DNA of 64,000 nt from an uncultured Bacilli bacterium (GCA_947632085.1 CANRNY010000015.1:1-64000), one strand, 5' to 3'. Counted from the first letter of the stretch, positions 1-64,000 are shown. A program made the numbers and translations. Notes: generated from the letters alone by a model not told the origin.

Positions 1-36
1 TAATAATACTCTAGATTATACTTTTTTATAAAAAAA

Positions 37-68
37 GACAAATAAGTAAAAATATTTACCTATTTGTC
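37..68. repeat. Inverted repeat, possible minus-strand terminator
   Basis: Arms 37-50 and 55-68 pair over 14 bases with one mismatch around a 4-base loop. The + strand side has no T-run, but positions 31-36 are all A, so read on the minus strand it is a hairpin followed by T's. No minus-strand gene to its right is seen in the window, so its purpose is unclear. Confidence 0.4.
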
Positions 69-79
69 AACAGTCTGTA

Positions 80-103
80 GAAGCTATAAAATAGCTTCTT
101 TTT
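80..103 (+). terminator. Rho-independent terminator of a gene left of the window
   Basis: Perfect 8-bp stem (80-87 with 91-98, GAAGCTAT/ATAGCTTC), 3-base loop and T5 tail. It closes a transcript entering from the left. Confidence 0.8.
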
Positions 104-143
104 AGTTAGGAAAGTGTAAAATAGTTAAAATAAGGGATAAAAA

Positions 144-173
144 TTTAGAAGATTTAAAAAAATATGGTATAAT
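144..173 (+). promoter_or_regulatory. Promoter of the Tam41-like gene
   Basis: Consensus -10 TATAAT at 168-173 with a weak -35 (TTTAGA, 144-149) 18 bases upstream. The G-rich ribosome binding site at 191-198 follows. Confidence 0.6.
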
Positions 174-203
174 AAACTCTTATTTTAAAAGAGGGGGGAT
201 TTG

Positions 204-1112
204 ATGGACGTATTTGAAAAAGCTTATGATTTTGCTAGTAATAGACCATCAGCGATAGGAGTTTTTTGCTATGGTTCAGCTGTTTTTAAACAAGATTCAT
301 ATCTTCCATCAGATAAACCTCAGATAGATATGTTATTTATTGTAGATGATATGAAGAAATGGCATATGGAAAATATGGCTTTAAATAGTAAAGACTATCC
401 ATTAACCGGTAGAGCTTATGTTAATTTAGCACCAATAGAAAGATTAAAAGGACATAATAAAGTAACATATTTAAGTCATATTAAAGAAGCAGGAAGTATG
501 TTTAAATTTGGGGTTAAGGAAATAAATGATTTTGTCGAAGAATTACAAACATGGTCAACATTTTTTATGGCTGGAAGATTTCAAAAACCTGTTTTACCAA
601 TTAAAACAACTGATGAATTAGATTATGTAATAAACAAAGATAGAGAAGCAGCGTTCTTAATAGCAACATTATTTTGTGATGAAATTACAACTCGTAAAGA
701 GATACTTATGAAGTTATGTAGTTTATCTTATGTAGGAACATTAAGAATGCAAATAGCAGAAAATCCACGTAAAGTAGAAAATATAGTTAATGGTAATTAT
801 AGAGACTTAGTAAGAGTTTATCGTAAGTATCGTGATTATATTTATATAGCAGAAGATGATTCAGTTTTAATTGATCGTCAAAAACAATTAAGTCATATAA
901 ATTCTTTACCAAAATTTTTATTAGAATATTTACATAAAGAGAATGTTGATTTTAACGATTTAAATAGTATTAGAACAGGAATAATTAATTTCTTATTAGG
1001 AAGAAATAAGAAAGAAGAATGTTTACAGATATTAGAAGGTTTTGCAACTAATGGGTTATATCGTAGTACTCTTTATATTAAGAAAAAGTTAGAAAAAAAG
1101 TTTACGAAGTAA
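204..1112 (+). CDS. Tam41/Mmp37-type phosphatidate cytidylyltransferase (CDP-diacylglycerol synthase)
   Basis: 302 residues. I recognise the Tam41 (Mmp37) family, which makes CDP-diacylglycerol from phosphatidic acid and CTP, best known from mitochondria. Seen: a nucleotidyltransferase start VFCYGSAVFKQ (about residues 21-31), an acidic strand IDMLFIVDD (about 42-50) immediately followed by WHMENMALN, and FMAGRFQKPV (about 120), all matching family signatures. No signal peptide or membrane span is visible, as expected for a peripheral enzyme. The ATG at 204 sits 5 bases after GAGGGGGG (191-198); an in-frame TTG at 201 is too close to that site. It is a single-gene unit with its own promoter and a terminator overlapping the stop. 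Function is inferred from the family; whether a CdsA exists elsewhere in the genome is not visible here. Confidence 0.85.
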   Translation: MDVFEKAYDFASNRPSAIGVFCYGSAVFKQDSYLPSDKPQIDMLFIVDDMKKWHMENMALNSKDYPLTGRAYVNLAPIERLKGHNKVTYLSHIKEAGSMFKFGVKEINDFVEELQTWSTFFMAGRFQKPVLPIKTTDELDYVINKDREAAFLIATLFCDEITTRKEILMKLCSLSYVGTLRMQIAENPRKVENIVNGNYRDLVRVYRKYRDYIYIAEDDSVLIDRQKQLSHINSLPKFLLEYLHKENVDFNDLNSIRTGIINFLLGRNKKEECLQILEGFATNGLYRSTLYIKKKLEKKFTK

Positions 1113-1120
1113 GCTTTTTT
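1094..1120 (+). terminator. Terminator overlapping the stop of the Tam41-like gene
   Basis: 12-bp stem (1094-1105 with 109-120 of the same thousand, one G-T wobble), loop GAA; the TAA stop at 1110-1112 lies in the 3' arm. Confidence 0.7.
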
Positions 1121-1121
1121 C

Positions 1122-1150
1122 TTGAGTGAAAAACTTTTGTTTGGTATAAT
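1122..1150 (+). promoter_or_regulatory. Promoter of xseA-xseB
   Basis: -35 TTGAGT (1122-1127), 17-base spacer, -10 TATAAT (1145-1150). Ribosome binding site TGGTGAT follows at about 1160. Confidence 0.75.
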
Positions 1151-1170
1151 ACTATTTATATGGTGATTAT

Positions 1171-2520
1171 ATGGATATAAAGTATTATTCAATAACAGCT
1201 CTTAATCGAGCGATTAAAAATATGTTTGATAGTAAACCAGAACTTAATAGAGTTTATATTAAGGGTGAGATAAGTAACTTTAAACATCATTCAAGAGGAC
1301 ATCTTTATTTTACTTTAAAAGATGAAAATAGTCGTATTGCAGCGGTGATGTTTGCTTCTTATGCTAATAAAATTAATTTTGAACCAGAAGATGGAATGAA
1401 TGTTTTAGTATGTGGAAGAGTTACAGTATATGAAGCAACAGGTGGTTATCAAATATATGTTGAACAAATGGATTTAGATGGTATTGGTAATTTATATTTA
1501 GAATATGAGAAATTAAAGAAAAAGTTAGAAGCCCAAGGTTTATTTAGTTTAGATCATAAAATGCCAATTCCAAAATTTCCAAAGAAAATTGGAATTATAA
1601 CAGCACCTACAGGAGCAGCGATTAGGGATATATTAAGTACAATTAAAAGAAGATATCCACTTTGTGAAACAATTTTATTTCCAGCTTTAGTTCAGGGAGT
1701 TGGAGCTAAAGAAAGTATTGTTGAACAAATAAATAGAGCACAAGAATTTGATTTAGATGTTATTATTTGTGGTCGTGGTGGTGGCTCAATCGAAGATTTA
1801 TGGGCTTTTAATGAAGAATGTGTAGCAAGAGCAATATATGATTCTAAGATACCAATTATCAGTGCGGTTGGTCATGAAATAGATTTTACAATAGCTGATT
1901 TTGTCGCTGATTTAAGAGCACCAACACCAACAGGAGCGGCTGAAATGGCTGTACCTAATTTAGTTGATTTAAAAACTTTAATTAATCAATATACCATCAG
2001 ACTTAATGAAACGATAAAGTCAGTAATAAACTTTAATTATAAACGATTAGAAAATATAAAAAATACTTATGTATTAAAAAATCCAATGGCTTTATATGAA
2101 GTAAAAGAACAAAAATTAGATAATTTAATTGAAAGAGTTAATAAAATTATTTTAGTAAAATTAAATGATTATAAAGTAAGACTTAATAATATTAAAGGAG
2201 CTTATGTCTTAAAAAATCCATTAGCTTCTTATGAAGTAAAAAAAGAAAAGATAGATAATTATAAGAAGATATTAAATAAAATTATTATTAATAATATAGA
2301 TACAAATAAACATAAATTTGAATTAATTATTAATAAGTTAGATTTACTTAATCCTTTAAATATTTTAAGTAAGGGTTATAGTTTAGTTACGGTAAATGGA
2401 GTAACAGTTAAAGATGTTAATAAATTAAAAATAAATGATACTTTAGATATTAAAATGAATAATGGAAATGTAAAAGCAATAGTAAAGGAGATAGAAAAAA
2501 ATGGCAAAGACAAACGTTAA
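1171..2520 (+). CDS. xseA: Exodeoxyribonuclease VII large subunit
   Basis: 449 residues, the usual size. Exonuclease VII degrades single-stranded DNA from both ends and is built from one large and several small subunits. Seen: N-terminal OB-fold (about 1-100, with VYIKGEISNFKHHSRGHLYF), catalytic core with GIITAPTGAAIRDI, ICGRGGGSIEDLWAFN and SAVGHEIDFTIADFVADLRAPTPTGAAE split across about 140-260, then a long helical arm. Unusually, the arm carries two copies of a roughly 45-residue unit (YVLKNPMALYEVKEQKLDN and YVLKNPLASYEVKKEKIDN). It overlaps xseB by 20 bases, so the two are translationally coupled. Confidence 0.95.
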   Translation: MDIKYYSITALNRAIKNMFDSKPELNRVYIKGEISNFKHHSRGHLYFTLKDENSRIAAVMFASYANKINFEPEDGMNVLVCGRVTVYEATGGYQIYVEQMDLDGIGNLYLEYEKLKKKLEAQGLFSLDHKMPIPKFPKKIGIITAPTGAAIRDILSTIKRRYPLCETILFPALVQGVGAKESIVEQINRAQEFDLDVIICGRGGGSIEDLWAFNEECVARAIYDSKIPIISAVGHEIDFTIADFVADLRAPTPTGAAEMAVPNLVDLKTLINQYTIRLNETIKSVINFNYKRLENIKNTYVLKNPMALYEVKEQKLDNLIERVNKIILVKLNDYKVRLNNIKGAYVLKNPLASYEVKKEKIDNYKKILNKIIINNIDTNKHKFELIINKLDLLNPLNILSKGYSLVTVNGVTVKDVNKLKINDTLDIKMNNGNVKAIVKEIEKNGKDKR

Positions 2521-2740
2521 TAAAGAAGAAAAAACATTTGAGGAAAACTTAACAGAATTAGAAAGTATAGTAAAGGAATTAGAAGCTGGTAATGTCGATT
2601 TAGACCAAGCTATTACGAAGTATAGCGAAGCTATGCAATTAGCTAAGTATGCTAGTGATAAATTAAATGCCGCAACAGAGAAAGTTAATCTTATTTTAAA
2701 AGAAAATGGTATTTTAGAAGAATTTGAAATAGAAGATTAA
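2501..2740 (+). CDS. xseB: Exodeoxyribonuclease VII small subunit
   Basis: 79 residues, typical length. Seen: FEENLTELESIVKELEAGN followed by LDQAITKYSEAMQLAKYASDKL, the paired-helix signature of the family. The start lies inside xseA, with AAAGGAG about 10 bases before the ATG. It binds the large-subunit arm and is needed for exonuclease VII activity (family knowledge). The TAA stop is the loop of the terminator. Confidence 0.95.
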   Translation: MAKTNVNKEEKTFEENLTELESIVKELEAGNVDLDQAITKYSEAMQLAKYASDKLNAATEKVNLILKENGILEEFEIED

Positions 2741-2752
2741 ATCTTCTTTTTT
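2731..2752 (+). terminator. Terminator of xseAB with the stop codon as its loop
   Basis: 7-bp stem AGAAGAT/ATCTTCT with loop TAA (2738-2740, the xseB stop), followed by T's. Confidence 0.8.
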
Positions 2753-2760
2753 ATTATTTA

Positions 2761-2769
2761 TGTTATAAT
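2761..2769 (+). promoter_or_regulatory. Extended -10 promoter
   Basis: TGT-TATAAT directly after the xseAB terminator; no recognisable -35. Drives the first WG-repeat-like gene. Confidence 0.55.
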
Positions 2770-2797
2770 AACTATATAGAATATTTGAGGTGTTATG

Positions 2798-4459
2798 ATG
2801 GCGAAAAAGAAAGTCAGAGAAGTTGAAGCAACTAAAGATAATGAAGTAGAAGTAATAAATCCTGAAGACTTAATAGAAAAAAAAGAACAACAAGATATTA
2901 AAAATGGGTTTTGGACAGAATTTAAAGCTTTTCTAATATTAGCGCTCATTATTGGGGTATTAGTTGCTAGTGGTTGGTTTTGGTTTACTCATGTTTATAA
3001 AGAAGCAGATGATAAAGGTCAAGTTAAAGTAAATGATGAAAATGGGTATAAATATATAAGTTATAAAACAGAAGATGGTAATTCTTTGGAAGTCTTAGAT
3101 GATAAATATGTTATTTTGTTTGATGGAACTTCAGTACTAAAAGTAATGGATTTAGATTTAAATGTTATTTATGAAAATGAAGTTGAATATACTGGTTATT
3201 ATTTAGGTAATGATAATAAGCTATATTTTTATAAAGAAGAACAAAATGATGAAGATGGTACTAATATAATTAATTTATATCGTTTAGAAGATAAAGATAT
3301 AGTTGAAGTAAAAAAATTACAAAAAGATAATACTTATTATCGACCTTTATATGTAAAAAAAGATAATGATGAAAAAATAATGGGTTATGTTGGAATTACT
3401 TTTGAGGAAAATGATTCTGAAAAAGTAAGTGAAGATGTTTACTTATTAAATGGTAAAGAATATGAAGTAGATAATATGCTATTTGTTTCTGATGAAGCAC
3501 AGTTATCTGTAACTGATCCACTTTATATAAATAGTGATAAATATATTATTTATATTGGTGATAATGATAAGTATGGAGTTTATAATATAGCAGATGGTGC
3601 AAAAGTAATTGAAGCTAATTATGAAGCATTATATCGTGATGCAAATAATAATAACTTTATTGCATGGAAAAATAAAAAGTATGGAATTATTGATACAACA
3701 TTAAAAAAAGTTGTTGATTATAAATATGATTTTATTGATGTAAATGATGGTTATTATGTGGTTGGTAATAATAATAAATTAGCTTTAATGGATAGTGATT
3801 ATAAATTAATTACTGGTTTTGATTTTGATTATCAAGATCCTAATGATATGGGTTATTTATATGTAGAATGTTGTGGTAATTATAATACTTTTAGTTCATA
3901 TAAAATTAATGATAAATATTTGTTAGTTACGAATGTTAATGATTTTATTGATGATGTTACATATAATAAACATGAAGCTTATTTAATTGATAAAGATGGT
4001 AAGTTTGATACTATAAACGAACATGATTTATATGTAGATGAAGTTAATAAACTTATTTGGGTATATGATAAAGATTCTAAACAATTTACGTTCTATGATT
4101 TAGATTTTAATTTATTATATAAGTTAGATTTTAATAATTATGATTTTGATGAAGAACCTAATTTAAATGTTGCTTATGGTACTTTATATGCAGATTTTTT
4201 AGAAAGTAAATTATATTATGATGCTAAGACAGGTGAAAGTATTGAGAAAGCTAAAGATTATGAAGATAAGGTTTTAGATAAAGTTGAAATTAAGTTAGAT
4301 GGAAAAGAACAAAAAAGTTATGTATATTTAGATGGTAAAGAAATATTTACTTATAATTATAATAGTGAAAATGGTTATGAATTATATCATAAGGTAAATG
4401 ATAAACAAATTCTTTATTATGATGATAATACATATTTTATGATTAAAAAGAGTTCTTAA
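2798..4459 (+). CDS. Membrane-anchored WG-repeat-like protein (paralogue A)
   Basis: 553 residues. Not recognised by name. About 45 charged N-terminal residues are followed by one membrane span (FKAFLILALIIGVLVASGWFWF, about 46-67 in two overlapping parts) and a large acidic outside domain. The middle contains WG-like units (KYGVYNIADGAKVI, KYGIIDTTLKKVVDYKYD, NNKLALMDSDYKLITGF), each a short beta-rich motif ending in a lysine/acidic turn. WG repeats are a loosely defined binding fold; no enzyme motif is seen. The ATG at 2798 has the better spacing to GAGG (2787-2790) than the one at 2795. Paralogue B follows after a terminator and has the same layout. Confidence 0.6.
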   Translation: MAKKKVREVEATKDNEVEVINPEDLIEKKEQQDIKNGFWTEFKAFLILALIIGVLVASGWFWFTHVYKEADDKGQVKVNDENGYKYISYKTEDGNSLEVLDDKYVILFDGTSVLKVMDLDLNVIYENEVEYTGYYLGNDNKLYFYKEEQNDEDGTNIINLYRLEDKDIVEVKKLQKDNTYYRPLYVKKDNDEKIMGYVGITFEENDSEKVSEDVYLLNGKEYEVDNMLFVSDEAQLSVTDPLYINSDKYIIYIGDNDKYGVYNIADGAKVIEANYEALYRDANNNNFIAWKNKKYGIIDTTLKKVVDYKYDFIDVNDGYYVVGNNNKLALMDSDYKLITGFDFDYQDPNDMGYLYVECCGNYNTFSSYKINDKYLLVTNVNDFIDDVTYNKHEAYLIDKDGKFDTINEHDLYVDEVNKLIWVYDKDSKQFTFYDLDFNLLYKLDFNNYDFDEEPNLNVAYGTLYADFLESKLYYDAKTGESIEKAKDYEDKVLDKVEIKLDGKEQKSYVYLDGKEIFTYNYNSENGYELYHKVNDKQILYYDDNTYFMIKKSS

Positions 4460-4466
4460 AAAAATA

Positions 4467-4501
4467 ATACATTCATTTTAAGTAGTGAATGTATTTTTTT
4501 T
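4467..4501 (+). terminator. Rho-independent terminator
   Basis: 9-bp perfect stem (4467-4475 with 4486-4494, ATACATTCA/TGAATGTAT), 10-base loop and T7. Confidence 0.85.
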
Positions 4502-4571
4502 ATGGCTTTTTAGGTGATTATTATCTTTTTTTTATAGATATTTTGTGATATGATTTTTTTGAAGTGATTTT

Positions 4572-6029
4572 ATGGATAATGATAAAAAGACACAATATAC
4601 GGTTATAACTGTTGTAGTTTTATTACTATTAGTTGTAATAGCTGTTACTATTCTTTTTATAATAAATGCAAATAAAGAAAATAGTTTAAAAGTTAAAATT
4701 AATCAAATATATTCTTCTGATTATAAATTAACAGCTATGGGAGATTATTTTATTGGAACTTATAATGATAAGACGATAAGTGTTGTAATTAATAATAGTG
4801 GGGAAGAAGTATATAAAACTGTAGAAGATATTCCTTATGATAATATTTATTTATTAAAAGATGATAATTATTTAATATATAATACGAATGATAATAATTT
4901 AAATGTTTATATTTTTAATGGTGAAGAGATTAAAATGCTATATAGTATTAAAAATGTAAATAATATTAAACCAATTATATATAAGAATTCTTATCAAGAA
5001 TATATAGTTGGGTTTGTATCAGTAACAGAAACAGATACTTATCTTTATAATATTAATGATGGTAATGTAGTTATTATTAAAGATGCTCTTTTAGTTGGTG
5101 ATAGTATTAATGAAGATAAATATTATGCTTTTAGTAATAAATATTTAGTAATGAAAAATGCTGATAACTTAATGGGAGCAGTAGATTATAGTGGTAATTT
5201 AGTAATTCCTTATGAATATAAGAATATGATAAATACTTATAATGATTCTTTTATTGTACAAAATGATAAAGATTTATATGGTATTATATCTAATAAGGGT
5301 GAAGAATTAGTAAAAGTTAATTATAAAGCTATTGATTTATATGAAAATTATTATTTAATTGTAAATAAGAATAATAAGATGGCAATTTATAGTAAGGATT
5401 GTACAGAAATTGTTGATTTTAAATTAAATTATGATAGTTTATTAGATTTTGATTTAAGAAATAATGTTAATAGTATTAAGTTATATAGAGCTGGTGGACG
5501 TTTATTCGTTGTTAATAACTATATGGAAGATGCTAATAAGACAGAATATGAAAAACATAATTTATATGTAGTAAAAGATGGCAAAGTAGTTGAAACAATA
5601 AAAGAATTAGGTTTTGGCGTAAATAATAATTTAATTTATTTATATGATAAAGAATATAATATTAAAGTTTATGATACGGATTTTAATCTATTATTTAAAG
5701 TAAAGCTTGATGATGTAAAAAAAATAAATAATATTAAATTAGTTTCTAATACGATTTATCAAGTTAATTATGTTTTAAATGATGATAAAGAAGACGTTAA
5801 GTATTATGATAATCAGGGACAAGAAGTAGAATTTAATCAAGGTAAGTTAGTATTAAAAAATGATGAGTATTTAGCTTATTTAAAGGAAAATAATGGTAAT
5901 TATGAATTAAAAGTAGTTGATAATAAAGATAATATATTAGATAGTATTACAGGAAGTAAAGTAGATATTAAAGGAAACTTTGTAATAGTTGATAATGCTA
6001 TTTATGAGATAGTAAAAAAAGAAAATTAA
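4572..6029 (+). CDS. Membrane-anchored WG-repeat-like protein (paralogue B)
   Basis: 485 residues with the same layout as the gene before it: short cytosolic tail, one membrane span (about 9-33), then a beta-rich outside domain with WG-like motifs (NLMGAVDYSGNLVIPYEYK, DLYGIISNKGEELVKVNYK, NKMAIYSKDCTEIVDFK). The matches GNLVIPYEYK and EELVKVNYKAI are closer to the WG consensus than those in paralogue A. No catalytic motif or known partner is visible. Tandem duplication is inferred from adjacency and the shared layout. Function unknown. Confidence 0.6.
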   Translation: MDNDKKTQYTVITVVVLLLLVVIAVTILFIINANKENSLKVKINQIYSSDYKLTAMGDYFIGTYNDKTISVVINNSGEEVYKTVEDIPYDNIYLLKDDNYLIYNTNDNNLNVYIFNGEEIKMLYSIKNVNNIKPIIYKNSYQEYIVGFVSVTETDTYLYNINDGNVVIIKDALLVGDSINEDKYYAFSNKYLVMKNADNLMGAVDYSGNLVIPYEYKNMINTYNDSFIVQNDKDLYGIISNKGEELVKVNYKAIDLYENYYLIVNKNNKMAIYSKDCTEIVDFKLNYDSLLDFDLRNNVNSIKLYRAGGRLFVVNNYMEDANKTEYEKHNLYVVKDGKVVETIKELGFGVNNNLIYLYDKEYNIKVYDTDFNLLFKVKLDDVKKINNIKLVSNTIYQVNYVLNDDKEDVKYYDNQGQEVEFNQGKLVLKNDEYLAYLKENNGNYELKVVDNKDNILDSITGSKVDIKGNFVIVDNAIYEIVKKEN

Positions 6030-6044
6030 TTTTTTCTTTTTTTT
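6014..6044 (+). terminator. Possible A/T-only terminator
   Basis: A7-G-A4 (6014-6025) can pair with T4-C-T7 (6032-6043). The stem is long but has a single G-C pair, so it is weak. Confidence 0.45.
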
Positions 6045-6103
6045 GGTATTAATTGGTTTTATATTAAGATAAAAATATTTAATAATAATACTAGGTGAGT
6101 TAA

Positions 6104-7072
6104 ATGAAAAAGATATTATGGTTAGTTTTATTACTATTACCATTTATGGTTTTAGCTTATAGTGATTATATAATTCCTGGTGGAGATACTTTAGGTATAG
6201 AAGTTAATAGTAAAGGAATTATGGTTATTGGTTTTTATAAAGTAAAAGGAAAGAATATTAATACTTTTTTAGAAGTTGGCGATAAAATAACTTATGTTAA
6301 TAATGAAGAAGTTACAGATACTAATAGTTTAGTTAAACTGATTGATAAATATATGGATAATAATGAAGTTTTAATAACTTATGAAAGAAATAATAAACAA
6401 TATAATGATTATTTAGATTTAGTCTTACAAAATGGAACATTTCGTACAGGTTTATATATAAAAGGGAATATTTTAGGAATTGGAACTTTAACTTATATTG
6501 ATCCAGCTACAAAAGTTTATGGAGTTTTAGGACATAGTTTGAATTTAAGTGAAACAAATCAAAAAATTGAAATAAGAACAGGTTTTAGTTATGAAGCGAA
6601 TGTTACAAGTTTTACAAGAAGTACTGATGGTAATCCGGGAAGTAAAAATGCTAATATAAATAAAAATAAAGTAGTAGGAACAATAGAAAGAAATAGTAAT
6701 TATGGAATATTTGGTTTATATAATGATATAGATAGTCATAAAGAAAAGTTAAAAGTTGCTAAATTAGATGAAGTTACTTTAGGTAAGGCTTATATATATA
6801 CAACAAATGAAGATAATCAAATAAAAAAATATGAAATAGAAATAAAAGAAATTGATAAAGATACTGATGAAAAAAATATCTTTTTTGAAGTAACTGATCC
6901 GGAATTATTAAAAATGAGTGGAGGAATTGTGCAAGGAATGAGTGGATCACCAATTATTCAAAATGATATGATTATTGGGGCGGTGACTAGGGTTTTAGTT
7001 GATGATGTAACAAATGGTTATGGAATAAGTATTGTAAAAATGCTTGAAGAAGGAGATAATATTACGGAATAA
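6104..7072 (+). CDS. spoIVB: SpoIVB-type PDZ serine protease (family S55)
   Basis: 322 residues, about 100 shorter than Bacillus SpoIVB. Seen: one N-terminal hydrophobic span (about 4-19), YIIPGGDTLGI, a PDZ domain (about 28-105), GVLGHSL with the putative catalytic His (about 143), an Asp in EVTDPELL, and GGIVQGMSGSPIIQND with the putative catalytic Ser (about 280), then GAVTRVLVDD and GYGISI. In Bacillus, SpoIVB crosses to the intermembrane space and cleaves SpoIVFA, releasing SpoIVFB to process pro-sigma-K (established). SpoIVFA- and SpoIVFB-like genes are present at 54.2-55.6 kb. Whether this organism sporulates is not known from the window; a signalling protease outside sporulation is equally possible. 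Confidence 0.85.
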   Translation: MKKILWLVLLLLPFMVLAYSDYIIPGGDTLGIEVNSKGIMVIGFYKVKGKNINTFLEVGDKITYVNNEEVTDTNSLVKLIDKYMDNNEVLITYERNNKQYNDYLDLVLQNGTFRTGLYIKGNILGIGTLTYIDPATKVYGVLGHSLNLSETNQKIEIRTGFSYEANVTSFTRSTDGNPGSKNANINKNKVVGTIERNSNYGIFGLYNDIDSHKEKLKVAKLDEVTLGKAYIYTTNEDNQIKKYEIEIKEIDKDTDEKNIFFEVTDPELLKMSGGIVQGMSGSPIIQNDMIIGAVTRVLVDDVTNGYGISIVKMLEEGDNITE

Positions 7073-7094
7073 AGACTTATTAAGTCTTTTTTTT
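7071..7094 (+). terminator. Terminator overlapping the spoIVB stop
   Basis: 8-bp stem AAAGACTT/AAGTCTTT (7071-7078 with 7082-7089), then T's to 7094; the TAA stop begins at 7070. Confidence 0.8.
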
Positions 7095-7172
7095 ACGTTA
7101 AGTTTAAAGTTTTTTTTCTGTTTTATTGAAGATAATATTTAACTTTGTTATAGTTAAAATAGGAGATAAGAT

Positions 7173-8651
7173 ATGAAACAGAAGACAGTGTTGAAAATTG
7201 CTTTTTTATGTTTAGTATTGATGATGACAATACTTTCTTTTGGTTTGATAAATAAAAATAGTTATGCTTTAGATGATAAAGAAGAACATACCCAAGAATT
7301 AGTAAATACAACTAAAAATACATCAAATGAAGTTGATGATAAGATAAGAGATTTTTTAAGTAATGCTGATGATTTTGCGTTTGATGATTTATCTTTAGAA
7401 GCTAAAAATATTATTTTAGCTGAACCAAGTGTAGTTAAAGAAGATCCATCATTAGAAATAAAGAAGAATGCTAGTGTTAAAGGTAAAGCTAAGAAAACAA
7501 CAGCTAAAAAAGCGGTTCAAAAGTATGAAACTAATGAAACTAGTTTAGGAATAGATGTATCTACATGGCAAGGAACTATTGATTGGAAAAAAGTAAAACA
7601 ATCAGGAATTAATTTTGCAATGATAAGATGTGGTTTTAGAGGAATGGAATCAGGTAAGATTACAATGGATTCTTATTTTTTAAAAAATATTAAGGGTGCG
7701 ATTGCGAATAATATTAATGTTGGAGTTTATTTCTTTTCAATGGCAAAGAATAAGAAGGAAGCGGAAGAAGAAGCTAAGTGGGTTGTTAATTTAATTAAAG
7801 ATTATGATATATCATATCCGGTAGCAATAGATACAGAAATATTTAATAAATATCGTTTAAAAGGAGTTAGTTATAGTACACTTACTGATAATGCTATTGC
7901 TTTTAGTAATTATGTTAAAAGTAAAGGGTATACACCAATGATTTATTCTTATTTAAGAGCTTTTAATCAATATTTTGATACAGCTAAATTTAGTAAATAT
8001 CGTATATGGCTTGCCCAATATAATGATGAAGCGACATATAAAGGTAGATATTATATGTGGCAATATACTAGTAGTGGTAGTGTTCCCGGTATTAAGGGAA
8101 GAGTAGATATGGATGTTTCATATTTTAGTGTTACTAATGATGCGACAAAAAGAAGTATCGTAAATGGAGTTTATAAACCTGGTAATTTAGCTGATGTCGT
8201 ATTTAAAGATTTAGAAATGAATACTGTATTAACTAAAGATGTTAACCTTAGAATAAGTCCTTATACGACTATTCCTAATAAAGCGGGAATACTGGAAAAA
8301 GGAACGAAAATAAAAGTTATTGGTTTAGGAGAAAAATGGGTAAAAATACAGTATGAAAATAATACTTATTATATTAATGATGTTAATTGTTTTGAAATGA
8401 AATTAAAAGAAGTAGTATTTACTGAGGTTAATTTGACTGTTAAAGTAAATAAAGTTGTTCAAGTACTTTATAAACCATATGATTTTCTTTTTAATAATGA
8501 ATATAAGAAACTTAATATAGGTGATGAAGTAGTTATTATTGGAACTAATAATGAATATGTTAAAGTATTAATTGATGATAAAGAATATTATGTTAATGAT
8601 TTAGAATTTTATGATATTTTAAATGATAATATATATCATCCAAGTAGTTAA
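7173..8651 (+). CDS. Secreted GH25 muramidase with SH3-type C-terminus
   Basis: 492 residues. Seen: signal peptide/anchor (about 6-29), a low-complexity Lys/Ala linker, a glycoside hydrolase family 25 domain from GIDVSTWQGTIDW (about 126) through PVAIDTEIF (about 215, the D-x-E catalytic pair of the family) to WQYTSSGSVPGIKGRVDMD (about 300), then a bacterial SH3-like segment (VNLRISPYTTIPNKAG, about 357) and a second, weaker SH3-like segment to the end. GH25 enzymes cut the MurNAc-GlcNAc bond of peptidoglycan. AGGAGA lies 6 bases before the ATG. Likely role: wall remodelling or lysis outside the cell. Confidence 0.9.
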   Translation: MKQKTVLKIAFLCLVLMMTILSFGLINKNSYALDDKEEHTQELVNTTKNTSNEVDDKIRDFLSNADDFAFDDLSLEAKNIILAEPSVVKEDPSLEIKKNASVKGKAKKTTAKKAVQKYETNETSLGIDVSTWQGTIDWKKVKQSGINFAMIRCGFRGMESGKITMDSYFLKNIKGAIANNINVGVYFFSMAKNKKEAEEEAKWVVNLIKDYDISYPVAIDTEIFNKYRLKGVSYSTLTDNAIAFSNYVKSKGYTPMIYSYLRAFNQYFDTAKFSKYRIWLAQYNDEATYKGRYYMWQYTSSGSVPGIKGRVDMDVSYFSVTNDATKRSIVNGVYKPGNLADVVFKDLEMNTVLTKDVNLRISPYTTIPNKAGILEKGTKIKVIGLGEKWVKIQYENNTYYINDVNCFEMKLKEVVFTEVNLTVKVNKVVQVLYKPYDFLFNNEYKKLNIGDEVVIIGTNNEYVKVLIDDKEYYVNDLEFYDILNDNIYHPSS

Positions 8652-8670
8652 AAGACCATAATGGTCTTTT
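8650..8670 (+). terminator. Terminator overlapping the GH25 stop
   Basis: 9-bp stem AAAAGACCA/TGGTCTTTT with a 3-base loop; the stop TAA is 8649-8651. Confidence 0.75.
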
Positions 8671-8727
8671 AATTTGCTATTATTTAGAAGTTGTGATAGA
8701 ATAAACCCCATTAAAAGGGGGATTTAT

Positions 8728-10116
8728 ATGCAAGTTGGTATTTTTGAAGAATATAATAAGACTATTGATGAGATAAAAAATACACTTTTACATTTGTATA
8801 ATAAATTTCAGAGTTGTCGTTTTTTATTAGTAAGTGATTATAAAAGTGGGGCAATAAGTCAAAAGGAATATGAACATATTAAAGGACTTAGTATTTATTC
8901 TTATGATGATAGTGTTGATGAAAAGTATATGTTAAGTAAAGAAGAAATAGCTTATATTAAGTTATATGGAGCTTTTACTTCTTCAGGGGAATTAGCAGCA
9001 AGTATGGTTAATAAAAAATATTTAGATCAACAAAATATCTTAAATAATATTGGTGATTCAATTAGAATATTTTATTATTACGAAAATACATCAGAAAGAA
9101 AAAGAAAAGCAAGTTTTATTGCTGATGTAAAAAGTTTTTATGATGAACAAATTAGTGCTTGTGAAGATGAGATAGATAAATTAAAAAGAGCATTAGGTGA
9201 ACACTATTATGCTAGTCTTAATTTTCAAAAAGTTAATGGAAGATTAACAGCTTTAGTAAATGATAGAAATTACTATCTTGATAAAGCAAATAATTGTAAT
9301 TTAAAAGAATTTATGGCAGCTATTGGTCAATTTTATCATATTAATTCAGATTATTATAATTGGTATATAAGAAGATTTATTAAAAAAGAGTGTGAAAATG
9401 AGATAGAAGTAACAGATCAAGAAAGTGAAATAGATAAAGCTCAAGGATTAGTAAGTGTTATAAGTGATAATGAAAATGATAGTGTGAAGATTAATGATGA
9501 GATAGTTGAAATATCAACATTAATGAATACTTTAGTAGGGGAAATTATTAGTGATAGCTTAGATACTCAAGTACCAAGAAAGAAAATATTTGGTCGTAAA
9601 AAAGAAAATAACAAAGAAATATTATTTACTATATTCACATTTTATATGCAATATCCAATATTTGTAAAATATTTAGAACAATTTAGTCAAGATGGAGTTG
9701 TAAATTTAAATATTGTATTTGATAAATATTATGAAAAATATTATAATAATTCATCGTATGTGGACCCTAAGGCATTTAAAAATAGATTACTATTAGAAGT
9801 AATTAATTATTTAAAGAGTACTATAGAGAGTTTAGATAAGAGAAGAAAAGAAATTGGAACGACTATAAGTAGTAAAACTAAAGAATTAAATGATCAAATC
9901 GATGATATAAAAAGATATGAAATGATTAGAAAATACTATGATAGTAATAAAGAGATTATTTTAGATGTAGATAGAGTATTATTGGATTTAGGATTTAGTC
10001 TTCCAGAAATTGACCGCATATATGATGATATGAAAACATATATTGAAAATAATTTTACAAAAGAATATTTAGAGGAACCAGTTTTAAATATGAAGGTAGG
10101 GGATTATAATGATTAA
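8728..10116 (+). CDS. Unknown coiled-coil protein
   Basis: 462 residues, not recognised. Soluble, strongly charged and helix-rich: a coiled-coil-like segment around DEQISACEDEIDKLKRALGE (about 148-167), an acidic linker, a PRKKIFGRKKENNKE basic patch (about 290), and a second coiled coil (about 370-410). No signal peptide, membrane span or enzyme motif. The ATG at 8728 follows AAAAGGGGG by 6 bases; an upstream in-frame extension has no ribosome binding site. Its stop overlaps the next gene's start by 8 bases, so the two products probably work together. Confidence 0.6.
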   Translation: MQVGIFEEYNKTIDEIKNTLLHLYNKFQSCRFLLVSDYKSGAISQKEYEHIKGLSIYSYDDSVDEKYMLSKEEIAYIKLYGAFTSSGELAASMVNKKYLDQQNILNNIGDSIRIFYYYENTSERKRKASFIADVKSFYDEQISACEDEIDKLKRALGEHYYASLNFQKVNGRLTALVNDRNYYLDKANNCNLKEFMAAIGQFYHINSDYYNWYIRRFIKKECENEIEVTDQESEIDKAQGLVSVISDNENDSVKINDEIVEISTLMNTLVGEIISDSLDTQVPRKKIFGRKKENNKEILFTIFTFYMQYPIFVKYLEQFSQDGVVNLNIVFDKYYEKYYNNSSYVDPKAFKNRLLLEVINYLKSTIESLDKRRKEIGTTISSKTKELNDQIDDIKRYEMIRKYYDSNKEIILDVDRVLLDLGFSLPEIDRIYDDMKTYIENNFTKEYLEEPVLNMKVGDYND

Positions 10117-11215
10117 TGAAAAAATGATTAATAGTGTTAAGAATACTTTAGATTTTGTACAAGAATTAAGAAGTAAGTCTTTAGAAGAGTTACAAAGTAT
10201 TATTAAAGAGAATAATATAGAATGTAATAGTCGTGATAGAAGACAAATGTTAGAAGCTATTTTTACTTATTTTATAAAAGGTGAAGATATGGCTTATTAT
10301 AAGAGATATTTAGAGTATTCTAAAGTAAAAAAAGCTCGTATAATGGGTGAAACACTAGATAGTTTAAGTGATTTAACTGAACAAATTGATGGTATCTATG
10401 CTGATCGTAAAGAAGCGATGGCAAGAAGAGATAAGTCATTGAGTAATATTAAAAATTTAAAAAGTGCATTAACTGATATACCTTTTATAAGAGTTAGAAT
10501 TGCTTTTTCTCATGTTGAAAATAGAAAAAAGAGTTATATTTCTATTAGAACTAAAGATGGAATGCAAAGAGCTAATATAGATGATTCAATTACAGATATT
10601 AAAAGAAGAGGAATTATTATTAGATCTTTAAAAACACAAAAAGTAAAAAAATTACAAAAAGATTTAGAAAAACACGATGAAGTAAGTATTCCACGAGTAA
10701 AAAAAGCTTATACTGAATTTACTGATGAAGTTAAAGCTTATTGTGAGCTTTTAAGAAAGTTATTTTATGATTTATTAGATAATATGACTTTAAGAAAAGG
10801 TGCTTATAAATCTTATCGTTTAGTAAATCATATTGATGTTAATTTTGATGCTGAAGATTTAGGTATTCAAGAACCTACTTTAGATGAATTAAATAACATT
10901 GATAAAGAAAGTATTTATTTAGCTTTTATTAAATTTGCTAATTTTCCTTCAGCTGATGAATTAGATAGTAAACAATTTCAAGATAAATTAACAGAATTTA
11001 TTGTATATTATGATAAGATTGTAGCTTCACGAGCAGATTTAAAAATAAGTGGTGATAATAGTAAAGTTGCCAAAATATTTGCGCAACAAAAAGAACTTGT
11101 AAGTGAAATAATTACGAAAAAAGATGAATATGTTTTAAGCCCTTGCTTTAGTTTAGATGAAGAAGATACTTATTCATTAGTATTTACAGGACTTGATGGA
11201 GTTAGTAAAAAATAG
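10109..11215 (+). CDS. Unknown soluble helical protein
   Basis: 368 residues, not recognised. Starts 8 bases inside the preceding gene with GTAGGGGAT as the ribosome binding site. N-terminal motif SLEELQSIIKENNIECNSRDRRQMLEAIF looks like a SAP/HeH-type helix-extended-helix (about 18-46 in two parts), which would suggest nucleic-acid contact; this is a weak call. The middle is coiled-coil-like (YADRKEAMARRDKS). No membrane span. Probably a partner of the upstream protein. Confidence 0.55.
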   Translation: MINEKMINSVKNTLDFVQELRSKSLEELQSIIKENNIECNSRDRRQMLEAIFTYFIKGEDMAYYKRYLEYSKVKKARIMGETLDSLSDLTEQIDGIYADRKEAMARRDKSLSNIKNLKSALTDIPFIRVRIAFSHVENRKKSYISIRTKDGMQRANIDDSITDIKRRGIIIRSLKTQKVKKLQKDLEKHDEVSIPRVKKAYTEFTDEVKAYCELLRKLFYDLLDNMTLRKGAYKSYRLVNHIDVNFDAEDLGIQEPTLDELNNIDKESIYLAFIKFANFPSADELDSKQFQDKLTEFIVYYDKIVASRADLKISGDNSKVAKIFAQQKELVSEIITKKDEYVLSPCFSLDEEDTYSLVFTGLDGVSKK

Positions 11216-11236
11216 AATGCATAGCATTCTTTTTTT
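11214..11236 (+). terminator. Terminator overlapping the stop
   Basis: 7-bp stem AGAATGC/GCATTCT, loop ATA, T6. The TAG stop (11213-11215) runs into the 5' arm. Confidence 0.8.
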
Positions 11237-11256
11237 ATTTAAAAGAAGATAATTTA

Positions 11257-11265
11257 TGATATAAT
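11257..11265 (+). promoter_or_regulatory. Extended -10 promoter
   Basis: TGA-TATAAT, 21 bases after the previous terminator, no clear -35. Followed by AGGAGAG and the ATG at 11292. Confidence 0.55.
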
Positions 11266-11291
11266 TACTTATAGTATAGGAGAGTATTTCT

Positions 11292-12338
11292 ATGAAGAAA
11301 CATGGATTGCTTAAATTTATTATAGGGATTGTATTAATTTTATTAGTTGTAGGAGGAATTTATTTGGCTTTCTATTTTATAAATGGAGGAGAAAGTCCAA
11401 TAGATATAATTAATAATTTAACGAAAAATAATGAATTAAATGATAATTATAATGGAATATATGTTTATAAAGAAGATTTAAATGGAGCTAAATATATATA
11501 TGCTGGTTGTAATGTTAGTGCAATTGATTATTATGTTTTAGTAGTTAATGATGATTATTATAGTTTTAAAAGTTCTTGTATGGGGACTTATCCAATAGAA
11601 GAAGGTAAAACAGAAAAACTTGATATAAAGGAAAATGAAGAAAAGACGAATTTTGTTTTAAAATATAAAGATCATGATTATGTAAAAAATAATTCAATTA
11701 ATACAATTGAAACGAATAATGCAATTGCTAAAAAACTAAGTGATATTAATTTAACTAATTATGAATTAATTTTAAGAGAAACGGAATTTGAAGGTAATTA
11801 CTATGATATATCAGCTAAAATTAATGATTTATCAATAGCATTAAAGTTTACTTTTAATAAGTTAGAAGATAATACGTTTGATATTCAAATAAAGAATGAG
11901 GGAACTTCTATTTATAAGTATAATATTAAGAATTATGATAATTTACCTTTATTTTATACTTTTGGTAAGACTTTAGTAGTAATTGAACCTACTATGTCAG
12001 AAGATAAGAGTAAGTTTGCTTATAAGTTTAAAGCAATGGATAATAATGGAATAGTTTATGACTTAGATAAAATGTTTCCAATAACGGTTAATGGAGTTAC
12101 TTTAACTACTGATAATAGTGTTTATGTTACTTATAATTCATCACAAAGATACTTTACTTTATTAGTTGGATATGATGATAAAATGTGTGTTGAAAATAGT
12201 CAAAATACGAATGTTACTTATTATGAATTTAAGATAGAATATGATTATTTACATGGTAGTTTTTATACACCATCTTTCGTTAAATATGGGCGTGAAAATG
12301 AAGGATGTAATTATATAAATCGTGTTATGGGGAGGTAG
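11292..12338 (+). CDS. Unknown single-pass membrane protein with outside domain
   Basis: 348 residues, not recognised. A short basic tail, one membrane span (about 8-30, LLKFIIGIVLILLVVGGIYL) and an outside domain of about 310 residues. The domain has four cysteines in two places (AGCNVSA and SSCMGTYP; DKMCVENS and ENEGCNYI), which could form disulfides outside the cell. No catalytic motif. Start supported by AGGAGAG 6-7 bases upstream. Followed after 3 bases by a small two-span membrane protein, suggesting a membrane complex. Confidence 0.55.
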   Translation: MKKHGLLKFIIGIVLILLVVGGIYLAFYFINGGESPIDIINNLTKNNELNDNYNGIYVYKEDLNGAKYIYAGCNVSAIDYYVLVVNDDYYSFKSSCMGTYPIEEGKTEKLDIKENEEKTNFVLKYKDHDYVKNNSINTIETNNAIAKKLSDINLTNYELILRETEFEGNYYDISAKINDLSIALKFTFNKLEDNTFDIQIKNEGTSIYKYNIKNYDNLPLFYTFGKTLVVIEPTMSEDKSKFAYKFKAMDNNGIVYDLDKMFPITVNGVTLTTDNSVYVTYNSSQRYFTLLVGYDDKMCVENSQNTNVTYYEFKIEYDYLHGSFYTPSFVKYGRENEGCNYINRVMGR

Positions 12339-12341
12339 TTT

Positions 12342-12659
12342 ATGATTATTGAAGCAATTATTACAATTTTAGGATTATGTTTAACTTTTTTACCAGTTTT
12401 AATATATTTTAATTATTTACTATCTCATGTTAGTAAGAAGACAAGATTTGATTATCACTTAGAACTTGTTAAAGATAAAAAAGGAATGTTTGGTGTCTGT
12501 TTAGCTTATGGGGAACGTATTATATTTGGAATGTTTATATGTTCTTTAGGAATTTTAATGAGTGAGTTTTTTAAGAACGAATTTATGTTTATTAGTGCAG
12601 TTGTTTTACTGGTTATATATGTAATCGTCAAATATTTTGATGAAAAAAATGAAAAATAG
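12342..12659 (+). CDS. Small two-span membrane protein, unknown
   Basis: 105 residues. Two or three hydrophobic segments: about 2-22, 64-77 and 80-97 (the last two could form a hairpin), separated by a basic loop (KKTRFDYHLELVKDKK). Starts 3 bases after the previous stop with GGGGAGG as a strong ribosome binding site. Not recognised; probably partners the preceding membrane protein. Confidence 0.5.
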   Translation: MIIEAIITILGLCLTFLPVLIYFNYLLSHVSKKTRFDYHLELVKDKKGMFGVCLAYGERIIFGMFICSLGILMSEFFKNEFMFISAVVLLVIYVIVKYFDEKNEK

Positions 12660-12660
12660 A

Positions 12661-12686
12661 AAAAAGAAGATGATATCTTCTTTTTT
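12661..12686 (+). terminator. Rho-independent terminator
   Basis: AAAAAGAAGAT/ATCTTCTTTTTT with loop GAT, 1 base after the stop. Confidence 0.8.
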
Positions 12687-12689
12687 ATG

Positions 12690-12698
12690 TGATATAAT
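12690..12698 (+). promoter_or_regulatory. Extended -10 promoter of the seven-gene unknown operon
   Basis: TGA-TATAAT immediately after the preceding terminator; the next terminator is at 17818, so it probably drives seven genes. Confidence 0.55.
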
Positions 12699-12738
12699 TT
12701 CTATATAGTAGGGATTTAAAATCACGGGGTGGTATTGA

Positions 12739-13059
12739 GTGAATTTTAAAGTGGAGTTTATTAAAGAAGTAAGTAAAAGAATTAAAGAAAATATGGATAT
12801 TATTGAATCAAGTTTTAATCTAGCAGATATACAACTAGTTAAAAGTAGATTAATCAATATTGAACCAATTGAATATCGTATATCTGTTTTATTAGAAAAA
12901 GATCCTTATTTATTTTTAAATAAACTTATATATGCCATAGTTAATAAACAAGAAATTAAAGTTAGTAGTACTAATATAGCTTGTGATTTGTTGTTAGAAT
13001 TAGTTAATTTAGTTTTAGCTGAGTTTAATCTTGAAAGGATTGGTAAAATTGCAAAATAA
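12739..13059 (+). CDS. Small helical protein, unknown (operon gene 1)
   Basis: 106 residues, soluble, mostly helical (EVSKRIKENMDIIESSFNLA at the N-terminus, CDLLLELVNLVLAEFNL near the end). Starts with GTG, 6 bases after CGGGGTGGT; no ATG is available in frame nearby. No recognised family. First gene of an operon ending at 17819; overlaps the next gene. Confidence 0.5.
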   Translation: MNFKVEFIKEVSKRIKENMDIIESSFNLADIQLVKSRLINIEPIEYRISVLLEKDPYLFLNKLIYAIVNKQEIKVSSTNIACDLLLELVNLVLAEFNLERIGKIAK

Positions 13060-13261
13060 TGTTAATTTTAGAAATGATTTAGCAATTGGGTATTTAGATT
13101 CTTTAGCTGAATATGATCATCGTGAAGAATTTAATGAAGAGTTTTCAAAAATGGAAGATTATATTAAAGAGATTGTTGCGACTTCTAAAAATCGTGATTT
13201 ATTAGAAAGAATTAGAAGAATAATAGCTTATAAAGAAAAAAATAAAGAAATGACAGTATAG
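13049..13261 (+). CDS. Small charged protein, unknown (operon gene 2)
   Basis: About 70 residues from a TTG at 13049, preceded by AAAGGATTGG. A TTG at 13031 in the same frame would add six residues but sits on that ribosome binding site. Content is helical and charged (EYDHREEFNEEFSKMEDYIK). The start is uncertain and the function unknown. It overlaps gene 1 by 11 bases. Confidence 0.45.
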   Translation: MQNNVNFRNDLAIGYLDSLAEYDHREEFNEEFSKMEDYIKEIVATSKNRDLLERIRRIIAYKEKNKEMTV

Positions 13262-13272
13262 AGGGTGATAAA

Positions 13273-14307
13273 ATGAGATGTCCAAATTGTGGTGCCTTTG
13301 TTGAAGACAATAAAACTGTTTGTACTATGTGTGGAACACCTATAAATAAAGATAATAATCAAAATATGGGATTTAATACTTTTGTAGTTAATGACGGTAA
13401 TCCATTTGGTAATACGGGGGGATTTAATAGTAATAATACTAACAGTTTTAATAATATGAATAACATGAATAATATGAATGGCATGAATACTTTTGGTTCA
13501 GGAAATATAACTGGTTCTTATAATACTAATCAACCATTTAATGGAAATCCTAATGCCAATCCTAGTTTTAGTACAGGTACTTCATTTAGTAATGGCAATA
13601 TGAATCAAAGTGTTAGTAAAAGAACTGAGGATTATGAAAGAAAGTTTAATAGTTATCAAGATCAAGATTATAAAACAAATATAAAAAAGGAAGATAAAGA
13701 TATTTTTGACTTTTTTTCTGAAAATAAAACAATTATTAAAATAGTTTCAATTTTGGTATTGGTTGCAATTTTATCATTTGCGGGATTTAAATATTATCAA
13801 TATCGAAGTAAAGATAAAGCTACAGAACCTGTTTTATTGAATTTATATTTTGAAGTAGATTCTAGTTTACAACAAGTAGCAGGTAATTCAAATAGTAGTG
13901 TAGTATTTAATAAAAGTGGTGAAAAAGGTAGTGCTTGTTCAATTTCTATTACTTATGGTTCTAGTACATCAGGAGATCATGTTCATGAATTTTTTAAGAA
14001 TAAGAAAAAAGAAATTGAACCAGAAAGAGATACAAGTGCAAATGTTGTTGATGAATTAAAAATATTTACGCCTTCTGAAAGTAATATGAGTATTAATGAT
14101 GAAAATTGGTATTATTTAAATATCTTTTATAAATTAGCTAAGGATGCTGATCCAACATTCTTAAAATATAAATATTTAACAGCAACTTATAAAGGATATT
14201 ATTATGATATTGAATTAGTTAATAATAGTAATGATGTGGCTTGTAATGCGTCATTAGATAATTTTGCTAAATCTTTAAAATTTGTTGATGCAGAGAAAAA
14301 AAAGTAG
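13273..14307 (+). CDS. Zinc-ribbon, Asn-rich, single-pass membrane protein (paralogue 1)
   Basis: 344 residues. Order: zinc ribbon CPNCG...CTMCG (residues 3-22), an Asn/Met/Gly-rich low-complexity stretch (about 30-115), one membrane span (about 153-173), and an outside domain of about 165 residues with two cysteines (GSACSISITYG and DVACNASLDNF) that could pair. The outside domain ends in KYKYLTATYKGYYYDIELV, closely matching the next gene. Membrane proteins with N-terminal zinc ribbons are common in Firmicutes, but this outside domain is not one I know. GGGTGAT precedes the ATG. Role unknown; the layout suggests linking an outside domain to a cytosolic zinc-bound module. Confidence 0.7.
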   Translation: MRCPNCGAFVEDNKTVCTMCGTPINKDNNQNMGFNTFVVNDGNPFGNTGGFNSNNTNSFNNMNNMNNMNGMNTFGSGNITGSYNTNQPFNGNPNANPSFSTGTSFSNGNMNQSVSKRTEDYERKFNSYQDQDYKTNIKKEDKDIFDFFSENKTIIKIVSILVLVAILSFAGFKYYQYRSKDKATEPVLLNLYFEVDSSLQQVAGNSNSSVVFNKSGEKGSACSISITYGSSTSGDHVHEFFKNKKKEIEPERDTSANVVDELKIFTPSESNMSINDENWYYLNIFYKLAKDADPTFLKYKYLTATYKGYYYDIELVNNSNDVACNASLDNFAKSLKFVDAEKKK

Positions 14308-14317
14308 GAGGGATTAA

Positions 14318-15451
14318 ATGAAAAAGTGCCCAAAATGTGGAACAGTTTTAGATGATTCTAAAAAAACTTGTTATATGTGTGGTACTGTATTAAATAATAA
14401 TTCTCCTTTAAACTTCGGTGATACTTTTGATAATCAGATTGGAGCGACAGTTACAAAGGGTCAGGATAATGTCTTTAATAATGTCGAAAGTATTAATCAA
14501 AACAATGTCGGAAATTTTCAAAGTAGTGGAACAACTAACTTGTTTAAAGATCAGTTTAATAATTTAAATTCGATTCAATATGATGAAAGAACGGCATTAG
14601 AAAAAATATTTTCTGATGATTCGCGTTTCAAGAGTAAAGATGAAATTAATGCAATGGGTAATGTTCTACAAAATGGTTCGAATAATAACAATAAGAGTAA
14701 AGGGGTTTATACAGGGCCTAATAATATGGCTAGTAGCGGAGCTTATGTTCAACAGAACGATAATGGTGTAGTTAACCAAAATTATAATAGTAATGCTAGT
14801 AATAATGCTAATATGCAAATGCCATATGATAATAAGAATACCCAACAAATAAATTGGGGTGATAACTTAAAAGATACTAGTAACAAAGTTAAATTTCATT
14901 TAAGTTTAACTTTTATCTTTAATTTAATTTCTTTTGTTTTATTTGTGGCGGTAATGTTATTCGTGTATTTTGGTTATTTTAAACCAAAGAAAGATGCGAA
15001 TGTAGAATTTGGGGGATTGGTTTATTCAATTAATTCTGATTTTATTTTGAAAAAAGATGATAAATTTAATCGTTATTATACGATGGGTGAAGATTGTACT
15101 ATAAGTATTACTTATGGTCAAACTAATGATGTTGATGGCTTTGTATCAAGTTATTTTGATGAAGTTAGAGATCTTTATGAAGATGCTTCAGGATATACGA
15201 CATCAACGGAAGAACTTAAAATAAATGGCAATACATGGCAAGAATTAAATGTTATTAAATTACAAGAAAATCCAGCAGGAACAGGTGGATATTCAACAGA
15301 TACGAAATTTAAATATATTGCGATGGTTTATAAAGGAACATATTATGATATTAGATATTCTAATCAACAAGGAGATGGAACTTGTTCAGCACATTATGAT
15401 AACTTTATAAATTCATTAAAATTTAAAGTAGAAAAAGAAGATGAAGAATAA
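14318..15451 (+). CDS. Zinc-ribbon, Asn-rich, single-pass membrane protein (paralogue 2)
   Basis: 377 residues, same layout as the gene before it: zinc ribbon CPKCG...CYMCG (residues 4-23), a long Asn/Gln-rich stretch (about 35-180), one membrane span (about 196-219) and an outside domain with EDCTISITYGQ, KFKYIAMVYKGTYYDIRY and GTCSAHYDNFINSLKF. The same C-x-I-S-I-T-Y-G and final C...NF..SLKF pattern is shared with paralogue 1, so they arose by duplication. GGAGG lies 8 bases before the ATG. Function unknown. Confidence 0.7.
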   Translation: MKKCPKCGTVLDDSKKTCYMCGTVLNNNSPLNFGDTFDNQIGATVTKGQDNVFNNVESINQNNVGNFQSSGTTNLFKDQFNNLNSIQYDERTALEKIFSDDSRFKSKDEINAMGNVLQNGSNNNNKSKGVYTGPNNMASSGAYVQQNDNGVVNQNYNSNASNNANMQMPYDNKNTQQINWGDNLKDTSNKVKFHLSLTFIFNLISFVLFVAVMLFVYFGYFKPKKDANVEFGGLVYSINSDFILKKDDKFNRYYTMGEDCTISITYGQTNDVDGFVSSYFDEVRDLYEDASGYTTSTEELKINGNTWQELNVIKLQENPAGTGGYSTDTKFKYIAMVYKGTYYDIRYSNQQGDGTCSAHYDNFINSLKFKVEKEDEE

Positions 15452-15472
15452 AGAATAAATGGGGATGATAAG

Positions 15473-15730
15473 ATGAATATTGATGAAGAAAATTTAAATA
15501 CTCTAAGAAAAGAATTGGAAAGTAAATATAATAAATTAGAAAGAGAAATAAGTTTATTATATAATCAAGCTAATGATGAACAAGCTAAGATTAAAGAAGA
15601 CTTACAAGATTTAGTTGAACAACAAATAGATTTAATAGATTTAATATTCAATAATTTACAAACAACTCCTAAAATGTATGAAGAGTTAATAAAACTTAAT
15701 AAGGAATATAATAATCAAGTAGGTGAATAG
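15473..15730 (+). CDS. Small coiled-coil protein, unknown (operon gene 5)
   Basis: 85 residues, almost entirely predicted helix with heptad-like Leu/Ile spacing (LRKELESKYNKLEREISLLY, LQDLVEQQIDLIDLIFNNL). GGGGATG ribosome binding site. It ends one base before the next ATG. Likely an oligomerising partner of its neighbours; no family recognised. Confidence 0.5.
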   Translation: MNIDEENLNTLRKELESKYNKLEREISLLYNQANDEQAKIKEDLQDLVEQQIDLIDLIFNNLQTTPKMYEELIKLNKEYNNQVGE

Positions 15731-15731
15731 C

Positions 15732-17558
15732 ATGAGAAAAGAAAAAAGTAAATTCTCAGCTTTTAAATTATTTTATAATGAAATAATTTATAAAGATAAT
15801 TCATCTGTAAATTATTATAATGTTGAATATAATATTAAAGAAATTAGAAATATTGTCTTAACAGTTAGAAGTACCCCCAAAAATAATATTGATTTTTATA
15901 ATACAAAATTGAATAGGGCGAAGAAAAGAATTAAATATCATTTAGGTAAAATAGCAGAATATAATAATGATATATATGAGTATTTTTATTTTCTTTATAA
16001 GACAAAAACTAAAGATTTACCTGAAGATAAAGAACTTATTCCTTATTTACTTACTGATTCTTTTTATGAAGATTATAAAATAGATAAAGAAGGAAATTAT
16101 AAAGATAATAATGTCGTACCTCGTTTTTCTTCTTTAGAGAAGAAACATCTTAGAGATGATGCTAAAAATATTAGTGGTTTTGAATACTTCATTAAATTAT
16201 TAGCAGGTAGTGATTATTCTTTTTTATATTATAATTTTTTAAATAAAGCTAGTTATTTATTTAATGTTAAACCATTATATGATGAAGAATATAGTGAATA
16301 TCATCTTAGAACTAATAAGATTTTAAATGAAACAGAACATTTAATTAGAAGAATAGAGAAAAAAGCTAGATATTGTGATGATTATGAAATATTTAAAGAG
16401 ACTATGAATATTATTTATAAAATAAATTTTGATGATTGGACGAATAAAATAAGAGAACTGATTATTGATTATTTTAATAAGGTATATAATGATAATAAAG
16501 ATGATATGGCTTTAAGAGAAATGTTTAATAAATCAAATGATATAACATTTCAAAGATATTGTGAATTATCTGATATCTTAGTAGAAGAAAAAGCAAACTT
16601 AATGGAAAGCTTTGATAATGATAGTTTTGTTAAAAAGAATGTTAATGATTCTTCATATACGATTAGATTTAAAGATAATTTAATTAATAATTATTTTGAT
16701 CAAAGATATAAAAATACTTTAAGTGAAAATAGTAAAGTTACTGATTATGTTGATAGAGCTATTGAGTTATATGGTTTAGCTTATTCTTTAGCTGATGAAG
16801 TATTTGAAAGAATTATGTTTGATAGTAGTCATTCAGAAAGTTTAATGAGAAATAATGATGTAAATAGTGCTCTTTTATTTAAGATATATGATTTATATAA
16901 TCCAATTTATTTAATTGGAATATATCAAAAAGCAAAAAATGAGTTTGATGAGAGTTTAAAAAAACATGATCAGGAATTTATAGATAGTTATGAAAAATAC
17001 TTAAATAATCGTAAGATGGAATTGGATTATCATGGTCCTGTACCAAGTATGGAAACAATAAAAGTTAATATTTTAAATCGAAGAAAAGAATTTATATTAG
17101 AACATTGTATAACTGATTTAAAAAATATTGATATCTTCCGTAATTATGATACGAGAAATTATGATTTAACGATTATGGCTGATGGACTAAAAAATGGTGA
17201 ATTAGTTAATTTATATGAAGATATTAAAGAAAAGATAAATAGTTTTGATTATACTTCAATGCATTTTTATGATAAATTAGTTAATAAAGAAAAAGATTTA
17301 GAAAAGAATTTATTACTTAAAGCAGCTCAAGAATTTATAGTTAAGTTAATATATAATAATTTGGATTTAAAATTAAATAGTGATATGGAAATTAATGATA
17401 AGTATCGAGATATTTGTTATGGTTATTTAAATGAACAAATATTATTCTTAGATGATAATATAAATGATAAGAATAATGATAATAAATTTGATGAATTCTT
17501 AGTAGCGAGAAATAGTTTTAAAGAAGTAAGTAAATGGGCAGAGTATATAAAGAATTAA
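15732..17558 (+). CDS. Large soluble helical protein, unknown (operon gene 6)
   Basis: 608 residues, not recognised. Very rich in Asn, Lys, Asp and Tyr, helical, no signal peptide or membrane span. Local basic segments (RAKKRIKYHLGK, RRIEKKARYC) alternate with acidic ones. The ATG at 15732 follows AGGTGA (15721-15726); an upstream in-frame GTG lies on that site. No enzyme motif seen. The largest product of the operon, so perhaps the core that the small helical proteins bind; this is inference. Confidence 0.55.
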   Translation: MRKEKSKFSAFKLFYNEIIYKDNSSVNYYNVEYNIKEIRNIVLTVRSTPKNNIDFYNTKLNRAKKRIKYHLGKIAEYNNDIYEYFYFLYKTKTKDLPEDKELIPYLLTDSFYEDYKIDKEGNYKDNNVVPRFSSLEKKHLRDDAKNISGFEYFIKLLAGSDYSFLYYNFLNKASYLFNVKPLYDEEYSEYHLRTNKILNETEHLIRRIEKKARYCDDYEIFKETMNIIYKINFDDWTNKIRELIIDYFNKVYNDNKDDMALREMFNKSNDITFQRYCELSDILVEEKANLMESFDNDSFVKKNVNDSSYTIRFKDNLINNYFDQRYKNTLSENSKVTDYVDRAIELYGLAYSLADEVFERIMFDSSHSESLMRNNDVNSALLFKIYDLYNPIYLIGIYQKAKNEFDESLKKHDQEFIDSYEKYLNNRKMELDYHGPVPSMETIKVNILNRRKEFILEHCITDLKNIDIFRNYDTRNYDLTIMADGLKNGELVNLYEDIKEKINSFDYTSMHFYDKLVNKEKDLEKNLLLKAAQEFIVKLIYNNLDLKLNSDMEINDKYRDICYGYLNEQILFLDDNINDKNNDNKFDEFLVARNSFKEVSKWAEYIKN

Positions 17559-17570
17559 GATGGTGATATT

Positions 17571-17819
17571 ATGTTAGAAAATTATATTTTAAAGTATAAA
17601 GAATTATCGATTGATTCTAAAAGAGAAATGTTACTTAAAGAAATTAGAGAATTGCTTGATACTTTAGAAGATATTTGTAAGAAAAGAAATATTAATATTG
17701 ATACCTTAAAAAGTTCGACTTTAATAAATAATAAAGATATTTTGTTTGAAGAAGATTATTATAATTTAATTTTTATTTATATTGTTTATATTAAAGAAGA
17801 TTTAGCTTTACTATTATAA
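17571..17819 (+). CDS. Small helical protein, unknown (operon gene 7)
   Basis: 82 residues, starts 12 bases after the previous stop with GATGGTGAT. Charged N-terminal helix (SIDSKREMLLKEIRELLDTL) and a hydrophobic C-terminal one (YYNLIFIYIVYIKEDLALLL), not clearly a membrane span. Last gene of the operon. Confidence 0.5.
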   Translation: MLENYILKYKELSIDSKREMLLKEIRELLDTLEDICKKRNINIDTLKSSTLINNKDILFEEDYYNLIFIYIVYIKEDLALLL

Positions 17820-17839
17820 AGTACCTTTTGGTACTTTTT
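17818..17839 (+). terminator. Terminator of the unknown operon
   Basis: 8-bp stem AAAGTACC/GGTACTTT, loop TTTT, T tail; the TAA stop ends at 17819 inside the 5' arm. Confidence 0.8.
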
Positions 17840-17845
17840 ATTTTG

Positions 17846-17854
17846 TGTTATACT
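17846..17854 (+). promoter_or_regulatory. Extended -10 promoter
   Basis: TGT-TATACT seven bases after the preceding terminator; no clear -35. Confidence 0.5.
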
Positions 17855-17874
17855 AGGTGTAAGGGAGTGAGACA

Positions 17875-18627
17875 ATGAATCTTGAAGATATGTTAGAAAA
17901 GATAAAAAGATTAGAAAATGGGGGAAATGGAACTAATGTGGTCTGTTTTATTGTTGCTTTTGATTTACTTTATTTTTTAAAGGATAATGATGCAAGAGAA
18001 AGATTTATTTATGAATATTATAAGAATGATAATGGGATGTTTACCGCTAATTTAAAGAAGATATGTTATTATTGTGAATCTATTTTATTAGAAGATAATA
18101 TATATGATAGTATGTTAAAATCTATTGAAATGGAAGTTCATAGAGAAGATTTAGTTAGTATGTATAATTATTATGATACAATGGATAGAATTGAAAAAGC
18201 TAATATAAGTACTAAGAATATGATTAGTGATGGTTTTAAAATAAGACTTTTAAAGAATGTTTTTGATCGTAGTAATGAAGATTATGTTAAATTAGATAAT
18301 AGAGTTAAAGAATTAAAAAGTAGATATGATAAGAATATGATTGATATTGTATCTATTATTGCCATTTTTATAGCAATAACAATTGGTATGGTTAGTGGAA
18401 TTAGTTTCACTTTACAAGCTTTTAATAATATTACTAGTTTAAATGCAGGTATTATATGTTTAGCGGTTTCTTTAGTAGGATTTGTATTATTTAATTTATT
18501 TTATGCTATATTTATATTTGTTTCTAAGTTATGTGGAAAAGAATTTGATAAAAAAGGAAATTTTATTTTTGTGGATGTTGTATTTGTCTTACTCATCGTG
18601 TTTTTTGCTAATATAGCTATTTTTTAA
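17875..18627 (+). CDS. Unknown protein with two or three C-terminal membrane spans
   Basis: 250 residues. The first 160 are soluble and charged (with two cysteines, ICYYCES). Two to three hydrophobic segments follow: about 160-184 (IVSIIAIFIAITIGMVSGIS), 193-221 and 230-250. GGGAGTGAG is the ribosome binding site. No family recognised; a cytosolic domain anchored to the membrane by its C-terminus. Confidence 0.55.
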   Translation: MNLEDMLEKIKRLENGGNGTNVVCFIVAFDLLYFLKDNDARERFIYEYYKNDNGMFTANLKKICYYCESILLEDNIYDSMLKSIEMEVHREDLVSMYNYYDTMDRIEKANISTKNMISDGFKIRLLKNVFDRSNEDYVKLDNRVKELKSRYDKNMIDIVSIIAIFIAITIGMVSGISFTLQAFNNITSLNAGIICLAVSLVGFVLFNLFYAIFIFVSKLCGKEFDKKGNFIFVDVVFVLLIVFFANIAIF

Positions 18628-18638
18628 TAAAAATATGG

Positions 18639-18667
18639 TTGCAAGAATTAAAAGATTGTGTTATTAT
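18639..18667 (+). promoter_or_regulatory. tRNA operon promoter
   Basis: -35 TTGCAA (18639-18644), exactly 17 bases, -10 TATTAT (18662-18667), 12 bases before the first tRNA. Confidence 0.7.
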
Positions 18668-18679
18668 TAAATGGTCGAT

Positions 18680-18756
18680 GGACCTCTAGCTCAGTTGGTT
18701 AGAGCATCCGGCTCATAACCGGGCGGTCATAGGTTCGAGTCCTATGAGGTCCACCA
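18680..18756 (+). tRNA. tRNA with CAT anticodon, probably tRNA-Ile2 (lysidine type)
   Basis: 77 bases including encoded CCA, clean cloverleaf, anticodon loop CTCATAA. A CAT anticodon fits initiator Met, elongator Met or Ile2 whose C34 is changed to lysidine by TilS. The acceptor stem starting GGACCT and the body match tRNA-Ile2 as I recall it from Bacillus and Mycoplasma better than elongator Met, which usually starts GGCGG. The isotype is therefore a moderate call. Confidence 0.9.
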
Positions 18757-18764
18757 TTTATAAT

Positions 18765-18849
18765 GCAGGTGTGGCGAAATTGGTAGACGCGCTAGACTTA
18801 GGATCTAGTTCCTTACGGAGTGGGGGTTCAAGTCCCTTCACCTGCACCA
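18765..18849 (+). tRNA. tRNA-Leu (TAG)
   Basis: 85 bases with encoded CCA and a long variable arm (TTCCTTACGGAGT), anticodon loop CTTAGGA giving TAG. Eight bases after the previous tRNA, so one transcript. Confidence 0.95.
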
Positions 18850-18886
18850 TATGTATTTATCTAAATCGATAAGGTTTAGTTTTATA

Positions 18887-18920
18887 AAACCTATCTCAAT
18901 ATAATGAGGTAGGTTTTTTT
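18887..18920 (+). terminator. Terminator of the tRNA operon
   Basis: 12-bp stem with one G-T wobble (18887-18898 with 18905-18916) and a T-run. Bases 18872-18877 (AGGTTT) could instead pair with 18887-18892 (AAACCT), which would break the terminator stem. Confidence 0.8.
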
Positions 18921-18947
18921 TACTTGTTTTAAAAGTATTAGTTGGAT

Positions 18948-18976
18948 TTGACTGGTTTTATGGGGAATGATAGTAT
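18948..18976 (+). promoter_or_regulatory. Promoter of the HExxH gene
   Basis: -35 TTGACT (18948-18953), 17 bases, -10 TAGTAT (18971-18976). Confidence 0.6.
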
Positions 18977-19011
18977 ATACGGCATAAAAAAAAGGGGGGA
19001 AAAATAATAAA

Positions 19012-20115
19012 ATGGCTAAATTTTATTATGCGTCAGTCCAAGATAGAGAATTAGTTAAAAAATCAATTAATAATCTTTTAACTTTGATTTTTGGGAGAAA
19101 TAATCAAGCAAAAATAGAGCAATTTAAGCAAATATTACAAGCTAATATAAAAGAAGTTAATATTCATCCACAAGGAACAAGAACTAGATATTTAAGTGCA
19201 GCAACTCCGGGTTATTGTCTTTTAGATTCACAGGATAATAAGTTTAAAATTGAAATGCTAGGTTATGCTGGAGCAGCAAGTAGTCAATATGGATTTATTA
19301 AACAAGAAGTAGCTCATGAATTTTGTCATAGTATCGCCGGAATATTACCAAGAATTTTTTCTGACTATCCAAATGGAATTATAAAAAATGGTATCTTTTG
19401 TGAAAACTTAATTGGAAAGATAAAAGAAACAAATCTTACTACAGGTGAATTAGTTGGTCTTGGATTATATGGTAAAATGTTTAATGAAACAATGATGGAT
19501 ATAATTACGATGATGGCGATAAATACATTTGATACACCTAATGCACCAACTGTAGATGATATTTTATGTACAAAATATGATTTATGGAATGGAGCTAGTA
19601 CGGGATATTCAATTTTTACATCTATAACAAGATTAGCTATTGCAGCTTTTTCTAATAATGGTGCTGTTAATTATCAAAATATAATTAATCATGGTGAAGG
19701 AATTTTTGAAATTCGTACTAGAATGGATAATGGTGAATTATATAGAACAAATGATTTTTTATATGGTATTTTATTTGATCCGTTACATATTGAAGAAGAA
19801 TTTGATAAATTTATGGGAAATGGAGCTTATAGAGTATTTTGTGAATATTTAGATCAATTATTTGATAGTAGTATACAAGGACAGAAAATACCTAGTGATG
19901 CTGTAAAAGCAATTATGAATGTTTTACCTGATTTCTTAAATAGAAAGATGGCATATTATTTAAAAAATGGAATAATTACGCAAAATGACGCAAATAGAAT
20001 AGTTAGTAATTTCAATCAAATATGGAATCAAATGCAAGGAGAATATAAAGCTTTCTTTAGTAATAATGATATAGCATATATATATAATAGAGCTGGAAGA
20101 TTTTTTATTGGTTAA
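19012..20115 (+). CDS. Putative HExxH zinc metalloprotein, cytosolic
   Basis: 367 residues, family not recognised. The motif HEFCH (residues 103-107, in EVAHEFCHSIAGIL) is a zincin-type HExxH; an Asn-Glu (FNETMMDI, about 161) some 55 residues later could supply a third ligand. No signal peptide or membrane span, so it probably acts inside the cell unless exported by another route. AGGGGGG lies about 12 bases before the ATG, a long spacing. A second HExxH protein without signal peptide is at 59.6 kb, but I see no clear similarity outside the motif. Protease activity is inference from the motif alone. Confidence 0.6.
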   Translation: MAKFYYASVQDRELVKKSINNLLTLIFGRNNQAKIEQFKQILQANIKEVNIHPQGTRTRYLSAATPGYCLLDSQDNKFKIEMLGYAGAASSQYGFIKQEVAHEFCHSIAGILPRIFSDYPNGIIKNGIFCENLIGKIKETNLTTGELVGLGLYGKMFNETMMDIITMMAINTFDTPNAPTVDDILCTKYDLWNGASTGYSIFTSITRLAIAAFSNNGAVNYQNIINHGEGIFEIRTRMDNGELYRTNDFLYGILFDPLHIEEEFDKFMGNGAYRVFCEYLDQLFDSSIQGQKIPSDAVKAIMNVLPDFLNRKMAYYLKNGIITQNDANRIVSNFNQIWNQMQGEYKAFFSNNDIAYIYNRAGRFFIG

Positions 20116-20133
20116 TTTTACTATTTATAATTT

Positions 20134-20165
20134 AAGTGTATGTAGATTTTCAACATACACTTTTA
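20134..20165 (+). terminator. Terminator
   Basis: 10-bp stem AAGTGTATGT/ACATACACTT, 9-base loop, short T tail. Confidence 0.7.
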
Positions 20166-20199
20166 AAATGCTTTTTTAGCTATACTTTTAGGAAAGTAG

Positions 20200-20205
20200 T
20201 ATAAT
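20200..20205 (+). promoter_or_regulatory. -10 element of the DUF1003 gene
   Basis: TATAAT at 20200-20205, 21 bases before the start codon; -35 not clear. Confidence 0.5.
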
Positions 20206-20225
20206 AATAAGTATAGGTGATGAAG

Positions 20226-20741
20226 ATGAAAAATGTAAATAAAAAAGAAATTGTTAGAATGTTATTAAATCAAGATATAGATAAACAAAGTGAAGATGAA
20301 TTATTAGATATGTTAGTTGATAGTCCTATTAGTGTTGATGTTGATAAAATGGATGAAGAAAATATGACAATTGGGGATAAGATTGCTGATAAATTAACAG
20401 CAATTGCTGGTAGTTGGAGTTTTATTATTGGTTTTTCTTTATTTTTAATTTTTTGGATTGTTTTAAATGGGTGTATTTTAGTTAAAGCTCTTGATCCTTT
20501 TCCTTTTATCTTACTTAATTTATTATTATCTTGTATTGCAGCATTACAAGCTCCTGTTATAATGATGAGTCAAAATAGACAAGCTAAGAAAGATAGTTTA
20601 AGAAATAAAAATGATTATAAAACAGATTTAAAGACAGAATTAATAATTGAAGAATTACATGATAAAATAGATGAAATATTAAAAAAACAAAAAGATATTG
20701 AAAAACAGATTAAAGAATTAAAAAATAAAGATGAAGTATAA
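20226..20741 (+). CDS. DUF1003 family membrane protein
   Basis: 171 residues. Two membrane spans (about 68-88 and 98-116) within the DUF1003 core: IADKLTAIAGSWSFIIGFS, FPFILLNLLLSCIAALQAPV, IMMSQNRQAKKDSLRNKNDY, followed by a coiled-coil C-terminus (IEELHDKIDEILKKQKDIEK). Function of the family is not established. The ATG at 20226 is 5 bases after AGGTGA; the in-frame GTG at 20217 and ATG at 20220 overlap that site. Single-gene unit. Confidence 0.85.
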   Translation: MKNVNKKEIVRMLLNQDIDKQSEDELLDMLVDSPISVDVDKMDEENMTIGDKIADKLTAIAGSWSFIIGFSLFLIFWIVLNGCILVKALDPFPFILLNLLLSCIAALQAPVIMMSQNRQAKKDSLRNKNDYKTDLKTELIIEELHDKIDEILKKQKDIEKQIKELKNKDEV

Positions 20742-20855
20742 AATAAAAAAATATAAGGACTTTACACCTTAAGTAGTGAAATATTAAATATGATAAAATT
20801 TTGAAATTTACATTAGGTTGAAATGATGATATCATTATGATAGAGGTGTAGGCTT

Positions 20856-22526
20856 ATGACTGAAGGGAATAATTTTAATTCAGAATTAAATAGTAATAAC
20901 CAAGCAAATAATAATTCTACACAACCTGTAACTAATAAGTTTTTCCCTTCAGGTTTGTTGGGCGGGAATATTAAAGATGTTAATTCTTCAACAACAAATG
21001 GTGCTAATAGTCAATTTATTAGTCGTAAAACATGGGGTGTTGGAGATAAAGCAAAATCTAAGACGGAAAATGTAAGTGAACCGGAACAAACTGAAGTGTT
21101 AGATTTATTTGATGGAGAAGTAGAAACATTAATGGACGAAGTTAATGGAACAACTTATAATGCAGGATCTAATAACCAAACTGTTAACCAAACTGTCGTA
21201 AATAACCAAAATAATTATAATCAACCAGTAAATCAACCGATAAATCAATCAATGCCCACTTCAGTAGTTAATCAAGGAGTAGATTCAAATAATCAAGCAT
21301 GGATGGAAAAACAACCATTAAGTATGGGAGGACTTGGAGTTAATACTTTAGTTGGTGATGATGCACCTAAAGAGGTTGTAGAGAATAATAAATATATTCC
21401 ACCACGTAATTTTGAATTAAAAGGGAATAATAAGATAGAAATAGTTAAAGATAAACCAGTTAATGATCGTCCAAGTATATATAATGGTTTTAAAGAACCA
21501 TTACCAGAAATAGATGAAGTAAAAGTTTGTAAAGAATATGCAGGTGAAGCATTTACTAAAATTACAATGGCACCATTTTCTTTTCCTGGATTTTTGTTAG
21601 GTGGCATATATTGTATATATCGTAAACTTTATATAGTAGGTTTAATTGCTTTACTTATTGAATTTGCAATATTAACTATTTTATCAATGCCTATATCATT
21701 TATTGGAGTATTTATTTTTCGTATTGTTGTAGCTTTAGTAGTTAATCAAATCTATTTAAAAACAGTTAAAATTAAAGTTAGATTTTTAAGAAAACATAAT
21801 CCAAAAAAGAATCAATATGAATTATCAGTTTTAGCAAAGAAAAAGGGTGGGACGAGTTCTTTAATGGCCCTTATAGCTGCTATTTTATATATTGCTTTTA
21901 TAATTATTATTGGATTTACCTTTAATTTTAAATCATTACTAAGTTTGTTGCCTAAAGATGATGAACCAGTTATAAATGAAGATAGTAAAGGTGTTACTGG
22001 TTATAATGGCGATTTATCATATGAAGAATATAATATAGAAGATAATTTTAGTATTAGTATACCTAAAGGTTTTGTAAAAGATGGTAATTATTTTAATTAT
22101 ATATATAGAGTTCCATTACCAGTTACTGAAGAAGAAAACAATAATAGCGATGAAACAGAACAAGATCAAGATAATGTCGTAGATGAACAGACAGAGGAAG
22201 AGAAAAAACCTAAAGTAGAGTATAGTAAGAATAAGTGTACTTTATCATTTAATGCAGTAAAAGGATATAAAAATGAAGAAGATTTAATTAAATCAATAGC
22301 TTATTATTATACGCAAAGTGAAGATGAAGGAGTTTCTGAGCAACCAAATAATGGGATAGAATGGCATACTTTTGAATCAAGTAAATCTGATGAAAAGATA
22401 TATTTTAAAGTAACTAAACGTGGCGATAAATTACTATTGTTTATGTATAAGATGGAAGCTGAAGATGAAAATAAAGTATGCGAAGGATTTTATAATGATA
22501 TATATAATTCTATATATCCTAAATAG
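20856..22526 (+). CDS. Asn/Gln-rich multi-pass membrane protein with DUF2628-like region and outside domain
   Basis: 556 residues. Order: Asn/Gln-rich disordered cytosolic part (1 to about 230, with NQTVNQTVVNNQNNYNQPVN), a membrane region resembling DUF2628 (MAPFSFPGFLLGGIYCIYRK, about 230-300), a basic loop, another span (about 330-350), and an outside domain (about 385-556) interrupted by an acidic Glu/Gln insert. The outside domain has NKCTLSFNAVKGYKNEEDL and ENKVCEGFYNDIYNSIYP, the same early-Cys/late-Cys plan as the two zinc-ribbon proteins at 13-15 kb. AGAGGTG precedes the ATG. Not a named protein; the shared outside domain with different cytosolic modules is the notable point. Confidence 0.6.
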   Translation: MTEGNNFNSELNSNNQANNNSTQPVTNKFFPSGLLGGNIKDVNSSTTNGANSQFISRKTWGVGDKAKSKTENVSEPEQTEVLDLFDGEVETLMDEVNGTTYNAGSNNQTVNQTVVNNQNNYNQPVNQPINQSMPTSVVNQGVDSNNQAWMEKQPLSMGGLGVNTLVGDDAPKEVVENNKYIPPRNFELKGNNKIEIVKDKPVNDRPSIYNGFKEPLPEIDEVKVCKEYAGEAFTKITMAPFSFPGFLLGGIYCIYRKLYIVGLIALLIEFAILTILSMPISFIGVFIFRIVVALVVNQIYLKTVKIKVRFLRKHNPKKNQYELSVLAKKKGGTSSLMALIAAILYIAFIIIIGFTFNFKSLLSLLPKDDEPVINEDSKGVTGYNGDLSYEEYNIEDNFSISIPKGFVKDGNYFNYIYRVPLPVTEEENNNSDETEQDQDNVVDEQTEEEKKPKVEYSKNKCTLSFNAVKGYKNEEDLIKSIAYYYTQSEDEGVSEQPNNGIEWHTFESSKSDEKIYFKVTKRGDKLLLFMYKMEAEDENKVCEGFYNDIYNSIYPK

Positions 22527-22527
22527 T

Positions 22528-22551
22528 AAAACTGACTTATGGTCAGTTTTT
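22528..22551 (+). terminator. Terminator
   Basis: 9-bp stem AAAACTGAC/GTCAGTTTT, 5-base loop, one base after the stop. Confidence 0.8.
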
Positions 22552-22604
22552 AATTGACTAAAAGTATACTTATAGTAAAGGTAATTTATAAATGGTGTTT
22601 AAAG

Positions 22605-22613
22605 TGTTATAAT
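22605..22613 (+). promoter_or_regulatory. Extended -10 promoter of murL-murD
   Basis: TGT-TATAAT (-10 at 22608-22613), followed by AAAGAGGG and the ATG at 22631. Confidence 0.55.
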
Positions 22614-22630
22614 TTGAAAGAGGGATATAA

Positions 22631-23971
22631 ATGAAAACATTAGATGAATTAAAAAAATATGATACTTTTAGATATAAAAAATACGATATTAAATATGAAG
22701 ATAATTTAATAAAAATAGTTTTTTATTTTGCAATAGATAATTTAGTAACATTCGAACCAACTTTAGAAATACCAGTTAGTAATAAAAAAATAGATAAAGA
22801 TTATGTTAATTATTTAGTTTTTAATATTGGAATGATAGAAGCGATTAGTTATTGGAAATGTGTTTGTCCTTATAATTTTATTATTGAATGTGGATACTTA
22901 GATGAGAGACAAGAAGAGTTTTTTAGAAAGATATTCTATTATGGTTTAGGGGAGTTTCGCTATGTTAATAAGATAGATGTAAGTTATGATAAATTTATAA
23001 ATTTTATTAGTAAAGGTAGTAAGTATCAAGTTAATATTAATTATGATGGTGAAGGAAAGATGATTGCTGTTGGTGGCGGTAAGGATTCTTGTGTTACTTT
23101 AAATTTAGTAAGTGATGGAGTACCTTTTATGATAAATCCTAAAAAAGTAATGTTAGAATGTGCTTCGGTGGCTGGTTATTCTTTAGATGAAGTTATTAAA
23201 ATAAAAAGAACAATTGATAAGAATTTATTAGATTTAAATAAACAAGGATTTTTAAATGGACATACACCATTTTCGGCAATGGTAGCTTTTGTATCTTATT
23301 TAACAGCTTATTTAAATAATAAGAATAAAATTATTTTAGCAAATGAAAGTAGTGCTAATGAAGCTAATGTATCAGGAACTAAAATAAATCATCAATATTC
23401 TAAGTCTTTTGAATTTGAACAGGACTTTACTAATTATCAAAAAGAATATTTAGGTAATATAATAAAATATTATTCATTACTTAGACCATTAACGGAGTAT
23501 CAAATAGGAATGTTATTTGCTAAGTATAAGAAATATCATCATGTTTTTAAAAGTTGTAATGTAGGCAGTAAAAGTGAACCATGGCAATGGTGTGGTAAAT
23601 GCGCTAAATGTTTATTTGTCTTTGCTTTATTAAGTCCTTATCTATATAAAGAAGAATTAGTTAGTATTTTTAATAAAGATTTATTCGCTGATGAAGAATT
23701 ATTACCAATGTTTAAAGAATTATTAGGATATGAGAATGTAAAACCATTTGATTGTGTAGGTACTTTTGAAGAGATTAACTATGCTATATATAAAACAATA
23801 AATAAATTAGAACAAGATAATTTACCTGTTTTACTTAAATATTATAAAGAACATTACTATAAAGATTTAAGTTATTTAGATTTAGAACATCGATGGAATA
23901 AAGAACATAATTTAGATGAAGAAGATATAAAATTAGTTAGGGATGCTATTAATGATAGAGAAAATAATTAA
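22631..23971 (+). CDS. murL: UDP-MurNAc-L-Ala-L-Glu epimerase
   Basis: 446 residues. Matches MurL, which epimerises the terminal L-Glu of UDP-MurNAc-L-Ala-L-Glu to D-Glu using ATP, replacing free D-glutamate made by MurI. Seen: an N-terminal domain (about 1-135), a PP-loop-type ATP site AVGGGKDSCVTL (about 146-157), NESSANEANV (about 237), and a C-terminal zinc-finger-like KSCNVGSK...WCGKCAKCLF (about 315-332) typical of this group. The start of murD lies inside its 3' end, as expected for the alternative MurD that loads L-Glu. I rely on recognition of the motifs and the neighbour. Without that neighbour it could be called only a PP-loop protein. Confidence 0.8.
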   Translation: MKTLDELKKYDTFRYKKYDIKYEDNLIKIVFYFAIDNLVTFEPTLEIPVSNKKIDKDYVNYLVFNIGMIEAISYWKCVCPYNFIIECGYLDERQEEFFRKIFYYGLGEFRYVNKIDVSYDKFINFISKGSKYQVNINYDGEGKMIAVGGGKDSCVTLNLVSDGVPFMINPKKVMLECASVAGYSLDEVIKIKRTIDKNLLDLNKQGFLNGHTPFSAMVAFVSYLTAYLNNKNKIILANESSANEANVSGTKINHQYSKSFEFEQDFTNYQKEYLGNIIKYYSLLRPLTEYQIGMLFAKYKKYHHVFKSCNVGSKSEPWQWCGKCAKCLFVFALLSPYLYKEELVSIFNKDLFADEELLPMFKELLGYENVKPFDCVGTFEEINYAIYKTINKLEQDNLPVLLKYYKEHYYKDLSYLDLEHRWNKEHNLDEEDIKLVRDAINDRENN

Positions 23972-25304
23972 TATTTTAAAAGATAAAAATATAGCGATAT
24001 TAGGATTTGGTCGTGAAGGCAAATCTACTTATCGTTTTATTAGAAAATATCTTATAAATGAAAAGATAACAATTATTGATAAAGTCGATATAAAAAAAGA
24101 TAATAAAGAAATGTTTTTAGATGATAAAAATGTTTTCTTTGTTAGTGGGGAAGATTATTTAAATGATTTAGCGAAGTACGATATTATTATTAAAAGTCCG
24201 GGGATATCATTAAATAAGATAGATACAACTTTATTTAATGATAAGATTAGTTCACAGATGGAATTATTACTTAGTGTATCTAAAGAGAAAGTAATAGGAG
24301 TTACTGGAACAAAAGGGAAAAGTACAACTTCATCTTTAATCTATGAAATATTAAAAAATAAATATAAGGTTGTTTTAGCGGGTAATATTGGTAAACCAAT
24401 CTTTGATTTAGATTTAGATGAAAAGATAGATTATTTTGTTCTTGAAATGTCTTCTCATCAATTAGAATATTTAGATATTGCGCCACATATAGGAATTATT
24501 TTAAATCTTTTTCAAGACCATTTAGATCATGCAGGAACGATAGAACATTATCATGAGATAAAAATGCATATGTTTACTAAACAAGACAATAGTGATTACA
24601 GTATTTATTGTAGTAGTAATGATAATTTAAGGAGATTAGTAAAAGAAAAAGATTTAAAAGGTAAGTTATTAGTAGTAGATATTAATGGTAATGATGAAAA
24701 GGCGATTATTAAGATGGTTGATAATAAGATATATTATCAGAATGAATTAGTATTTACTGATGATATTAAAAGAAATATTTATGGAAGATGTAACTTAGAA
24801 AATATTATGGTAGCTTTTGTGGTAGGTAAATTATTTGAGGTAGATAATGAAGTTATCTTAAAGACGATTGAAAACTTTAAAGCTTTACCATATCGTATGG
24901 AATTAGTAGGAAAGATTGATGAAGTTAAATACTATGTTGATACTTTAGCGACGATTCCTGAAGCGACAGAAGAAGCAATTATGGCGATTAAAGACACTGA
25001 TACTTTAATCTTTGGGGGAATGGATAGAGGTATATCTTATCAGGAGTTTGTTACTTTCTTACAAAACTCACAAGTTAATAACTTTATTTGTATGCCGAAA
25101 ACTGGTTATGATATTGGGAAAAAGTTAATAAATAAAAAAGTTTATTATACGGAAACAATCGATGAAGCGGTGATGGTGGCCAAACAAATTACGAAAAAAG
25201 GGATGAGTTGTGTTTTAAGTCCAGCAGCAGCTAGTTATGAATACTTTAAAAATTACCAAGAGAAAGGTGATCGTTTTAAAGAACTAGTTTTAAAAGAAAA
25301 GTAA
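23952..25304 (+). CDS. murD: UDP-MurNAc-L-alanine-glutamate ligase, MurD2 type
   Basis: 450 residues. Mur ligase layout: N-terminal UDP-binding Rossmann part (IAILGFGREGKST), central ATPase with GVTGTKGKSTTSS (P-loop, about 116-128), VLEMSSHQLE, NLFQDHLDHAGT, and C-terminal domain with YVDTLATIPEAT (about 330) and LIFGGMDRG. Ordinary MurD has GTNGKTT and DSKATNP at these points; KGKST and DTLATIP are divergent and fit the MurD2 group that adds L-Glu in MurL pathways. Overlaps murL by 20 bases. The ATG at 23952 follows TTAGGGA by about 10 bases; an ATG at 23943 is too close to it. Confidence 0.85.
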   Translation: MIEKIINILKDKNIAILGFGREGKSTYRFIRKYLINEKITIIDKVDIKKDNKEMFLDDKNVFFVSGEDYLNDLAKYDIIIKSPGISLNKIDTTLFNDKISSQMELLLSVSKEKVIGVTGTKGKSTTSSLIYEILKNKYKVVLAGNIGKPIFDLDLDEKIDYFVLEMSSHQLEYLDIAPHIGIILNLFQDHLDHAGTIEHYHEIKMHMFTKQDNSDYSIYCSSNDNLRRLVKEKDLKGKLLVVDINGNDEKAIIKMVDNKIYYQNELVFTDDIKRNIYGRCNLENIMVAFVVGKLFEVDNEVILKTIENFKALPYRMELVGKIDEVKYYVDTLATIPEATEEAIMAIKDTDTLIFGGMDRGISYQEFVTFLQNSQVNNFICMPKTGYDIGKKLINKKVYYTETIDEAVMVAKQITKKGMSCVLSPAAASYEYFKNYQEKGDRFKELVLKEK

Positions 25305-25336
25305 TTAAAATTATTTCAATATTTAAAAAATTATAG

Positions 25337-25342
25337 TATAAT
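25337..25342 (+). promoter_or_regulatory. -10 element
   Basis: TATAAT (25337-25342) between murD and the next gene; no terminator is visible after murD. Confidence 0.45.
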
Positions 25343-25367
25343 TATTTAAGATAAGGTGGTTAGTGTG

Positions 25368-26174
25368 ATGAATGATAAAATTTTACCTAGTCTTAAATTA
25401 GTATTTAAACCTTTAGTAATGTATAGTGGAGAATGGGAATTTGCTGATGGTTTAAGGGATATAGCACTAATAAAAAAGGATAAGAACTTATATGATGAAT
25501 TTATTGAAAGATATTACTATTTACCATTAGGAGTAATATTTAAAGAAGATGATTTAACAAGAAGTTTTAAATATGAAATATGTTCTACTTTAGGAGTAGG
25601 GGGAAGAACATTAAGATTTTCAAAAAGAGCTTTTTTACGTAATATTATTTCTAATGTTGATGATGTAGTTGATTCAGGAGATGAAGACATCTTTAAAAAA
25701 TTAAAACAAGCGATTAGAGCACGTAAAGATATCTATCGTGATGTTTATAAATTAGATAAAGAATCAACTTATTATGAAGAAATAGAAGAAGAATATAAAA
25801 ATTGTAATTTAGATATTGATTTTAGAGATTATGTAATCTTATGTAAGAAAAAATTTACGAGATTACTTAATGGGTATAATGCCGTATTAGATTTATTTGA
25901 TAAATCAATAGATTTAGATAAATTTATTAGTTGTTTTGATATAAATCAATTATATTTATTTACGATATATTCTATTTTAAAGAATAGTGAAATATATTTT
26001 ACGAAACATGGTCGTTTAGATTATGCAGTTGAAGCAATTGATTCTTATCGTGAATTAGTTACAGAGATAAGAAAAGATAATCCTGATTATGATGCCGTAA
26101 TTAAAGTTAATAATAAAATATATGTAATTGATGATTTATTTAAAGAGTATGATAAATTGTTAAGTAAAAAATAG
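25368..26174 (+). CDS. Unknown soluble protein
   Basis: 268 residues, not recognised. No signal peptide or membrane span; helical and charged, with VGGRTLRFSKRAFLRN (about 74-90) and RAIRARKDIYRDVYKL (about 115-130) as basic patches. The ATG at 25368 lies 8 bases after AAGGTGG; two upstream GTGs in frame overlap that site. No clue to function from the neighbours. Confidence 0.5.
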   Translation: MNDKILPSLKLVFKPLVMYSGEWEFADGLRDIALIKKDKNLYDEFIERYYYLPLGVIFKEDDLTRSFKYEICSTLGVGGRTLRFSKRAFLRNIISNVDDVVDSGDEDIFKKLKQAIRARKDIYRDVYKLDKESTYYEEIEEEYKNCNLDIDFRDYVILCKKKFTRLLNGYNAVLDLFDKSIDLDKFISCFDINQLYLFTIYSILKNSEIYFTKHGRLDYAVEAIDSYRELVTEIRKDNPDYDAVIKVNNKIYVIDDLFKEYDKLLSKK

Positions 26175-26193
26175 ATAGTTATATCTATTTTTT
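26169..26193 (+). terminator. Terminator containing the stop codon
   Basis: 9-bp stem AAATAGATA/TATCTATTT, loop GTTA; the TAG stop (26172-26174) is in the 5' arm. Confidence 0.8.
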
Positions 26194-26235
26194 ATTATTT
26201 ATGATAAAATTGTTTTATAAAGTAGAGTGATAGAT

Positions 26236-28113
26236 ATGCGTGAACAAAAATATGCTCGTGTTTTAGAAGAATACGAAAAAAAATTAAAGGAACAAGAACA
26301 AGCGCAGAAAGAAGTAGTTAGTGAAGATACTTCTTTAGATGAAGATGTTTCAATGACAAGAGAAATAAAATATAAAGAATTACAAGATGTTATTGATAAT
26401 GATAATAATACAGATTCTAAAGAAGTTGATGTAGATGAGACGACATCTAAATTAGAACAAATAAAAGAAGATATTGCAGAAGTTGAAGATATTTTAGAAA
26501 AAACAGATCATTTACAAGCTTTAGAAAAAATGGCTTTAGAAGATAAAAAAGATGAAGATGATAAGAAAGACGAACCTAAAAAAGAGGATGATAAAGTTAA
26601 GATAGAACAAGTTAGTGGGAAGTCAGACTTAGATGATATTTATTTAACAACTTCTTTTAAACCTTTAAGAAAAAGATTTAGAGTAAGTAAGTTATTAAAG
26701 AAAATAATTACTACAGTTTTAGTTTTAGCTATTTTTATTGGTGTTGGTTATTTTGGTGTTTATCCATTATTACAAAAATATGTCTTTAATAGTCCAAAAA
26801 GAATTTTTGAAAATTCAATAGATTATGTTGTTGATTTAGTTAATAAGACAATTCCAACAGAAGATAAAGATAATAAAGAAATAGAATCATTCTTATACAA
26901 TTATAACTTAGATTTTAAAACTAACTTAGAAGGAGCAGAATTCTTAAATGATTATGATTATCAACTTGATATAGGTTCTGATTTTAAACAGAATACTTTA
27001 CTTGTTGATGCTTCAATGTCAAAAGGCAATGACAAAGTTGGAATTCAAACATATTTTAAGGATAAAAAATCTTTTGTAAAATTTTCTACAGATGATAATT
27101 ATATGTTAATTGATGAAGATGGGGAAGATATTAAATCATGGGAAATGGGAGATATCTTTAATAGCTTTAATCAATTATCTACTAGTGATATAAAATACTA
27201 TATTACTGGCGAATTAAAAATTATGAAATCTTTATTAGATGAAAAATATTTAAGCAAAGATAAAGATGAAATAACTATTGATGGTAAAAGTGTTAAAGTA
27301 ACAAGAAATAGCTTAAAACTCGATCAAGAAACAGCGATAGAAATAGAAAAGAAATTCTACGAAAAATTAAAAGATGATAAAAAACTGCTAGAAATATATG
27401 CAACTTTAAATGATTATACAATTTCCGAAGCTGAAGATTATATTGATCACATTGATTATGAAGAAACATATGATGAAAAATATGATGCAGCGATTAATAT
27501 TTATACAACTAAAGGCAACGAGTTTGCGGGAATTGATTATGAAGAAAATGGCTTTAGAGTAGCTTATTACTATAGAAATGATTATGAATTTGATTTATAC
27601 CTTAACTTAACTGATGATGAAGTATGTAAAGAAGGTATGGATTGTAATGTTGATGATAAAATGGTTTTCCAAATAAATGGCGAAACTAAAGATAAAATAA
27701 CAGAAGTAGTTATTAAATATAATAATAAGAAAATTGCAACATTAAATGTTAGAGAATTTAAAGATGATAAAATTGATTTTGATTATGAAATTAATTTCCA
27801 AAATGTTAATTTTGATGGATTTGTTAAAATTGAAGAAAAAGATGAAAATATTAATTTTGATATTAAAATGAATTTTAGTGATTATTATTTTGAAATGATT
27901 ATAGATTTAAAAGAAAAATATAATTGTGATATTCCTAAAATAAATAAAGAAGATTATGTTGATGCTAGTGACAAAGAGTTACAAGATAGAACTGAAAAAG
28001 TTACGAAGAAACTCGATGAAATGGGTGTTTTAAAATTAATTGATGATTTAACTAAGGAGAATGGACAAGTCGTTAATAATAATCAAAATACGAAAATATC
28101 TAATGTTATATAA
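26236..28113 (+). CDS. Unknown single-pass membrane protein with large outside domain
   Basis: 625 residues. A highly acidic coiled-coil-like cytosolic region (about 1-150, runs of Glu/Lys/Asp), a basic stretch KPLRKRFRVSKLLKK, one membrane span (about 156-177), and an outside domain of about 445 residues rich in beta-like Asp/Asn/Lys segments with cysteines in VCKEGMDCNVDD and YNCDIPK. Starts at ATG 26236 after AGAGTGAT; an earlier GTG overlaps this site. No family recognised. The layout (acidic inside, one span, big outside part) recalls stress or wall sensors, but that is only an analogy. Confidence 0.5.
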   Translation: MREQKYARVLEEYEKKLKEQEQAQKEVVSEDTSLDEDVSMTREIKYKELQDVIDNDNNTDSKEVDVDETTSKLEQIKEDIAEVEDILEKTDHLQALEKMALEDKKDEDDKKDEPKKEDDKVKIEQVSGKSDLDDIYLTTSFKPLRKRFRVSKLLKKIITTVLVLAIFIGVGYFGVYPLLQKYVFNSPKRIFENSIDYVVDLVNKTIPTEDKDNKEIESFLYNYNLDFKTNLEGAEFLNDYDYQLDIGSDFKQNTLLVDASMSKGNDKVGIQTYFKDKKSFVKFSTDDNYMLIDEDGEDIKSWEMGDIFNSFNQLSTSDIKYYITGELKIMKSLLDEKYLSKDKDEITIDGKSVKVTRNSLKLDQETAIEIEKKFYEKLKDDKKLLEIYATLNDYTISEAEDYIDHIDYEETYDEKYDAAINIYTTKGNEFAGIDYEENGFRVAYYYRNDYEFDLYLNLTDDEVCKEGMDCNVDDKMVFQINGETKDKITEVVIKYNNKKIATLNVREFKDDKIDFDYEINFQNVNFDGFVKIEEKDENINFDIKMNFSDYYFEMIIDLKEKYNCDIPKINKEDYVDASDKELQDRTEKVTKKLDEMGVLKLIDDLTKENGQVVNNNQNTKISNVI

Positions 28114-28137
28114 GGATGAGATATTCATCCTTTTTTT
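28112..28137 (+). terminator. Terminator overlapping the stop
   Basis: 8-bp stem AAGGATGA/TCATCCTT, 5-base loop, T-run; the TAA stop is 28111-28113. Confidence 0.85.
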
Positions 28138-28141
28138 GTGG

Positions 28142-28147
28142 TATAAT
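28142..28147 (+). promoter_or_regulatory. -10 element of the leader ORF / ABC transporter
   Basis: TATAAT at 28142-28147 (GGTATAATGG), a few bases after the terminator. Confidence 0.5.
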
Positions 28148-28163
28148 GGATTAGAGGTGTAAT

Positions 28164-28202
28164 ATGGAATATAAAATAGAAAGAAGTAAAATTAAATTTT
28201 GA
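28164..28202 (+). CDS. Possible 12-residue leader peptide before the ABC transporter
   Basis: ATG at 28164 after TAGAGGTG, 12 codons (MEYKIERSKIKF), TGA stop. It lies between a -10 element and the ABC transporter start, 55 bases before it. Its first residues echo the start of the transporter protein (MEKSKI), so it may be a broken duplicate, or a leader ORF for translational control of the exporter. No terminator hairpin is visible between it and the transporter. Confidence 0.35.
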   Translation: MEYKIERSKIKF

Positions 28203-28257
28203 TTAAAATAAAGGAAATTAGATAAATAAAGATAATAATATAGATAGGAGGAGTAAT

Positions 28258-29169
28258 ATGGAAAAAAGTAAAATATTAGAAGTAAAAAAATTAAATAAAT
28301 ATTTTGGGAAAAAACAAGTATTAAAAGATGTCTCTTTTGAAGTAAGAAAAGGAGAAATATTAGGGTTTATAGGTCCGAATGGAGCTGGTAAAACAACAAC
28401 TATTAAATTAATATTAGGTTTACAATCTATAAGTAGTGGAGAAGTATTAATTAATGGATATAATATAGTTAAAGATTTTGAAAAAGCGATTGCTACTGTT
28501 GGGGCGATTGTAGAAAGTCCTGATTTATATATGTATTTATCAGGAAGAAAAAACTTAGAACTAATTGCTAATATGTATAAAGGAATTACGAAAGAAAGAA
28601 TCGAAGAAGTAATAGAAATATCAGGATTAGGTAATCGAATTGATGATAAAGTAAGTAAGTATAGTTTAGGTATGCGTCAAAGATTAGGAATTGCAGCGTC
28701 AATAATTAATAAACCTAATATATTAATTTTAGATGAACCAACTAATGGATTAGATCCAGAAGGAATTAAAGAACTAAGAGATTTATTAAAAAAACTAGCT
28801 AAAGAAGAACATATGGGTATTTTAATATCTAGTCATAATTTAGCAGAGTTAGAAAGCTTCTGTAGTGATGTTTGTATTATAAAAAATGGAGAAGTAATTA
28901 CTTCGACTTCAATTAAAAACTTTAAGAAAACAGATAAATCTTATTATATGATTGAACTTGATAAAACAACTGGTCTTAATAAAATTATTAATAAAGATGA
29001 TGAAATTATTTCGGATACAGAGATTAGAGTATTAAGAGAAAAAGAAGCATTAGCAGAACTTATTACAAAATTAGTACAAAATAAATATAAAATATATGAA
29101 GTTAAATTAATAGAAATGACATTAGAAGAAGCATTCTTAAAAGAGGCAGGAGGTAATATAATTGATTAA
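28258..29169 (+). CDS. ABC transporter ATP-binding protein (ABC-2/BcrA type)
   Basis: 303 residues. Walker A GPNGAGKTT (about 40-48), signature SLGMRQRLGIA (about 135-145), Walker B ILILDEPTNGLDPEG (about 154-168), H-loop SSHNLAELE. The C-terminal extension (about 220-303) is typical of drug/bacteriocin-type ABC-2 exporters. AGGAGGAG lies 6 bases before the ATG. Overlaps the permease gene by 8 bases. Substrate unknown; members often export antibiotics or peptides. Confidence 0.9.
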   Translation: MEKSKILEVKKLNKYFGKKQVLKDVSFEVRKGEILGFIGPNGAGKTTTIKLILGLQSISSGEVLINGYNIVKDFEKAIATVGAIVESPDLYMYLSGRKNLELIANMYKGITKERIEEVIEISGLGNRIDDKVSKYSLGMRQRLGIAASIINKPNILILDEPTNGLDPEGIKELRDLLKKLAKEEHMGILISSHNLAELESFCSDVCIIKNGEVITSTSIKNFKKTDKSYYMIELDKTTGLNKIINKDDEIISDTEIRVLREKEALAELITKLVQNKYKIYEVKLIEMTLEEAFLKEAGGNIID

Positions 29170-30622
29170 GTTAATTAAAAATGAATTATCTAAAATAATT
29201 CATAAAAAAGCAATTTATATCTTAGCGATAGTAACTATTTTATTTACAATTTTATCAGGATATATTATAAAACTGGCTGCGAATATTGATAATTTATTAA
29301 CTAGTGATACTTATATGGAAATTTTAGAAGAAGGACTTAAATCTTATGATTTAAATAATCCTGAGGAGTTAAATTGGTATGTTGATGATAAGACAGAATT
29401 AGATATAGCAAAAGAAATGAAAAAATATGATTCAGATTCTTGGCAAGCTTATCGAATGAGTACAATGGGATATGATTATCTTCATACAATAAATGAAGCT
29501 AAATATGTTTCTAAAGATAATAAGGCTTTAGAAGAAGCGCAAAAAGTATATGATGAATTTGTTAAAGAAATAGATAACAATGATTGGCAATATTTTGTTA
29601 AAAAAGATTTAGCAGAAGCGGAAGCACAAAAAAATATAGTAGAAGAACAATTAAAAAATGATAAGTTATCTGATAAAGAAAAACTAGAATTAAATAATTC
29701 TTTAAAGAATTTTGAATATACAATTGATGGTTATAATTATCGTTTAAAACTTGATATACCAGTTGATAATAGTGATGACTCATTATTAGTTGATCAATAT
29801 GTATCATCAGCAATTCAATATGAAGGTTTGAATAAAGATGAATATCAAATTAATGATTATGATGAATTAACAAGTAAACGTGAAGTTGAAAAGAATTATT
29901 ATGAAGCTAAATACAAATTAGATAATGATATTAAATCAGGGGATATGTTTTCAGCATCAGAATTACTTTTAGCAGATTCAATAGCACCAGTTTTATTTGT
30001 TATTGTAGCAGTAGTAATGATTGCGGGAACAATTATATCTGATGAATTTAATAAAGGAACAATAAAACAATTATTATTAAGACCTTTTAAAAGATGGAAA
30101 ATATTATTAAGTAAATATATAACATCAATTATTGTATTCTTATTATTCCTATTATTTTATGAAATAATGACATATTGTATTTATGGAGTAATACTTGGAT
30201 TTGATAGTTATAAAATACCGGTGGTTTTATATAATTTTACAACGCATGAAGCTTTCCAAATGAGTTTAATAGGTAATATATTAATTAATTTATTAAGTAT
30301 CTTACCAGCTTATTTAATTATTTTAACAATAACATTCTTTATTGGTATTGTATCAACTAATGGAGCAGTTTCAATAGCTGTTGGTTTCTTAGTATTCTTC
30401 TTTGGAAATATTATAAATCAAATGGCAGTTATAGTAGATTCTAAATTAATTGCTTTTATACCATCAATGTGTTGGAATTTTAATGCATATTTATTTGGTG
30501 GTTTACCAACGTTTAAGTATTCTAATTTAGGAATTGCCATATTTGTTTCAGCGTTAGTATTTATTATATTCTTAGTTGGATCATTTATTGTCTTTAGAAA
30601 AAAAGATATAAAGAATCAATAA
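29162..30622 (+). CDS. ABC-2 type permease
   Basis: 486 residues, begins with TTG at 29162 after AGGAGGTAA. One N-terminal membrane span (about 18-38), a large outside loop rich in Asp/Glu/Lys (about 40-265), then five spans (about 275 onward, with DEFNKGTIKQLLLRPFKRW, the characteristic cytosolic motif of this permease class). Pairs with the preceding ATPase as a homodimeric exporter. No accessory gene is adjacent. Confidence 0.85.
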   Translation: MIKLIKNELSKIIHKKAIYILAIVTILFTILSGYIIKLAANIDNLLTSDTYMEILEEGLKSYDLNNPEELNWYVDDKTELDIAKEMKKYDSDSWQAYRMSTMGYDYLHTINEAKYVSKDNKALEEAQKVYDEFVKEIDNNDWQYFVKKDLAEAEAQKNIVEEQLKNDKLSDKEKLELNNSLKNFEYTIDGYNYRLKLDIPVDNSDDSLLVDQYVSSAIQYEGLNKDEYQINDYDELTSKREVEKNYYEAKYKLDNDIKSGDMFSASELLLADSIAPVLFVIVAVVMIAGTIISDEFNKGTIKQLLLRPFKRWKILLSKYITSIIVFLLFLLFYEIMTYCIYGVILGFDSYKIPVVLYNFTTHEAFQMSLIGNILINLLSILPAYLIILTITFFIGIVSTNGAVSIAVGFLVFFFGNIINQMAVIVDSKLIAFIPSMCWNFNAYLFGGLPTFKYSNLGIAIFVSALVFIIFLVGSFIVFRKKDIKNQ

Positions 30623-30650
30623 AAAATATCGTTTATCACGATATTTTTTT
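30622..30650. terminator. Bidirectional terminator between convergent genes
   Basis: 10-bp stem AAAAATATCG/CGATATTTTT, 7-base loop, A-run on the left and T-run on the right, shared by the permease (+) and the slipin (-). Confidence 0.8.
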
Positions 30651-31419
30651 ACTTCTTTTCAATTATTTTACTTAGATTAAGATTACTGCCTTTAAAAGCT
30701 TCTAAAACTTCAAGAGGAACAGCAAAGATAATTGTGTTAGATTGATCTGATGATACATCATTAATGGTTGATAAAGTTCTTAAGTGAAGAGCTCCTGGAG
30801 TAGTAGCCATAATTCCAGCTGCTTTAGCTAAGTTCTCTGATGCTTCAACTTCACCAGCTGCTTTAGTAATAACAGCTTGTTTTTCTCTTTCAGCTTCAGC
30901 AACTTTAGCAATAACTCTTTTCATTTCTTCAGGTAGGGAAACATCTTTTAATTCGACATTCTCAACTTTAACACCCCATGGATCAGTAGCTTTATCAATA
31001 ATACCACATATTTCATTACTTATCTTTTCACGGGCTCCTAATAACTCATCTAATGAAACAGCACCAACGGCATTACGCATTGTTGTTTGAGCTAATTGAG
31101 AAACCGCATAAATGAAGTTTTCAACGGCTAAAACAGATTTACCAGCGTCAAAGACACTAAAATAAATAACGGCATTAATCTTAACTGAAACATTATCTTT
31201 AGTAATAACTTCTTGTTCTGGAACATCAATTACTTTTGTTCTTATATCAACTTTCTTATAACTTTGAAAGATTGGTAAAATAACATGCCAACCAGGATTT
31301 AATAATTTACTGAATTTACCACAATTGAATAAAATACCTCTTTCATATTCATTAATTTGTTTAATAGAACAAAGAATGATAATAACAATAATTATTAAAA
31401 GAAAAATAATAAAATCCAT
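30649..31419 (-). CDS. Slipin / stomatin-like SPFH membrane protein
   Basis: 256 residues. N-terminal membrane span (about 3-18), then the SPFH domain: YERGILFNCGKFSKLLNPGW, VDVP-like VIDVPEQEVITKDNVSV, VSQLAQTTMRNAVGAVSLDEL, GVKVENVELKDVSLPEEMKR, and the AEREKQAVITKAAGEVEA helix. Slipins oligomerise at the membrane and organise lipid domains or control membrane proteases. Bacterial slipins usually sit beside an NfeD protease gene; none is adjacent here. One of only two minus-strand protein genes in the window. Confidence 0.9.
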   Translation of the reverse strand: MDFIIFLLIIIVIIILCSIKQINEYERGILFNCGKFSKLLNPGWHVILPIFQSYKKVDIRTKVIDVPEQEVITKDNVSVKINAVIYFSVFDAGKSVLAVENFIYAVSQLAQTTMRNAVGAVSLDELLGAREKISNEICGIIDKATDPWGVKVENVELKDVSLPEEMKRVIAKVAEAEREKQAVITKAAGEVEASENLAKAAGIMATTPGALHLRTLSTINDVSSDQSNTIIFAVPLEVLEAFKGSNLNLSKIIEKK

Positions 31420-31518
31420 ATAATACTCCTTTCTAATTTTATTGTATCATATAAATAAATATTTAATGATATTAAATTTTTATTATGATATAATATTATA
31501 GAATAGGAGTTGGTTATA

Positions 31519-32754
31519 GTGGCATTTCTTAATATTAAAAAGAAAACGAAGAAAAATAATCAATTTATTAAATCAGTAGATAGTTATAATGGTAATAGCG
31601 AAACTTTTGTTTATAATTCTTATCCTAATAATCAAATGATGAATAACCAAATGGGTAACAATCAAATTAGTAATAATCAAATGATGAATAATCAAGGTCA
31701 AATGAATTACCCAAATAATATGAATTATAATCAACAAGGTTTTAATAATCAAATGCCTAATCAACAATATAATCAATATCCAAATAATAATAATCAAATG
31801 GCTCCTAATAATGCTAATTACCAAAATAATAATATAGGGGTGATTAAACCTAAAGGTAATAATAGTAATAATAATCCTAATGTAATAAAGCCACAGACGA
31901 ATAATCAACCTAATGAAACATTAGATGTGTTAGAAACAAATGATGTTTTAAATGAGGCTTTAGAAGAATTACCAGTAGAGCAGGAAGTTACAAAGTTAGA
32001 TCCTTTAAATAATGCTAATAATCCAATACCAGTTAATCCAGTAGCGGAAGTGGAAGAAAAAGAGGAATTAACGGAAGAAGAATTGAGTGCTAAAGCAAAT
32101 ATTTGGGCGGTTATTGGAATGTTTTTAGGAATGATATTTAAACCTGGAACAACAATTATTGATAGTATTAAAAAATATAAAGATATTTATAAAGGGGTAA
32201 AGATTACATTATGGATTACTATAGTAACTGTTTTATTAACTTTAGTTGTTAGAATATTAACAGGAGCATTTTATCGTAGTTATAATAGTATTACTGGGGC
32301 TTATTCAATAAATTTTAACTTAAATAATGTAATATCTTTACAAAATTATTTACCTTATTTAATAATTGCGATAGTAGTATCTTTAATAGCTATATTAGTA
32401 GCAACCTTAATATACTATGCTTCATCATTTTTCAATAGTAAGGGTGTTAAATTTGGTTCATATTTAGCAGTTAGTAATGTAACTATGTTACCAATGATTA
32501 TTGGGGTAGTAATTTTAAATCCTGTATTATCTATATTATCTGATTATCTAGGAATTATCGGTATTATAGTACCATTTATTTATACTTTGATTTCCTTTAT
32601 AATTGGAATAGATTATATTTTAAAGTTTGATAATTATAATGCTAAAATATATTATAATGTATTTAATTTATCAATTATATTATTTATAATGGTTTTAATT
32701 GTAGTTGGTTTATATAATTTAAATCTTATTTCATTACCAACGTTATTTACATAA
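31519..32754 (+). CDS. N/Q-rich membrane protein with Yip1-like domain
   Basis: 411 residues, GTG start at 31519, 8 bases after AGGAGT. Residues about 35-130 are dominated by Asn, Gln, Met, Pro and Tyr (for example NNQMMNNQ, NNQMGNNQ), a prion-like composition; an acidic stretch follows (about 140-195). The rest is a five-span membrane domain (about 215-411) resembling Yip1/DUF1282 proteins. No catalytic motif. The N/Q-rich part is probably disordered and cytosolic. Confidence 0.6.
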   Translation: MAFLNIKKKTKKNNQFIKSVDSYNGNSETFVYNSYPNNQMMNNQMGNNQISNNQMMNNQGQMNYPNNMNYNQQGFNNQMPNQQYNQYPNNNNQMAPNNANYQNNNIGVIKPKGNNSNNNPNVIKPQTNNQPNETLDVLETNDVLNEALEELPVEQEVTKLDPLNNANNPIPVNPVAEVEEKEELTEEELSAKANIWAVIGMFLGMIFKPGTTIIDSIKKYKDIYKGVKITLWITIVTVLLTLVVRILTGAFYRSYNSITGAYSINFNLNNVISLQNYLPYLIIAIVVSLIAILVATLIYYASSFFNSKGVKFGSYLAVSNVTMLPMIIGVVILNPVLSILSDYLGIIGIIVPFIYTLISFIIGIDYILKFDNYNAKIYYNVFNLSIILFIMVLIVVGLYNLNLISLPTLFT

Positions 32755-32780
32755 ATCGATATTTATTATATCGATTTTTT
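32753..32780 (+). terminator. Terminator containing the stop codon
   Basis: 10-bp stem AAATCGATAT/ATATCGATTT, 5-base loop, T-run; TAA stop 32752-32754. Confidence 0.85.
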
Positions 32781-32790
32781 TAAGCAATAA

Positions 32791-32813
32791 AAAAATCTCT
32801 TTAATAAGAGATT
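32791..32813 (-). terminator. Terminator of the minus-strand tRNA pair
   Basis: On the minus strand an 8-bp stem AATCTCTT/AAGAGATT followed by T's. Confidence 0.7.
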
Positions 32814-32824
32814 AATTTATAAAT

Positions 32825-32900
32825 TGGTGACCCGTACGGGATTTGAACCCATGAATGTATGCGTGAAAGGCATATGTGTTAACCGCTTCACCAACGGGCC
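32825..32900 (-). tRNA. tRNA-Glu (TTC)
   Basis: 76 bases with encoded CCA; anticodon loop CTTTCAC gives TTC. Confidence 0.95.
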
Positions 32901-32908
32901 AAAATAAA

Positions 32909-32985
<77 letters not shown>

Positions 32986-33005
32986 ATTTGTTTTAAACCG
33001 TGTTT

Positions 33006-33034
33006 ATTGTATCGTATTAAGACTGATTATGCAA
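33006..33034 (-). promoter_or_regulatory. Promoter of the Ile-Glu tRNA pair
   Basis: On the minus strand, -35 TTGCAT (33029-33034), 17 bases, -10 TACAAT (33006-33011). Confidence 0.7.
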
Positions 33035-33054
33035 GCTATATCTTGCATTTTTTC
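33029..33054 (+). terminator. Hairpin with T-run overlapping the tRNA promoter
   Basis: + strand stem ATGCAAG/CTTGCAT (33029-33035 with 33042-33048), 6-base loop, T6. Terminator-like, yet the left arm is also the -35 box of the opposite-strand tRNA promoter. Confidence 0.5.
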
Positions 33055-33159
33055 TTGCTGACTAGTTAAGTATATCAAGACTAATCGAAAAATGCAACAA
33101 AAAATTTAAAAAAAGAGTAAATATTTTAGGAATATGTTATATTAAATAGGAGGTGGATT

Positions 33160-33723
33160 ATGATATTATTGATTAATCGTGATAATCTTTTTAATGAAGA
33201 TGATATAAAAAATTTAGAAATGGTAGAGTATGAGAATTATAAAGAAGATACTTTATACATTGAAAGAGAAGCTTTTAGACATTTTGAAATGTTAAAAGCT
33301 CATTTAAAAGTAGATGGAATTATTATCGATATTAGTAGTGCGTATAGATCTTTAGAAAAACAAGAAAGTATTTTTTTAGATTATATGAAAAGATATGGAA
33401 TAGATGAAGCGGATGAATTAGTAGCAATGCCCGGAACAAGTGATCATCATACAGGTCAAGCAATTGATATTGTAATTATGAATGATGGTTCGTTTATAGA
33501 AGAAAAAGAAAAGTTACTTAAAGAAGAAGAGGTATTTAAGAAAATTCATCAAGCTTTAAAGTATTTTGGGTTTATTGTAAGATATCCTAAAGGTAAAGAA
33601 GAGATTACTGGTTTTACTTATCGTCCTTGGCATTTAAGATATATTGGGGAAGATGATGCTTTAAAGATAAATGATTTAACATTAGAAGAATATTTATTAG
33701 ATAGAGATAAGGTAACTACTTAA
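33160..33723 (+). CDS. VanY-type D-alanyl-D-alanine carboxypeptidase (M15B), no signal peptide
   Basis: 187 residues. LAS-type zinc peptidase motifs: SSAYRSLEKQESIF (about 60-73), GTSDHHTGQAIDI (about 92-104, His and Asp ligands) and RPWHLRYIG (about 156-164, His ligand and catalytic region). Trims D-Ala from peptidoglycan peptides. There is no signal peptide; it may act on cytosolic precursors or leave by lysis. AGGAGG lies 6 bases before the ATG. First of three signal-less wall peptidases in 4.5 kb. Confidence 0.85.
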   Translation: MILLINRDNLFNEDDIKNLEMVEYENYKEDTLYIEREAFRHFEMLKAHLKVDGIIIDISSAYRSLEKQESIFLDYMKRYGIDEADELVAMPGTSDHHTGQAIDIVIMNDGSFIEEKEKLLKEEEVFKKIHQALKYFGFIVRYPKGKEEITGFTYRPWHLRYIGEDDALKINDLTLEEYLLDRDKVTT

Positions 33724-33764
33724 TATATTAATTGCTTAATATAATATATTAGGGGGTGTTTTAT

Positions 33765-34508
33765 ATCGCATATCAAAGAGCATATTTACCAATGAAGGTA
33801 ATTAATGTGACACAAGGATATGGTAATAGTTCTAGTTCACATAAATTATCTTATGCTTTAGATTTAGGTGGTAAGGATGCAGGTAAAGATGGTGTTTATG
33901 CGCCATTTGATGCTGTTATTACAAAATTATATCAACCAAAAGATACGAAGAAACAGGCGACAACAGTTTGGTTAACATCAACTAAAAAAGTATTAAGTCC
34001 TAATGGCTATTATGGATATTTAACAGTTAGTATTACTCATCCTGAAGAAATTTTAAAAATGAAATTAGGAACAAAGTATAAACAGGGGGATTTAATTTGT
34101 TATGAAGGTAAGACGGGAAGAGCGACCGGCAATCATATTCATTTAGAGGTAGCTAAAGGTAAAAAAGCAGGACGGCAAAGAAAAGTTAGTGGTAATTATA
34201 GTGAATATGTTATATTAAATGCAGTCAAGCCACAAGATTATTTATTTGCATTAGATGATGCGATTATTAAGAATAATACTTATAAAAAGAATAAGTATAA
34301 CTTTATTAAAGAAAAAGATATAAAATATAAAGTTAATAGTAAAACAGGACTTAATATGCGTAAAGGACCTAGTACAAAAGATGATATAGTTACAACATTA
34401 AAAAATAATGATATTGTTTTAAAATTTTATAATAAGAATAATTGGGGTTATGTATATCATTATGAAAAAATGGGATTTGTATCAAATAACTATTTAAGTA
34501 AGTTGTAA
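33765..34508 (+). CDS. M23-type endopeptidase with SH3 domain, probable ATC start
   Basis: About 247 residues. LytM/M23 motifs: QGYGNSSSSHKLSYALDLGG (about 19-38), YAPFDAVI, GDLICYEGKTGRATGNHIHL (about 110-129), then an SH3-like domain with GLNMRKGPSTKDDI (about 200). No signal peptide. Start: the ribosome binding site AGGGGG (33751-33756) points to about 33765, where the in-frame codon is ATC, giving (M)AYQRAYLPMK, the N-terminus I expect for this family. The only canonical codon upstream, GTG 33756, overlaps the ribosome binding site; the next ATG is 33792. Confidence 0.75.
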   Translation: MAYQRAYLPMKVINVTQGYGNSSSSHKLSYALDLGGKDAGKDGVYAPFDAVITKLYQPKDTKKQATTVWLTSTKKVLSPNGYYGYLTVSITHPEEILKMKLGTKYKQGDLICYEGKTGRATGNHIHLEVAKGKKAGRQRKVSGNYSEYVILNAVKPQDYLFALDDAIIKNNTYKKNKYNFIKEKDIKYKVNSKTGLNMRKGPSTKDDIVTTLKNNDIVLKFYNKNNWGYVYHYEKMGFVSNNYLSKL

Positions 34509-34521
34509 AACTTACTTTTTT
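34496..34521 (+). terminator. Terminator with the stop codon in its loop
   Basis: 9-bp stem AAGTAAGTT/AACTTACTT, loop GTAA containing the TAA stop (34506-34508), then T's. Confidence 0.85.
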
Positions 34522-34618
34522 ACTTTACTGATAAATTATAAAGGTTATTTTTATTAATATACTATGTTTTATTGTATGTGATATAATATTTATAATAGAA
34601 GAATATGAGGTAGTTTAT

Positions 34619-36265
34619 ATGAATGAGAATAATAATGAACAACTTTTTAATAATCAGCAAAATGTAGATCATAATGCAAATAATAATCTTGATATGAATG
34701 ATATGCCAATCACTAAAGAGGTGGCAAATAATATTCCAGTAGATAATACTGAAACTAATAAGAAGAATAATAAAGCAAAGAAAATAAAATATATAGTTAT
34801 AGGAATATTAGTATTAGTAGTAATAGTTGGACTTATTATTGCGATGATATGTATTAATAAGAATAGAAATACTGAACAGAAAGATTCAGATAATAGTTCT
34901 TTAACATCAGAAGAAAGTAGTAATAATGAGCTTACTTTAGAAGTTGGTTTTTCTAGAGAAGATGTAGTAAATGAAATAAAGAATAAATTTAATGTAGGAG
35001 ATAATTTATTAATTGATTATAAAGGAATTGATGATGAAAATGAAGGTCAACAATTAACTTCTGTAAAATTTTATTATAATAGTGAAGGAAAAGAAGTTAG
35101 TTTTGATGAAGCAGTAGAAGTAGGTATTGGACTAGAAACTTTAAAAGATGGATATACATGTAAAGAATATTATGTAGGAATTGGTAAATATAAAGTAAAT
35201 ATAACTGATTTTGATAGTAATGAAAAATATGAAATGATAATTGATATAAAGGATAGTGTAGCACCTGTTTTAGAAGTAAAGGATGTTACAGTAAATGAAG
35301 GAGATATTATTACTATTAATTCATTTATAGTTAGTTGTAACGATAATTCTTATCAATCTTGTGAAATAAATTATATTAATGATAATAATGAAATATTAGA
35401 TACTATTGATATGTCTGTTGGTGAAAGAGTTATTAAGATTGTAGCTATGGATAAATCTAAAAATAGAAGTGAAGTTAAAGAAGCTAAATTAGTGGTTAAT
35501 AGTGGAAATTCTAGTTCAAAAGAAAATACTTCACAAACGACAGGTAATTCTAGTAGTTCTAATAAATCTAATAGTAGTTCAAGTGGAAAAGGATCAAGTA
35601 GTAATAGTGGAGTAGTTAATAGTTCTCATCCTTTTGTTAAAGCTGCTAAAAGTATGGTAGGTAAGACTAATGTAGCTGATACTGATGTCGTAGAACAAGC
35701 ACTTAAAACAGTTAATAAAACTTTATGGGTTAAAAATATTGGTGATGTTAAAATTTTACTAGATATAAATAATGGCAAATCAGATTATGTAGGTTCTGGC
35801 GAAGCTGTTTGTAATAAAACATACAAAGATACAGTAATTGATTTAGGTGAGTTTGATTATAAAAGAGAGAATAATCATGAAGTATCAAAAAGTAGAAAAA
35901 TATATGTTAAAAATCAATTTATTTATAAGGTTGTAGTAACTACTTGTACTGATGGTAAATGTGTTGATGCAGAAGAAAATAATACATATTTACTTGGCAA
36001 ACAATATTATTATTGTGACGATAAATCATATATAAAACCAGCTAATATTAAATTAATTGCTAAGGAAGTACCATTAAGTAGTATTCAACCTGGTGATTTC
36101 TTATTCTATAATGATGGAGGAAAAGGTTCTAATCATATAGCGGTTTATATTGGTAATAATCAAGCTGTTCATGGAGGATGGGAAAGTAAAAGAGAAGTAG
36201 TTATTAAAGGTGTTAAAATAGGTGGAAAAGCATCTACTCCAACAGCTTGGCGTGTTAGTTATTAA
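34619..36265 (+). CDS. Membrane-anchored wall protein with NlpC/P60-like C-terminus
   Basis: 548 residues. Asn-rich cytosolic tail (1-55), one membrane span (about 57-80), a segment resembling an Ig-like fold (about 185-290, APVLEVKDVTVNEGD), a Ser/Asn/Gly-rich linker (about 295-335), and a C-terminal domain with VPLSSIQPGDFLFYND, GSNHIAVYIGNNQAVHGG, typical of the His half of NlpC/P60 or CHAP hydrolases. I do not see the usual DCSG cysteine motif; Cys in GEAVCNKTY (about 399) is the best candidate. GAGG lies 8 bases before the ATG. Likely acts on peptidoglycan at the cell surface, or binds it without cutting. Confidence 0.65.
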   Translation: MNENNNEQLFNNQQNVDHNANNNLDMNDMPITKEVANNIPVDNTETNKKNNKAKKIKYIVIGILVLVVIVGLIIAMICINKNRNTEQKDSDNSSLTSEESSNNELTLEVGFSREDVVNEIKNKFNVGDNLLIDYKGIDDENEGQQLTSVKFYYNSEGKEVSFDEAVEVGIGLETLKDGYTCKEYYVGIGKYKVNITDFDSNEKYEMIIDIKDSVAPVLEVKDVTVNEGDIITINSFIVSCNDNSYQSCEINYINDNNEILDTIDMSVGERVIKIVAMDKSKNRSEVKEAKLVVNSGNSSSKENTSQTTGNSSSSNKSNSSSSGKGSSSNSGVVNSSHPFVKAAKSMVGKTNVADTDVVEQALKTVNKTLWVKNIGDVKILLDINNGKSDYVGSGEAVCNKTYKDTVIDLGEFDYKRENNHEVSKSRKIYVKNQFIYKVVVTTCTDGKCVDAEENNTYLLGKQYYYCDDKSYIKPANIKLIAKEVPLSSIQPGDFLFYNDGGKGSNHIAVYIGNNQAVHGGWESKREVVIKGVKIGGKASTPTAWRVSY

Positions 36266-36279
36266 AATTAAAGAATAAA

Positions 36280-36309
36280 AAAACTTCTAGATTAAACTAG
36301 AAGTTTTAT
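36280..36309. terminator. Bidirectional terminator (membrane protein / tRNA-Lys)
   Basis: 11-bp stem AAAACTTCTAG/CTAGAAGTTTT, 6-base loop, A-run left and T-rich right. Confidence 0.8.
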
Positions 36310-36317
36310 TTATTTAA

Positions 36318-36393
36318 TGGTGTCCCCTTGGGGGCTCGAACCCCAGACCCACTGATTAAGAGTCAGTTGCTCTACCAACTGAGCTAAGGAGAC
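36318..36393 (-). tRNA. tRNA-Lys (CTT)
   Basis: 76 bases with encoded CCA; anticodon loop CTCTTAA gives CTT. A minus-strand TATAAT lies at 36413-36418 upstream. Confidence 0.95.
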
Positions 36394-36520
36394 ATTTCTT
36401 GGTTACTCGTTAATTATACAACAGATTAAAAAAAAATACTAGTCTAAAATATTCTTTTAAAAATGTTTTATTAGGTATATTTAAATAATTATGATAAAAT
36501 TAGATTATGGAGTGATAATT

Positions 36521-36838
36521 ATGTATCAAAAATTATCAAAAGAAGAAAAAAAAGATGTTCGTATGACTTTTAAAAAGACGAATAAAGGAGATAATATTAT
36601 ACCAATATTAAATAGATTAGTTATTGAAGGTATTGTTTGTTTTATTATGGCAATAATAATGACAGGAGCTATTATCTTTTTTGATTATTCATTATGGTTA
36701 ATAGGTTTAATTGCTGTTTCAGTAATATGTGGAGTAATATTTATTTTAGCACAAAGAAGTATTCGTCTTAAAGAATATAATAAATTTATTAAACTAGGTT
36801 ATAAAAAAGTAAAAAATAAGTTGACTAAGAAAAAATAA
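36521..36838 (+). CDS. Small two-span membrane protein, unknown
   Basis: 105 residues with two membrane spans (about 36-58 and 63-83), basic ends. The start at 36521 follows GGAGTGAT by 7 bases. An in-frame ATG at 36491 lies within the extended -10 (TGATAAAAT) and cannot be translated from that promoter. Not recognised. Confidence 0.5.
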   Translation: MYQKLSKEEKKDVRMTFKKTNKGDNIIPILNRLVIEGIVCFIMAIIMTGAIIFFDYSLWLIGLIAVSVICGVIFILAQRSIRLKEYNKFIKLGYKKVKNKLTKKK

Positions 36839-36849
36839 TTAGTTATAAT
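36821..36849 (+). promoter_or_regulatory. tRNA-Ser promoter
   Basis: -35 TTGACT (36821-36826, inside the end of the preceding gene), 17 bases, -10 TATAAT (36844-36849), tRNA at +20. Confidence 0.75.
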
Positions 36850-36869
36850 TTATTTGTTACCTTGGTTAT

Positions 36870-36960
36870 GGAGCAGTACTCAAGAGGCTGAAGAGGCGCC
36901 CCTGCTAAGGGTGTAGGTCGGGTAACTGGCGCGAGAGTTCAAATCTCTCCTGCTCCGCCA
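36870..36960 (+). tRNA. tRNA-Ser (GCT)
   Basis: 91 bases with encoded GCCA end, long variable arm, anticodon GCT in loop CTGCTAA. Confidence 0.95.
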
Positions 36961-36971
36961 TTATATATATT

Positions 36972-37003
36972 AATCTTAACTTTAATAAGTTAAGATTTTT
37001 TTT
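36972..37003 (+). terminator. tRNA-Ser terminator
   Basis: 11-bp perfect stem AATCTTAACTT/AAGTTAAGATT, 4-base loop, T-run. Confidence 0.85.
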
Positions 37004-37048
37004 GGACATATTTATTTAATATTAATTATATATTTATATTGGTGAATA

Positions 37049-37705
37049 ATGAAAAGAGAATATATAACTGAATATTATGATTATATGGAGTATGAAGATG
37101 AGTTTAAAAAGATTATTAATAGTGATAAACCAATTAATATAAAAGTAGGCAATTTAGCTTATTATATGGTAAGTAAGTTTCCTAAATTACCTTACTTTTG
37201 GGGTGGAGGACATAATTTAACGAAGAATGAATTAAAAGGGTTAGATCGAAAATGGGGGATTTTAGAACCAATTAAAGATTTTGGAAATAATAATTATAAA
37301 GTGGGGGATTATTATCCAAGATCTTTTGATTGTTCAGGATTTGTTACTTGGTGTTTAGTTAATACTAATTATAATTTAGATAGTTATATTGATAAGCCTG
37401 ATATTGATTATTCGTTATGTAGTAAAGATTTTTTAAAATTAGGGAAAGTTAGTAAGATAAGTGATGAAGATATTATAAATAATATTAAAATGGGGGATTT
37501 AGCTTATATGGAAGGACATATAGGAATAGTATGTGATGTTTTATATGATAAAGAAATTATTAAAGTAGCTCATGTATCTTATACTGGTGGAGGGAGTAAT
37601 TTAACAACTATTAGTTTAATTACCGGAAGAGTTATTGAAGATAGTGATTGTAAAGAACGAATAGGTAACACTTACTTTACAGATATTATCTTAGTTAACT
37701 ATTAA
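37049..37705 (+). CDS. NlpC/P60-type cysteine peptidase, no signal peptide
   Basis: 218 residues. Motifs: LPYFWGGGHN (about 47-56), FDCSGFVTW with the catalytic Cys (about 95), and MEGHIGIV with the catalytic His (about 156), then VAHVSYTGGG. These enzymes cut peptide cross-links or stems of peptidoglycan. No signal peptide is seen. TGGTGA lies shortly before the ATG. Together with the M15 and M23 enzymes upstream it forms a cluster of signal-less wall hydrolases. Confidence 0.8.
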   Translation: MKREYITEYYDYMEYEDEFKKIINSDKPINIKVGNLAYYMVSKFPKLPYFWGGGHNLTKNELKGLDRKWGILEPIKDFGNNNYKVGDYYPRSFDCSGFVTWCLVNTNYNLDSYIDKPDIDYSLCSKDFLKLGKVSKISDEDIINNIKMGDLAYMEGHIGIVCDVLYDKEIIKVAHVSYTGGGSNLTTISLITGRVIEDSDCKERIGNTYFTDIILVNY

Positions 37706-37711
37706 TTTTAC

Positions 37712-37733
37712 AGCCCATAATTTGGGCTTTTGT
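37712..37733 (+). terminator. Terminator
   Basis: 6-bp GC-rich stem AGCCCA/TGGGCT, 5-base loop, short T tail. Confidence 0.7.
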
Positions 37734-37794
37734 TATGTTACTAATAACTATAAATTAATTACTATATAAGTATTAGTTATAGGACTTTACAGAA

Positions 37795-37818
37795 AGAAAA
37801 AAAGTTCTGTCAAAGATA
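37795..37818 (+). promoter_or_regulatory. Inverted repeat upstream of pflB
   Basis: CTTTACAGAA (37795 on) pairs with TTCTGTCAAAG with one bulged base around an A-rich loop. It lies about 65 bases before the pflB start, upstream of a possible -10 (TAAAAT, about 37853). It could be an operator or an RNA hairpin; it does not match the Rex or Fnr consensus. Confidence 0.35.
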
Positions 37819-37881
37819 GCAATTTGGCGATATTAGGAATAGTTATATATGGTAAAATCTTAATGTTGGGAGGTATAAAAA

Positions 37882-40113
37882 ATGAAAGAAGAATGGAAAG
37901 GTTTTAGAGAAGGAGCTTGGTGTAATGAAATTAATGTAAGTGATTTTATTAAGAGTAATTACAAAGTATATGAAGGAGATGAATCTTTTTTAGCACCGAA
38001 ATCTAAAAAGACTAAACTCGTATGGGATAAATGTGAAGAATTATTAAAAGAAGAGTTAGAAAAGCATGTACTTGATATAGATGTTGATCATATGTCAGGG
38101 ATTAATGCTTTCGAACCTGGTTATATAGATAAAAATAATGAAGTTATTGTAGGATTACAAACTGATAAACCTCTTAAAAGAATTGTTAATCCTTATGGTG
38201 GAATGAGAATGGTTTATCAAGAGTTAGAAGCTTATGGTTATAAGTTAAATCCTCAAGTAGATAAATATTTTAATGAATTTAGAAAGACACATAATCAAGG
38301 AGTTTTTGATGCTTATACACCGGAAATAAGAAAAGCTAGACATGTAGGATTACTTACAGGTTTACCTGATGCTTATGGTCGTGGAAGAATTATTGGTGAT
38401 TATCGTCGTATTGCTTTATATGGTATTGATTATTTAATGGAAGAAAAGAAAAATGAATGGGATAATATGGAGATATCAGTAATGAATGAAGATATTATTC
38501 GTATTCGTGAAGAATTATCAATGCAATATCGTGCTTTAGATGATATTAAGAAGATGGCTTTAAGTTATGGGTATGATATTTCGAAACCAGCTAGTAATGC
38601 TAAAGAAGCTATTCAATGGACTTATTTTGGTTATTTAGCTAGTATTAAGGAGAATAATGGGGCGGCTATGTCTTTAGGAAGAGTAGATGCCTTCTTTGAT
38701 ATATATATTAATCGTGATTTAGAAAATAAAGTAATTACAGAAGAAGAAGTTCAAGAGTTAATTGATCAATTTGTTATTAAATTAAGATTAGTTAGACATT
38801 TAAGAACTCCAGAATATGATGAGTTATTTTCAGGAGATCCAACTTGGGTAACTTGTTCAATTGGTGGGATGACTACGGAAGGCAAGAGTATGGTTAATAA
38901 AACATCATTCCGTATTTTACATACTTTAACTAATTTAGATCCAGCCCCAGAACCTAATATGACGGTTTTATGGGCTCAAGGATTACCAGATAATTTTAAA
39001 AAGTATTGTGCAAAGATGAGTATTGCAACAGATGCTATTCAATATGAAAATGATGATGTAATGCGTCCTTCAATGGGTGATGATTATGCAATAGCTTGTT
39101 GTGTATCATCAATGCGTATTGGTAAAGATATGCAGTTTTTTGGAGCGCGTTGTAATTTAGTTAAAGCCCTACTTTATGCTATTAATGGTGGCGTAGATGA
39201 AATGAAGCATGAATTAGTTATACCTGATGTAGCTAAAATGGAAGATGAGTATTTAGATTATAATAAAGTTAAAGATGCTTATTTTAAGATGTTAGAGCGT
39301 GTTGCTAAGATATATAGTGATGCAATGAATATAATTCATTATATGCATGATAAATATGCTTATGAAGCAGGGCAAATGGCTTTACATGATACAGATGTTA
39401 ATCGTTTAATGGCTTATGGAGTAGCAGGTTTATCTGTTGCAGCAGATTCATTATCAGCAATTAAATATGCTAAAGTTAAACCTATTAGGGATGAAAATGG
39501 TATTACGGTTGATTTTGAAATAACAGGTGATTTCCCTAAATATGGAAATGATGATGATCGTGTTGATGATATTGCACGTGAAATATTAAATAAGATATAT
39601 AGTGAGTTATCTAAACATCCTTGTTATCGTAATGCTAAACCAACAATGTCTGTTTTAACTATTACTTCTAATGTCGTATATGGTGGTAAAACAGGAGCAA
39701 CACCAGATGGTAGAAAAGCAGGTGTTCCATTTGCTCCAGGAGCTAATCCAATGCATGGTAGAGATGAAAGTGGAGCAATTGCTTCATTAAATTCAGTAGC
39801 TAAATTAAAATGGGAAGAATGTTGTCGTGATGGAATATCTAATACTTTCTCTATTATTCCTAGTGCTTTAGGACAAAAAGATGAAGAAAGAGTTGATAAT
39901 TTAGTTACATTAATGGATGGATATTTTGTCCAAGGAGCACATCATTTAAATGTTAATGTTTTAAATAGAGAAACATTAATTGATGCTATGGAAAATCCTA
40001 GTAAGTATCCATTATTAACGATAAGAGTATCTGGTTATTCAGTTAGATTTAATAGATTAACAAGAAAACAACAAGAAGAAGTTATTGCTAGAACATTCCA
40101 TGAGAAAATGTAA
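37882..40113 (+). CDS. pflB: Formate C-acetyltransferase (pyruvate formate-lyase)
   Basis: 743 residues, normal length. Converts pyruvate and CoA to formate and acetyl-CoA anaerobically through a glycyl radical. Seen: active-site cysteine pair IACCVSSM (about 407-408), [16 protein letters not shown], and the glycyl-radical loop RVSGYSVRF near the C-terminus (Gly about 718). GGGAGG precedes the ATG. The activating enzyme gene begins in its stop codon (TAATG). Shows an anaerobic, fermentative lifestyle. Confidence 0.97.
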
Positions 40114-40832
40114 TGAAAAAAGGTAGTATAGCAGCGATTGAAACATTTGGTTTAGTTGATGGACCAGGAATTAGGACAGTAGTTTTCTTAAATGGTTGTA
40201 ATTTAAGATGTAAGTTTTGTCATAATCCAGAAATGTGGAAAATGGGCGAAGAAAACTATACAAGTGATGAAATTGTAAAAAAAGTTTTACGAAGTAAACC
40301 TTATTTTAAAGATAAGGGTGGTGTTACTTTTTCGGGAGGAGAACCATTACTACAATATGACTTCTTACTTGAAACATGCAAAAAGTTAAAAAAAGAAAAG
40401 ATTCATATTGCTTTAGATACAGCAGGAATTGGTTTAGGTGATTATAGAGAATTACTTAAATATATTGATTTAGTATTACTTGATATTAAACATATTACAA
40501 AAGAAGGATTCTTAGATATTACTTGTCGTGATTATTTAGATAAATATAAAGAATTTTTAAAAGAATTAAATAATAGTAATGTTGAAGTATGGATTAGGCA
40601 AGTAATAGTACCAGGAGTACATGATAATAAAGATTACTTAAAGAGTTTGAAGGAATTTATTAAAAGTAACATAAATAATGTTAAAAGAATAGATTTTTTA
40701 CCTTATCATAAGTTAGGTAGTGAGAAATATGATAAGTTAAATATTATTAATCCATATAAAGATAAAGAAGAATTAGATAAAGATGTTTGTGATCGTTTAT
40801 ATCAAGAATTTATGGAAGATTATAATAAATAA
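40113..40832 (+). CDS. pflA: Pyruvate formate-lyase activating enzyme
   Basis: 239 residues. Radical SAM enzyme that installs the glycyl radical on PflB. Seen: CNLRCKFCHNPEMW with the CxxxCxxC iron-sulfur motif (about 30-43), GGVTFSGGEPLLQ (about 69-81). Overlaps the pflB stop by one base. The terminator stem includes its last codons. Confidence 0.95.
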   Translation: MKKGSIAAIETFGLVDGPGIRTVVFLNGCNLRCKFCHNPEMWKMGEENYTSDEIVKKVLRSKPYFKDKGGVTFSGGEPLLQYDFLLETCKKLKKEKIHIALDTAGIGLGDYRELLKYIDLVLLDIKHITKEGFLDITCRDYLDKYKEFLKELNNSNVEVWIRQVIVPGVHDNKDYLKSLKEFIKSNINNVKRIDFLPYHKLGSEKYDKLNIINPYKDKEELDKDVCDRLYQEFMEDYNK

Positions 40833-40842
40833 TCTTCCTTTT
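40814..40842 (+). terminator. Terminator of pflBA spanning the stop codon
   Basis: 10-bp stem GGAAGATTAT/ATAATCTTCC (40814-40823 with 40829-40838), loop AATAA, short T tail. The sequence GGAAGATTAT recurs at 40880-40889 and could pair with the same right arm. Confidence 0.8.
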
Positions 40843-40923
40843 GTTTGACATTAATTTGTTTAAAAGGGTTGAATAATAGGGAAGATTATGTTAGGGTAAA
40901 AGTGTTTGAAGGGAGGAATATTT

Positions 40924-40986
40924 ATGATAGATAATGACGAGTATAACTCGAATAATAGTAAAGATATTCCTCTTGGGTGTCTTTAA
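40924..40986 (+). CDS. Possible 20-residue peptide gene
   Basis: ATG at 40924, 20 codons, TAA. GGGAGG ends 7 bases before the ATG, one of the best ribosome binding sites in the window. Product MIDNDEYNSNNSKDIPLGCL: acidic, polar, then a Pro-Leu-Gly-Cys-Leu end. It lies between the pflBA terminator and the promoter of the next gene. It could be a peptide with its own role, a leader ORF, or chance. A modified peptide is conceivable because of the single late Cys, but no dedicated modification or export gene is adjacent. Confidence 0.4.
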   Translation: MIDNDEYNSNNSKDIPLGCL

Positions 40987-41026
40987 TATTAAAAATATTT
41001 AATTAATTTTAAAATATTATATTTAG

Positions 41027-41032
41027 TATAAT
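41027..41032 (+). promoter_or_regulatory. -10 element
   Basis: TATAAT at 41027-41032; start of the next gene is taken downstream of it. Confidence 0.5.
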
Positions 41033-41067
41033 ATATGTTTTTTTGTGTGGTTAAGGAGGGGAAAAAG

Positions 41068-41712
41068 ATGAAAATAATTATTAATGAGAAAAAATATGTT
41101 CAAGTAAGAGATATTTTGTTTTTAGCTAAATTATATAATAGTGAAATATTAATGAAATATTATTTATTTTTAATAAATAATGGGTATATAGATAATGATT
41201 TTGTTAGATCTACTAATTCTTTATTAAATAGAATATTAGATACAGATGCATTAATTGATTTTAGAGATTATCAAGATTATAGTGATTTACATTTGAGTAA
41301 TTTACTTATCTCTTTATCTTCAAGAACTGGTAGTGACATAATAGAACATAAATTAGATGACTTAAGAGAAATTATTAGTTATAAAAGAAGAGAACTTGGT
41401 TATGCAATACCATTAATTCCTGATGAAAAGATTGATATAAAATATGATGATCTTGGGTTAAGTTTTAAAAGTACAATATTTAAAGATTATTACTTAATAG
41501 AAACGACTAGTGGTGAAGAGATAGGAGAACGTGATTATAGGGAAGCGTTAAGACGTGGACTTAGTTTAATTGGGTGTTCTTTAGATGATAATTATAATTT
41601 AATAAATAAGGGTTCATATATTGTTATATGTTTAACAAATAAAGAAAAAAAGAAAGAAAAGAAAGATAATATTATTAATAAATTAGCTAGAAAGTTTAAA
41701 AATAGAGCATAA
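41068..41712 (+). CDS. Unknown soluble protein
   Basis: 214 residues, not recognised. Starts 6 bases after AAGGAGGGG; an in-frame ATG at 41035 lies at the transcription start and has no ribosome binding site. Helical N-terminal two thirds, a beta-like segment (KSTIFKDYYLIETTSGEE, about 131-148), strongly basic C-terminus (KKEKKDNIINKLARKFKNRA). No membrane span. Confidence 0.5.
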   Translation: MKIIINEKKYVQVRDILFLAKLYNSEILMKYYLFLINNGYIDNDFVRSTNSLLNRILDTDALIDFRDYQDYSDLHLSNLLISLSSRTGSDIIEHKLDDLREIISYKRRELGYAIPLIPDEKIDIKYDDLGLSFKSTIFKDYYLIETTSGEEIGERDYREALRRGLSLIGCSLDDNYNLINKGSYIVICLTNKEKKKEKKDNIINKLARKFKNRA

Positions 41713-41716
41713 TAAA

Positions 41717-41740
41717 ACCTCACAATGTGAGGTCTTTTTT
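41717..41740 (+). terminator. Terminator between convergent genes
   Basis: 7-bp stem ACCTCAC/GTGAGGT, loop AAT, T-run; the A-run on the left may let it act for the minus gene too. Confidence 0.75.
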
Positions 41741-42599
41741 AACTTAGAACAATATTAGATAAATCTGTAAGGAAGTCATTCATAATAGTTAAATAATTAT
41801 CATTATTAGTTCTTTCTTCATCAGTTAGAGTACTCATGGTATTAATTTCAATTAATTCAGCATTATAATTATCAACTAAGTCTTTAACACTATCAGAAAC
41901 ATTATTCTTATCAGCAACAAAGATTTGTTTATAAGTTTTATTCTTGAATTTAGTTTTAATACTTGAAGTTATATTACTTTCATTAGAAATATTAATAACT
42001 TTAAAACCATAGTTTTCTAGGAAACCAAAAGCATCATAAGCGATAACAATTGTTTCTTTATTATTGCTTTGAGCACTTTTAGCAATATTTCGTAGATTAG
42101 CATCAAGCGTTGAAATATCTTCTTCTAATATTTCATAATTTTTTTCAATTTCTTCAGCAGCATACTTAGAAGTACTTAATTCTTCTAACTTAATTTTAAT
42201 GGTATCAGCCATAGTTAATAATTTATTTGGACTTAACCATAACTCTTCAACACCATAAGTATAAGCAAATGATGGATCAATTATTTGTAAGTTATTATTC
42301 TTATCGACTAAAGAACGAGCTATTTCTTTTTCATCAACACCATTGTAAATAAATAAAGTAGTTGATTTAGATATATCATTTAATTGTTTATCAGTTAATT
42401 TATAAGTTTTAACATCAGTATCATTAGGATAGATTGAAGTAACTTCAGCACTTGGATATAATCTACTTACAATATATTCTATAGGATAGACAGTAGTAGT
42501 TATATGCGATCCTTCTAGTTCATCACTATTAAAACAACCAGTAGTACAGGTTAGGGTTATTAAACAGATTAATAACATATATATAATTTTCTTTTTCAT
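41739..42599 (-). CDS. ZnuA-type (cluster A-I) solute-binding lipoprotein lacking metal ligands
   Basis: 286 residues. Lipoprotein signal with lipobox TCTTGC (Cys 22), then the two-lobed fold of metal-binding ZnuA/PsaA proteins: TTTVYPIEYIVSRLYP, VTSIYPNDTDVKTYKLTDKQ, IFVADKNNVSD. In canonical members the metal is held by His in the TDPHxYE position, His in DPHxW, His/Glu before AFxY, and Asp/Glu late. Here these read DVKTYKL, VEELWLSP, YDAFGF: the expected histidines are gone. No ABC permease or ATPase is adjacent. It probably binds something other than a free metal ion, or has a structural role. Confidence 0.75.
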   Translation of the reverse strand: MKKKIIYMLLICLITLTCTTGCFNSDELEGSHITTTVYPIEYIVSRLYPSAEVTSIYPNDTDVKTYKLTDKQLNDISKSTTLFIYNGVDEKEIARSLVDKNNNLQIIDPSFAYTYGVEELWLSPNKLLTMADTIKIKLEELSTSKYAAEEIEKNYEILEEDISTLDANLRNIAKSAQSNNKETIVIAYDAFGFLENYGFKVINISNESNITSSIKTKFKNKTYKQIFVADKNNVSDSVKDLVDNYNAELIEINTMSTLTDEERTNNDNYLTIMNDFLTDLSNIVLS

Positions 42600-42713
42600 T
42601 TAATCCTCCGTATATAATTTATTTAACAACTTAATTTTACTATATTTTAATTCTTTTGTAAATTTACTTTTTGACCTTTATTTAATTAGAAACTAGTAAA
42701 TAGGAAGAAGATT

Positions 42714-42722
42714 TGGTATAAT
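42714..42722 (+). promoter_or_regulatory. Extended -10 promoter of rnc-smc
   Basis: TGG-TATAAT (-10 at 42717-42722), 16 bases before the start codon. Confidence 0.55.
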
Positions 42723-42737
42723 GGAAAAGGTGATAAT

Positions 42738-43391
42738 ATGAATTTTTTAGAAAAATATGGAATTTATATCAATAATAAAGAATTATTACTTAGAGCTTTA
42801 ACACATTCATCTTATTCTAATGAACATGATTGTGATAATTATGAAAGGTTAGAATTTTTAGGAGATGCAGTTTTACAAATATTAACTAGTGATTATTTAT
42901 ATAATAATATGGAACTTTCTGAAGGGGATATGAGTAAGACAAGAGCTTCATATGTTTGTGAGAGTGCATGTGCTAAATATGCTGAATATCTAGATTTTAA
43001 ACCTTTTATTAGAGTTGGACATGGTCAATTAAATAATATAAATGAAACAATTATTGCTGATATGTTTGAAAGTGTTATGGGATGTATATATCTTGATCAA
43101 GGATTAGAAGCAGCTAGAAGTTTATTTAATCAAGTTATTGTTCCTTGTATAACTAATCATAGTATTTTTTTAGGTGATTATAAGAGTAAATTACAAGAAC
43201 TAGTTCAAACAACTAAGAAATCGCTAGAATATCGTTTAGTAGGGGAAGAAGGACCTGCACATGATAAAGTATTCTATGTCGAAGTAGTAATTGACGATAT
43301 TATTTATGGTAAAGGTAGTGGAAAATCAAAGAAAGAAGCTGAGCAAAGGGCGGCGATGGATGCCTATAATAAACAAGCTAAAATTGGGTGA
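42738..43391 (+). CDS. rnc: Ribonuclease III
   Basis: 217 residues. Catalytic domain with signature ERLEFLGDAVLQI (about 36-48) and ETIIADMFESVMGCIYLD (about 102-119, acidic metal ligands), and a C-terminal double-strand RNA-binding domain (about 148-214, with GSGKSKKEAEQRAAMDAY). Processes rRNA and double-stranded RNA. Stop TGA, 5 bases before smc, the usual Firmicutes pairing. Confidence 0.97.
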   Translation: MNFLEKYGIYINNKELLLRALTHSSYSNEHDCDNYERLEFLGDAVLQILTSDYLYNNMELSEGDMSKTRASYVCESACAKYAEYLDFKPFIRVGHGQLNNINETIIADMFESVMGCIYLDQGLEAARSLFNQVIVPCITNHSIFLGDYKSKLQELVQTTKKSLEYRLVGEEGPAHDKVFYVEVVIDDIIYGKGSGKSKKEAEQRAAMDAYNKQAKIG

Positions 43392-43396
43392 TTTAG

Positions 43397-46336
43397 ATGT
43401 ATTTGAAGTGTATTAGAGCAAATGGGTTTAAGTCGTTTGCTGATAAAATAGAATTAGATATAAATAAAGGTATTACTGGAGTAGTAGGACCTAATGGTTC
43501 TGGAAAAAGTAATATAGTAGATGCTGTTAGATGGGTATTAGGAGAACAATCTGTTAAAGCTTTACGTGGTGATACATCAATGATTGATGTTATATTTGCA
43601 GGTTCTAAAACACGTAGTGGACAGACAAGAGCTAGTGTTAGCTTAATATTTGATAATAGTGATCACTATTTAAATAGTGAATTTAATGAAATAGAAATTA
43701 AAAGAGTTGTTTATAAGACTGGGGAAAATGAATACTATATAAATAATACAAAAGTAAGACTTAAAGATATTACGGATTTATTTTTAGATAGTGGTGCTGG
43801 TAAAGAATCATTTAATATTATTTCTCAAGGTTCTGTTGCTGATATTATCAATAATAAACCAGAAGATAGAAGAGTAATATTTGAAGAAGCAGCTGGAGTT
43901 TTAAAATATAAAAAACGTAAAGAAGAATCTTTTCGTAAATTAGATCGTACTAATGAGAATTTAGAGAGAGTTAATTTACTAATAGATGAACTTTTAATTA
44001 CGTTAGAACCTTTAAAAGAACAATCTGAGAAAGCAAGAAAATACTTAGAATATAAAGATGATTTAGAGAATATAGAAGTTGCATTAATAGCTAAAGATAT
44101 TGAAAAGATTAATGAAGAATATTTAACTGTTAAAGAAAGAGTAAAAAGATTAAATGAAGAAGTTGGTGATTTAGATTCTTCTAATAATACTGATTCTTCG
44201 AAAGTTGAAGAATTAAAATTACAATCTTTAAAGTTAGATAGTGAGATAGAAAATAAAACGAATAAAATAAATGAATTAGCTAGTGAGATTGCTCGCTTAC
44301 AAAGTGAAAAACAAATTACTTTAGAACGTCAGAAATACGAAGTTGATCATGATAAATTACAAGAAAATATCTTAACTTTGAAAGAAGAAGTTTTAAATTT
44401 AAATAATACAATAACTTCTTTAACTAGTGATTTAGATAATCTAAAGAAAGATTTAGAAGTTAAACAACTTAAGAATATGGAATTAGCGAAAAAGAGAGAA
44501 GAAGCTAAAAGTAAAAGAATTAGTTTAAGTAATGATATTAATAATAAAACACGTGAAATAATGGATTTAAATAATAAAATAGAGATATTACAAGATAATA
44601 TTAGTAATGATACTAAATTACCTTATAGTGTTAAAAATGTTATTAATAATATAAGACTTAGAGGAATTCATGGAGTATTAGGCAAATTACTTGAGGTACC
44701 AGAAAAATATGTTACGGCAATAGAAACTTCATTAGGAGCTAATAGTAATGTAATTGTTGTTGATGATGAAGAATGTGCAAAAGAAGCGATTAATTATTTA
44801 AAAGAAAATCGTTTAGGTCGAGCTACTTTTTTTCCAATATCAATAATTAAAGCACGTAATATAATGTTTGAAGATATTGAAAAGATTAAAGATATTGATG
44901 GTTATATTGGTACTGGTGAATCTTTAGTAAGATATGATGAAAAGTATCGTAGTATTGTTTTAAATCAATTAGGTAATGTAATTGTCGTAGATAATATAGA
45001 TACTTTAAATAAAGTAGGTAGAATATTAAATTATAAGTATAAAATTGTTTCTTTAGAAGGTGAGATTCAATATAGTGGTGGAGCTATTACTGGTGGTAAT
45101 ATTAAAACAAGTAATGGTTTATTAAATCAAAAATATGAACTTGATAATTTAAAGAAAGAATTAAGTAAGAAGAATGATAATTTAAAGAAATTAGAAGAAC
45201 AAGTAAAAGAAATTAATGAAGAAATAAATAATAATGCTTTACTTCTCGAAGAAAGTCAAAGAGAATTAATAAGATTAAAAGAAGAATATAATTTAAAGGA
45301 TAATCATTTAAATGAACTAAAAAATAGCTATGATAATAAGAATAATGAACTTAATGGTTCAGTTAATAAAAGTAATAATACTTTAGATAAAGAATTAGAA
45401 AATATTGTTAATAGATATTATCAAGCTGTGGGTGATAAAGATAATCTAGTAAAAGAAGTTAATAAGTTAAAGAGTGATAAAGCTTCATTAAATGAAGAGA
45501 TTAATGTCTTAGAAAAGACTTATCGTGAGATGAATAGTAAAATTACACAAAAACAAAATGAATTAAAAATTGAAGAAATTAAAATGGGTAAGATGGATGT
45601 TAAATTAGATAGTTTATTACTAAGTTTAAATGAAAATTATAATTTAACTTATGAAAAAGCTCATGAAAAATATACGTTAGATGTTGATTATGATACAGCT
45701 AAGATTACAGTTAGTAATTTAAAAGCGAAGATTAAGTCTTTAGGTGAGATTAATACTGGTAGTATTGCCGAATACGAAAGAATTAATGAACGTTATACTT
45801 TCTTAACTAATCAACGTAATGATTTAGAAGAATCAGTAAGTAGTTTACTTAAAGTTATTGAAGAAATGGATGAAATAATGATAAGTAAATTTGCCGAAAC
45901 TTTTGAAGCGATAAAAAATGAATTTAAACTTGTTTTTAAAAAGTTATTTAAGGGTGGAGAAGGTATCTTGGAATTAACTAATCCTAATGACATATTAAAT
46001 ACTGGAATTGAAATATCAGCAGTTCCACCAGGAAAAAAATTAAATTCAATAGGACTTTTATCAGGTGGAGAAAAGACACTAACTGCTATTGCATTACTTT
46101 TCTCAATTTTAAATGTTAAACCAGTTCCTTTTGTGATATTAGATGAAGTAGAGGCGGCGTTAGATGAAGTTAACGTTGAAGCTTTTGGTAATTATCTATT
46201 ATCTTGTAAAGAGAAAAGTCAATTTATAATAATTACACATAAAAAGAAAACAATGGAATTTGCTGATGCCTTATATGGGGTAACAATGCAAGAATCAGGT
46301 GTTTCAAAAATAGTTAGTGTAAAATTAGAAAATTAG
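43397..46336 (+). CDS. smc: Chromosome segregation protein SMC, short-armed
   Basis: 979 residues, about 200 shorter than Bacillus SMC (about 1186). N-terminal ATPase half with FKSFADKIEL and Walker A GPNGSGKSN (about 31-39), QGSVADIINNKPEDRR, coiled-coil arm (about 165-405), hinge (about 408-570, with GALLE-like RGIHGVLGKLLEVPEKY and SGGAITGG), returning arm (about 570-805), C-terminal half with LSGGEKTLTAIALLFS (about 886-901) and VILDEVEAALDE. Head and hinge look complete, so the missing length is in the arms. Works with ScpA/ScpB, not seen here. Confidence 0.95.
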   Translation: MYLKCIRANGFKSFADKIELDINKGITGVVGPNGSGKSNIVDAVRWVLGEQSVKALRGDTSMIDVIFAGSKTRSGQTRASVSLIFDNSDHYLNSEFNEIEIKRVVYKTGENEYYINNTKVRLKDITDLFLDSGAGKESFNIISQGSVADIINNKPEDRRVIFEEAAGVLKYKKRKEESFRKLDRTNENLERVNLLIDELLITLEPLKEQSEKARKYLEYKDDLENIEVALIAKDIEKINEEYLTVKERVKRLNEEVGDLDSSNNTDSSKVEELKLQSLKLDSEIENKTNKINELASEIARLQSEKQITLERQKYEVDHDKLQENILTLKEEVLNLNNTITSLTSDLDNLKKDLEVKQLKNMELAKKREEAKSKRISLSNDINNKTREIMDLNNKIEILQDNISNDTKLPYSVKNVINNIRLRGIHGVLGKLLEVPEKYVTAIETSLGANSNVIVVDDEECAKEAINYLKENRLGRATFFPISIIKARNIMFEDIEKIKDIDGYIGTGESLVRYDEKYRSIVLNQLGNVIVVDNIDTLNKVGRILNYKYKIVSLEGEIQYSGGAITGGNIKTSNGLLNQKYELDNLKKELSKKNDNLKKLEEQVKEINEEINNNALLLEESQRELIRLKEEYNLKDNHLNELKNSYDNKNNELNGSVNKSNNTLDKELENIVNRYYQAVGDKDNLVKEVNKLKSDKASLNEEINVLEKTYREMNSKITQKQNELKIEEIKMGKMDVKLDSLLLSLNENYNLTYEKAHEKYTLDVDYDTAKITVSNLKAKIKSLGEINTGSIAEYERINERYTFLTNQRNDLEESVSSLLKVIEEMDEIMISKFAETFEAIKNEFKLVFKKLFKGGEGILELTNPNDILNTGIEISAVPPGKKLNSIGLLSGGEKTLTAIALLFSILNVKPVPFVILDEVEAALDEVNVEAFGNYLLSCKEKSQFIIITHKKKTMEFADALYGVTMQESGVSKIVSVKLEN

Positions 46337-46359
46337 ATCCTTAAAGGGATCTTTTTTTT
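46335..46359 (+). terminator. Terminator overlapping the smc stop
   Basis: 8-bp stem AGATCCTT/AGGGATCT with one wobble and an AA-centred loop, T8 tail; TAG stop 46334-46336. Confidence 0.75.
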
Positions 46360-46410
46360 GGAGAATGGGCGATTAATATGATAAAATAAAAGAGATAATA
46401 TGGTGATAAT

Positions 46411-49400
46411 ATGGAACAAGAGTATGAAAAAACAATTCTTAATCTAACGGTTGAAGATTTAAGAAAATCACGTAATAACTTACGTTCTTCTTTTGGACGT
46501 AGACGTCGAAATCAAACACAAACTTATGATTATTCAATACCAGAAACTAATAGATCTGTAGTATATGGTATTCCTTTTCTTGAATTTGTTCAAATAGCAA
46601 CAAAATTAAAGAGATATGATTTATTAGCTTCAATAGCTCGTTTAGACGAAAATAACTTAATAGATAAAAGAAATTTAATTGATCATTTAACATTAGTTCC
46701 AAATGGTTATGCAACTGATTATGAAATAATTAGTTATCTACTTAACCAAGGTCGTTTTGATATGGCGCTTCAATGTTACTTAAATGAAGAAGATTGTCAT
46801 AGGTATGCTCTTGAATTTAAAAAAGTTGCTCCTCTAGTTTTAACGAGAATGATAGATGGAAATGTTAAACAAATATTTTACAATGATTTTATTTTTGAAG
46901 AAATGCTTAAAAGTAATAATCTTCAGTTATTAAATAACTTAATTGCCTATGGGATGGAGATTACTCCTGATTTTGAAAGAATTATCTTTGATTATAAAGA
47001 AAAATTATATGAATTTGTTAAAAATAATAAAGCACGTCTTTCTTATATAAGTTATTATCTTTTATTATCACCAACACTTTTTAATTATGTTAAAAGTTTA
47101 AATGATATAGAAACATTATGTAAATTTCATCCATCTTTATTAGGACAAGATTTTATTGATGCAAACGCTTTAGCAATAGTTAAAAGTGATACAGTATTTT
47201 TAAATTATATAAAAAGTAAAAAAGTTGAAGAAGCAATTTTTATAACTAAACGTTATGATTTAATTGAACAATCTTATGAGTATGATCAAGAAGTATTAAG
47301 AAAGTATGCTAAAACGGTTTTCGCAGATACGGAAAAAATGGATTTAAAAAAATATAGTGGTAATAAAAGTTTTTTAATATGCGCTTTGGAAAATGGTTAT
47401 TATGATTATTTAAATGATTTTGATAGATATTTATTTACTGATGATGTATGTGAAAAGTATTACGATATAATAATAAAGTATTGTAAAACTTTTAGTTATA
47501 GTCATAGTTCATATATGTTTTTTAGAATGTTTAAGGAGAATCCATATAATCCTATATTAGCTGATTTTTCAACTGAAGTTTATACAGATGATTTTTTAAA
47601 AGAGAATATTGATAAAATATTAGAAGTAATAGAAAAAAATAATATCTTTAGTAGTTCACATTATCTATTGAATGAATGTTTAAAAAGAAAATGTAGTAAA
47701 GATATTATTTTGAGTTTTCATAAGTCGGCAGTAGATGATGATATTATTAGAGATAATCTTTCCTATATAATGGAAATATTAAGACAATGTAAGGGTAAAT
47801 TTTATAAAATTTTTAATTGTTCAGATGCTTTTTTGACATCTGAAATAGTTTTAAAAAAAGTATTAGAAGAAGGCGATAAATGGCTTTTAAAAAGTTTTTA
47901 TGCTCCGGTTAGTGAAGAATTTGTTAAAGAAAACTTAACCCTTATAATGAATGCGATAACTGATAGATTACCAGGAGCATTTGATAAATCAAAAATCTTA
48001 TTTGATGAATATTTAAAACAAGGAAAATTTAATATTTTATTTAAATTTAATTTATCGTTTTTTACAGAAGAATTTATAAGAGATAATAAAGAAAAAATAA
48101 TGGAAAATATATTTGATTCTTTACCACCTGTTCTTTCTTTGTCACAAGTCTTATTTGATGAATATGTAAAACAGGGTAATTTTTCTATATTATCGCAATT
48201 TTCACCAGCATTTCTTTCTGAAGACTTTGTTAAAGAACATACAAAAGAAATAATGGATAGTATTACAGATCGAATGCCATATTTTTTTAATACTTCCCAA
48301 AGTTTGTTTAATGAATATTTAAAACAAGGTAATTTTAAAATGTTGTTATGGTTTGATTCGTCATTATTTACGGATGAAGTTGTAAGAGATAATTTAGAAA
48401 ATATTATGAATAATATAACAAGCTATCTACCTCTTGAATTTAGCAAGTTAGAAATATTATTTGATGCATATTTAAAACAAGGTAATTTTAAGATATTATT
48501 TCAATTTGATTCATCGTTTTTTACGGAAGAATTTATTAAAGATAATTTAGAAAAGATAAAAAATTATTTAACAACTTCAATACCTTATGTATTAAAAAAA
48601 TCACAAATATTATTTAATGAATATTTAAAAGATAATAATTCTAAGTTGTTATTTGAGTTTGATCCTTCATTTTTTAGTGAAGATTTTATCAAAGCAAATC
48701 TAGAAGCAATAAAAAATAATATTAAAACATTTTTACCTTATGCTTTGAAAGATTCTAAAGTTTTATTTAATGAATATTTAAAGGACAATAATTTCCCAAT
48801 ATTAATACAATTTAATGATACATTTTTCACTGAAGATTTTATTAAAACCAATTTAGAAATAATAAAAAGTAATATCAAAGATTCGTTACCTAAGCCATTT
48901 AAAAAATCACATGTCTTATTTAATGAATATTTAAGACAAAATAACTTTCCTATTTTATTTCAATTTGACGTTTTATTTTTTACCGAAAAATTTATTAGTG
49001 ATCATTTAGAAGAAATAAAGAAAAATATAAGTGATTCTTTACCTTATGGATTAAGTAAATCGAGTTTATTATTTAACGAATATTTAAAACAAGGTAATTT
49101 TAAGATATTATTTCAATTTGATTCTTCATTTTTTACCGAGGAATTTATTAAAGAAAAACTAGAAATAATAAAAAATAATATAGCAGATAAATTACCACGT
49201 GCTTTTTGTAATTCTATAATTTTATTTAATGAGTATTTAAAAGATGATAATTTTCCAATGCTATTACAATTTAATGATTCGTTTTTTACGGAAGATTTTA
49301 TTAAAGAAAATTTAGAGAAAATAAAGAATTATATAACTGATTCATTACCTAGGATTTTTATGAGATCACAAATATTATTCGATGAATATTTAAAGGAAGG

Positions 49401-51726
49401 TAAGTTTAATTTATTATTTCAGTTTTTGAAGATATTTTTTACTGATGAATTTATTACTAATAATTTAGATGATATCTTTAATAGTATTAACGATAAAGTG
49501 CCATATGTTCTTACTTTATCATCTGTATTTTTACAAGTTATAGTAGATAGAAAAAGAACTGATTTATTAACGCAGATGGACGAACAATTATTTACAATGG
49601 AAGTAATTAGAAAAAATTATAATTATTTTTCGACATTATTAAAACAAGATAGTAACGTTATGCTATTCTTTAGTTATCAAGAATTCTTTAAATTAGTAGC
49701 ATTAGAAAATAATGATAAAGAAACAATAGGTTGTATACCATTTGTAGAAAATATATTAAATAAACCTAATATGATAAAAACTTATAGTGAATTACTAGGA
49801 ATTACAGAAAAAGAACTATTAAATAAAATAGGTGATTTATTAAAAATAAATGATGAAGTATTAAATACCTTATGTCCTTTTATGTTGAGTCCGAAGATGA
49901 ATTGTTTATCATTTAAAAATATTGAAAAATTATCAATATATCCAGATATTCAAATTAAACTTAGTAATCTTTCACAAAAAGAATTAATGGTTTTAAATAA
50001 GATATTAAATTATTTAGATAATGATTTAACAGAATCATTTGATATTACAACAATTATCTATTATATAATTAATAATTGGAATTCACATAAGGATTTAATC
50101 ACGACGATTGATGTTAATAATTTAAAGCAAGAAGAGTTAGCTAATTTGATTTTTGTGTTACAAAGAAAAAATGATTTTTACAATATTAAGACCAAAGAAG
50201 ATTTAGAACCAAGTAATTTTGCTAAACTAACAGATAATGTCTTTAGAGAGATTGATGATAAAGTATTAAATGGTCAAATAGATATTGAAGAGTTAAGAAG
50301 AGCAGTTTTAGAAAAGAAATTTAGTATCGATATAGATGTAGCGACATTTATTAGAAAACGTTATTGCTCTTATATGGATGTTATAAATAATAGTAAGACA
50401 CTTAGTAGTCGAACTAAATTATTATTACAGAGTATTGATTATATATTAGCAATTGATAATATTGAGGAACTCTCTTTTGTCTATTTAACTTCAACAAGAT
50501 TACTAGATAATTATTATTCATTTATTGATTTAGAAGCCCAGATAAGGCGTGAATATGCTGAAAGTTATAGTAAATCTTTATATAAAGTTAAAGAAGAACA
50601 TTTGATGAAACAAGCTGATTTTGAAGATCCTAGCTTATATGATGTAGTTAGTGAAGTATCGTATAATAATCAAAAACCACAATTTTATGTTTTAGATGGA
50701 GACTTTAATTTACAAATACATGTATTAGGTGCTTATCGTCTTTGGGATAGACCAAGTAATTTTAAAGAAGACTGGGAAAGACCTAAAATAGCTTATCATG
50801 GAATATGTACTAGTTATATTGGTAATAATCAGATTGCTAATGCTAGACAGAGTCATCCAGCTTACGGATTTAGTGGATATGAAGCTGAAGCTTTAATAAG
50901 TATTCAAAATAGTGATATATTTTCTGATCGTTTAATCAATCAGTTTGCTTCTTCTATTTATCAACCTTGTATGTTTTTACCACCTAAAGAAATGATTGAT
51001 AAGACAAGACATACACATAATGAATTTGTATTAGAAAGACGTAATGGAAAAGGAAGAGATTCATTTAAGAGAATGCCTGATTATGTAGTTTATTTTGTCG
51101 ATGATATTAATAATAGTGAAAACTTTGATATGCAAAAAAATGCTTTATTTAGTGAGACAGTTCAAGCAGCAGTTGATAATGGTATACCAATTGTTATTGT
51201 TGATCGTTTAAAATATGCTAAAAGTGAAAAAAAGAAATATGAAGAATTACTAACAAAGTTTGAAAATGAACCAAAACCAGAAGATTTAGTCGATATATTA
51301 CTAATAATATGTAATAATATGGTTGGTTGTGCGAAGTATGATTCGCAACCAGATATGGAATATCATAAATACTTTAATGAAGGAGTTTTAACAACTGTAT
51401 TAGATAAAATAATTGAAATAATTATAAGACAACCAGAAGAAATTAAGGCTTCATTAATTACTGAACTATATAACTATAGTAATAATGAAGAATTAATAAA
51501 AGATGAAAACAAAACAAAAATATCTAATTTATATGATGGCTTAAATACTTTATATAAAACTACATTAGAAAATAGTAATGTTGTAAAAGAAGTATTAAAG
51601 TATTATAGTATGGCTAGTGAAGAAGTGAAAAAAGCGATTATAACTGATTTAAGAAATGGTTTATCGTATCAAATGGTTCAAGATAAAATTGCTAATAATG
51701 AATATAGAGGAATAGCTAAAATTTAG
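46411..51726 (+). CDS. Giant repeat protein with tandem 51-residue units and a conserved-looking C-terminal domain
   Basis: 1771 residues, not recognised, no signal peptide or membrane span. Residues 1-515: helical region with weaker repeats (TDDFLKENIDKILEVIEK). Residues 516-1025: ten tandem units of exactly 51 residues with consensus LFNEYLKQGNFKILFQF then SFFTEEFIKDNLEKI, about 153 bases each; an eleventh degenerate unit follows. These look like helical-repeat solenoid units. Residues about 1030-1420: helical. Residues about 1430-1620: a distinct domain with WERPKIAYHGICTSYIGNN, YGFSGYEAEALI, RHTHNEFVLERRNGKGRDSF and MPDYVVYFVDD, NGIPIVIVDRLKYAKSE, rich in His, Arg and Glu and perhaps enzymatic. 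GGTGAT precedes the ATG. Overall: a cytosolic solenoid carrying a possible catalytic head. Confidence 0.7.
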   Translation: MEQEYEKTILNLTVEDLRKSRNNLRSSFGRRRRNQTQTYDYSIPETNRSVVYGIPFLEFVQIATKLKRYDLLASIARLDENNLIDKRNLIDHLTLVPNGYATDYEIISYLLNQGRFDMALQCYLNEEDCHRYALEFKKVAPLVLTRMIDGNVKQIFYNDFIFEEMLKSNNLQLLNNLIAYGMEITPDFERIIFDYKEKLYEFVKNNKARLSYISYYLLLSPTLFNYVKSLNDIETLCKFHPSLLGQDFIDANALAIVKSDTVFLNYIKSKKVEEAIFITKRYDLIEQSYEYDQEVLRKYAKTVFADTEKMDLKKYSGNKSFLICALENGYYDYLNDFDRYLFTDDVCEKYYDIIIKYCKTFSYSHSSYMFFRMFKENPYNPILADFSTEVYTDDFLKENIDKILEVIEKNNIFSSSHYLLNECLKRKCSKDIILSFHKSAVDDDIIRDNLSYIMEILRQCKGKFYKIFNCSDAFLTSEIVLKKVLEEGDKWLLKSFYAPVSEEFVKENLTLIMNAITDRLPGAFDKSKILFDEYLKQGKFNILFKFNLSFFTEEFIRDNKEKIMENIFDSLPPVLSLSQVLFDEYVKQGNFSILSQFSPAFLSEDFVKEHTKEIMDSITDRMPYFFNTSQSLFNEYLKQGNFKMLLWFDSSLFTDEVVRDNLENIMNNITSYLPLEFSKLEILFDAYLKQGNFKILFQFDSSFFTEEFIKDNLEKIKNYLTTSIPYVLKKSQILFNEYLKDNNSKLLFEFDPSFFSEDFIKANLEAIKNNIKTFLPYALKDSKVLFNEYLKDNNFPILIQFNDTFFTEDFIKTNLEIIKSNIKDSLPKPFKKSHVLFNEYLRQNNFPILFQFDVLFFTEKFISDHLEEIKKNISDSLPYGLSKSSLLFNEYLKQGNFKILFQFDSSFFTEEFIKEKLEIIKNNIADKLPRAFCNSIILFNEYLKDDNFPMLLQFNDSFFTEDFIKENLEKIKNYITDSLPRIFMRSQILFDEYLKEGKFNLLFQFLKIFFTDEFITNNLDDIFNSINDKVPYVLTLSSVFLQVIVDRKRTDLLTQMDEQLFTMEVIRKNYNYFSTLLKQDSNVMLFFSYQEFFKLVALENNDKETIGCIPFVENILNKPNMIKTYSELLGITEKELLNKIGDLLKINDEVLNTLCPFMLSPKMNCLSFKNIEKLSIYPDIQIKLSNLSQKELMVLNKILNYLDNDLTESFDITTIIYYIINNWNSHKDLITTIDVNNLKQEELANLIFVLQRKNDFYNIKTKEDLEPSNFAKLTDNVFREIDDKVLNGQIDIEELRRAVLEKKFSIDIDVATFIRKRYCSYMDVINNSKTLSSRTKLLLQSIDYILAIDNIEELSFVYLTSTRLLDNYYSFIDLEAQIRREYAESYSKSLYKVKEEHLMKQADFEDPSLYDVVSEVSYNNQKPQFYVLDGDFNLQIHVLGAYRLWDRPSNFKEDWERPKIAYHGICTSYIGNNQIANARQSHPAYGFSGYEAEALISIQNSDIFSDRLINQFASSIYQPCMFLPPKEMIDKTRHTHNEFVLERRNGKGRDSFKRMPDYVVYFVDDINNSENFDMQKNALFSETVQAAVDNGIPIVIVDRLKYAKSEKKKYEELLTKFENEPKPEDLVDILLIICNNMVGCAKYDSQPDMEYHKYFNEGVLTTVLDKIIEIIIRQPEEIKASLITELYNYSNNEELIKDENKTKISNLYDGLNTLYKTTLENSNVVKEVLKYYSMASEEVKKAIITDLRNGLSYQMVQDKIANNEYRGIAKI
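47956..49485 (+). repeat. Ten tandem 153-bp coding repeats
   Basis: In-frame units of 51 codons. Units 4 and 8 share a run of more than 20 identical residues and almost identical DNA over about 70 bases (48472 on and 49081 on), implying recent copying or conversion; others differ more. Confidence 0.85.
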
Positions 51727-51736
51727 AGGTGTTATG

Positions 51737-51961
51737 ATGAAAGAATATAATATAAAAAATTTATCAGAAAAAGATAGAAAAGAAGTTTATAAAAAGATTG
51801 CGTTAGAAACAATGGTACAGAAAAAAGTATGGGATTCATCATCATCTTTAGATGAAGCAATTGAAGTATACTTAGAACTAAAAAATAAAATGAATAGTAG
51901 TGATAGTACTGATAATAAAAATCCTGATACTGATTCATTTGCACAAAAAAAGGTCCGTTAA
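51737..51961 (+). CDS. Small unknown protein after the giant repeat gene
   Basis: 74 residues, 10 bases after the giant gene's stop, AGAGGTG before the ATG at 51737 (an ATG at 51734 is closer to the site). A helical charged half (NLSEKDRKEVYKKIALETMV) and a Ser/Asp/Asn-rich tail. Probably cotranscribed with and related to the giant repeat protein. The stop lies in the terminator loop. Confidence 0.5.
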   Translation: MKEYNIKNLSEKDRKEVYKKIALETMVQKKVWDSSSSLDEAIEVYLELKNKMNSSDSTDNKNPDTDSFAQKKVR

Positions 51962-51972
51962 GGACTTTTTTT
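51945..51972 (+). terminator. Terminator with the stop codon in its loop
   Basis: A-rich arm ending GGTCC (one bulged G) pairs with GGAC-T7; the TAA stop spans 51959-51961 in the loop. Confidence 0.75.
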
Positions 51973-52057
51973 GTGGGAAAAATAAAGGAAAAAGATAAAT
52001 TAACTAGTATATATAAAGTAGAGAGGTAAATATCAGTTTTATGACATGAGTCGACAT

Positions 52058-52079
52058 TATCTTATAAATAATTAAGATA
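52058..52079 (+). promoter_or_regulatory. Leader hairpin before the SPOR gene
   Basis: 7-bp inverted repeat TATCTTA/TAAGATA with 8-base loop in a roughly 80-base leader, just upstream of the ribosome binding site. Could affect translation; no T-run follows. Confidence 0.3.
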
Positions 52080-52099
52080 TAGTAATGGTGGTGATAAAG

Positions 52100-52531
52100 A
52101 TGAAAAAGGTTTTAATTATTATATTAGGGGCGATATTAATTGGTGGGGGATTAGCATATATAGTATTTAATAAAATTGTTTTTAAAGAAGAAGATACTGT
52201 TAATACGAAAGTAGTTAATGCCTTTCAAATAGGAGTTTTTAGTAATTATGATAATGCGTTAAAGGTAGCTGATCGTAATAATGGAGTAGTGATTATGGAT
52301 GATGATTTATATCGTGTGTATGTAGCGATATTATCTGATAAAGAAGCAATTAAAAAAGTTAGTAGTTATTATGAGAAGATAGGTCTTAATTATTATTTAA
52401 AAGAGATAAATGTTAAGAAAGAATTTATTAAGGAGATTAAAGATGATGAAGAATTAATTAAGAGGAGTAGTAGTGATACTTATAGTACGATTAATTTAGA
52501 TGTTTTAAATAAGTATAAGGAGATGTTATGA
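52100..52531 (+). CDS. Membrane-anchored SPOR-like domain protein
   Basis: 143 residues. One N-terminal membrane span (about 3-24) and an outside domain with FQIGVFSNYDNALKVADRNN (about 47-66) and YRVYVAILSDKEAIKKVSSYYEK, matching the SPOR fold that binds denuded glycan strands at division sites. The ATG at 52100 follows GGTGGTGA by 6 bases. Its stop overlaps the radC start (ATGA), linking wall and repair genes on one transcript. Confidence 0.7.
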   Translation: MKKVLIIILGAILIGGGLAYIVFNKIVFKEEDTVNTKVVNAFQIGVFSNYDNALKVADRNNGVVIMDDDLYRVYVAILSDKEAIKKVSSYYEKIGLNYYLKEINVKKEFIKEIKDDEELIKRSSSDTYSTINLDVLNKYKEML

Positions 52532-53220
52532 GTTATTTAATCAAAGAATTACCAGATGAAGAAAGACCAAGAGAAAGATTTAAAAAATACGGAGTAAAAG
52601 CTTTAAGTAATGAAGAATTATTAAGTATTTTACTTAGAACAGGAACAGTTAATAAATCAGTTAAAGATGTAAGTACAGATATTTTAAAAGAAATTAAATT
52701 ACATGATTTAGATCATATTAATTATAATAGTTTAAAAAAGATAAAAGGAATTGGGGAAGTAAAAGCTATCACTTTATTAAGTGCCATTGAATTTGGAAGA
52801 AGAGTTTTAACTAAAGAAGATTTAGTAACCCAAATAAGAAGTAGTAAAGATGCTTATGACTTAGTAAAGGATGAATTAGAAAATGAATTACAAGAAAAGT
52901 TTTTAGCGATTTATTTAAATACGAGAAAGTATGTTGTAGAAAAGAAGATTATTTTTATTGGAACAGTTAATAATAGTAATGTAACAGCAAGAGATGTTTT
53001 TAGAGATGCAGTAAGATGTAATGCTTGTGCGATGATTATTGTTCATAATCATCCAGCAGGAAGTATAAGTCCTTCATTTGATGATGTTAAATTAACTAAT
53101 GAATTTATTAGATTAGGTAGATTACTCGGAATTCAAGTAATAGATCACTTGATTATTGGGAAGAATAATTATTATAGTTTCCGAGAAAGTGATGGTGATT
53201 TATTTGCAGAGGAAGAATAA
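52528..53220 (+). CDS. radC: RadC-family JAB1/MPN protein
   Basis: 230 residues. N-terminal helix-hairpin-helix-like part (LPDEERPRERFKKYGVKALS, IKGIGEVKAITLLSAIEFGR) and the JAB/MPN metal motif HNHPAGSISPSFDD (about 172-185). Named for DNA repair but its biochemical role is unresolved. Often sits before mreBCD in Firmicutes, as here. Confidence 0.93.
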   Translation: MSYLIKELPDEERPRERFKKYGVKALSNEELLSILLRTGTVNKSVKDVSTDILKEIKLHDLDHINYNSLKKIKGIGEVKAITLLSAIEFGRRVLTKEDLVTQIRSSKDAYDLVKDELENELQEKFLAIYLNTRKYVVEKKIIFIGTVNNSNVTARDVFRDAVRCNACAMIIVHNHPAGSISPSFDDVKLTNEFIRLGRLLGIQVIDHLIIGKNNYYSFRESDGDLFAEEE

Positions 53221-53839
53221 GTATTTTTTTAGAATTCTTTCTTTATTTTTAATTATAGCTTTTATTATATTAAGTAATTATATCTTTAACTATTTAAAAT
53301 ATAATAATAAAGATATTGTGGAAATAGCGACATTAGAAAAAGAATTAGATATCTTACGTAATGAAGTAAAGAGTTTAGATAAAAGTAAAAAGATTAATAG
53401 TGATTATGTGATAGCACGAGTAGTATTAAGAGATATACATGAGTTTTATAAAGAGATAGTTATTAATGTCGGATGTGATAAAGTAAATGTCGGAGATGTC
53501 GTAGTAAATGAAGAAGGTTTGATTGGTTTAGTCGATAAAGTTAATAAAGAGACAGCTATTGTTAAATTACTTTCTAGTGGTTTTAGTTTATCAGTTCAAG
53601 TTGATGAGACATATGGTAATTTAAATGGTGATAAAGTTGACTTGTTAGATAAATACAGTACATTAAAAGAAGGAGATATTATTACAACGTCAGGACTTAC
53701 TAGTATTCCTAAAGGAATATATGTAGGTAAGATAAAAGAAGTTAAAATGGATGAAAATAACTTAGGTCAAGAATTAAAAGTAGAATTAGTAGATAATAGT
53801 GATTTAATTTATGTCGGAGTAATTAGTTCAATTAAATGA
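53204..53839 (+). CDS. mreC: Rod shape-determining protein MreC
   Basis: About 211 residues from a TTG at 53204, 6 bases after GGTGA; an ATG at 53192 is the alternative. Membrane span (about 9-28), coiled coil (IATLEKELDILRNEVKSLDK), then the beta domain with GDVVVNEEGLIGLVDKVNKE, GDKVDLLDKYS, GDIITTSGLTSIPKGIYVGK. Shorter than usual (about 270-290) in the coiled coil. Overlaps radC and mreD. No mreB is adjacent in the window. Confidence 0.88.
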   Translation: MQRKNKYFFRILSLFLIIAFIILSNYIFNYLKYNNKDIVEIATLEKELDILRNEVKSLDKSKKINSDYVIARVVLRDIHEFYKEIVINVGCDKVNVGDVVVNEEGLIGLVDKVNKETAIVKLLSSGFSLSVQVDETYGNLNGDKVDLLDKYSTLKEGDIITTSGLTSIPKGIYVGKIKEVKMDENNLGQELKVELVDNSDLIYVGVISSIK

Positions 53840-54198
53840 TTTATTTAGGTTTTATACTTGATTATATCTTTTTATTTTTTTGGCCATATAAAAGTTATTT
53901 TGTGATTAATAATTTAGATAATAATAGTTTGTTTTCTGTAGTAGTTATTGGTTTAATACTAGATTTCTTATATCAAAAAATATGCTTAAACTTATTTATC
54001 CTGTTAGCTATTTATATCTTTCTAAAAGAAATAAAAACGAAGAAAAAATATTTAGATTACCAAAATATAGTACTATTTATAGTTTATTTTAACATAATGT
54101 TTTTTCTTGGTGGTGGGATTAATTATATAGAAGAGTTTATAGGAAGTTTTATTTTACAAATAGGTTATATTTATTATAGTAAGTGGTTATTAAAATAG
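53836..54198 (+). CDS. mreD: MreD-like rod shape membrane protein
   Basis: 120 residues, shorter than typical MreD (about 160). Four hydrophobic segments. Starts in the mreC stop (ATGA). The assignment rests on position and hydrophobic pattern; sequence motifs are weak. Confidence 0.65.
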   Translation: MIYLGFILDYIFLFFWPYKSYFVINNLDNNSLFSVVVIGLILDFLYQKICLNLFILLAIYIFLKEIKTKKKYLDYQNIVLFIVYFNIMFFLGGGINYIEEFIGSFILQIGYIYYSKWLLK

Positions 54199-54229
54199 AT
54201 ATTTAAGCATATTATGTATTGGTGATATG

Positions 54230-54805
54230 ATGAAAGATAGTAAGTATTATAAAAAGAAATTAAAGAAGCAAGGGAAAGATGATGAACGATTATCTATTTT
54301 ATTTAGTAAATTATTATTAGCAGTTATATTTGTTTTAGGAAGTTTAGTATTAACTAATTTTAGTAGTAGTTTAAAAGATAAATATGTTAAAGAAGTATTA
54401 GAAAAGAATATTGATATTAGTTATATTAATAAATTTTATAATAAGTATATAGGTAGAGGAAAGAAAGAAGAGGAAGAAGTATTAGTAGCTAACTTAGATA
54501 GTAGTAAAGAATATGAAAAAGTTGGGGAATCAGTTAAATTTACGATGGAAGCTGAAGAACCAATAACAACGTTAGAAGGGGGAATAATCGTTTTTATTGG
54601 TGATAAAGATGATTTAGGTAATACAGTAATAGTTCAAGGAAATAATGGAGTAGATATTTGGTATAGTAATATCTTAATGACTGATTATAGTTTATATGAT
54701 TATATATCTAAAGGTGATAAATTAGGAGTAAGTATGAGTGATAATTACTTAGTAACAATTAAGAAAGATGATAAAACTTTAGAATATGAAGAATATATTT
54801 CCTAA
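54230..54805 (+). CDS. SpoIVFA-like membrane protein with degenerate M23 domain
   Basis: 191 residues. Basic N-terminus (YYKKKLKKQGKDDER), one membrane span (about 25-42), and an outside domain with GGIIVFIGDKDDLGNTVIVQ, VDIWYSNI and ISKGDKLG, an M23/LytM-like fold without the zinc ligands. This is the plan of SpoIVFA, the anchor cleaved by SpoIVB. Its 3' end overlaps the SpoIVFB-like gene by 20 bases, the Bacillus order. Name inferred from context and layout. Confidence 0.65.
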   Translation: MKDSKYYKKKLKKQGKDDERLSILFSKLLLAVIFVLGSLVLTNFSSSLKDKYVKEVLEKNIDISYINKFYNKYIGRGKKEEEEVLVANLDSSKEYEKVGESVKFTMEAEEPITTLEGGIIVFIGDKDDLGNTVIVQGNNGVDIWYSNILMTDYSLYDYISKGDKLGVSMSDNYLVTIKKDDKTLEYEEYIS

Positions 54806-55553
54806 AATAAAAATTGATTATAGTACTTATATTATTATTTTAATGGCATTACTAGCAGGATATATAAAAAATATAAGTATTATATTAATAATCGTTTTAA
54901 TACATGAGTTAGGTCATGTATTTTTCTTTAGACTTTATAAAATTAAAATAGAAAAAATAGTTATCTATCCATTTGGTGGAGTTAGCTATATAAATAAAAA
55001 AATACATGAAAGAATATATAAAGATATATTAATTAGTATGGGTGGAATTATAATGCAAATAATCTTACTATTCATAGTATATCTTTTATATGAGTGGGAC
55101 GTGGTGGTGTTAAGTACTTATAGTTTATTTGTAAGATATAATATAAATATTATTATATTTAATTTAATACCAATTATTCCTTTAGATGGAAGTAAATTAT
55201 TATTAGCGATATTAAGTAAGTTTATGGCTTATAAGAAGAGTTATCATATAATGATTATAGTGGGAATTATAAGTCTTGTTTGTTATATATTAGGCAATTT
55301 TATATATAGAGTTAATGATTTAGTTTTAGATGTTTATTTAGTAGTTAAGATATATGAAGTTATTAAGGAAGAAAAACAAGTAATTAATAAGTTTTATTTA
55401 GAGAGATTACTATATGATAATTATTATAATGCAATTATTAGTAACATAGATAATATTGATAAGATACGAATTGATAAGTATTATTTTTTTAAAGATAATA
55501 AAAGATATATTAATGAGAAAGACTATATTAGAAAGGTTAAATATAGGGGATAA
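54786..55553 (+). CDS. SpoIVFB-like M50 intramembrane metalloprotease
   Basis: 255 residues. Site-2-protease motifs: HELGHVFFF (zinc HExxH, about 40-48) and NLIPIIPLDGSKLLLAIL (about 127-144, the NPxPxDG ligand region), within a multi-span membrane core (at least four spans), then a charged C-terminal segment. Bacillus SpoIVFB cuts pro-sigma-K in the membrane. Position between the SpoIVFA-like gene and rplU matches Bacillus. The substrate here is unknown. Confidence 0.85.
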   Translation: MKNIFPKIKIDYSTYIIILMALLAGYIKNISIILIIVLIHELGHVFFFRLYKIKIEKIVIYPFGGVSYINKKIHERIYKDILISMGGIIMQIILLFIVYLLYEWDVVVLSTYSLFVRYNINIIIFNLIPIIPLDGSKLLLAILSKFMAYKKSYHIMIIVGIISLVCYILGNFIYRVNDLVLDVYLVVKIYEVIKEEKQVINKFYLERLLYDNYYNAIISNIDNIDKIRIDKYYFFKDNKRYINEKDYIRKVKYRG

Positions 55554-55555
55554 TT

Positions 55556-55584
55556 TTGACAAAATATATATTTTTTAGTACTAT
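55556..55584 (+). promoter_or_regulatory. Strong promoter of the transglutaminase-like gene
   Basis: -35 TTGACA (55556-55561), 17 bases, -10 TACTAT (55579-55584). The -35 box overlaps the last codons/stop of the M50 gene region. Confidence 0.75.
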
Positions 55585-55611
55585 TTTATACGGATGAAAA
55601 GAGGGCTAGTT

Positions 55612-56661
55612 ATGGCAACTAGGCAAATAAAAAGAATAAATAGTAAAGTATCAATAGCTTATGATAATCAGTTATCTAGTTTTTTAACTGATCAAAAGAA
55701 TGTTACTAAGTTAATTGCTTTTTTATCTAGTATAGGACTTACAGCAGCAATGGGAGATAGTAATATGCTTTTTCCGATTATAACTGGAGCTACAGGGTAT
55801 GCATTTACTTCATCAGTTGTTAAAGCAATTAGGGATACACGTGATTTTTCTTTAGAATATAAAAGACAATTAATACGTGATACAGATGAATATGGTAAGT
55901 GTATAGAGCTTTATGATTCTGTAGTTACTGATACAGCTAATTTTATACGTAGTTTAGGTTTTAAAAATAGTTTAGATGTGGGAATGTTTTATCAAGAATT
56001 ACTTTATAATGGTTTTTTATCAGCTGATGGAACATTTGCGTATCATAAATATAGTTCTGATCAAGGAATATGTCCTGAGATGTATGGAGCGCGTATAAGT
56101 AGTGGTTATGGTGTTTGCCGTCATATTGCAACTAATTTAAAAGATATATATGAGAAAATGGGGTATACTGCTTCATATTTATCAGTAGGTGGAGCTAAAG
56201 GGACATTAGTAAGTAATATAAAAACAAGAATAATGCCATCTTCTATTCATCATGCGGTTGTTTGTGTTAAAGATCGCTTTGGAAAGTATATTATTGATCC
56301 AACGTGGGAAAAAGTAGCAGTCTTTGATGGTGATGATAAGTTTGCCCATATTATAGGAGATACTTCAGAAGATCGAAGATATGTTATTGGTTATACGACA
56401 TTAATTGATCGTAAAAGATTACTTAAATATGATAGTTATGTAGGAGTAAGAAATGCTGTTTCAGCGAAATTAGTCGATGACGATGTCTTAGAGTCTTCTT
56501 TCTGTGCTAAAAATGTGTTTTTTGCGAGAAGAAGAGATGTTGTAAATTTTTACTACTATATTAAAGGTAGATTAGAAAATATTAAATTCTACGAACAAGA
56601 ATTATCTTGTTGTAAAGATATTACTGAAAACTCACAAAAAAGATTAGTAAAGGGTGCTTAA
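55612..56661 (+). CDS. Putative transglutaminase-like protein
   Basis: 349 residues. Possible Cys-His-Asp triad in the right order and spacing for the transglutaminase-like fold: GYGVCRHIATNL (Cys about 169), SSIHHAVVCVKD (His about 214), YIIDPTWEKV (Asp about 230). A hydrophobic segment near the N-terminus (LTAAMGDSNMLFPIITGATG) is not clearly a membrane span. No signal peptide. GAGGG lies 7 bases before the ATG at 55612; an earlier ATG (55594) is at the transcription start. In Bacillus no such gene is here. Activity could be peptidase, amidase or cross-linking; unknown. Confidence 0.6.
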   Translation: MATRQIKRINSKVSIAYDNQLSSFLTDQKNVTKLIAFLSSIGLTAAMGDSNMLFPIITGATGYAFTSSVVKAIRDTRDFSLEYKRQLIRDTDEYGKCIELYDSVVTDTANFIRSLGFKNSLDVGMFYQELLYNGFLSADGTFAYHKYSSDQGICPEMYGARISSGYGVCRHIATNLKDIYEKMGYTASYLSVGGAKGTLVSNIKTRIMPSSIHHAVVCVKDRFGKYIIDPTWEKVAVFDGDDKFAHIIGDTSEDRRYVIGYTTLIDRKRLLKYDSYVGVRNAVSAKLVDDDVLESSFCAKNVFFARRRDVVNFYYYIKGRLENIKFYEQELSCCKDITENSQKRLVKGA

Positions 56662-56684
56662 ATAATGTTTTGATAAGGTTTTGA

Positions 56685-56713
56685 TTGACTAATAATTAAT
56701 AATTTGTTATAAT
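56685..56713 (+). promoter_or_regulatory. Promoter of rplU-prp-rpmA
   Basis: -35 TTGACT (56685-56690), 17 bases, -10 TATAAT (56708-56713). Confidence 0.8.
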
Positions 56714-56721
56714 TTCAATTG

Positions 56722-56800
56722 TTTTGAAGCAATCATCAAAACCGCACTAAAAAGGTTATAAGAACGATAAGTCACCTTAAGGGCGCGTCTTAAAAATTTA
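56722..56800 (+). ncRNA. Ribosomal protein L21 leader (candidate)
   Basis: About 80 bases between the promoter and the rplU ribosome binding site, unusually G/C-containing for this genome (AACCGCACT, AAGTCACCTTAAGGGCGCGTCTT). Position, size and motif fit the L21 leader of Firmicutes, which autoregulates the operon. I did not fold it or match a covariance model. Confidence 0.6.
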
Positions 56801-56815
56801 TAAGGAGGTATGAAG

Positions 56816-57115
56816 ATGAAAGCTATATTTGTAACTGGTGGAAAACAATATTATGTTTCTGAAGGCGATACTATTTATGTTGAAAAATTAGATGCTGAAG
56901 TAGGTAGTGATATTACTTTTACTGAAGTATTATATGTTGATGGTGTTGCTGGTAATCCAGTTGTTGACGGTGCAAAAGTTGTTTGTTCTGTAGATAAACA
57001 AGGAAAACAAAAAAAGGTTATTGTTTTCAAATACAGACCTAAGAAAAAATTCCGTAATAGACAAGGTCATAGACAACCATATACTAAATTAACTGTTAAA
57101 AAGATTAGTAAATAG
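56816..57115 (+). CDS. rplU: 50S ribosomal protein L21
   Basis: 99 residues. [18 protein letters not shown] start, [20 protein letters not shown] end, typical L21. The ATG at 56816 is 8 bases after AAGGAGG; an ATG at 56810 in frame is too close. First gene of the rplU-prp-rpmA operon. Confidence 0.97.
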
Positions 57116-57117
57116 TT

Positions 57118-57426
57118 ATGATAAAAATAAAAATAAAAAGAAGTAATAAAAAGGTTTATGAACTTGTAATAAAAGGTCATGCTAATTACAATAATAAAGG
57201 TAAAGATATTGTTTGTGCAGCTGTTAGTACAACGGCTATTACAACAGTTAATAATATTATTGCTTTAGATGAATCAATTGATTACGAAGAAAACTCTGGT
57301 TATTTAAAAATTAGAGTACTTAAGGATACAGAAGTAAATGAAAAACTACTAAATAACTTAGTAATGATGTTAGAAGATTTACAGAATGATTATCCAAAAA
57401 ATATTGAGATTAGAAATGAGGTTTAG
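57118..57426 (+). CDS. prp: Ribosomal-processing cysteine protease Prp
   Basis: 102 residues (YsxB). Cuts the N-terminal extension of L27 in Firmicutes. Seen: catalytic His in KGHANYNNKG (about 20) and Cys in DIVCAAVSTTA (about 34). Starts 2 bases after the rplU stop. Confidence 0.93.
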   Translation: MIKIKIKRSNKKVYELVIKGHANYNNKGKDIVCAAVSTTAITTVNNIIALDESIDYEENSGYLKIRVLKDTEVNEKLLNNLVMMLEDLQNDYPKNIEIRNEV

Positions 57427-57429
57427 AAT

Positions 57430-57714
57430 ATGAAATTTATGAAATTAAATATCCAATTATTCGCTCACGTTAAAGCTCAAGGTTCTACACAAAACGGTAG
57501 AGATTCTAGAGGTCGTAGATTAGGTGCTAAAGCTGCTGATGGTCAAACTGTATCAGCTGGAAGTATTTTATACCGTCAAAGAGGAACTAAGATTTTTCCT
57601 GGAGCAAATGTTGGAATGGGTAAAGACCACACTTTATTTGCTAAAGTTTCTGGCGTAGTTAAATATGAAAGACTAGGTAGAGACAAGAAAAAAGTTAGTG
57701 TTTACGAAGCTTAA
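57430..57714 (+). CDS. rpmA: 50S ribosomal protein L27 with Prp-cleaved extension
   Basis: 94 residues. The N-terminal extension [15 protein letters not shown] contains the Prp site (cut after Phe in IQLF-AH), the partner of the gene before it. Core motifs [18 protein letters not shown] and [24 protein letters not shown] lies 8 bases before ATG 57430. Confidence 0.97.
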
Positions 57715-57716
57715 TA

Positions 57717-57739
57717 AAAGGACCTTATATAGGTCCTTT
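57717..57739 (+). terminator. Terminator of the rplU operon
   Basis: 9-bp stem AAAGGACCT/AGGTCCTTT, 5-base loop, short T tail. Confidence 0.8.
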
Positions 57740-57780
57740 ATTTATGATAAAATATGTTTAAGTAAAGCAAGGTGATAGAT

Positions 57781-59058
57781 ATGTTTGTTGATGAGGTAAC
57801 TATTAAACTTATTGCGGGTAAAGGAGGAGATGGATGTACTTCTTTTAGACGTGAAAAGTTTATTCCATTAGGAGGACCTAATGGAGGTAATGGGGGTAAA
57901 GGTTCAGATATTATTTTTGTTGTAGAAAAAGGGTTAAAGACATTAGTTGATTTAAAGTATGCTAAAATTATTAAAGGTAATAAAGGAGTTAATGGTAAAG
58001 GTAGTAATAAACATGGAGCTAATGCAGAAGATATTATTGTTAAAGTTCCTGAAGGAACAACATTAATTGATGAAGAAACTGGTTTAGTTATATGTGATTT
58101 AGTTAAAGATGGAGATTCATTTGTCGTTTGTCATGGTGGAAGAGGTGGCAGAGGTAATAAAGCTTTTGCGACCCAAGAAGAACCAGCACCTAAAATGAGT
58201 GAATATGGAGAACCAGGTGAAGAACGTATTGTTAAGTGTGAACTTAAAGTCTTAGCTGATGTTGGCTTAGTAGGAATGCCATCTGTTGGTAAAAGTACGA
58301 TATTATCTTTAATAAGTGGGGCTAATCCTAAAATAGCTTCATATCATTTTACAACTTTAAGTCCTAACTTAGGAGTAGTTAAATTAAAAGATGGTCGTGT
58401 ATTTGTAATGGCTGATTTACCAGGTTTAATAGAAGGAGCTAGTGAAGGAGCAGGTTTAGGAGAAAAGTTTTTAAAACATGCAATGCGTACTAAAATAATA
58501 GCTCATGTTATTGATATGGGATCTTTTGAAGGAAGAAATCCAGTAGAAGATTATAAAACAATTAGAAAAGAAATAGAAAATTATAATGAAAGATTAGCGA
58601 AAAAGAAAGAAATTATAATTGCTAATAAAATGGATTTACCTGATGCTAAAAGTAATTTAGAAAAATTTAAAAAAGAATTTCCTCATAAAGAAATAATTAC
58701 TTTAAGTGCAATTAATAATGAAGGCTTAGATGAAATGATTATTAAAATGGCTGATTTATTAGAAACAATAGAAGATGAACCAGTATATGATGAAGAAAAG
58801 TTAGAAAGCCATGTAATTTATAAATTTAAGAATGAAAAACCTTATACAATAAGTCGTGATGATAGTGGAGTTTGGATCCTTAAAGGAGCTGAAATAGAAA
58901 AACTACTTAAGATGACTAAATTTCAAGAAGATGAATCAGTTCAAAGATTTGCTCGTAAACTAAGAGGTATGGGTGTTGATGATGAATTAGAACGATTAGG
59001 AGCTAAAAGAGGCGATGATGTCCAAATCTTAGATTTTATGTTTACTTTTAAAGAATAA
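57781..59058 (+). CDS. obgE: GTPase Obg/CgtA
   Basis: 425 residues. Obg glycine-rich domain (1-157, GGPNGGNGGKGSDIIF, GGRGGRGNKAF), G domain with GMPSVGKST (about 166-174), DLPGLIEGASEGAGLG and NKMDLPDA, and a C-terminal OCT domain (about 345-425). Acts in 50S assembly and stress signalling. The ATG at 57781 follows AAGGTGAT by 5 bases. An extended -10 (TGATAAAAT) precedes it. Confidence 0.97.
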   Translation: MFVDEVTIKLIAGKGGDGCTSFRREKFIPLGGPNGGNGGKGSDIIFVVEKGLKTLVDLKYAKIIKGNKGVNGKGSNKHGANAEDIIVKVPEGTTLIDEETGLVICDLVKDGDSFVVCHGGRGGRGNKAFATQEEPAPKMSEYGEPGEERIVKCELKVLADVGLVGMPSVGKSTILSLISGANPKIASYHFTTLSPNLGVVKLKDGRVFVMADLPGLIEGASEGAGLGEKFLKHAMRTKIIAHVIDMGSFEGRNPVEDYKTIRKEIENYNERLAKKKEIIIANKMDLPDAKSNLEKFKKEFPHKEIITLSAINNEGLDEMIIKMADLLETIEDEPVYDEEKLESHVIYKFKNEKPYTISRDDSGVWILKGAEIEKLLKMTKFQEDESVQRFARKLRGMGVDDELERLGAKRGDDVQILDFMFTFKE

Positions 59059-59070
59059 GGAAGTGTTTAG

Positions 59071-59541
59071 ATGTTTCAAATTGAAGTTCCTAAAATAAAT
59101 GATTTAAAAGATATTGATAAAATAGCTATCCAAGTTCATGAATGTCATGTTAAATGGCGTCCTGATATCTTTGAACATACTGATAGTATTTTTAGTGAAG
59201 AAGATTTAGCAAACCTTATCGCTGATGAGAATATCTTTGTGGCTAAAATAGATAAGAAAATAGTTGGTTATATTCTTTTAACTAAAAAAGAAAGTAAGAA
59301 GAATGGGTATAAATATCGTAAAGAAATTGATATAGATGCTCTTGGAGTTTTAGAAGAATATCGTAATCAAGGAATTGGTTTTAAACTTCTTTCTTATGTT
59401 AAAGAGTATGCTACGATTAATCACTATACAACTTTAAGATTAACAGTTAATGAAGAAAATGATAGTGCTCGCCATCTTTATGAAAAATTTGGTTTTAAAG
59501 TTAAAAATATCGCTTATTCAATGAATATTGAAAATAATTAA
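59071..59541 (+). CDS. GNAT family N-acetyltransferase
   Basis: 156 residues. Acetyl-CoA motif GVLEEYRNQGIGFKLLSYV (about 91-109, Q/RxxGxG/A) and ENDSARHLYEKFGFKV (about 129-144). 12 bases after obgE, so cotranscribed. Substrate unknown; RimI-like protein or small-molecule acetylation are both possible. Confidence 0.88.
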   Translation: MFQIEVPKINDLKDIDKIAIQVHECHVKWRPDIFEHTDSIFSEEDLANLIADENIFVAKIDKKIVGYILLTKKESKKNGYKYRKEIDIDALGVLEEYRNQGIGFKLLSYVKEYATINHYTTLRLTVNEENDSARHLYEKFGFKVKNIAYSMNIENN

Positions 59542-59567
59542 TCTGTTTATAAAACAGATTTTTTTTA
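59540..59567 (+). terminator. Terminator overlapping the GNAT stop
   Basis: 9-bp stem AATCTGTTT/AAACAGATT, loop ATA, T-run. Confidence 0.85.
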
Positions 59568-59574
59568 GCAAATT

Positions 59575-59603
59575 TTTACAATTATTAGTATCAATGCTAT
59601 AAT
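59575..59603 (+). promoter_or_regulatory. Promoter of the second HExxH gene
   Basis: -35 TTTACA (59575-59580), 17 bases, -10 TATAAT (59598-59603) with an extended TGC. Confidence 0.75.
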
Positions 59604-59628
59604 ATGAACGATTTTAAGGGGGATTTTT

Positions 59629-60492
59629 ATGAATAGTGTGATTAAGGAGCAAGTCCTAAGGGAAAAAAGGTCATTTGATGCCTTAGGATTAAAATACTTT
59701 TCAAGCATTGATACTGAAGTAACTGGGTTTGTATCTTGCCAGTTAATGGGAATTAAAACAAAGGCTAATGTAGCTAGGAGAACAATTAGTTTTCAACAAG
59801 CAATAAGTACAAGTGCTAAAGATATTACAATATTTGGTGATGAATATTTAAATAGAATACTAGAAGTTTTCAATCATGCAAAATATATGGTAGCTTATCC
59901 TGGTAATTTATCATTTGCTTGTAATGTAACTTTTATGGTTGATCCTGAGACAAAAAAAGTACAAACTAATTCAGGAAAAGTTGAACACTATAAACTACCA
60001 CAACAAATAACTGAACTTGCACCAATGTTTTTAGGACATGAACATTTACATGCTTTAAAAGAAACTAATTACCAAGAATATGTTAACTCACAAAGATTAG
60101 CTGATGTTATTCCATTATTTTATGAATTAGTAATGGCTAATGGAAAATATCAAGATATATATGATATATGGCTTAATTCAAGAATGTATTTACTTTGTGA
60201 TTTACAAAATCAATATAATATAGCGAGAAAATTAATGAAAAATAATGGTAGCGAGAGAGATATGTATAAAATTATTGCCGTAAAAAATGGTGAATACCTA
60301 AATAGTTTCTACTATGCATTAATTCTATATAATATGTATTTAAATGATAAAAAACTAATTATAAGTTTAATTAAAAAAGTATTAAATCATGAAATGACAA
60401 CAATACAGTTATTAAATACTTTAGGAATATATGGAATAGATAGTCATCAAATATTTGAAGATGAATTAAATAAGTTAAAAAAGAATTTATAA
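59629..60492 (+). CDS. Putative HExxH zinc metalloprotein, cytosolic
   Basis: 287 residues, not recognised. HEHLH (residues 138-142, in MFLGHEHLHALKET) is a zincin-type motif, with candidate Glu ligands downstream (TNYQEYVNSQRLADV and PLFYELVMA). No signal peptide or membrane span. AAGGGGG lies 7 bases before the ATG. It lies directly before the giant sigma factor gene, with a terminator and a new promoter between them. Confidence 0.6.
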   Translation: MNSVIKEQVLREKRSFDALGLKYFSSIDTEVTGFVSCQLMGIKTKANVARRTISFQQAISTSAKDITIFGDEYLNRILEVFNHAKYMVAYPGNLSFACNVTFMVDPETKKVQTNSGKVEHYKLPQQITELAPMFLGHEHLHALKETNYQEYVNSQRLADVIPLFYELVMANGKYQDIYDIWLNSRMYLLCDLQNQYNIARKLMKNNGSERDMYKIIAVKNGEYLNSFYYALILYNMYLNDKKLIISLIKKVLNHEMTTIQLLNTLGIYGIDSHQIFEDELNKLKKNL

Positions 60493-60512
60493 AGCTTTGT
60501 AAATTCTTTTTT
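60481..60512 (+). terminator. Terminator spanning the stop, overlapping the next promoter
   Basis: 9-bp stem AAGAATTTA/TAAATTCTT, 10-base loop, T-rich tail; the -35 of the next gene lies in the loop and right arm. Confidence 0.7.
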
Positions 60513-60525
60513 TCTTTTGTATAAT
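60497..60525 (+). promoter_or_regulatory. Promoter of the giant sigma factor gene
   Basis: -35 TTGTAA (60497-60502), 17 bases, -10 TATAAT (60520-60525); AGGTG ribosome binding site at 60533. Confidence 0.7.
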
Positions 60526-60543
60526 AAAAAACAGGTGTTTGTT

Positions 60544-63500
60544 ATGGATGAAGAAATAGAAATATTAACAGACGAGGAATTAGTAGATACATTTAGTGAT
60601 AACGCCTTTAAACAATATATGAGAGATATATCTAAATATCCTTTATTAAATATAGAAGAACAAAAAAGATTAACTTATGAATATCAAAAAGGAGATATGA
60701 AAGCTAGAGAACTACTAATTAATAGTAATTTAAGATTAGTTGTTAGTGTTGCTAATCATTATCGTAGTGTAATTACTAATATGAATATCTTAGATATTAT
60801 TCAAGAAGGTAATTTAGGTCTAATGAAAGCAATAGATAATTATGATCCGGAAATAAGTGCTTTTTCAACATATGCAGTTTATTGGATAAGACAAGCTATT
60901 ACAAGAGCTATTGCTAATAAAGATGCCGTGATTAGAAAACCAGTTCATATTACTTATTCAGCAACTAAATATAAAAAATTATTAGAAAAATATAAAAGCG
61001 AAGGTAAAACACCTAGTGATAAAGAAATATGTGAAACACTTAATATAACCCAAGGGACTTTAGATTCGATAAGAGATAGTATAAAACAAGTTCCTGTAAG
61101 TATTAATCAAAAAGTAGATGATGATAGTGATACAGAATTAGAAAACTTTATTGTTAGTGAAAATAATGATTATGAAGATGTCTTAAATAATATTGTTAAT
61201 GATACTTTATTAATTACTTTAAAAGAAATATTACCACCAGTACATTATTTTATCCTATATTATAGAGTGTTAAATGGAGAGACATTAACACTAGAAGAAG
61301 TAGCTTCATACTTTAACTTAACAAGAGAAAGAATAAGACAGATAGAAAGTAAAGTATTAAAAAAATTAAAACCTTATATGCAACATAATAGTAAGAAAAT
61401 TGCTACTACTTATAGAAATATCGTAAAAGTAGAAGGAGCTAACGTCCATAGAATAAAAAAAGAACCAATAAATCCAAATAAAATAATGCAATACTTATAT
61501 ATTAGAGATGAACTTGAATACTTAGAAGAAAGAATATTTTACTATGAAGTATTTAGTAAATACTATTTTACTTTAAATGATTTAGCGAATGAATTAGGGG
61601 TTACAGTAAAAGAAATACAATTAGCAAGAGATATAGTTAAATTAAAATTAAAAAGAAAAATGAGTGATATAGAAAAATATCGTGAATTTAGAGAAGAAAC
61701 AATAAAGACATATGGAACTAAAATATTTAATATCGATTTAACAACTAAAGTTAAAAAAATTAACTATCGGGAATTAAGTAATAAATATAGTAATTTAAGT
61801 TTAGAAGAAATATTAAATTTATTTAAAAAGATAAAATATGAACTTACGAATGATGAAATAAAACTTTTAACAAGATACTTTGGTTTAAAAGAAAGAAATG
61901 GAATTAAAGAAGAAGAGTTAGTAATAGATATTAATACGACATTATTTGGGTTTAAACATCAAGATATGCATGTACCAAAAAATAAATTATATGAAGAATA
62001 CTTAAAAATAAAATATGAATTTGATGAAGAACAACAACTATTCTTAGAAACATATTACTTTGGTAAAAAAGATAGAAAAGTATTTCAAGATAAATATCCG
62101 GAATCATCTTTATATTATCGTCATTACTTCTTAATAGATCGATTAGAAAGAAGTTATTATCATATACTAAGATTCTTTGAAAATACATTTACTAAAGAAA
62201 TGTACTTAGAAGTTAAAAAGAAATATGCTTATAAATTTACAGATTTAAAAATAAAGATTCTAGATATGTATTATGGAGTAGATGGAAGAATATATAGTTT
62301 AAAAGAAATAGCTTCGATAATAGGATTAGATTATATAAAAACACATGATTTATGTCGTGATGCAAGAAATTATGCGATAAAACTATATAGTGGGTTAGAT
62401 ACATATCGTTTAGATATTGATCCAGATATATATCGTAAATATATAATAGATCCTAAATACTATTTTATTCCTTTAACTAGAGATATATTAGATATGTATA
62501 TACTACAAAAATTATCATATGATGAAATAAGTAATAAAACTAAACTTTCTAAAACAAGAATATCTAATATAATTACTGAAGCTAAAAGAAAGATGGATAA
62601 TTATCGCTTTGGATTAGTAGAAGTAATAGATATAGATGAAAATAAAATAAATGAATTTTTAAAATATTATAAAGATAAGATTAGTCAAGATGAATTAATA
62701 GTAATTAGATATAGATATTTAAAATATATGATGCCTGAAGAAATTAGTAGTACATTAAAGATAGATATAAATATTGTAAAAAGAGCTTTAACGCATTTTA
62801 ACTATTTATATACTAGTTACTTAATTAAAGATGTTGAAGTAACTAATGAAGATATTATAAAAGAAATAAATAAACATGTAAGTGAATCAATTTTAAGTTA
62901 TCAAGAGAAACAATTTGCTAGTTATTACTTAGGAATAAAAAATGAATACAATATTGAAGGTCATAGTTTAAAATTTACTGAGTTAATGGCTAAAATGGAA
63001 TTAACTAATCATAAATATTGGCACAAATATATGGGAATTGTAAGAAAGATAAAGTGTTTAAAAAAAGGAATTATAAAACCGGATTTACTTTTTATTAGTC
63101 GCGAAGAACTTAATAAGTTACTTGATGATTGTCATTTACCAATAAGTGATAAAGAAAAAGAAATAATATGTTACTTATTTGAACTTAAAGGATACCCATA
63201 TAAGGAATTAGATGAAATAGCTAAAATATATAATGATACTAGTGGTAGTATTAGAAGAAGATATCAAAGAGCAATAGTTAGTATATATAAATATTTAAAT
63301 GGGGAATTAGAAGGTCAGATAGATTATGAATTAGATATAATACCTTTACTTAGATACTTTAGTATAAGTGATCGTTATAAACTAGAAGATTTCTATAAAA
63401 ATGGTTTATCGTATGAACAAATGGCTAAAAAATATGGAGCTACATTTAGTCAAATAGTTGATATTATGAATAGAATAAAAGTTAATGTATATGAACTATT

Positions 63501-64000
63501 AAATAACTTAGATAAAACTAAAGTCTTTGACTTTGATTACTATCAAGAAGCTATTAAAAATCCTGATTTACCATTTTATGGTGATTTAGATATGGCTGTT
63601 AAAATATTTAATTTAGTATTTGGAATGAATGGCGAAGAAAGAAAAAGTGTGCCAACTATAATAGAAGAATTACATCTTGATTTAAAGACAACAACAGTTA
63701 ATAGAGTGGTATGGGAGTTAATGCTTAGTGTTTGTAAATTAAAAGATGGAGTTACTAAAGAACAAACATTCTCTTTAGAAGAAGTATATTCATACTATTT
63801 GAAAAAACATAAAGAAATGCCATACTACCATAAAGTATACTATTTAAGATACTTTAAAAGAATAACAGATAATCGTAATATAAATGGAACAAAAGAAAAA
63901 CTATCTTACTACATAATAAATGATTTAATCGAAGATATATATCCTGATGCTTTTTCATTTAAAAAAGCGACAAGAGAAGAAGTAATAGCAATATTAAAAA
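60544..64000 (+). CDS. Giant sigma-70 family factor with C-terminal array of region-4-like units (incomplete, open at right edge)
   Basis: At least 1152 codons without a stop, running off the window. Residues 1-280 are a sigma-70 factor close to the primary/RpoD group: region 1.2 FKQYMRDISKYPLLNIEEQ (about 22-40), region 2.1 NSNLRLVVSVANHY, DIIQEGNLGLMKAIDNYD, region 2.3-2.4 AFSTYAVYWIRQAITRAI (about 106-123), region 3 (about 125-205), region 4.2 with LTLEEVASYFNLTRERIRQI (about 249-268) and ESKVLKKLKPYM. There is no region 1.1. From about 320 on, degenerate helix-turn-helix units recur: FTLNDLANELGVTVKEIQLA, YSLKEIASIIGLDYIKTHDL (about 579-598), LSYDEISNKTKLSKTRISNI (about 655), MPEEISSTLKIDINIVKRAL (about 729), PYKELDEIAKIYNDTSGSIR (about 885), LSYEQMAKKYGATFSQIVDI (about 957). 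Each follows a Leu/Tyr-rich helix. The base composition and codons match the neighbours. Confidence 0.85.
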   Translation, partial: MDEEIEILTDEELVDTFSDNAFKQYMRDISKYPLLNIEEQKRLTYEYQKGDMKARELLINSNLRLVVSVANHYRSVITNMNILDIIQEGNLGLMKAIDNYDPEISAFSTYAVYWIRQAITRAIANKDAVIRKPVHITYSATKYKKLLEKYKSEGKTPSDKEICETLNITQGTLDSIRDSIKQVPVSINQKVDDDSDTELENFIVSENNDYEDVLNNIVNDTLLITLKEILPPVHYFILYYRVLNGETLTLEEVASYFNLTRERIRQIESKVLKKLKPYMQHNSKKIATTYRNIVKVEGANVHRIKKEPINPNKIMQYLYIRDELEYLEERIFYYEVFSKYYFTLNDLANELGVTVKEIQLARDIVKLKLKRKMSDIEKYREFREETIKTYGTKIFNIDLTTKVKKINYRELSNKYSNLSLEEILNLFKKIKYELTNDEIKLLTRYFGLKERNGIKEEELVIDINTTLFGFKHQDMHVPKNKLYEEYLKIKYEFDEEQQLFLETYYFGKKDRKVFQDKYPESSLYYRHYFLIDRLERSYYHILRFFENTFTKEMYLEVKKKYAYKFTDLKIKILDMYYGVDGRIYSLKEIASIIGLDYIKTHDLCRDARNYAIKLYSGLDTYRLDIDPDIYRKYIIDPKYYFIPLTRDILDMYILQKLSYDEISNKTKLSKTRISNIITEAKRKMDNYRFGLVEVIDIDENKINEFLKYYKDKISQDELIVIRYRYLKYMMPEEISSTLKIDINIVKRALTHFNYLYTSYLIKDVEVTNEDIIKEINKHVSESILSYQEKQFASYYLGIKNEYNIEGHSLKFTELMAKMELTNHKYWHKYMGIVRKIKCLKKGIIKPDLLFISREELNKLLDDCHLPISDKEKEIICYLFELKGYPYKELDEIAKIYNDTSGSIRRRYQRAIVSIYKYLNGELEGQIDYELDIIPLLRYFSISDRYKLEDFYKNGLSYEQMAKKYGATFSQIVDIMNRIKVNVYELLNNLDKTKVFDFDYYQEAIKNPDLPFYGDLDMAVKIFNLVFGMNGEERKSVPTIIEELHLDLKTTTVNRVVWELMLSVCKLKDGVTKEQTFSLEEVYSYYLKKHKEMPYYHKVYYLRYFKRITDNRNINGTKEKLSYYIINDLIEDIYPDAFSFKKATREEVIAILK

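Follow-up and report, generated by a model that had tools for sequence, protein, structure and literature searches.

Region 4 (σ4) is the domain by which a sigma factor binds -35 DNA and the β-flap, and anti-sigma factors, WhiB proteins and phage proteins commonly dock on it. To our knowledge, described sigma factors carry one region 4 per polypeptide, and a literature search (with most subscription journals outside its reach) found no description of a poly-σ4 protein. RpoD/SigA and RpoS contain regions 1.2, 2, 3 and 4 in the same order as the giant sigma factor reported here, which differs from RpoD-like sigmas in the lack of region 1.1, in scores far under every equivalog cutoff and in ~920 residues following region 4. 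An extra C-terminal module is also found in the sigma factor ECF56 SigG1, which ends in a SnoaL_2 domain (PMC7730460); its extension, however, is one unrelated domain, whereas that of the giant consists of many σ4 copies and region 3 is present in addition. MzaA of the MZA anti-phage system (NF041931) is likewise a long protein with a σ70 core, but its long part precedes the core, while the tail of the giant trails it. KorA-type repressors and UPF0122/YlxM possess a single σ4-like helix-turn-helix (HTH) and are the best structural matches of two tail units (U6 and U5, respectively); unlike the giant, they are single-domain proteins without σ core and without array.

The gene was found in a 64,000-nucleotide stretch of DNA from an uncultured Bacilli bacterium (the window), where it starts with the ATG at position 60544 on the plus strand and runs beyond the window edge, residues 1-1152 being encoded within the window (60544..64000). 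A frame open for 1152 codons had been claimed in an earlier note on this DNA, and from this ATG onwards it is indeed open; the full gene, whose retrieval that note had advised, was recovered from the source contig (C15; 64,611 bp), in which the stop codon lies at C15:64176, resulting in a protein of 1210 aa. This is about four times the usual size of a sigma factor, because the last DNA-reading domain is trailed by approximately eight diverged copies of its own. The extension of at least 870 residues after region 4, also claimed earlier, is real, yet the figure is only a lower limit, since the window edge cuts the coding sequence, and the tail amounts to ~920 residues. Upstream, a TATAAT -10-like element (60520..60525, plus strand) is located 18 nt 5' of the ATG and a ribosome-binding site AGGTG at 60533..60537 (plus strand); a TATAAT-like element (both assigned by eye) and a similar ribosome-binding site precede most of the homologs as well. 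Downstream, a terminator-like hairpin is followed by the gene of an FAD-dependent protein.

Residues 23-276 form a σ70 core, whose regions 1.2, 2, 3 and 4 score at or above the Pfam gathering thresholds: region 1.2 (residues 23-51; 60610..60696; Sigma70_r1_2, 22.3 bits, cutoff 22), region 2 for core binding and -10 recognition (residues 58-127; 60715..60924; Sigma70_r2, 61.3 and 65.2 bits in two scans), region 3 (residues 143-208; 60970..61167; Sigma70_r3, 27.7 bits, cutoff 25.3) and the canonical region 4, here U0 (residues 237-276; 61252..61371; Sigma70_r4), all on the plus strand. Region 1.1 is absent. The hallmarks of the σ70 family, namely the region 2 motifs and a region 4 HTH with its -35 recognition helix, are present; the core-binding motif LDIIQEGNLGLMKA, the -10 motif FSTYAVYWIRQAITRAI and the -35 motif TRERIRQIE are intact and, on comparison, all three resemble those of the genome's own RpoD. 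Pfam thus agrees with the earlier statement that a complete σ70 with intact motifs occupies the first 280 residues. An assignment as ECF sigma was rejected, as region 3 is present above cutoff. The best NCBIfam matches cover residues 16-283, and the RpoD equivalog scores were not reached (PRK09210, 189 versus 572 bits; RpoD_Cterm, 179 versus 354). A search for another RpoD revealed a normal, separate one on contig C29 (98% identical between genomes G000 and G003); the giant is therefore not the RpoD of this genome but an extra sigma factor, which can accordingly be specialised.

The ~920 residues behind the core contain at least seven, probably eight, σ4-like HTH units, of which U1 and U4-U9 are firm and U10 is probable. 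Sigma70_r4 matches residues 296-1152 taken alone (53.5 bits, E 1.7e-14, cutoff 24.1) as well as the tails of all 28 homologous proteins (28/28 aligned relatives), and the isolated segments 630-700 and 852-925 each exceed its cutoff singly. An external σ4 HMM, built solely from sigma factors other than the giants, gave 64 matches at iE<0.1 in 25,646 aa of tails, but none when shuffled tails (256,460 aa) or other frames of the window (17,180 aa) were searched; given these matches and those of Sigma70_r4, we rejected an ordinary sigma factor with an unrelated C-terminal domain. At iE<1 the external matches fall on the same units across members (U4 in 18, U5 in 18, U7 in 15, U6 in 13, U8 in 11, U9 in 9, U1 in 6 and U10 in 6). 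Profile-profile alignment (hhalign) of 70-column windows with the giant's own region 4, the values being those of single comparisons rather than database E-values, yielded 97.5% for 321-390, 85% for 561-630, 93% for 621-690, 90% for 701-770, 86% for 801-870, 89% for 861-930 and 92% for 921-990, whereas the control windows gave <1% (region 2), 27% (region 3) and no more than 6% (columns permuted). The windowed check of the tail suggested in the earlier note thus returned region-4 matches reaching 85-97%, contrary to the refuting outcome named there (no match beyond residue 300).

Along the plus strand, the array begins with U1 (residues 326-372; 61519..61659; hhalign 97.5%, HTH in the model), which is followed by a helical stretch without demonstrable σ4 match (residues 373-566; 61660..62241; hhalign mostly ≤15%). 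A weak external-HMM match occurs here in two members, and one or two strongly degenerate units may be hidden in the stretch. Next come U4 (residues 567-615; 62242..62388; hhalign 85%, external HMM in 18 members), U5 (residues 643-688; 62470..62607; Sigma70_r4 24.7 bits, above cutoff; hhalign 93%; low divergence in helix 3), U6 (residues 715-760; 62686..62823; hhalign 90%), U7 (residues 786-841; 62899..63066; hhalign 86%, external HMM in 15 members), U8 (residues 869-918; 63148..63297; Sigma70_r4 25.3 bits, above cutoff) and U9 (residues 941-987; 63364..63504; hhalign 92%, HTH in the model). The probable U10 (residues 1015-1067; 63586..63744) shows an HTH-like trio in the model, an hhalign value of ~10% and external-HMM matches in 6 members, and the C-terminal ~130 residues (1080-1210) are, like 400-555, either helical or not covered by the model, with no demonstrable σ4 likeness. 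The earlier description of the tail as diversified region-4 copies hence stands for U1, U4-U9 and probably U10, but is not demonstrable for residues 373-566 and the last ~130 residues.

AlphaFold2 models of residues 1-1152 (pLDDT 82.5, pTM 0.54) and of the tail alone (pLDDT 88.3, pTM 0.67) show a recurring helix trio with an HTH turn at each σ4-like unit; at this pTM the predicted overall shape of the tail is uncertain. With VIA-align, U4 was superposed on region 4 of Thermus aquaticus σA (1ku3; Z 8.6, 1.6 Å over 60 residues), U5 on that of σE (2h27; Z 7.8), U6 on KorA (2w7n; Z 10.1) and on SigF region 4 (8jzt; Z 8.8), and U8 on σS region 4 (6ido; Z 7.6); Z values of this size are middling on their own for helical models and were weighed jointly with the sequence evidence. 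Foldseek matched only the σ core when the whole protein was used and returned nothing below 1e-3 in the PDB for the whole tail, and when PDB sequences were searched with a tail profile, only marginal matches resulted, HTH and sigma proteins being on top. The architecture, a fusion of an RpoD-like σ1.2-σ2-σ3-σ4 with a long, helical array of HTH units derived from σ4, is almost certainly correct, and the earlier interpretation is supported in this respect by sequence profiles and predicted structure, by recurrence of the design in ~30 homologs and by the separate RpoD.

As to function, our best explanation taken as a whole, which we regard as having about an even chance of being right, is an accessory alternative σ70-family factor with a contact-making array. 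Regions 2 to 4 would bind the RNA polymerase (RNAP) core and a -10/-35 promoter as ordinary sigmas do; from the C-terminus of σ4, where the upstream DNA lies, the array would depart and would dock as a stiff solenoid on this DNA and/or on RNAP surfaces, thereby conferring selectivity for a fast-changing, lineage-specific target set. Contact of the array with DNA or RNAP, considered by itself, falls slightly short of even likelihood. The structural matches of the units to σ4 domains and to the σ4-like repressor KorA speak for the explanation, as do the complete σ moiety, the colinear conservation, the joint inheritance under purifying selection, the separate RpoD and the matches of nine members to phrog_323. 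Against it count the copies without σ region 2, the uncertain overall shape of the tail and the ordinary housekeeping appearance of the giant's own and the neighbouring promoters, at which inspection by eye for a distinctive promoter revealed only elements of the TATAAT/extended -10 type.

The recognition helices differ among the units. Their divergence is 0.21 in U5, 0.30 in U8, 0.30 in the canonical region 4 and 0.33-0.56 in the others, and in U1, U6, U7, U9 and U10 the recognition-helix positions are no less variable than the remainder of the unit, which also counts against the explanation above. The helix of U8 is conserved and the most basic one (3.3 K/R per 11 aa); the tail as a whole, in contrast, has only a slight positive net charge in the majority of members and a negative one in several others, another point against. 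A conserved DNA-reading role for each of the units is not supported, as clear conservation is restricted to U5 and U8. For the same reason, and given the strongly basic U8, we favour a few contact modules on a spacer solenoid, in which U5 and U8 would be the main contacts and the remaining units mostly spacers. The functions proposed in the earlier note, i.e. spanning long upstream DNA, bridging promoters or acting as an RNAP scaffold, are weakened for most units because recognition helices outside U5 and U8 are unconserved, and are weakened further by the existence of tail-bearing paralogs without σ region 2; the earlier interpretation as a whole, architecture included, is partly supported.

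According to the main rival, the tail would serve the protein as an internal module for interaction or regulation: its arrayed decoy σ4 units could bind the kinds of partner that dock on σ4, or fold back and mask the σ moiety, and the tail would thus control the factor without reading DNA. The lack of conservation in most recognition helices fits this possibility, as does the linker between regions 3 and 4 (residues 182-215), which is modelled with low confidence and would permit rearrangement, and several of the best structural matches (8jzt, 3vep, 4g6d, 7kuf) were solved together with protein partners. The conserved, basic helix of U8, however, is at odds with it, and no anti-sigma or partner gene was found to be conserved beside the giant gene across genera, so that we consider such a tail rather unlikely. 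Second among the rivals is σ-independent DNA binding, in which the array would be a polymerase-independent DNA-binding or architectural protein and the σ fusion ancestral and dispensable. Tail-only paralogs lacking σ region 2 are present in G007 (L029, L031; in tandem gene clusters) and at L045:6507-9431 (plus strand), which implies that the array may function independently of σ, and in the G001 copy the σ part is decayed; G205 and G096 encode array proteins of 1548 and 944 aa, respectively, that are devoid of a σ domain. Most members nevertheless retain a complete σ moiety with largely intact -10/-35 motifs, and the similar dN/dS of σ part and tail also speaks against dispensability, which makes this second rival distinctly improbable.

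The fusion and its array have been passed on jointly, with purifying selection acting on them. Trees of the σ moiety and of the tail have 9 of 17 splits in common, whereas random trees share three at most, from which it follows that both parts travel together. The dN/dS of the giant was 0.34 and 0.42 in two genome pairs, that is, about ten times the value of RpoD (0.026-0.044); obgE reached 0.083-0.085, the FAD gene 0.04-0.10, most other sigmas 0.05-0.09 and one sigma of 196 aa 0.22. Slowest among the parts tested were residues 856-1075, including U8-U10 (0.18-0.30). The giant is therefore constrained, yet its rate of evolution is several-fold higher than that of conserved neighbouring genes and of ordinary sigmas, which suggests changing targets or partners. 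Homolog lengths cluster at 1180-1260 aa, with L053 (1505) and G001 (1115) as outliers.

Colinear arrays were observed in ~30 proteins, all of them within one family of uncultured gut Bacilli, which we take to belong to the order RF39. The named loci come from metagenome-assembled genomes (MAGs) labelled Bacilli, Tenericutes or Firmicutes, including Candidatus Coprovivens excrementavium, and the isolate names point mostly to animal guts. In a first sample of 59 related genomes, relatives of residues 301-1210 (33-65% identity) were present in 7 other genomes of the same genus and in 0 of 44 outside it; profile searches extended the matches, some of them covering the profile only in part, to roughly twelve more genera of this family (17/243 and 15/288 genomes), while a class-wide sample of 346 contained only two matching genomes, both of the same family. 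Within the genus, the usual order is obgE, a fast-evolving gene of ~287 aa, the giant sigma and the FAD gene, and in G001, G002, G003, G005 and G013 the giant lies next to the FAD-dependent gene and, if the contig extends far enough, obgE; in other genera the genomic context is different. An assembly fusion or frameshift artefact was rejected, because five genomes of the genus share the locus and other genera carry the same design elsewhere, as the search of related genomes advocated in the earlier note has shown.

Such a patchy presence (8/59 relatives, 15/288 in the order sample) would also be expected of a fast-decaying gene of genomic conflict, be it counter-defence, defence or a selfish regulator, that is frequently lost, split and duplicated, with the array as an expansion of little selected function. 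The split copy in G123, the tandem duplicates in G007 and G013 (tandem or near-tandem copies are seen in L039 as well) and the ten-fold dN/dS relative to RpoD agree with this third rival. The dN/dS well below 1 throughout, the colinear array and the near-constant length oppose it, and no copies of the giant were found in viral contigs, phages or plasmids; we regard it as very unlikely. PADLOC returned no more than two matches, one to MzaA on the σ core (1.3e-33) and a weak one to mad1 over residues 338-386 (1.8e-6), and the MzaA model, matching within the σ core only, reached 185.5 bits at a cutoff of 800, for which reasons membership in a defence system was rejected. A phage or plasmid gene was rejected too, the tail being unmatched in phage, viral-contig and plasmid searches, and neither tblastn nor viral contigs revealed a phage protein of the giant's architecture. 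Phage regulator and sigma-factor families (phrog_323, phrog_1740 and phrog_351, the latter two being sigma factors) are matched by 9-13 of 28 members; for phrog_323 ('D5-like' phage regulators), matched by 9/28, tail residues 865-1114 align over 213 of 319 positions (E 2.8e-8), which may reflect shared HTH units alone.

Further σ4-array proteins are encoded in the same family. A 781-aa sigma of G265 (L136:1433-3778, plus strand) carries four extra region-4 copies, whose near identity suggests recent duplication, and two or three extra region-4 matches were found in sigmas of G230 (L130:1763-3718, plus strand; 651 aa) and G236 (L131:1604-3145, plus strand; 513 aa). In G234 (L129:1869-3788, minus strand; 639 aa) a sigma is followed by four ~80-aa repeats whose match to region 4 is limited to its first part; this repeat (IYEYFS.YSKEEID..LSKL...DKELIKLRYGEDLEHP), of which the first half alone resembles region 4, also trails the sigma domain in G287 (L134:1476-2795, plus strand). 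The sigma-free proteins of G205 (L127:1063-5709, plus strand) and G096 (L128:1280-4114, minus strand) consist of the ~80-aa repeat and have a weaker σ4 link. In a σ-domain tree, in which several deep nodes are weakly supported, the giant clusters with its own RpoD and not with sporulation-type sigmas; the giants as a group fall with RpoD, the σ domains of the other-genus array proteins with sporulation-type sigmas, and arrays therefore probably arose at least twice. A speculative and rather unlikely extension is that poly-σ4 factors constitute a new class of transcription initiators, in which arrayed σ4 units would read or grip long upstream DNA and provide their own activator and enhancer-binding function, having evolved at least twice, from RpoD-like and sporulation-like sigmas. 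The multiplication of region 4, which reaches about nine-fold after a complete σ and is kept across wide divergence, is a natural test case for the number of DNA- or activator-contacting domains that RNA polymerase is able to use. The array could also be a ready-made modular repeat that binds DNA or RNAP.

Several other genes were observed in the window and at related loci. The gene immediately 5' of the giant (59629-60492, plus strand) encodes a protein of 287 aa without Pfam match; it stays beside the giant in several genomes of the genus (dN/dS 0.32-0.55) and carries an HExxH-like motif (HEHLH), making it a possible metalloprotease. A protein of 367 aa with the HExxH-like motif HEFCH (19012-20115, plus strand) is a possible second metalloprotease-like protein. 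Many ~47-residue repeats (LFNEYLK..NF.ILFQFD.SFFTEEFIK.NLE.IKNNI...LP) are present in a protein of 1771 aa encoded at 46411-51726 (plus strand). Downstream of the FAD gene, genes at L032:11324-15566 (plus strand), and likewise in L037, L038 and L048, encode an Flg_new (Listeria-Bacteroides repeat) protein and a large secreted-looking protein; the promoters of the Flg_new genes share a TTTAC...TGnTATAAT-like pattern.
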